Below, piece after piece: positions 1-13,171 of a stretch of 13,171 bases of DNA; position 1 is the stretch's first letter; every line of letters begins with the position of its first letter. Location of the stretch: NCBI GenBank assembly GCA_900550795.1, contig URTN01000004.1, positions 1-13,171 on the forward strand. The letters are read 5' to 3'. Position numbers and translations under genes: made by a program. This stretch comes from an uncultured Mollicutes bacterium. Its GTDB lineage: Bacteria; Bacillota_I; Bacilli_A; RFN20; CAG-826. The notes beneath the pieces were generated by a model. That model did no database searches. It saw only the letters and a program-made list of their open reading frames with translations, and was not told the DNA's origin.

Positions 1-476
1 GTTTGTAATGCGCCAACAACTTCAGCCTTTGCGCCAACTAAACCAGCAAGTCCGCCAAGAATTCCGTTTAATTTTTCAGCATTGGTGCTAACAAAATTGC
101 CAGGAGCAATGAACATGAAGATACCAGCGACAACTAGAACTAATCCAGCGACAGCGGCGACAAACTTGCCAATCTTAACTTTCTTAAAGGAAATAGCAAG
201 TCCAGCAAGTAAAACAACTGCACCAGCAATCATCATGATGAAGCCAACTAAACCAAGAGTGCTTCCAGCCAATACTTGATTGCCGGAATTGTCTTTTGTA
301 CCAAAGAAGACATCGGTTCCTTTGTAGATGGAGCCTTCAGTTGTCGAAGAAGTAGTGACAAGCTTGCTTCCAGCAAAGTCCATGGTAACTGAGAAGACAA
401 TTGCTAATACGGCAAAGACGAGGGCTGCTGCCATGATGAAAACTGGCAACATTGATTTTTTAACTTTTTTAGCCAT
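1..476 (-). CDS. Partial multi-helix membrane protein (C-terminus beyond window)
   Basis: The reading frame starts at the ATG complementary to 474-476 and stays open to the left edge, giving 158 residues of a longer protein. Right after the start is KKVKKSMLP, then a long hydrophobic segment (residues about 9-30), a polar loop of about 40 residues rich in Ser/Thr/Gly, two more helices (about 70-92 and 98-117) separated by a Lys-rich turn (SFKKVKIGK), and the start of a Gly/Ala-rich segment. This order of helix, loop and closely spaced helices resembles the N-terminal half of the DUF1508 protein at 2469-3995, so the two may be distant paralogues; that is an inference from topology only. An AGGTAGG sequence about 9 bases upstream could serve as ribosome binding site. 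I do not recognise the family and no catalytic motif is visible. Confidence 0.8.
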   Translation of the reverse strand, partial: MAKKVKKSMLPVFIMAAALVFAVLAIVFSVTMDFAGSKLVTTSSTTEGSIYKGTDVFFGTKDNSGNQVLAGSTLGLVGFIMMIAGAVVLLAGLAISFKKVKIGKFVAAVAGLVLVVAGIFMFIAPGNFVSTNAEKLNGILGGLAGLVGAKAEVVGALQ

Positions 477-487
477 TTATTTATAGC

Positions 488-512
488 CTACCTTTCGGTA
501 GATATATTACCA
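488..512 (-). promoter_or_regulatory. Candidate extended -10 promoter and 5' hairpin of the membrane-protein gene
   Basis: On the minus strand TGGTAATAT (504-512) fits an extended -10 element. It is followed by CTACC-GAAA-GGTAG (501 to 488), a perfect 5-bp stem with a GNRA loop, close to the predicted transcript start and overlapping the AGGTAGG ribosome binding site. The -35 region is poor. The hairpin could protect the 5' end or mask the site, but the start point may fall inside it, so the effect is uncertain. Confidence 0.35.
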
Positions 513-570
513 ATTTTAAAGAAACTTAAAAGTATTAATTGCCTAAAAATGAACGGTTTATTAGAAATGA

Positions 571-2358
571 CTATTTTTTGTCTAATTCTGATAATAAGGA
601 ATTTAGCTTTCTTGCACTTAATAAAAGTTTCTTTTTATCTTCACTTGAAAGTAACTTTATATCTTCGTGCTGTTTCTTTATATCATTGATTTTATCTTCT
701 TTTGGATAATTTGGATTTGATAAAACAGCCTTTAACCTCTTATCAAAAGCTAAGATTTCATCAACGGGAACCTTTCTAGAAGTCTTAGGCTTAGAAACAG
801 GTTTTTTGGCCTCTTTTACAGGGGTTTTAGCCTTTTTAGGCTCTTGCTTCTTTGACCTTGCTTCCTTTTTGGTTTCCTTTTGCTTATTAGGTTCTTCCTT
901 TTTGGATTTATCCTTGCTAGGTTCTCCAACAAGTAAAGTTGCCCCATTAGGAACAACAACCTGAACGGATTCAGGCTTTTCTTCCTTTTTAAGGACTACT
1001 GGCTTATTTTCTATAGCCTTGGCCTTTTTGCTAGATTTAGATGTCTTTTTAGAAGAAGCAGGTTTAGATTCAGCCTTTTTGACATCATCTTTTTTCACCT
1101 CTACCTTAGGAAGAGGTTTCTCTACCTTTAGTTTAGTGACGTTTTCTTTTTTCTTCGTAATAGGTTCTTTTTTGGCAATAGGTTCTGCCTTCTTAATTTC
1201 TTTCTTATTTGCTTTAGGATCTTTAGCATCAAAATCCATATAGACATGATAGCCATTAGATACTTTCTCGCATATAACTTCAAAAGAAGAATAGAAGAAG
1301 GATGATTTATTAGATTTCTTTAATACTAAGTCAATCTTTTCAACCATATTCCTATAGTCAGGAATAGTTAAATCAGCCTTGCCGTGAATCAAAGGAAAAT
1401 AAGGAACAGTAGGATCTCTATATAGAAGTCCATAATGAGTTGATACATCATTCAATGCATCTTCAATGGTCCTGCCGTTTCCGTAATAAAGCTTTTGCTT
1501 GCTCTCTATCGGAGAAGCAACAATAGGCTTGTTTTCTTCCTTTTTAACTACAGGGGTAGCCTCTTTTGGCTTAATCTTAATAGAATATTGCCTTAATAAT
1601 GCGTTTAATTTAGAAGCATCATAGACAAGAGTTAACTTCTTCCTATCGCCTTCACTAAGTCTATTTAGATTTGCTAATTGGGTTTTGATATCAGCAATCT
1701 TCTTCTCAACTGGATAAGTAGGCGAAGTTAGTGCATCTTTTAGTTTTGAATCCGTTTCCATTACCTTAACTAAGGCGAATGGAAAAGCTTTTTCCTTTTT
1801 CTCTTTTAGATTATCCTTTTCAATTGGTTTTGAATGGTTTTCTTTAATAGCAGGAGCGCCTTTATTATTCTCTAATACGCCTCCTGGAGCTATTTTATAG
1901 ACAAATACTTTGTAACCTCTTTGACTAGCTAAATTATTTAAATTTACTAAATCGTATGCGAGTTTTTTGTCTTGCGTAATTACCGCGACTCTAGAATAGA
2001 TTCTATCAGCCGATACTTTTACAAAAATTACATTGTCCGCAAAATTTTGGCTTTCTTTGATCTTTGAAACAGTTAATAGCTTTCTCCATTTTGCATGACG
2101 GAGAATTTTAAGTGCCCTTTTAGCAGCAATGCGCTTTGAATCGCGTTTCTTGTTCTTTAGATGTTTCTTTAATTCATCAATGCATGTTTTGAATACAACG
2201 ATTTGCTGACCTTTTTTGCGGTAATTCTTCGCGTCTATTAGAACATCCATCCATTCTGGAAAATTTTCATCCATAAGAGAACAGGTATCTAGGATTACAT
2301 AGTCGAACGGATTCAATAGTTCGGCTAGTTCACTGGCCTTTTTCTCTTTTATAAACAT
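571..2358 (-). CDS. PIN-domain protein with Lys-rich linkers and a duplicated helical module
   Basis: Residues 1-155 form a PIN-type ribonuclease domain. VILDTCSLMD carries Asp24, CIDELKKH Glu62, ADNVIF Asp108 and ITQDKKLA Asp130, the spaced acidic residues that bind Mg in PIN nucleases, so it probably cuts or binds RNA. A linker follows, then a module at about 202-256, a globular piece at about 285-375, a strongly Lys/Glu/Pro-rich stretch at about 380-530 (charged, probably disordered, able to bind nucleic acid), and a second copy of the module at about 538-592. The copies share LK.(A/V)L, P.YP, KI.DIK.Q, LS..D.KKL and KLN.LL. No signal peptide or membrane helix is seen, so it is likely cytoplasmic. 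The ATG at 2356-2358 lies about 22 bases from the only good GGAGG, which is unusually far; no better start is visible. It sits between membrane-protein genes but has its own promoter. The RNA target is unknown. Confidence 0.85.
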   Translation of the reverse strand: MFIKEKKASELAELLNPFDYVILDTCSLMDENFPEWMDVLIDAKNYRKKGQQIVVFKTCIDELKKHLKNKKRDSKRIAAKRALKILRHAKWRKLLTVSKIKESQNFADNVIFVKVSADRIYSRVAVITQDKKLAYDLVNLNNLASQRGYKVFVYKIAPGGVLENNKGAPAIKENHSKPIEKDNLKEKKEKAFPFALVKVMETDSKLKDALTSPTYPVEKKIADIKTQLANLNRLSEGDRKKLTLVYDASKLNALLRQYSIKIKPKEATPVVKKEENKPIVASPIESKQKLYYGNGRTIEDALNDVSTHYGLLYRDPTVPYFPLIHGKADLTIPDYRNMVEKIDLVLKKSNKSSFFYSSFEVICEKVSNGYHVYMDFDAKDPKANKKEIKKAEPIAKKEPITKKKENVTKLKVEKPLPKVEVKKDDVKKAESKPASSKKTSKSSKKAKAIENKPVVLKKEEKPESVQVVVPNGATLLVGEPSKDKSKKEEPNKQKETKKEARSKKQEPKKAKTPVKEAKKPVSKPKTSRKVPVDEILAFDKRLKAVLSNPNYPKEDKINDIKKQHEDIKLLSSEDKKKLLLSARKLNSLLSELDKK

Positions 2359-2395
2359 AATAATAGAATGGTATTTATAACCTCCTCCGAAAAAG

Positions 2396-2425
2396 ATTAT
2401 ACCCTAAAGAAAATAATCTAAGGGT
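2396..2425 (-). promoter_or_regulatory. Promoter with palindrome upstream of the PIN-domain gene
   Basis: A perfect TATAAT lies on the minus strand at 2396-2401, just upstream of GGAGGAGG. The spacer and -35 region are occupied by an imperfect palindrome (ACCCT at 2401-2405, AGGGT at 2421-2425) rather than a recognisable TTGACA. It could be an operator that replaces a -35 contact, or chance. Confidence 0.45.
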
Positions 2426-2459
2426 AAAAATTTTAAAGGGCCTAGAATTGACTAGGCCC
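2426..2459 (-). terminator. Intrinsic terminator of the DUF1508 membrane-protein gene
   Basis: On the minus strand GGGCCTAG, a 6-base loop and CTAGGCCC (2459 to 2438) form a perfect 8-bp GC-rich stem. It starts ten bases after the stop codon and is followed by a T/A-rich run (2437 to 2426) ending in TTTTT. The plus strand has no T-run on the other side, so it works in one direction only. Confidence 0.85.
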
Positions 2460-2468
2460 ATACGTAAC

Positions 2469-3995
2469 TTAATTTTGTTTTGATAAATCAACTAGCTTAG
2501 CAGAACCAATGAAGTTCCTAACGCTAGAAGCTGCAGAGATTGCAGAATCTCTAGATGGATAAGTTTCACCCATTACTAGGACTGCTCCGTTATCGGAGAA
2601 GACACGGAATTGATAACGGTTTTGCTTATCTCTTAAGATGGAAATTGATCCAGCAAGAGCTTTTTTCTTAATATTCTCTATTGCCTTGATAACAGCATTC
2701 TTTGAAGAATATGTAGTAGTCATAAATAGTAAGACACCATTAGAAGCAAGCAAACGACCTTGCCATTTCTTACCATCTTCAGCAATAAAGATTTCGACTT
2801 TGCCATTTGCAGTATCATTGACCGGAGGAAGCTCAACCTTCCATTCCCTGATTTCGGCTTCTGGGATTTCCTCTAGGTCATTTTCCCTATGAGTCTTATA
2901 GAATTTTTCAACAGAAGCTAATGCATTTTGGGCAGACAACAATGTTGGATAGATTTCACCAGCAACAATTAAACGTCCATCGTTAGCAGTAGAGATTCTA
3001 AATTGAGAGAATCCGCTCTTATCAGTAACAACGCGCTTAGATCCTTCTTTGACATTCTTACGTAATGTAGCAATGCCATTATGTGCACCTTCTCTAGTTT
3101 TATAAGAAGAGGACACAAGAAGAATCTCACCATTATTTGCCTTTAATCTATATTTATAGAAACCAGCTTCTGGGAATACTTCATATTTTCCGGTTTGGCC
3201 TTTTGTTGGTTTACTAGCTTCTTTTGGAGCTTCTTCAACTTTGGCAACAGGCTTTTCTTCTTTTGATTCAACCTTATTTTCTTTAGGTTCAGCAACCTTT
3301 TCAGAAGCTTTCTTAGTTACCTTCTTAACAGGCTTTTTAACTACAGGAGCAACTTCTTTTTTAGGCTCTTCAGCCTTTGGTTCTTCTTCTTTTTCAGCAG
3401 GTTTTTCTTCACCCTTTTCTTCATTTGCAGGTTCAATGTCTTCGATTTGATCTAACTTGACTTCTTCGCCTTTTTCTTCACTTGGCTCTTCAATCTTTTC
3501 TTCTTCCATGACCGGTTCGCTAGTCTCTTTTGATTTAGAACAAGAGAAGGCAAACATAAAGGAAGCAATAGATAAAATAACTAAAATTGCAGCAGCTATT
3601 AAAGAAAGAATAGAAGCTAATGCCTTTAAGTTCCCTTGGGTCAAGACCAAGCCTAATCCGTAGAAAGAAGCGACTCCGCCGAGAAGGAAAGCAAACATCC
3701 CAAGCAACATGGCAGGTTTCTTTCTAACTCCGACTCCAATTAAGCCAATTAAGAAGCAAGCGACTACTAAATAACCCCAAACTCCCTCGATGATGGCAAC
3801 GGCTTTAAAATTGCCACTAAATGAAGAAGATTTGAACACCAAAACATCCTTCATCACGGGAATTAACCCGCTTTCTGCATTGAAAAAATCAAATTTTGAA
3901 ACAAATGGAACAACAACTAAACCAATCGATAGCAATAATACAATTACAAATAAAACTATCGAGATTGGTTTGATTTTCTTTTCGTTTTCATTCAT
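2469..3995 (-). CDS. Four-helix membrane protein with four DUF1508 (YegP-like) repeats
   Basis: A 508-residue protein. The ATG at 3993-3995 is chosen because a perfect AAGGAGG lies about nine bases upstream; the frame stays open 19 codons further (to 4052) but without such a site. Residues 10-34, 68-89, 95-118 and 126-150 are hydrophobic helices. Residues 155-268 are a Glu/Lys/Pro-rich linker, probably disordered. Residues 269-316, 320-366, 398-446 and 451-497 are four copies of the short beta-beta-alpha unit of DUF1508, each with the pattern (Y/W)xxR(L/I/V)xxxNG, then a Tyr-Pro/Ser turn (SSSYKT, GEIYPT, TTTYSS, GETYPS) and a helix. The family is known from small soluble YegP-type proteins of unsettled function that usually carry one or two units. 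Anchoring two tandem pairs to a membrane through a charged stalk is unusual; I infer a scaffold or envelope-associated role without knowing the ligand. Confidence 0.88.
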   Translation of the reverse strand: MNENEKKIKPISIVLFVIVLLLSIGLVVVPFVSKFDFFNAESGLIPVMKDVLVFKSSSFSGNFKAVAIIEGVWGYLVVACFLIGLIGVGVRKKPAMLLGMFAFLLGGVASFYGLGLVLTQGNLKALASILSLIAAAILVILSIASFMFAFSCSKSKETSEPVMEEEKIEEPSEEKGEEVKLDQIEDIEPANEEKGEEKPAEKEEEPKAEEPKKEVAPVVKKPVKKVTKKASEKVAEPKENKVESKEEKPVAKVEEAPKEASKPTKGQTGKYEVFPEAGFYKYRLKANNGEILLVSSSYKTREGAHNGIATLRKNVKEGSKRVVTDKSGFSQFRISTANDGRLIVAGEIYPTLLSAQNALASVEKFYKTHRENDLEEIPEAEIREWKVELPPVNDTANGKVEIFIAEDGKKWQGRLLASNGVLLFMTTTYSSKNAVIKAIENIKKKALAGSISILRDKQNRYQFRVFSDNGAVLVMGETYPSRDSAISAASSVRNFIGSAKLVDLSKQN

Positions 3996-4050
3996 ACAAA
4001 ATCCCTCCTTGATTTGATAATGATATTTTCGCTTCTTTAAAAAAGAAAAC

Positions 4051-4079
4051 AACCTTTATTTAAAAATAAAACGTGTCAA
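4051..4079 (-). promoter_or_regulatory. Candidate promoter of the DUF1508 membrane-protein gene
   Basis: A perfect TTGACA is present on the minus strand (4074-4079), about 80 bases upstream of the start codon. The matching -10 is weak: only AT-rich TAAAGG-like sequence with a short spacer is found. It is the best candidate in the gap. Confidence 0.35.
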
Positions 4080-4097
4080 TTATTCAAAAAATAAAAT

Positions 4098-4218
4098 TAA
4101 GGCTACCCATGTAGTTAAATATACATATAAACGTGGATTAAATTTTAGTTAAAGCGCCTATTTATCGATATTTTTATTTAAAGCACATCACAAAATCACT
4201 ACATGGGTCGCTTATTTT
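4098..4218. repeat. Short inverted-repeat (MITE-like) element
   Basis: Identical 11-base arms, ACCCATGTAGT at 4105-4115 and its reverse complement at 4198-4208, face each other across about 82 AT-rich bases without an ORF. With one gap the similarity extends outward to about 22 bases per arm (AAATTAAGGCTACCC against AAAATAAGCGACCC). The right arm with its flank (4196-4218) recurs with one mismatch at 11941-11963. This fits a tiny non-autonomous mobile element, or a structured RNA with a long closing stem. No target-site duplication is clear, and this fills most of the gene-free stretch 3996-4221. Confidence 0.5.
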
Positions 4219-4221
4219 AAT

Positions 4222-4266
4222 AAAAGAAAAAGACCACCAGGAATGGCATAGATATTCTCGATGGTC
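4222..4266 (-). terminator. Intrinsic terminator downstream of pmbA/tldE
   Basis: On the minus strand GACCATCGAGAAT (4266 to 4254) pairs with ATTCCTGGTGGTC (4244 to 4232): 13 positions with one mismatch and two wobbles around a 9-base loop. TTTTTCTTTT follows. It ends the tldD-pmbA transcript. Confidence 0.88.
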
Positions 4267-4278
4267 TAATTATTGATT

Positions 4279-5601
4279 TTATTTTCCGCCGATAGAAAGA
4301 GATTTTATATAAGCATCGCCAACAGAAACTGCAGAATCATCAATTTCAGTTCTATTAGAGAATCCCTTTAAATCCTTAAACATTTTGAAGAGGTTCCCTG
4401 AAATGGTAATCAAATTCAATGGTTCGGCAATTTTCCCATCACGGATCATATATCCTTCGGCTTGGCAAGAGAAGTTACCAGAATTTGCATTCATTCCAGT
4501 TCCTAAACCAGCAATTTCGGTGATATAGACACCTTCTTTAATTGGGGAAATAAGTTCATCAAAGCTTGCTTTTCCTCCTTTAACGAAGATATTGGAGAAA
4601 GTGGTACCGAATTTGCCAGATCCCCAAGCACCATTGCCAGTAGATTCGACTCCATCCTTAGCGGCAGTTTCCCTATTATATAAATAGGTTTTCAAAACAC
4701 CATTTTTAATAATGAAATGATTTTGAGTCGCAACCCCTTCATCATCAAAGAAGGAATAGAATAGATTCTTGGCAAGTGGCTTTTCTTCAATGGTTAGTTT
4801 AGATGAAGCAACCTTTTGATTTAATTTGCCTTCCAAAACAGAAGAATGACGTTGGACATTATCCGCTATAGTAGATGATAGATAATAGCCAATTAAAGGA
4901 GATACGACTGCTTTATCCAAGACTGTTGGATATTTATTAGAGGCACAAGGGGCGCCACCGAATTTAGAAACAGCCCTAGAAACGATGGACTTAGCAAATT
5001 TATCAACATTGAATTTAGATAAATCATTATCAATGAAGACATCATAGAAAGTCTTGGTCTCTCCTTTATCTTTAGCTATCGCACCAGCAAATATAACGAA
5101 ATTATTGTCTTTTTGTTTTAATTTCAATCCAAAGGAATTATAAAATTCAGAATAACCTTCGCCTTCAACATATGTAACATCATCGGCATCAGTGATTCTA
5201 GAATCGGCAGCATAAATTGCATTTTCTAATTCCTTTATTAAGGCAATTTTCTTTTCAACAGGAATTAAAGACAATTCCTTATTATAGACGTTCCTCTTCT
5301 TATATTTAGGAGAGCCAGGGAACAAACCAATTTCACATGGCTTTTCTGAATACGACGCAGTCAAGATGATTTGGTCGACTAGGAAAGAGAAAGAAGAAGA
5401 ATCGATCTTTTGACTTACCCCAAATCCCAATTTGCCTTTATATAAGCCACAGGCGATTAAACTTTGGGAATTAGCAACTTTATAAGAATCTATTTCATGA
5501 TGGAACAACTTGATTGTAAGGCTGCTGGATTTAGATAATTTAATTTGGGATTGCTCGATGCCTTTTTCTTTGGCAAGGGCAAAAAACTTTGCAAAATTCA
5601 T
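4279..5601 (-). CDS. pmbA: Metalloprotease-like subunit TldE/PmbA
   Basis: The 440-residue length and overall pattern match TldE/PmbA, the partner of TldD in a cytoplasmic heterodimeric protease known to degrade unfolded peptides and, in some bacteria, to trim the leader of modified peptides such as microcin B17. The family-typical C-terminal stretch is visible near residues 370-395 (GNFSCQAEGY, then IRDGKIAEPL), parallel to FSASEAYIIRDGKICEP in the TldD next door. No HEXXXH motif is present, as expected for this subunit, which depends on TldD for the metal site. The ATG (5599-5601) overlaps the tldD stop as ATGA, and GAGGAGG sits about eight bases upstream, so the two are translationally coupled. 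No modified-peptide precursor or other biosynthetic enzyme is nearby, so a general proteolytic role is more likely here. Confidence 0.93.
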   Translation of the reverse strand: MNFAKFFALAKEKGIEQSQIKLSKSSSLTIKLFHHEIDSYKVANSQSLIACGLYKGKLGFGVSQKIDSSSFSFLVDQIILTASYSEKPCEIGLFPGSPKYKKRNVYNKELSLIPVEKKIALIKELENAIYAADSRITDADDVTYVEGEGYSEFYNSFGLKLKQKDNNFVIFAGAIAKDKGETKTFYDVFIDNDLSKFNVDKFAKSIVSRAVSKFGGAPCASNKYPTVLDKAVVSPLIGYYLSSTIADNVQRHSSVLEGKLNQKVASSKLTIEEKPLAKNLFYSFFDDEGVATQNHFIIKNGVLKTYLYNRETAAKDGVESTGNGAWGSGKFGTTFSNIFVKGGKASFDELISPIKEGVYITEIAGLGTGMNANSGNFSCQAEGYMIRDGKIAEPLNLITISGNLFKMFKDLKGFSNRTEIDDSAVSVGDAYIKSLSIGGK

Positions 5602-7007
5602 TCTAATTTTCCTCCTCTTCCGCCAACGGTAATTTCTTTTATCCTAATCGTTGGTTGGCCAACATTAACAGGAACTAATCCAGATAAAGATCCACACATA
5701 CCTTGGCCTAAATCAAGATCGTTGCCAACTCTATCAATGTTCATCAATACTTCTTTGCCACTTCCGATAAGGGTGCATCCTTTAACAGGTTCACAAATCT
5801 TTCCATCCCTAATAATATAGGCTTCGCTAGCAGAGAAGTTAAATTCACCAGTAGAAGGTTCAACAGACCCGCCACCGAAATTAACAACATAAATACCTAA
5901 CTTGGTATCTTTTATGATGTCTTCTGGTTTATCCTTTCCTTTAGCAATATAGGTATTAGACATTCTTGAAGTTGGGGCATATCTATAGCTTTCTCTTCTA
6001 GAACATCCATTAGCTTCCATATTTAGTTTTCTTCCGTTTGCCTTATCAACAAGGAATCCAACGCATATACCGTCTTTGATAAGTTGGTTATTCATCGTAA
6101 CATGACCTTCAGAATCAATATTATTTGAACCCCATTCGTTTTTTATTGTTCCATCATCAAAAGCGGATACGATAGGAGAGGCAATTTGTTCTCCAATAGA
6201 ATGAGAGAATACGGATAATCCTTTAGCAGTTGAAGTCGCTTCTAATGAGTGGCCGCAGGCTTCATGGAATATAACTCCACCCCATCCATTACCAATGACA
6301 ACGGGGAATCTTCCTGATGGGCATTCTTTAGCAGTAAGCATCATGACGGCTTTTTCACCAACTTTCTTAGCTTCCCCTTTATAATCCAAGACGGAAGTAA
6401 AATAATCCCATCCAGCATATTTACCAGGTCCAGTGAAATAGCTTTCGATTCCATTTTCTTCAGTAGAAGCCATGGCAATCATGGTAAGTCTGCCTCTTTC
6501 TTCACTATTCTTATAATGCTTACCAACTTCACCTTCGGCATTAAAGATTTCAATTTTCTTCTTGTTGTTAATGAAATTATCAATTATGCGGACTATCTTT
6601 GGGGATACTTCCTTAGTTATTTGATAACATTCCTTAAGATATTTAATCTTTTCTTCAGGTTTAACTTCATCAAGGTGGTTCTTGATTTTATTAATGACCT
6701 TTACTTTTTGGTTTTCAATTTCCTTGACCGTAATAACTCTTTCCCCTTCAAATCTAGAAGAAAGTTTATTGGCTAGTTCCATTAGGCTTTTCTTAGTTAA
6801 ATCGGAAGTATATCCATAAACGGATTCAGTTCCTTTTAGGATTCTAATTCCTGCCCCATAGGTAAGAGAGGAACCAACTCTATCAACAGTTCCATTTTCA
6901 AGAGAAATAATAGAAGATTCATTTTCTTCTAAATAGATTTCTGCATAATCTCCACCAGTTAGGAGGGCTTCATTTAATACTCCGATAGCAAGTTGTTTTG
7001 ATATCAT
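5598..7007 (-). CDS. tldD: Metalloprotease TldD
   Basis: A 469-residue protein of normal TldD length. Residues 244-253 (GVIFHEACGH) contain the HEXXXH zinc motif: His248 and His253 bind the metal and Glu249 is the catalytic base. Cys438 in GQGMCGSLSG is the likely third ligand, as in known TldD structures. SASEAYIIRDGKICEP near residue 400 is the shared TldD/TldE core. It forms the catalytic half of the heterodimer with the PmbA/TldE protein encoded directly downstream with a 4-base overlap. The ATG at 7005-7007 has AAAGGAG five bases upstream. A promoter lies just beyond, and the pair ends at the terminator at 4222-4266, so it is a simple two-gene operon. It diverges from the gene at 7074. 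Confidence 0.95.
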   Translation of the reverse strand: MISKQLAIGVLNEALLTGGDYAEIYLEENESSIISLENGTVDRVGSSLTYGAGIRILKGTESVYGYTSDLTKKSLMELANKLSSRFEGERVITVKEIENQKVKVINKIKNHLDEVKPEEKIKYLKECYQITKEVSPKIVRIIDNFINNKKKIEIFNAEGEVGKHYKNSEERGRLTMIAMASTEENGIESYFTGPGKYAGWDYFTSVLDYKGEAKKVGEKAVMMLTAKECPSGRFPVVIGNGWGGVIFHEACGHSLEATSTAKGLSVFSHSIGEQIASPIVSAFDDGTIKNEWGSNNIDSEGHVTMNNQLIKDGICVGFLVDKANGRKLNMEANGCSRRESYRYAPTSRMSNTYIAKGKDKPEDIIKDTKLGIYVVNFGGGSVEPSTGEFNFSASEAYIIRDGKICEPVKGCTLIGSGKEVLMNIDRVGNDLDLGQGMCGSLSGLVPVNVGQPTIRIKEITVGGRGGKLE

Positions 7008-7033
7008 AGCAGCTCCTTTGCATGTTTTTAGCG

Positions 7034-7063
7034 TTTATAGTGTACTTTTAAAAAAAATAACTA
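7034..7063 (-). promoter_or_regulatory. Promoter of the tldD-pmbA operon
   Basis: On the minus strand TATAAA (7034-7039) is an acceptable -10, with a weak -35 TAGTTA (7058-7063) 18 bases away across an A/T tract. The predicted start leaves a short leader of about 20 bases holding AAAGGAG. Confidence 0.45.
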
Positions 7064-7073
7064 CAATAATTAT

Positions 7074-7625
7074 GTGAATTTAAAACAGCTAAAAGAAATC
7101 GAAAACGCCAATTTCAACAAAATCAGGACTACTTTAACTAAAGAAGATAGGCTTCTTTTGAGTTGTAAAAATAATTTTATAAACAAGAAAATAGATTTCC
7201 TTAAATCATATTATTACAAAAGAAATAAGCTCATAGACCAAGGCGAAATTAACTACGTCTATTGTTTCAAGGAATATGAATATGAAGAAGACTGCCCAAT
7301 AAGCAAAGTAATAGGAATATTTTCCTTATCAAGTCAAATCGAGGAAATTGATTTAATAAACGCGAAGAAGAAATTAGATGAAATAGACATTAAGGAAAAT
7401 AGGAAATTATTTAATTTACTCCATAATAAATATGCCGATTTCCTTTATCTAAATATCGAAGAAGAAACTGGATTAAAAGATGGATATATTTCAATGTTAA
7501 CTAGATATAAATCGATTATCCCTGACTTTGCTTTAGGTTTAAATCCAGTTATTTCTAGCAAAGGGATAAGCAAAGAGATGATTTTATTGCCCCCTAAATT
7601 TAGAGTTAAAAACATTGATAAATGA
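7074..7625 (+). CDS. Uncharacterised 183-residue cytoplasmic protein
   Basis: I do not recognise this family. The protein is charged (many Lys, Glu, Asp, Asn), without signal peptide or membrane helix, probably mostly helical in the first 130 residues. There is a Tyr/Glu-rich patch (YCFKEYEYEED, about 62-72) and a more hydrophobic C-terminus (PDFALGLNPVISSKG). The only start in frame with the full coding stretch is a GTG at 7074-7076; the overlapping ATG at 7072 meets a stop at once, and no ribosome binding site is visible, so it may be poorly translated or leaderless. It is divergent from tldD, shares a 66-base gap with it, and ends in its own terminator. Codon use matches the host, so it looks resident. 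Two Cys (residues 31 and 64) are too few for a metal site. Confidence 0.75.
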   Translation: MNLKQLKEIENANFNKIRTTLTKEDRLLLSCKNNFINKKIDFLKSYYYKRNKLIDQGEINYVYCFKEYEYEEDCPISKVIGIFSLSSQIEEIDLINAKKKLDEIDIKENRKLFNLLHNKYADFLYLNIEEETGLKDGYISMLTRYKSIIPDFALGLNPVISSKGISKEMILLPPKFRVKNIDK

Positions 7626-7650
7626 GCCAATTTATCAATTTTCCTTTTTC
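7615..7650 (+). terminator. Terminator overlapping the stop codon of the gene at 7074
   Basis: TTGATAAA (7615-7622) and TTTATCAA (7631-7638) form a perfect 8-bp stem whose loop holds the TGA stop codon. A T-rich tail (TTTTCCTTTTTC) follows. It isolates this gene from rpmE. Confidence 0.75.
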
Positions 7651-7666
7651 TATTAGAAAAATAAGG

Positions 7667-7695
7667 TTGAACATGCAAACTTTTTTGTGTATCTT
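7667..7695 (+). promoter_or_regulatory. Promoter of rpmE
   Basis: TTGAAC (7667-7672) and TATCTT (7690-7695) are separated by exactly 17 bases. The predicted start near 7701 falls at the base of the leader hairpin. Confidence 0.6.
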
Positions 7696-7699
7696 TATT

Positions 7700-7740
7700 G
7701 CCGAACTCTCTGTGTGAGAAGCCTCATACGGCGAAAGGAG
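7700..7740 (+). promoter_or_regulatory. Leader hairpin before rpmE, likely L31 autoregulatory leader
   Basis: GCCG (7700-7703) pairs with CGGC (7729-7732), and TGTGAG (7713-7718) with CTCATA (7723-7728, one wobble) around the loop AAGC; a 9-base bulge lies on the left. It ends just before the AAAGGAG site. Several bacterial groups, including Firmicutes, carry an L31 leader by which free L31 represses its own translation. Size and position fit, but I judge from structure and location only. Confidence 0.45.
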
Positions 7741-7748
7741 TAATGGAC

Positions 7749-7964
7749 ATGAAAAAAGGAATCCACCCGGAATACCACAAGTGCAAAGTAACCTGCACTA
7801 CCTGCGGTTCGACATTCGAAACTGGTTCTACTCTTGATGAAATCAAGGTTGATACCTGCTCAAATTGCCACCCATTTTATACCGGAAAACAACGTTTCGT
7901 TGCTAACGATGGTAGAATCGATCGTTTCAACAAGAAACTTGCCAAGTCTAGCAAAAACAAATAA
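7749..7964 (+). CDS. rpmE: Ribosomal protein L31, zinc-binding type
   Basis: The 71-residue sequence begins [11 protein letters not shown] and contains [16 protein letters not shown] and GRIDRFNKK, diagnostic of bL31. L31 sits on the large subunit and bridges to the small subunit head. Cys16, Cys19, Cys37 and Cys40 form the zinc site, so this is the zinc-dependent (C+) form; the first pair is spaced CxxC where many homologues have CxC. The ATG at 7749 is preferred: it is eight bases after AAAGGAG and gives the conserved N-terminus, while the in-frame ATG at 7743 is only two bases from it. The gene has its own promoter, leader and terminator, so it is expressed alone. The stretch is less AT-rich than its neighbours, as usual for ribosomal protein genes. 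Confidence 0.97.
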
Positions 7965-7983
7965 GCCAATTTTATTGTAAAAA

Positions 7984-7992
7984 TGGTAAAAT
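7984..7992 (+). promoter_or_regulatory. Extended -10 promoter for metG
   Basis: TGGTAAAAT is a good extended -10 element. The predicted start, about 7999, lies within the rpmE terminator stem, so metG transcripts would carry only its right arm and avoid the terminator. Confidence 0.4.
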
Positions 7993-7993
7993 A

Positions 7994-8022
7994 GCCGCGA
8001 GATAAACGCGGCTTTATTTTTC
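7994..8022 (+). terminator. Terminator of rpmE
   Basis: GCCGCG (7994-7999), a 7-base loop and CGCGGC (8007-8012) form a perfect GC stem, followed by TTTATTTTT. Confidence 0.9.
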
Positions 8023-8040
8023 CCTAGGGAGGAAACAATC

Positions 8041-8607
8041 ATGAACAAGAAAAAATTCTATATTACTACCCCTATTTATTATCCAAGCGGATCACCGCAT
8101 CTAGGACATACATACTGCACGACTTTATGTGATGTCATTGCTAGAGGAAAAAGACTAAGGGGATATGAAACATATTTTCTTACAGGCACTGATGAACATG
8201 GTGAAAAAATAGAAAAGAACGCCATAGCAAAAGGAGTCACGCCACAGCAATTTGTTGATGAAATTGTTGTTAGATTCAAAAACCTTTGGAAAGCAATGTG
8301 CATCTCTAATGATGATTTCATTAGAACTACAGATGCTAGACATGTCGAAACTGTCAAAAAGATTTTTTCTCGTTTACTAAAGCAAGATGATATCTACCTT
8401 TCTTCCTATACTGGTTGGTATTGCGTCCATGAAGAAACATATTGGACCGAAACCCAGGTTGGAGAAGAACATCTTTGTCCAGAATGCCATAGACCAGTAG
8501 AAAGAAAAGATGAACCAGCTTATTTCTATAGCACGTCGATTCATTGCTTAAGTTCTATGATGCAAATCCTAAATTCATCACCCCTGAATCCAGGAAGAAC
8601 GAAATGA
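8041..8607 (+). CDS. metG: Methionyl-tRNA synthetase, N-terminal part (frame broken)
   Basis: MetRS charges tRNA-Met with methionine using ATP. This frame gives the N-terminal catalytic half: ITTPIYYPSGSPHLGHTY with the HIGH-type signature HLGH at residues 20-23, GTDEHGEKI for methionine and ATP binding, and the connective-peptide zinc knuckle about 125-155. In the knuckle the first CxxC pair is degenerate (YCVHEE) while CPEC is kept. Homology runs through EPAYFYSTS (about residue 166), after which the frame continues into 20 unrelated residues and a TGA at 8605-8607. The rest of the enzyme continues in another frame from 8538. AGGGAGG precedes the ATG by 8 bases. Comparison with the usual YF.R.SKY.D.LLKF stretch suggests that about 10 bases are missing near 8537, either truly or as an assembly error. 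MetRS is essential, so an intact gene must exist if this copy is dead. Confidence 0.9.
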   Translation: MNKKKFYITTPIYYPSGSPHLGHTYCTTLCDVIARGKRLRGYETYFLTGTDEHGEKIEKNAIAKGVTPQQFVDEIVVRFKNLWKAMCISNDDFIRTTDARHVETVKKIFSRLLKQDDIYLSSYTGWYCVHEETYWTETQVGEEHLCPECHRPVERKDEPAYFYSTSIHCLSSMMQILNSSPLNPGRTK

Positions 8608-9641
8608 TTAATACCTTCATTAAGCCTGGTCTTCAAGATTTATGTGTATCTAGAACTTCTTTTACCTGGGGAGTACCAGTAGAAGAAGATAAAAAACATG
8701 TTGTTTATGTTTGGCTTGATGCCCTTGTAAATTACATCTCCGCGTTAGGATATCTTCAAGATGATAATTCTAAATTCAAGGAATTCTGGGAAGATGGTGA
8801 TTGTGAGATAGTACATGTAATCGGAGCTGATATAACTAGATTCCATGCAATTTATTGGCCAATGTTCCTTGAATCTCTTGGACTAAGAGAACCAAATAGA
8901 TTGTTCGTCCATGGTTTATTAATGATGAAAGATGGAAAGATGTCCAAATCTAGAGGAAATGCCATTTCAGTCTACCCACTTATTGATAGATATGGAGTTG
9001 ATGCCCTTAGATATTATCTAGTCGAAGAAATACCTTTTGGACAAGATGGCGTTTTCACTCCTGAACAATTTGTCATGAGAATCAACCAAGACTTAGCCAA
9101 TAACCTAGGCAATCTTTTAAATAGAACGGTCTCCATGATTGATAAATATTTTAATGGAATAATCCCTGCTTATGAAAAAGGAGTTGGACCATTTGATACT
9201 GATTTAGAACAAATGGAAGAAAACACCATCTCTAAATATGAATTACTTGTTGATGATCTAAAAGTTACCGAAGCTTATGCAGAGGTTATGAACCTAGTTA
9301 GCAGGGCTAATAAATATATCGAAGAAAATGCTCCTTGGGCTTTAGCAAAAGATGAAAGTAAGACTAGAGAACTATCTTCAGTAATGTCACATTTGGCACA
9401 TGTCTTATTTACTGCAGGCATGTTGTTAAAGCCAATCCTAGTTACTAAATCAGATAAGATTTTTGACCAGCTTGGACTAAAAGAAGAGGGACGTGTATAC
9501 GAAAACATACATAACGCACATCTTCTAGACAATATCAAAGTCAATAAAGGTGAGCAATTATTCCCTCGTCTAGATGCTAAAAAAGAAATAGAAGCCATTG
9601 TCGAGATGATGAATGGCCCAAAGGAAAAAGCCGCTATATAA
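8544..9641 (+). CDS. metG: Methionyl-tRNA synthetase, C-terminal part (frame broken)
   Basis: This frame continues MetRS without other damage: LLKFYDANP, PESRKNEMINTFIKPGL, VVYVWLDALVNYISALGY, the KMSKS loop at 8937-8951 (DGKMSKSRGN), then the helical anticodon-binding domain (NLGNLLNRT, NKYIEENAPWALAK). The sequence is well conserved, so the break is recent or artificial. It ends at KEKAAI without the Trbp111-like C-terminal tRNA-binding domain found in Bacillus MetRS; many bacterial MetRS lack it. If the break is real, translation could restart at ATG 8604, which overlaps the upstream stop (ATGA) and has AGGAAG eight bases before it, yielding a split enzyme. The 8544 start is a TTG and is nominal; homology begins at 8538. 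Confidence 0.9.
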   Translation: MLKFYDANPKFITPESRKNEMINTFIKPGLQDLCVSRTSFTWGVPVEEDKKHVVYVWLDALVNYISALGYLQDDNSKFKEFWEDGDCEIVHVIGADITRFHAIYWPMFLESLGLREPNRLFVHGLLMMKDGKMSKSRGNAISVYPLIDRYGVDALRYYLVEEIPFGQDGVFTPEQFVMRINQDLANNLGNLLNRTVSMIDKYFNGIIPAYEKGVGPFDTDLEQMEENTISKYELLVDDLKVTEAYAEVMNLVSRANKYIEENAPWALAKDESKTRELSSVMSHLAHVLFTAGMLLKPILVTKSDKIFDQLGLKEEGRVYENIHNAHLLDNIKVNKGEQLFPRLDAKKEIEAIVEMMNGPKEKAAI

Positions 9642-9642
9642 A

Positions 9643-10998
9643 ATGAATAAATCCATTCCCCAAATTCTAAAAGGAACTTGTGTCGATTTGTCTTTTGAAG
9701 GCAAAGGCGTTTTCAAATCCAACAAGGATGTCGTTTTTGTTGATGGGATGTTTCCTGGCGAAGAAGGGGAAATAGAAATAACTTGCAGACGTAATGGGGC
9801 TTTATTTGGAAAGATAAAGAAACTAACAAAGGTTTCTAAAGATAGAATCGAACCTAAATGCAAAGTTTGTTCTGCCTGCGGAGGGTGTTGTTTTCAGCAA
9901 CTTTCCTATAATGCCCAGTTAGAATATAAAACCAAGAAAGTTAAGGAGCAATTCACCAAGATTGCCAAAATGGATGTTAAGGTAAATCCTTGCATCGGGA
10001 TGGATGATCCTTATTTCTACAGGAACAAAATCCAAATGCCTTTTGGAAAAGATAATAAAGGCAACCCCTACTGCGGCTTTTATAAATCCAATACCCATGT
10101 AATCGTTCCTATTGATACTTGCTATATAGAAGATATACGCGCCAAACACATTTTGGAAGCGATTAAAAAGCTATTGAAGTCATTTAAAATCGAACCATAC
10201 ATTGAAGATGAAAGATGGGGAATATTAAGACACGTCCTCATTAAAACTTCATTTTATAAGAAACAAATAATGGTTGTTTTAGTCACTGCAGTCGATGTTT
10301 TTCCTAGCAGGAATAATTTTGTTAAGGCTTTGATAAAAGAATGTCCTGAAATTACTACAATCATCCAAAACATAAACACAAGGGATACAAATGTCATCCT
10401 AGGTGAAAAACAAAGAATCCTATATGGAAAAGGATATATAGAAGATACCTTATGTGGGGTTAATTTCCAAATATCCGCGAAATCTTTCTACCAAACTAAT
10501 CCTATAATGACTGAAAAGCTCTATAACTATGCGATTGATAAAGCTGAATTGACTAAAGATGATGTTGCTTTTGATGCTTATTCAGGAATCGGGACAATTG
10601 GATTAATTGCTAGTAAGAAAGCAAGGGAAATAATCTCAGTCGAATTAGTAAAAGAAGCCGTTATAGACGGGATAAAAAACGCGAAAAGAAATAACATCAC
10701 TAACTTTAAGATGTATAACGATGATGCTTCTTCTTTTATGGTTAGGATGGCAGCAAATAAACAAGGGGTTGATGTTTTATTCATGGATCCCCCAAGAAAA
10801 GGTTCTGATAAAAGATTCCTTGATGCCTTATTAAAATTAAAGCCAAAAAGAGTTGTCTATGTTTCTTGCGATCCTACTACTTTAGCTAGGGATGTAGCAT
10901 ATATATCTAAATCTTATGAAATTAAAGACATACAGCCGTTTGATATGTTCCCACATACTTTTCATGTTGAGACTGTAGCATGTCTACGACTAAAATAG
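9643..10998 (+). CDS. rlmD: 23S rRNA (uracil-C5)-methyltransferase, RlmD/RlmCD type
   Basis: A 451-residue RumA/TrmA-family enzyme that transfers a methyl group from SAM to C5 of a uracil in 23S rRNA. Residues 1-65 are a TRAM RNA-binding domain. Cys73, Cys79, Cys82 and Cys160 match the four ligands of the [4Fe-4S] cluster. Residues 280-287 (KSFYQTNP) and DAYSGIGTIG (311-320) bind SAM, MDPPRKG (381-387) is the family motif, Cys409 in VSCDPTTLARD is the nucleophile, and Glu443 in FHVETVACL is the likely base. Gram-positive members often modify two sites (RlmCD); the sequence alone does not decide. The ATG at 9643 is one base after the metG stop, with AAAGGA inside metG as ribosome binding site, so the two genes are coupled. 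An in-frame ATG at 9613 is also open but lies inside metG and adds ten non-conserved residues. Confidence 0.93.
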   Translation: MNKSIPQILKGTCVDLSFEGKGVFKSNKDVVFVDGMFPGEEGEIEITCRRNGALFGKIKKLTKVSKDRIEPKCKVCSACGGCCFQQLSYNAQLEYKTKKVKEQFTKIAKMDVKVNPCIGMDDPYFYRNKIQMPFGKDNKGNPYCGFYKSNTHVIVPIDTCYIEDIRAKHILEAIKKLLKSFKIEPYIEDERWGILRHVLIKTSFYKKQIMVVLVTAVDVFPSRNNFVKALIKECPEITTIIQNINTRDTNVILGEKQRILYGKGYIEDTLCGVNFQISAKSFYQTNPIMTEKLYNYAIDKAELTKDDVAFDAYSGIGTIGLIASKKAREIISVELVKEAVIDGIKNAKRNNITNFKMYNDDASSFMVRMAANKQGVDVLFMDPPRKGSDKRFLDALLKLKPKRVVYVSCDPTTLARDVAYISKSYEIKDIQPFDMFPHTFHVETVACLRLK

Positions 10999-11040
10999 CG
11001 ATAAACCTTATCATTTATTTAGAAAATAAATATCAAAAAG

Positions 11041-11075
11041 AATAGGTGATGGCAGTATGCTATTTTCTTTTTTCA
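11041..11075 (+). terminator. Weak candidate terminator after rlmD
   Basis: AATAG (11041-11045) can pair with CTATT (11060-11064) around an inner GCA-GTA-TGC hairpin, followed by TTCTTTTTTC. The stem is weak. A perfect but AU-only 8-bp hairpin just upstream (11013-11031) has no T-run. No stronger terminator is seen. Confidence 0.35.
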
Positions 11076-11142
11076 ATCAAACATGAGAAAGCAGACTAAA
11101 ACTTATTTTGAAATACTGCCTATAATAGTTGTTTACTGCCTA
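11051..11142. repeat. TACTGCCTA direct repeats with an inverted copy
   Basis: TACTGCCTA occurs at 11114-11122 and 11134-11142, 20 bases apart, on both sides of a TATAAT (11121-11126), and GGCAGTA, the inverse, is at 11051-11057. The spacing by about two helical turns around a -10 box suggests operator half-sites for the decayed gene downstream, but no -35 is visible. Confidence 0.35.
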
Positions 11143-11179
11143 AAATTTAATATTTTTAAGCAGAAAAGAGAAAACATTA

Positions 11180-11287
11180 ATGAGAAAATTCGATTGTTCA
11201 TTTTTAGAAAACCAAGTACCTGCTAGATCGCTAAATTTGACCGCTATTATTTATGATATCAAAGGCAAAAAAAGCGTCTATATTTAA
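11180..11287 (+). pseudogene. Remnant of a Fic-family protein N-terminus
   Basis: ATG at 11180 opens 35 codons ending in TAA. MRKFDCSFLENQVPA and NLTAIIYDIKGKKSVYI resemble the start of Fic-domain AMP-transferase-like proteins, which commonly begin M(R/K).FDYS and reach an I.(E/D).KGK(Q/K)..(Y/F)(L/I) element about 30 residues in. The catalytic HPFxxGNG region is absent. After the stop, another frame at about 11308-11370 reads ILLDIVTSARDYW, faintly like the ILD.LVEIA segment that follows in such proteins, so the gene appears eroded by stops and frameshifts. The identification rests on memory of the family and a short stretch. Codon use is host-like. Confidence 0.45.
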
Positions 11288-11387
11288 AAGATAATAAGAA
11301 ATAGCATATTGTTAGATATTGTTACATCAGCCAGAGATTATTGGATAACATTTGTTGCAACGATTCTGTCAAATAACACAAGTAACA

Positions 11388-11393
11388 TATAAT
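11388..11393 (+). promoter_or_regulatory. Candidate -10 box for the XRE gene
   Basis: A perfect TATAAT with only a poor -35 (TCTGTC, 17 bases upstream). It would give a leader of about 130 bases holding two inverted repeats: CGCTC with GAGCG (near 11449-11470) and AACTTTG with CAAAGTT (near 11482-11510), the second just before the ribosome binding site. Confidence 0.4.
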
Positions 11394-11527
11394 CAAATTT
11401 CCTAAAATTTCTATTAATTCAATAAATTAAACCCATATAATTAACCACGCTCATAAAGGCTACCGAGCGAGTCATATTATGAAACTTTGATTCATTAACA
11501 AAGCAAAGTTAAACAGGAGGGTAGACT

Positions 11528-11791
11528 ATGAGCACACTTATTGAGTCGCGTTTGGTTGGACAATCAATCAAACACCTAAGGCTAAGTAGGAACTGGACTC
11601 AGGACCGCTTAGCAGCCACCGTTGGGTATAGCGTAAGAAACTTACGCCGTATCGAAAACGATGGCACCACAAGTATTGACGTCGTCAATACATTCGCGGA
11701 TATCTTTGAGGTATCTGCACTAGACATCCTCAGTGGGGATGTTTTTTATTTCCAAGCAAAAATGGGCTTGGCTCACTTACGTGCTTTTTGA
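11528..11791 (+). CDS. Small XRE-family (Cro/CI-like) DNA-binding protein
   Basis: An 87-residue protein that is almost only a helix-turn-helix domain: IKHLRLSRNWTQDRLAATVGYSVRNLRRIEN (about 15-45), then a helix pair ending FEVSALDIL near residue 68. Such proteins bind operators as repressors in prophages, mobile elements and toxin-antitoxin loci. AGGAGGG lies seven bases before the ATG. The final 18 residues are not conserved-looking, and an intrinsic terminator (11724-11751) sits inside the frame, so the full-length message may often be cut. Arg is encoded mostly by CGC/CGT and the gene is less AT-rich than host genes, pointing to transfer. The coding sequence also contains perfect stems (11631-11647, 11651-11662, 11673-11691), unusual for an ordinary short gene. 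It is convergent with the structured RNA region. Confidence 0.75.
   Translation: MSTLIESRLVGQSIKHLRLSRNWTQDRLAATVGYSVRNLRRIENDGTTSIDVVNTFADIFEVSALDILSGDVFYFQAKMGLAHLRAF
11724..11751 (+). terminator. Intrinsic terminator inside the XRE reading frame
   Basis: ACATCC (11724-11729) pairs perfectly with GGATGT (11737-11742) around a 7-base loop, and TTTTTTATTT follows. It lies about 40 bases before the TGA, just after the codons for the conserved domain, so transcripts ending here would lack a stop codon. Confidence 0.6.
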
Positions 11792-11800
11792 GCTTTGCCC
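11758..11800 (-). terminator. Minus-strand terminator, convergent with the XRE gene
   Basis: On the minus strand GGGC-AAA-GCTC (11800 to 11790) pairs with GAGC-CAA-GCCC (11774 to 11764): two 4-bp stems across a symmetric 3/3 internal loop. ATTTTT follows (11763 to 11758). On the plus strand no T-run follows. It would end transcripts coming from the structured region. Confidence 0.5.
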
Positions 11801-11940
11801 ATTAATCCAATAACGAATAAAAATTCCCGCACCTGGCTTATTAATTACTATTCACCTTCAGCGGCTTCGAGATTCAAAGCGGTATTACTTATTTCCGCTA
11901 AGCCATTTAGTGGCGTATGCTGCTTTTAATTTAGCAAATT

Positions 11941-11963
11941 TCACTACACGGGTCGCTTATTTT
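11941..11963 (-). repeat. Second copy of the 23-base sequence seen next to pmbA
   Basis: These 23 bases equal 4196-4218 except for one C/T change; on the minus strand both contain AAAATAAGCGACCC and TGTAGTGA. Here the sequence sits in a possible stem (GCAAA at 11934 with TTTGC at 11961) inside the structured region, with no opposing arm like that at 4105-4115. Confidence 0.7.
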
Positions 11964-12490
11964 GCAAAAAAGCATTGGCAGCCTTCGCCATACGATACTT
12001 ACTCTAATCTGTTATTCACACACTAGCACACCAAGCTGAGTAAGAGGGAGCTACCCTAATACTTCTGGTATGGGTTATTGCTAACCGTAACCTAGGAGGG
12101 AATCTAAATTGTCCCTCAACTTTCAGGGAGCTTCAGCAGGAAATTATGCCAAATTTGACTTTGTTTCCGGCGTTCCCCTACCAGTACCCACTAAATCAGT
12201 TATAGGTAGTTGCCTACCATCAAGCCGAGCACTTCCTTTAGGAACGCAGATGCTAGTTTCCTAGGCTAACATCATCACGCGGGATGCATTTCTGCAGAGC
12301 CTCTTGTCATGCCTGTCTTAGTGGTTGTTTACATCGAAGAGCGTATCGCGCCGCCAACCAAAGCGGTTTTTTAGTCCCGAATACCATTGCTGGTCTTCTA
12401 CTAGGAATGCAGTATCCAACATCCTCTTCGTTACTTGGTTGGGCCCCAGCCATCAGCAAGATGACATTCACCGGGTTCCAATGCGCTTAT

Positions 12491-12496
12491 AGTATA
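12491..12496 (-). promoter_or_regulatory. Candidate -10 box of the structured RNA
   Basis: TATACT on the minus strand, with a predicted start near 12484-12486, exactly where the proposed 5' closing strand GCGC begins. The -35 position (CACGCA) is poor, so an activator or another promoter may be needed. Confidence 0.35.
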
Positions 12497-12607
12497 GAGT
12501 GCTACTAATAACTTGCGTGAGGATACCATTTGTCCGCATGATAACTAATGCATATATTTATTGCTTATTGCACTCTCATCATTGCAAAACTGTCGTTAGT
12601 TTGTTTT

Positions 12608-12665
12608 CAAAACATCGAATCAAGTTCTTTCAAAACACCGAATCAAACTCTTTCAGAACAACGAA
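12608..12665. repeat. 23-base tandem direct repeat, about 2.5 copies
   Basis: Units at 12608-12630 and 12631-12653 share CAAAACA(T/C)CGAATCAA and CTCTTT/TTCTTT, differing at three positions. A third partial unit (CAGAACAACGAA) starts at 12654. There are no spacers, so it is not CRISPR. The array lies upstream of the minus-strand RNA start, and the period is about two helical turns, as for repeated protein-binding sites. The rest of 12500-12725 shows no gene. Confidence 0.7.
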
Positions 12666-12725
12666 AATATATTGCTATTCTGCGAACTATTTTATAAAAA
12701 CACATATCCAGGAACGGCTACGTAA

Positions 12726-13016
12726 ATGAAAGTTCGTGGTTTTGTTGCCACCGGGGTATCAAAGCTAAGCAAATTGGAATCGCTGGAGACATATGGCAAA
12801 CATATTGCAAAAGGTTACACATTACCCACTACACGAAATCCGGGTCCTAATCCATCACTTGTCATATCAATAAATCATAAACACAAGCACGGGCTATGGC
12901 AGGAGTATATTCTTCACTGTTATTTTGGCAAAATAACGCTAAATTGTCTTTTATATTCGACAAAAATCTCAGTAATGTGGAAATTATCGAATTTAGATAT
13001 TAATCAGTATTTATAG
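12726..13016 (+). other. Open frame of doubtful coding status
   Basis: A 96-codon frame opens with MKVRGFVATGVSKLSKLES and reaches NPGPNPSLVISIN before turning into an unconvincing composition after about residue 62. No ribosome binding site is near the ATG and I recognise no family. A second frame over 12899-13000 (SLLFWQNNAKLSFIFDKN) is equally plausible, which suggests a decayed gene or chance. Confidence 0.2.
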
Positions 13017-13047
13017 TTGATAAAATCAACAAAAACATCTGTACTGA

Positions 13048-13164
13048 GGAAATATTGAAGAATTTAAATGTCAAAACGGGAATTGGATATATACGGATGT
13101 TGACATAGAATGTGATTTTGTTGCCGGCAAAGGAGACAAAACATATTACGTTCAAATTGCTTAG
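13048..13164 (+). pseudogene. Remnant of a DUF4143-type ATPase C-terminus
   Basis: The frame open from 13048 reads YTDVDIECDFVAGKGDKTYY then VQIA and ends in TAG (13162-13164). This resembles the endonuclease-like C-terminal part of AAA ATPases with DUF4143, where (E/K)(I/V)DFVA..G..K.YYQVA is typical; there the protein continues for some tens of residues more, which are missing here. No Walker motifs are found upstream, and the preceding frame is closed by a TGA at 13045-13047, so both ends are lost. Another frame just upstream (TEEILKNLN) may hold the preceding helix after a frameshift. The call rests on about 25 residues. Confidence 0.45.
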
Positions 13165-13171
13165 ACAATAG

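Follow-up and report, generated by a model that had tools for sequence, protein, structure and literature searches.

Background

ROOL is a family of large structured bacterial RNAs whose typical setting is that of phages, prophages and tRNA genes. Its structure has been solved as an octameric RNA nanocage that forms hollow cages, and a ROOL cage holding the large ribosomal subunit has been pictured in the same work (Kretsch et al. 2025, PMC12286853). On the megaplasmid of L. salivarius UCC118, an lncRNA lies beside the HTH gene LSL_1884, and the authors who noted the parallel expression of both suggested that the HTH product may affect the expression or stability of the lncRNA (2017, PMC5643018). 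This RNA was found in our comparison to be a stand-alone ROOL (130.4 bits) with the HTH gene downstream. Regulation by a small HTH protein is exemplified by lambda cI at PRM, where the operator is centred at about -42, upstream of a weak -35 region, the geometry of class II activation. In B. subtilis BrfA, a terminator is located within the coding sequence before the stop codon, and the protein is made only when trans-translation fails (PMC6881298).

In this study we describe a ROOL encoded in a stretch of 13,171 nucleotides (hereafter the window, to which all coordinates refer unless a locus is named), together with a regulator gene of the HTH_3 (Cro/C1) type that faces it. Since ROOL is already a published family with a solved cage structure, the RNA of the window is a new member of that family. 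It resembles the published ROOLs in its full-length covariance match, compensatory pairing and variable linker (PMC12286853), and differs from them in having an inferred promoter and terminator of its own, an HTH gene and a palindrome, with no tRNA array in the window. The L. salivarius HTH was rejected as the same regulator, being 22% identical to that of the window and arranged in tandem rather than convergently; the best palindrome upstream of its ROOL reaches 8 of 14 positions. The window HTH gene shares with BrfA, for which this has been shown (PMC6881298), and with E. coli ArfA an intrinsic terminator before the stop codon, but its product is a predicted DNA-binding regulator rather than a rescue factor, and its control by tmRNA would be by analogy. 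With respect to lambda cI at PRM, there is here one site in most copies and no paired promoter, and the target is a structured RNA. The HTH-linked chromosomal clade of ROOL, with its palindrome and the putative brakes on its regulator, appears to be new: among the matches listed in mainly open-access literature on ROOL, there was no mention of such a ROOL-operator-HTH module.

Identity and extent of the RNA

The minus strand from 12499 to 11960 is a full-length ROOL, matching the complete Rfam model RF03087 (model positions 1 to 574) in cmscan with 184.4 bits and an E value of 1.8e-40, against a cut-off of 99.1 bits. A previous sequence-only reading had proposed a large ornate structured RNA of the ROOL, GOLLD or OLE kind on this strand, and had suggested searching Rfam and looking for covariation among homologues; the first search identified ROOL itself, and the second, made with RNAalifold counts instead of R-scape, showed at least one double compensatory change in 81 of 121 pairs among 19 chromosomal relatives, the structure being predicted from the same alignment, which was built without structural guidance. 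Excluded from this alignment were L079 and L083 (partial), L080 and L081 (no HTH) and L042/L015. The linker between the structured parts is poorly conserved, alignment columns at about 385 to 425 differing, as judged by eye, in both length and sequence. The RNA is non-coding: no frame is open across all 19 relatives, and no stop-free stretch of 50 codons is common to them, the best being shared by 10 of 19 on the ROOL strand and by 15 of 19 on the other, so that the conserved ORF that would have contradicted the earlier proposal did not appear.

The abundance of GNRA loops from which that proposal had started was confirmed. Between 11758 and 12490, six GNRA hairpins with at least three Watson-Crick pairs were found on the minus strand and one on the plus strand; dinucleotide shuffles averaged 0.51 and none in 500 reached six, in agreement with the view that so many are unlikely by chance. 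Besides the two GCAA and two GAAA loops already described, the six include a third GCAA and a GTAA, the last (at 11783) lying outside ROOL. The higher GC content also holds, with 0.43-0.47 over the ROOL stretch versus 0.27-0.36 immediately to the left and 0.35 to the right. Single-sequence folding z scores were weak (-1.8 for the minus and -2.1 for the plus strand, 60 shuffles each); the structured RNA is proven by the covariance model and by comparison, and a folding score of the single sequence would have missed it.

A -10 box and a terminator-like site of the minus strand bracket the RNA, as had been pointed out. The former is TATACT (12496 to 12491), located 22 nt downstream of the palindrome described below and ascribed to an inferred ROOL promoter, whose -35 region is poor (best match 4 of 6); a promoter scan that also demanded a -35 did not list it. 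The 3' end, as read from the sequence and RNAalifold (minus strand, 11990 to 11967), consists of the last hairpin and the 3' strand of P1, CCAATGC, which pairs with GCATTGG near the 5' end, followed by T6; the terminator-like site at 11990-11976 with its T-run closes ROOL. The transcript would thus extend from about 12485 to about 11967. The interval 11758 to 12490 originally delimited does contain the RNA, but its part from 11758 to 11966 does not belong to it, and 11758-11791, which had been taken as gene-free, is the 3' end of the HTH gene on the plus strand. As a separate observation, another genome carries 56 bases of the ROOL 5' end as an isolated copy, about 7 kb from its full ROOL (G128:C7:166940, L155).

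A regulator gene facing ROOL

The HTH gene (11528 to 11791, plus strand) is convergent to ROOL and encodes a regulator of 87 amino acids matching Pfam HTH_3 with an E value of 3.7e-08 (33.7 bits, cut-off 23). This gene, the operator-like palindrome, the leader and the internal terminator, all missed by the sequence-only reading, are the new part of the present analysis. Of the 20 loci long enough to judge, counting the window, 18 have the same HTH gene near ROOL, and in 17 it faces the ROOL 3' end. Across 23 loci, a count that leaves out the second, half-length ROOL of G095 (L083/L095), the gene is convergent and ends within 0.9 kb of the ROOL 3' end in 16, is convergent at 2.2 kb in L094, stands upstream in tandem only in L109, would fall beyond the contig end in L087, L096 and L103, and is absent from L105 and L106.

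The linkage extends to whole genomes. Among 279 genomes of the order, 21 have ROOL and 18 have HTH (E up to 1e-10), all of the latter being included in the former; three have ROOL alone, none HTH alone and 258 neither (Fisher test 1.4e-25, for genomes that are related and hence not independent). ROOL was counted here by blastn with one query, which may miss phage-type copies; in one of the ROOL-alone genomes (G144) the contig ends inside ROOL, and in G124 the HTH gene lies on another contig, not beside its ROOL. Seven weaker HTH matches in ROOL-free genomes (E 1e-7 to 1e-6, about 30% identity), six of them within frames of 546-569 codons, are taken as different proteins. A search of 395 genomes of the class found HTH in 10, seven in this order and three outside it (43-45% identity). 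Relatives from other orders (L156-L158) have no ROOL within the 2-3 kb around them and present GGACA-N5-TGTCC sites, some terminator-like. A wider protein collection yielded 449 relatives with E up to 1e-10. A phage version of HTH was rejected, there being no relative in phage records and no close one in viral contigs when searched with exact peptide words.

A candidate operator upstream of ROOL

Upstream of ROOL lies an operator-like palindrome, GCGGACAAATGGTATCCTC (12537 to 12519, minus strand), which agrees at 12 of 14 positions with the consensus GAGGACA-N5-TGTCCTC. It is present, with at least 11 of 14 positions, in 21 of 23 loci, the exceptions being L105 and L106, the two that have no HTH. 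In 20 of the 21 the score is 12 or higher, a value never reached by shuffled sequence totalling 1.1 Mb, in which the 11 scored by L108 appeared 20 times. An exact search of 26 genomes recovered 18 sites, of which 16 precede a ROOL by at most 300 bases, with none in five ROOL-free genomes and none for a reversed control pattern. Conversely, among 28 other ROOLs (23 viral, four from other genomes and that of L. salivarius; two more were too short to score) none exceeded 9 of 14 within 300 bases upstream. The arms GGACA/TGTCC are near-invariant and the five central bases vary, as expected for a DNA site bound by protein.

A -10-like hexamer follows the palindrome at 20-22 nt in 21 of 21 loci, with five or six of six positions in 19 and four of six in two. 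Because this hexamer is the best of four offsets in an AT-rich region, where offsets 24 and 27 reach equally good averages, the spacing is suggestive only. The -10 position would place the centre of the palindrome at about -43/-44.

Two other assignments of the motif were discarded. Autoregulation of HTH was rejected because only L088 and L090, out of 17 loci, have a site upstream of HTH, and both sites are followed by T-runs, for which they are read as terminators of the preceding gene. Palindromes in viral contigs were attributed to chance, since the 80 stretches listed (L159-L238), out of 83, show neither ROOL nor HTH by blastn and tblastn. In L103 (G144:C64) two copies of the palindrome, 219 bases apart, precede one ROOL.

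Putative brakes on the regulator

The HTH mRNA leader (11448 to 11527, plus strand) comprises a 5' hairpin, CGCTC...GAGCG, with the anti-Shine-Dalgarno CTACC in its loop, and the Shine-Dalgarno region GGAGGGTAG; five loop/Shine-Dalgarno pairs (CTACC/GGTAG) can form in the window. The partners covary between leaders: AGCTACC/GGTAGCT, TGCTTACC/GGTAAGCA, AGTCCAC/GTGGACT and AGTTCGT/ACGAACT. Thirteen leaders, picked after inspection (L092, L097, L102 and L109 omitted), form on average 6.6 such pairs versus 4.4 when permuted, and none of 20000 permutations reached the observed sum; with all 17 the means are 6.6 for own and 5.0 for crossed partners, the more distant HTH genes L104, L107 and L108 being excluded throughout. 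This covariation suggests that the leader can hide its own Shine-Dalgarno site. Direct pairing between ROOL and the HTH leader was dropped as a candidate, as the 14 own pairs (mean 21.6) did no better than crossed ones (22.2).

Within the HTH coding sequence, the codons around residues 65-72 encode an intrinsic terminator (11722 to 11744, plus strand) with 47 nt between the start of its T-run and the end of the stop codon. Among the 20 HTH genes, 14 have a stop codon whose end lies 12 nt or more past the T-run start; L090 is borderline (5 nt), the stop precedes the T-run in L104, L107, L109 and L132, and L108 has no terminator. Under one common rule, a terminator lies 20-150 nt before the stop in 12 of 20 HTH genes and in 5 of 277 control ORFs of the same loci, the HTH genes having been scanned over a wider stretch. 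The amino acids around the hairpin vary (NGCF, NGDVF, NGVSF) while the hairpin persists, and sequence conservation stops with it. On a simpler reading, which is compatible with non-stop control, this terminator may just shield ROOL from antisense transcription.

Viral and chromosomal ROOLs

Of the loci retrieved by pattern scans, 11 of the 15 from genomes and 24 of the 25 from viruses contain ROOL, the remaining viral locus (L030) being a pattern match but not a ROOL; tRNA matches, one or more per locus, occur in 19 of the 24. A tree of 48 ROOLs, rooted at its midpoint, groups the 20 copies marked as HTH-linked in a clade (support 0.971) together with L080, which has no HTH. Closest to this clade are L081 and five viral copies, of which two are alike. 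For L006 and L072 the mark is based on their palindrome, since their contigs end before the HTH position becomes visible, and L009 and L023 (truncated), L027 and L029 (near duplicates) and L079 and L083 (partial) were omitted. HTH-linked members are shorter (518-563 nt) than the 21 viral copies measured (563-627 nt), and the chromosomal ROOLs have diverged to 64-86% identity.

Matches to the tmRNA family occur a few kb from some viral ROOLs, at full size in L031 (3426-3737) and as stretches of 81-83 bases, which may be tRNAs, in L022 (2471-2553) and L032 (7793-7873). An 88-base OLE RNA match (53.4 bits, cut-off 50) is found in a tRNA array near the ROOL of a 402 kb viral contig (L023, 2050-2137, minus strand), and may be a tRNA-like false match as it is so short.

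A predicted two-gene module and its alternatives

We consider it quite probable that ROOL and the facing Cro/C1-type regulator constitute a module of two genes, in which HTH is predicted to switch ROOL through the palindrome. The identity and structure of ROOL, its linkage to HTH, the conserved palindrome, the covariation of the leader and the terminator-like hairpin inside the gene are evidenced at the level of sequence, and from them we infer the binding of HTH, the sign of control, the dependence on tmRNA and the trigger. An HTH dimer would bind GAGGACA-N5-TGTCCTC, immediately 5' of the -35 region of ROOL, and thereby switch ROOL transcription, with activation likelier than repression. Synthesis of HTH would be restrained by a leader that hides the Shine-Dalgarno site and, in most copies, by the internal terminator, which would leave an mRNA with no stop codon whose product trans-translation would tag for destruction. 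Disturbed translation or ribosome rescue, as in a phage attack, would thereby alter the ROOL level, and the trigger would be a shortage of trans-translation, perhaps in such an attack. Points against the module are the 6 of 20 HTH genes with no clear terminator before the stop, the HTH of G124 that is not beside its ROOL, and the three relatives from other orders with no ROOL nearby. Regulator, site and the two brakes would tell when the cell wants ROOL made, and a candidate regulator with its control site offers a handle on ROOL function.

With regard to sign, the evidence leans towards activation, because a site predicted to be centred at about -43, next to a poor -35, has the geometry of lambda cI at PRM. 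Repression, by which HTH bound at about -43 would block RNA polymerase, with ROOL on by default and raised by the loss of HTH, is a serious if somewhat improbable alternative. The palindrome touches the -35 region and most small Cro/C1 proteins are repressors; against this, the -35 is itself poor and the site is located just upstream of it, not over the -10 or the start, a layout more typical of activation.

It is unlikely that HTH and ROOL are linked by inherited adjacency with no functional coupling. The HTH-linked ROOLs are one clade, so a single origin of the adjacency may apply, the linkage counts are not independent because the genomes are related, and HTH relatives of other orders have no neighbouring ROOL. 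Flanks and ROOLs have diverged, however, yet HTH, palindrome and convergence persist; palindrome and HTH are missing together in L105 and L106; and within the order no HTH was detected in genomes lacking ROOL (18 of 18).

Slightly more doubtful still is a decaying prophage remnant that kept a phage ROOL and a phage repressor. The viral copies next to the clade, the tRNA matches of most viral ROOL loci and the fic fragment in the acquired DNA (see below) would be in line with such an origin. The window, however, contains no tRNA and hence departs from the usual ROOL setting, HTH has no relative in phage records nor, by exact peptide words, a close one in viral contigs, and no phage structural gene was seen among 32 flank proteins of the relatives, chosen by eye, which belong to defence-type and other genes.

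The possibility that the palindrome acts as an RNA hairpin or terminator instead of an operator is very improbable: terminator-like GGACA...TGTCC palindromes with T-runs do exist near some HTH genes, but at ROOL no T-run follows, and all 21 loci share GG, CA and TCCT, with no compensatory change there, around a variable centre. Finally, a new class of ornate RNA, which the sequence-only reading had entertained and which the divergence of this copy and the lack of blastn matches to the window ROOL in phage or plasmid collections might have suggested, is practically ruled out by the match to RF03087 over its full length, 85 bits above the cut-off.

Probable acquisition and genomic setting

The module lies between housekeeping genes on its left, namely tldD/pmbA and rlmD (by Pfam) and metG (by eye), and the end of the available sequence, which continues for 672 bases past ROOL with an ORF of 96 codons that has no Pfam match. 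Up to 10974, a position just within the end of rlmD, the nearest genome compared (G001) matches the window at 98%, after which the two diverge; no ROOL was detected in G001 by blastn, and among the 31 genomes of its genus only G012 gives a ROOL match, a distant one. The closest ROOL (86%) and the closest HTH (92%) among the genomes compared are both in G230, from another genus (g49). Provided that the window comes from the G001 genus, as shared words suggest, this divergence and the foreign affinity of the closest relatives imply that the ROOL-HTH stretch was acquired horizontally, in accordance with the acquired setting proposed earlier.

The left edge of the acquired DNA falls in the zone 10975 to 11440. 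A finer placement is prevented by G006, a member of the G001 genus, in which 66 bases near rlmD are still similar to 11008-11070. Part of this stretch occurs twice in G219, so that it may be a repeat. Sequence similar to 10990-11277 of the window (10990 being the start of the query) lies next to ROOL in G219 and includes the first 34 codons of fic; the corresponding fic 5' fragment (11177 to 11278, plus strand, 34 aa) is 91% identical to the fic of that genome.

Elsewhere the flanks of the module differ almost everywhere, and several loci have defence-type genes, according to a scan of 32 different proteins chosen by eye (30 by Pfam and 10 by PADLOC, with some PADLOC matches partial). These are a DdmD-like helicase and a TnsA-like protein in L087; a NERD helicase and macro in L088; a type I restriction enzyme, IetA-like, HEPN and ADP-ribosylglycohydrolase in L089; TIR-NB-ARC and Fic in L090; tandem TIR of the Thoeris type in L094; PDC-M33A, macro and ADP-ribosylglycohydrolase in L099; macro in L100; and TIR-methyltransferase in L104. 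No defence-type gene was noticed in L092, L093, L096, L097, L098 and L101, for which three proteins were scanned. In 17 of the 18 HTH-bearing genomes (G012 omitted), the distance to a module is at most 10 kb for 6 of 13 macro genes and for 5 of 30 TIR genes, versus 0.19 and 0.45 expected when relatedness is ignored, although G039 and G051 look near-identical around ROOL and two of the six macro genes lie close to the HTH of G230, whose contig (C4) shows no ROOL. The macro genes derive from 14 rows; for the TIR genes, 34 rows were reduced by removing three second pieces and one that fell below the cut-off.

These neighbours point towards defence. A speculative and rather improbable extension is that chromosomal ROOL is the inducible arm of a response of ribosome rescue and against phages, whose RNA cage could take in ribosomal subunits or tRNAs, and that phages carry ROOL in tRNA arrays to work on the same host process. 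A role of the cage in ribosome or tRNA handling fits those arrays, the tmRNA match of L031 and the published cage picture.

Several minor features of the setting deserve mention. A weak match to the L31-Firmicutes leader (7710-7740, plus strand; 22.9 bits, under the cut-off of 33.3) coincides with the start of an rpmE-like gene, and a methionyl-tRNA synthetase-like sequence, recognized by eye, is split over two overlapping frames (8041-8607 and 8544-9641), probably because the gene or its assembly contains a frameshift. In L087, L088 and L099 the ROOL terminator is followed by a small ORF (KSKAAYTxKWLxRN...), which starts at the contig end in L096 and is kept as a short remnant in the window (11800-11966, minus strand); its L088 copy has no Pfam match. 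Relative to the HTH-ROOL pair, fic is on one side in L090 (8579-9616) and on the other in the window (11177-11278), as in a circular permutation, one possible reading of which is a circular intermediate. In both L106 (6535-9972) and the window (4279-12499), ROOL lies on the same strand as, and upstream of, a tldD/pmbA-like pair, the two ROOL copies being distant and other genes intervening in the window.
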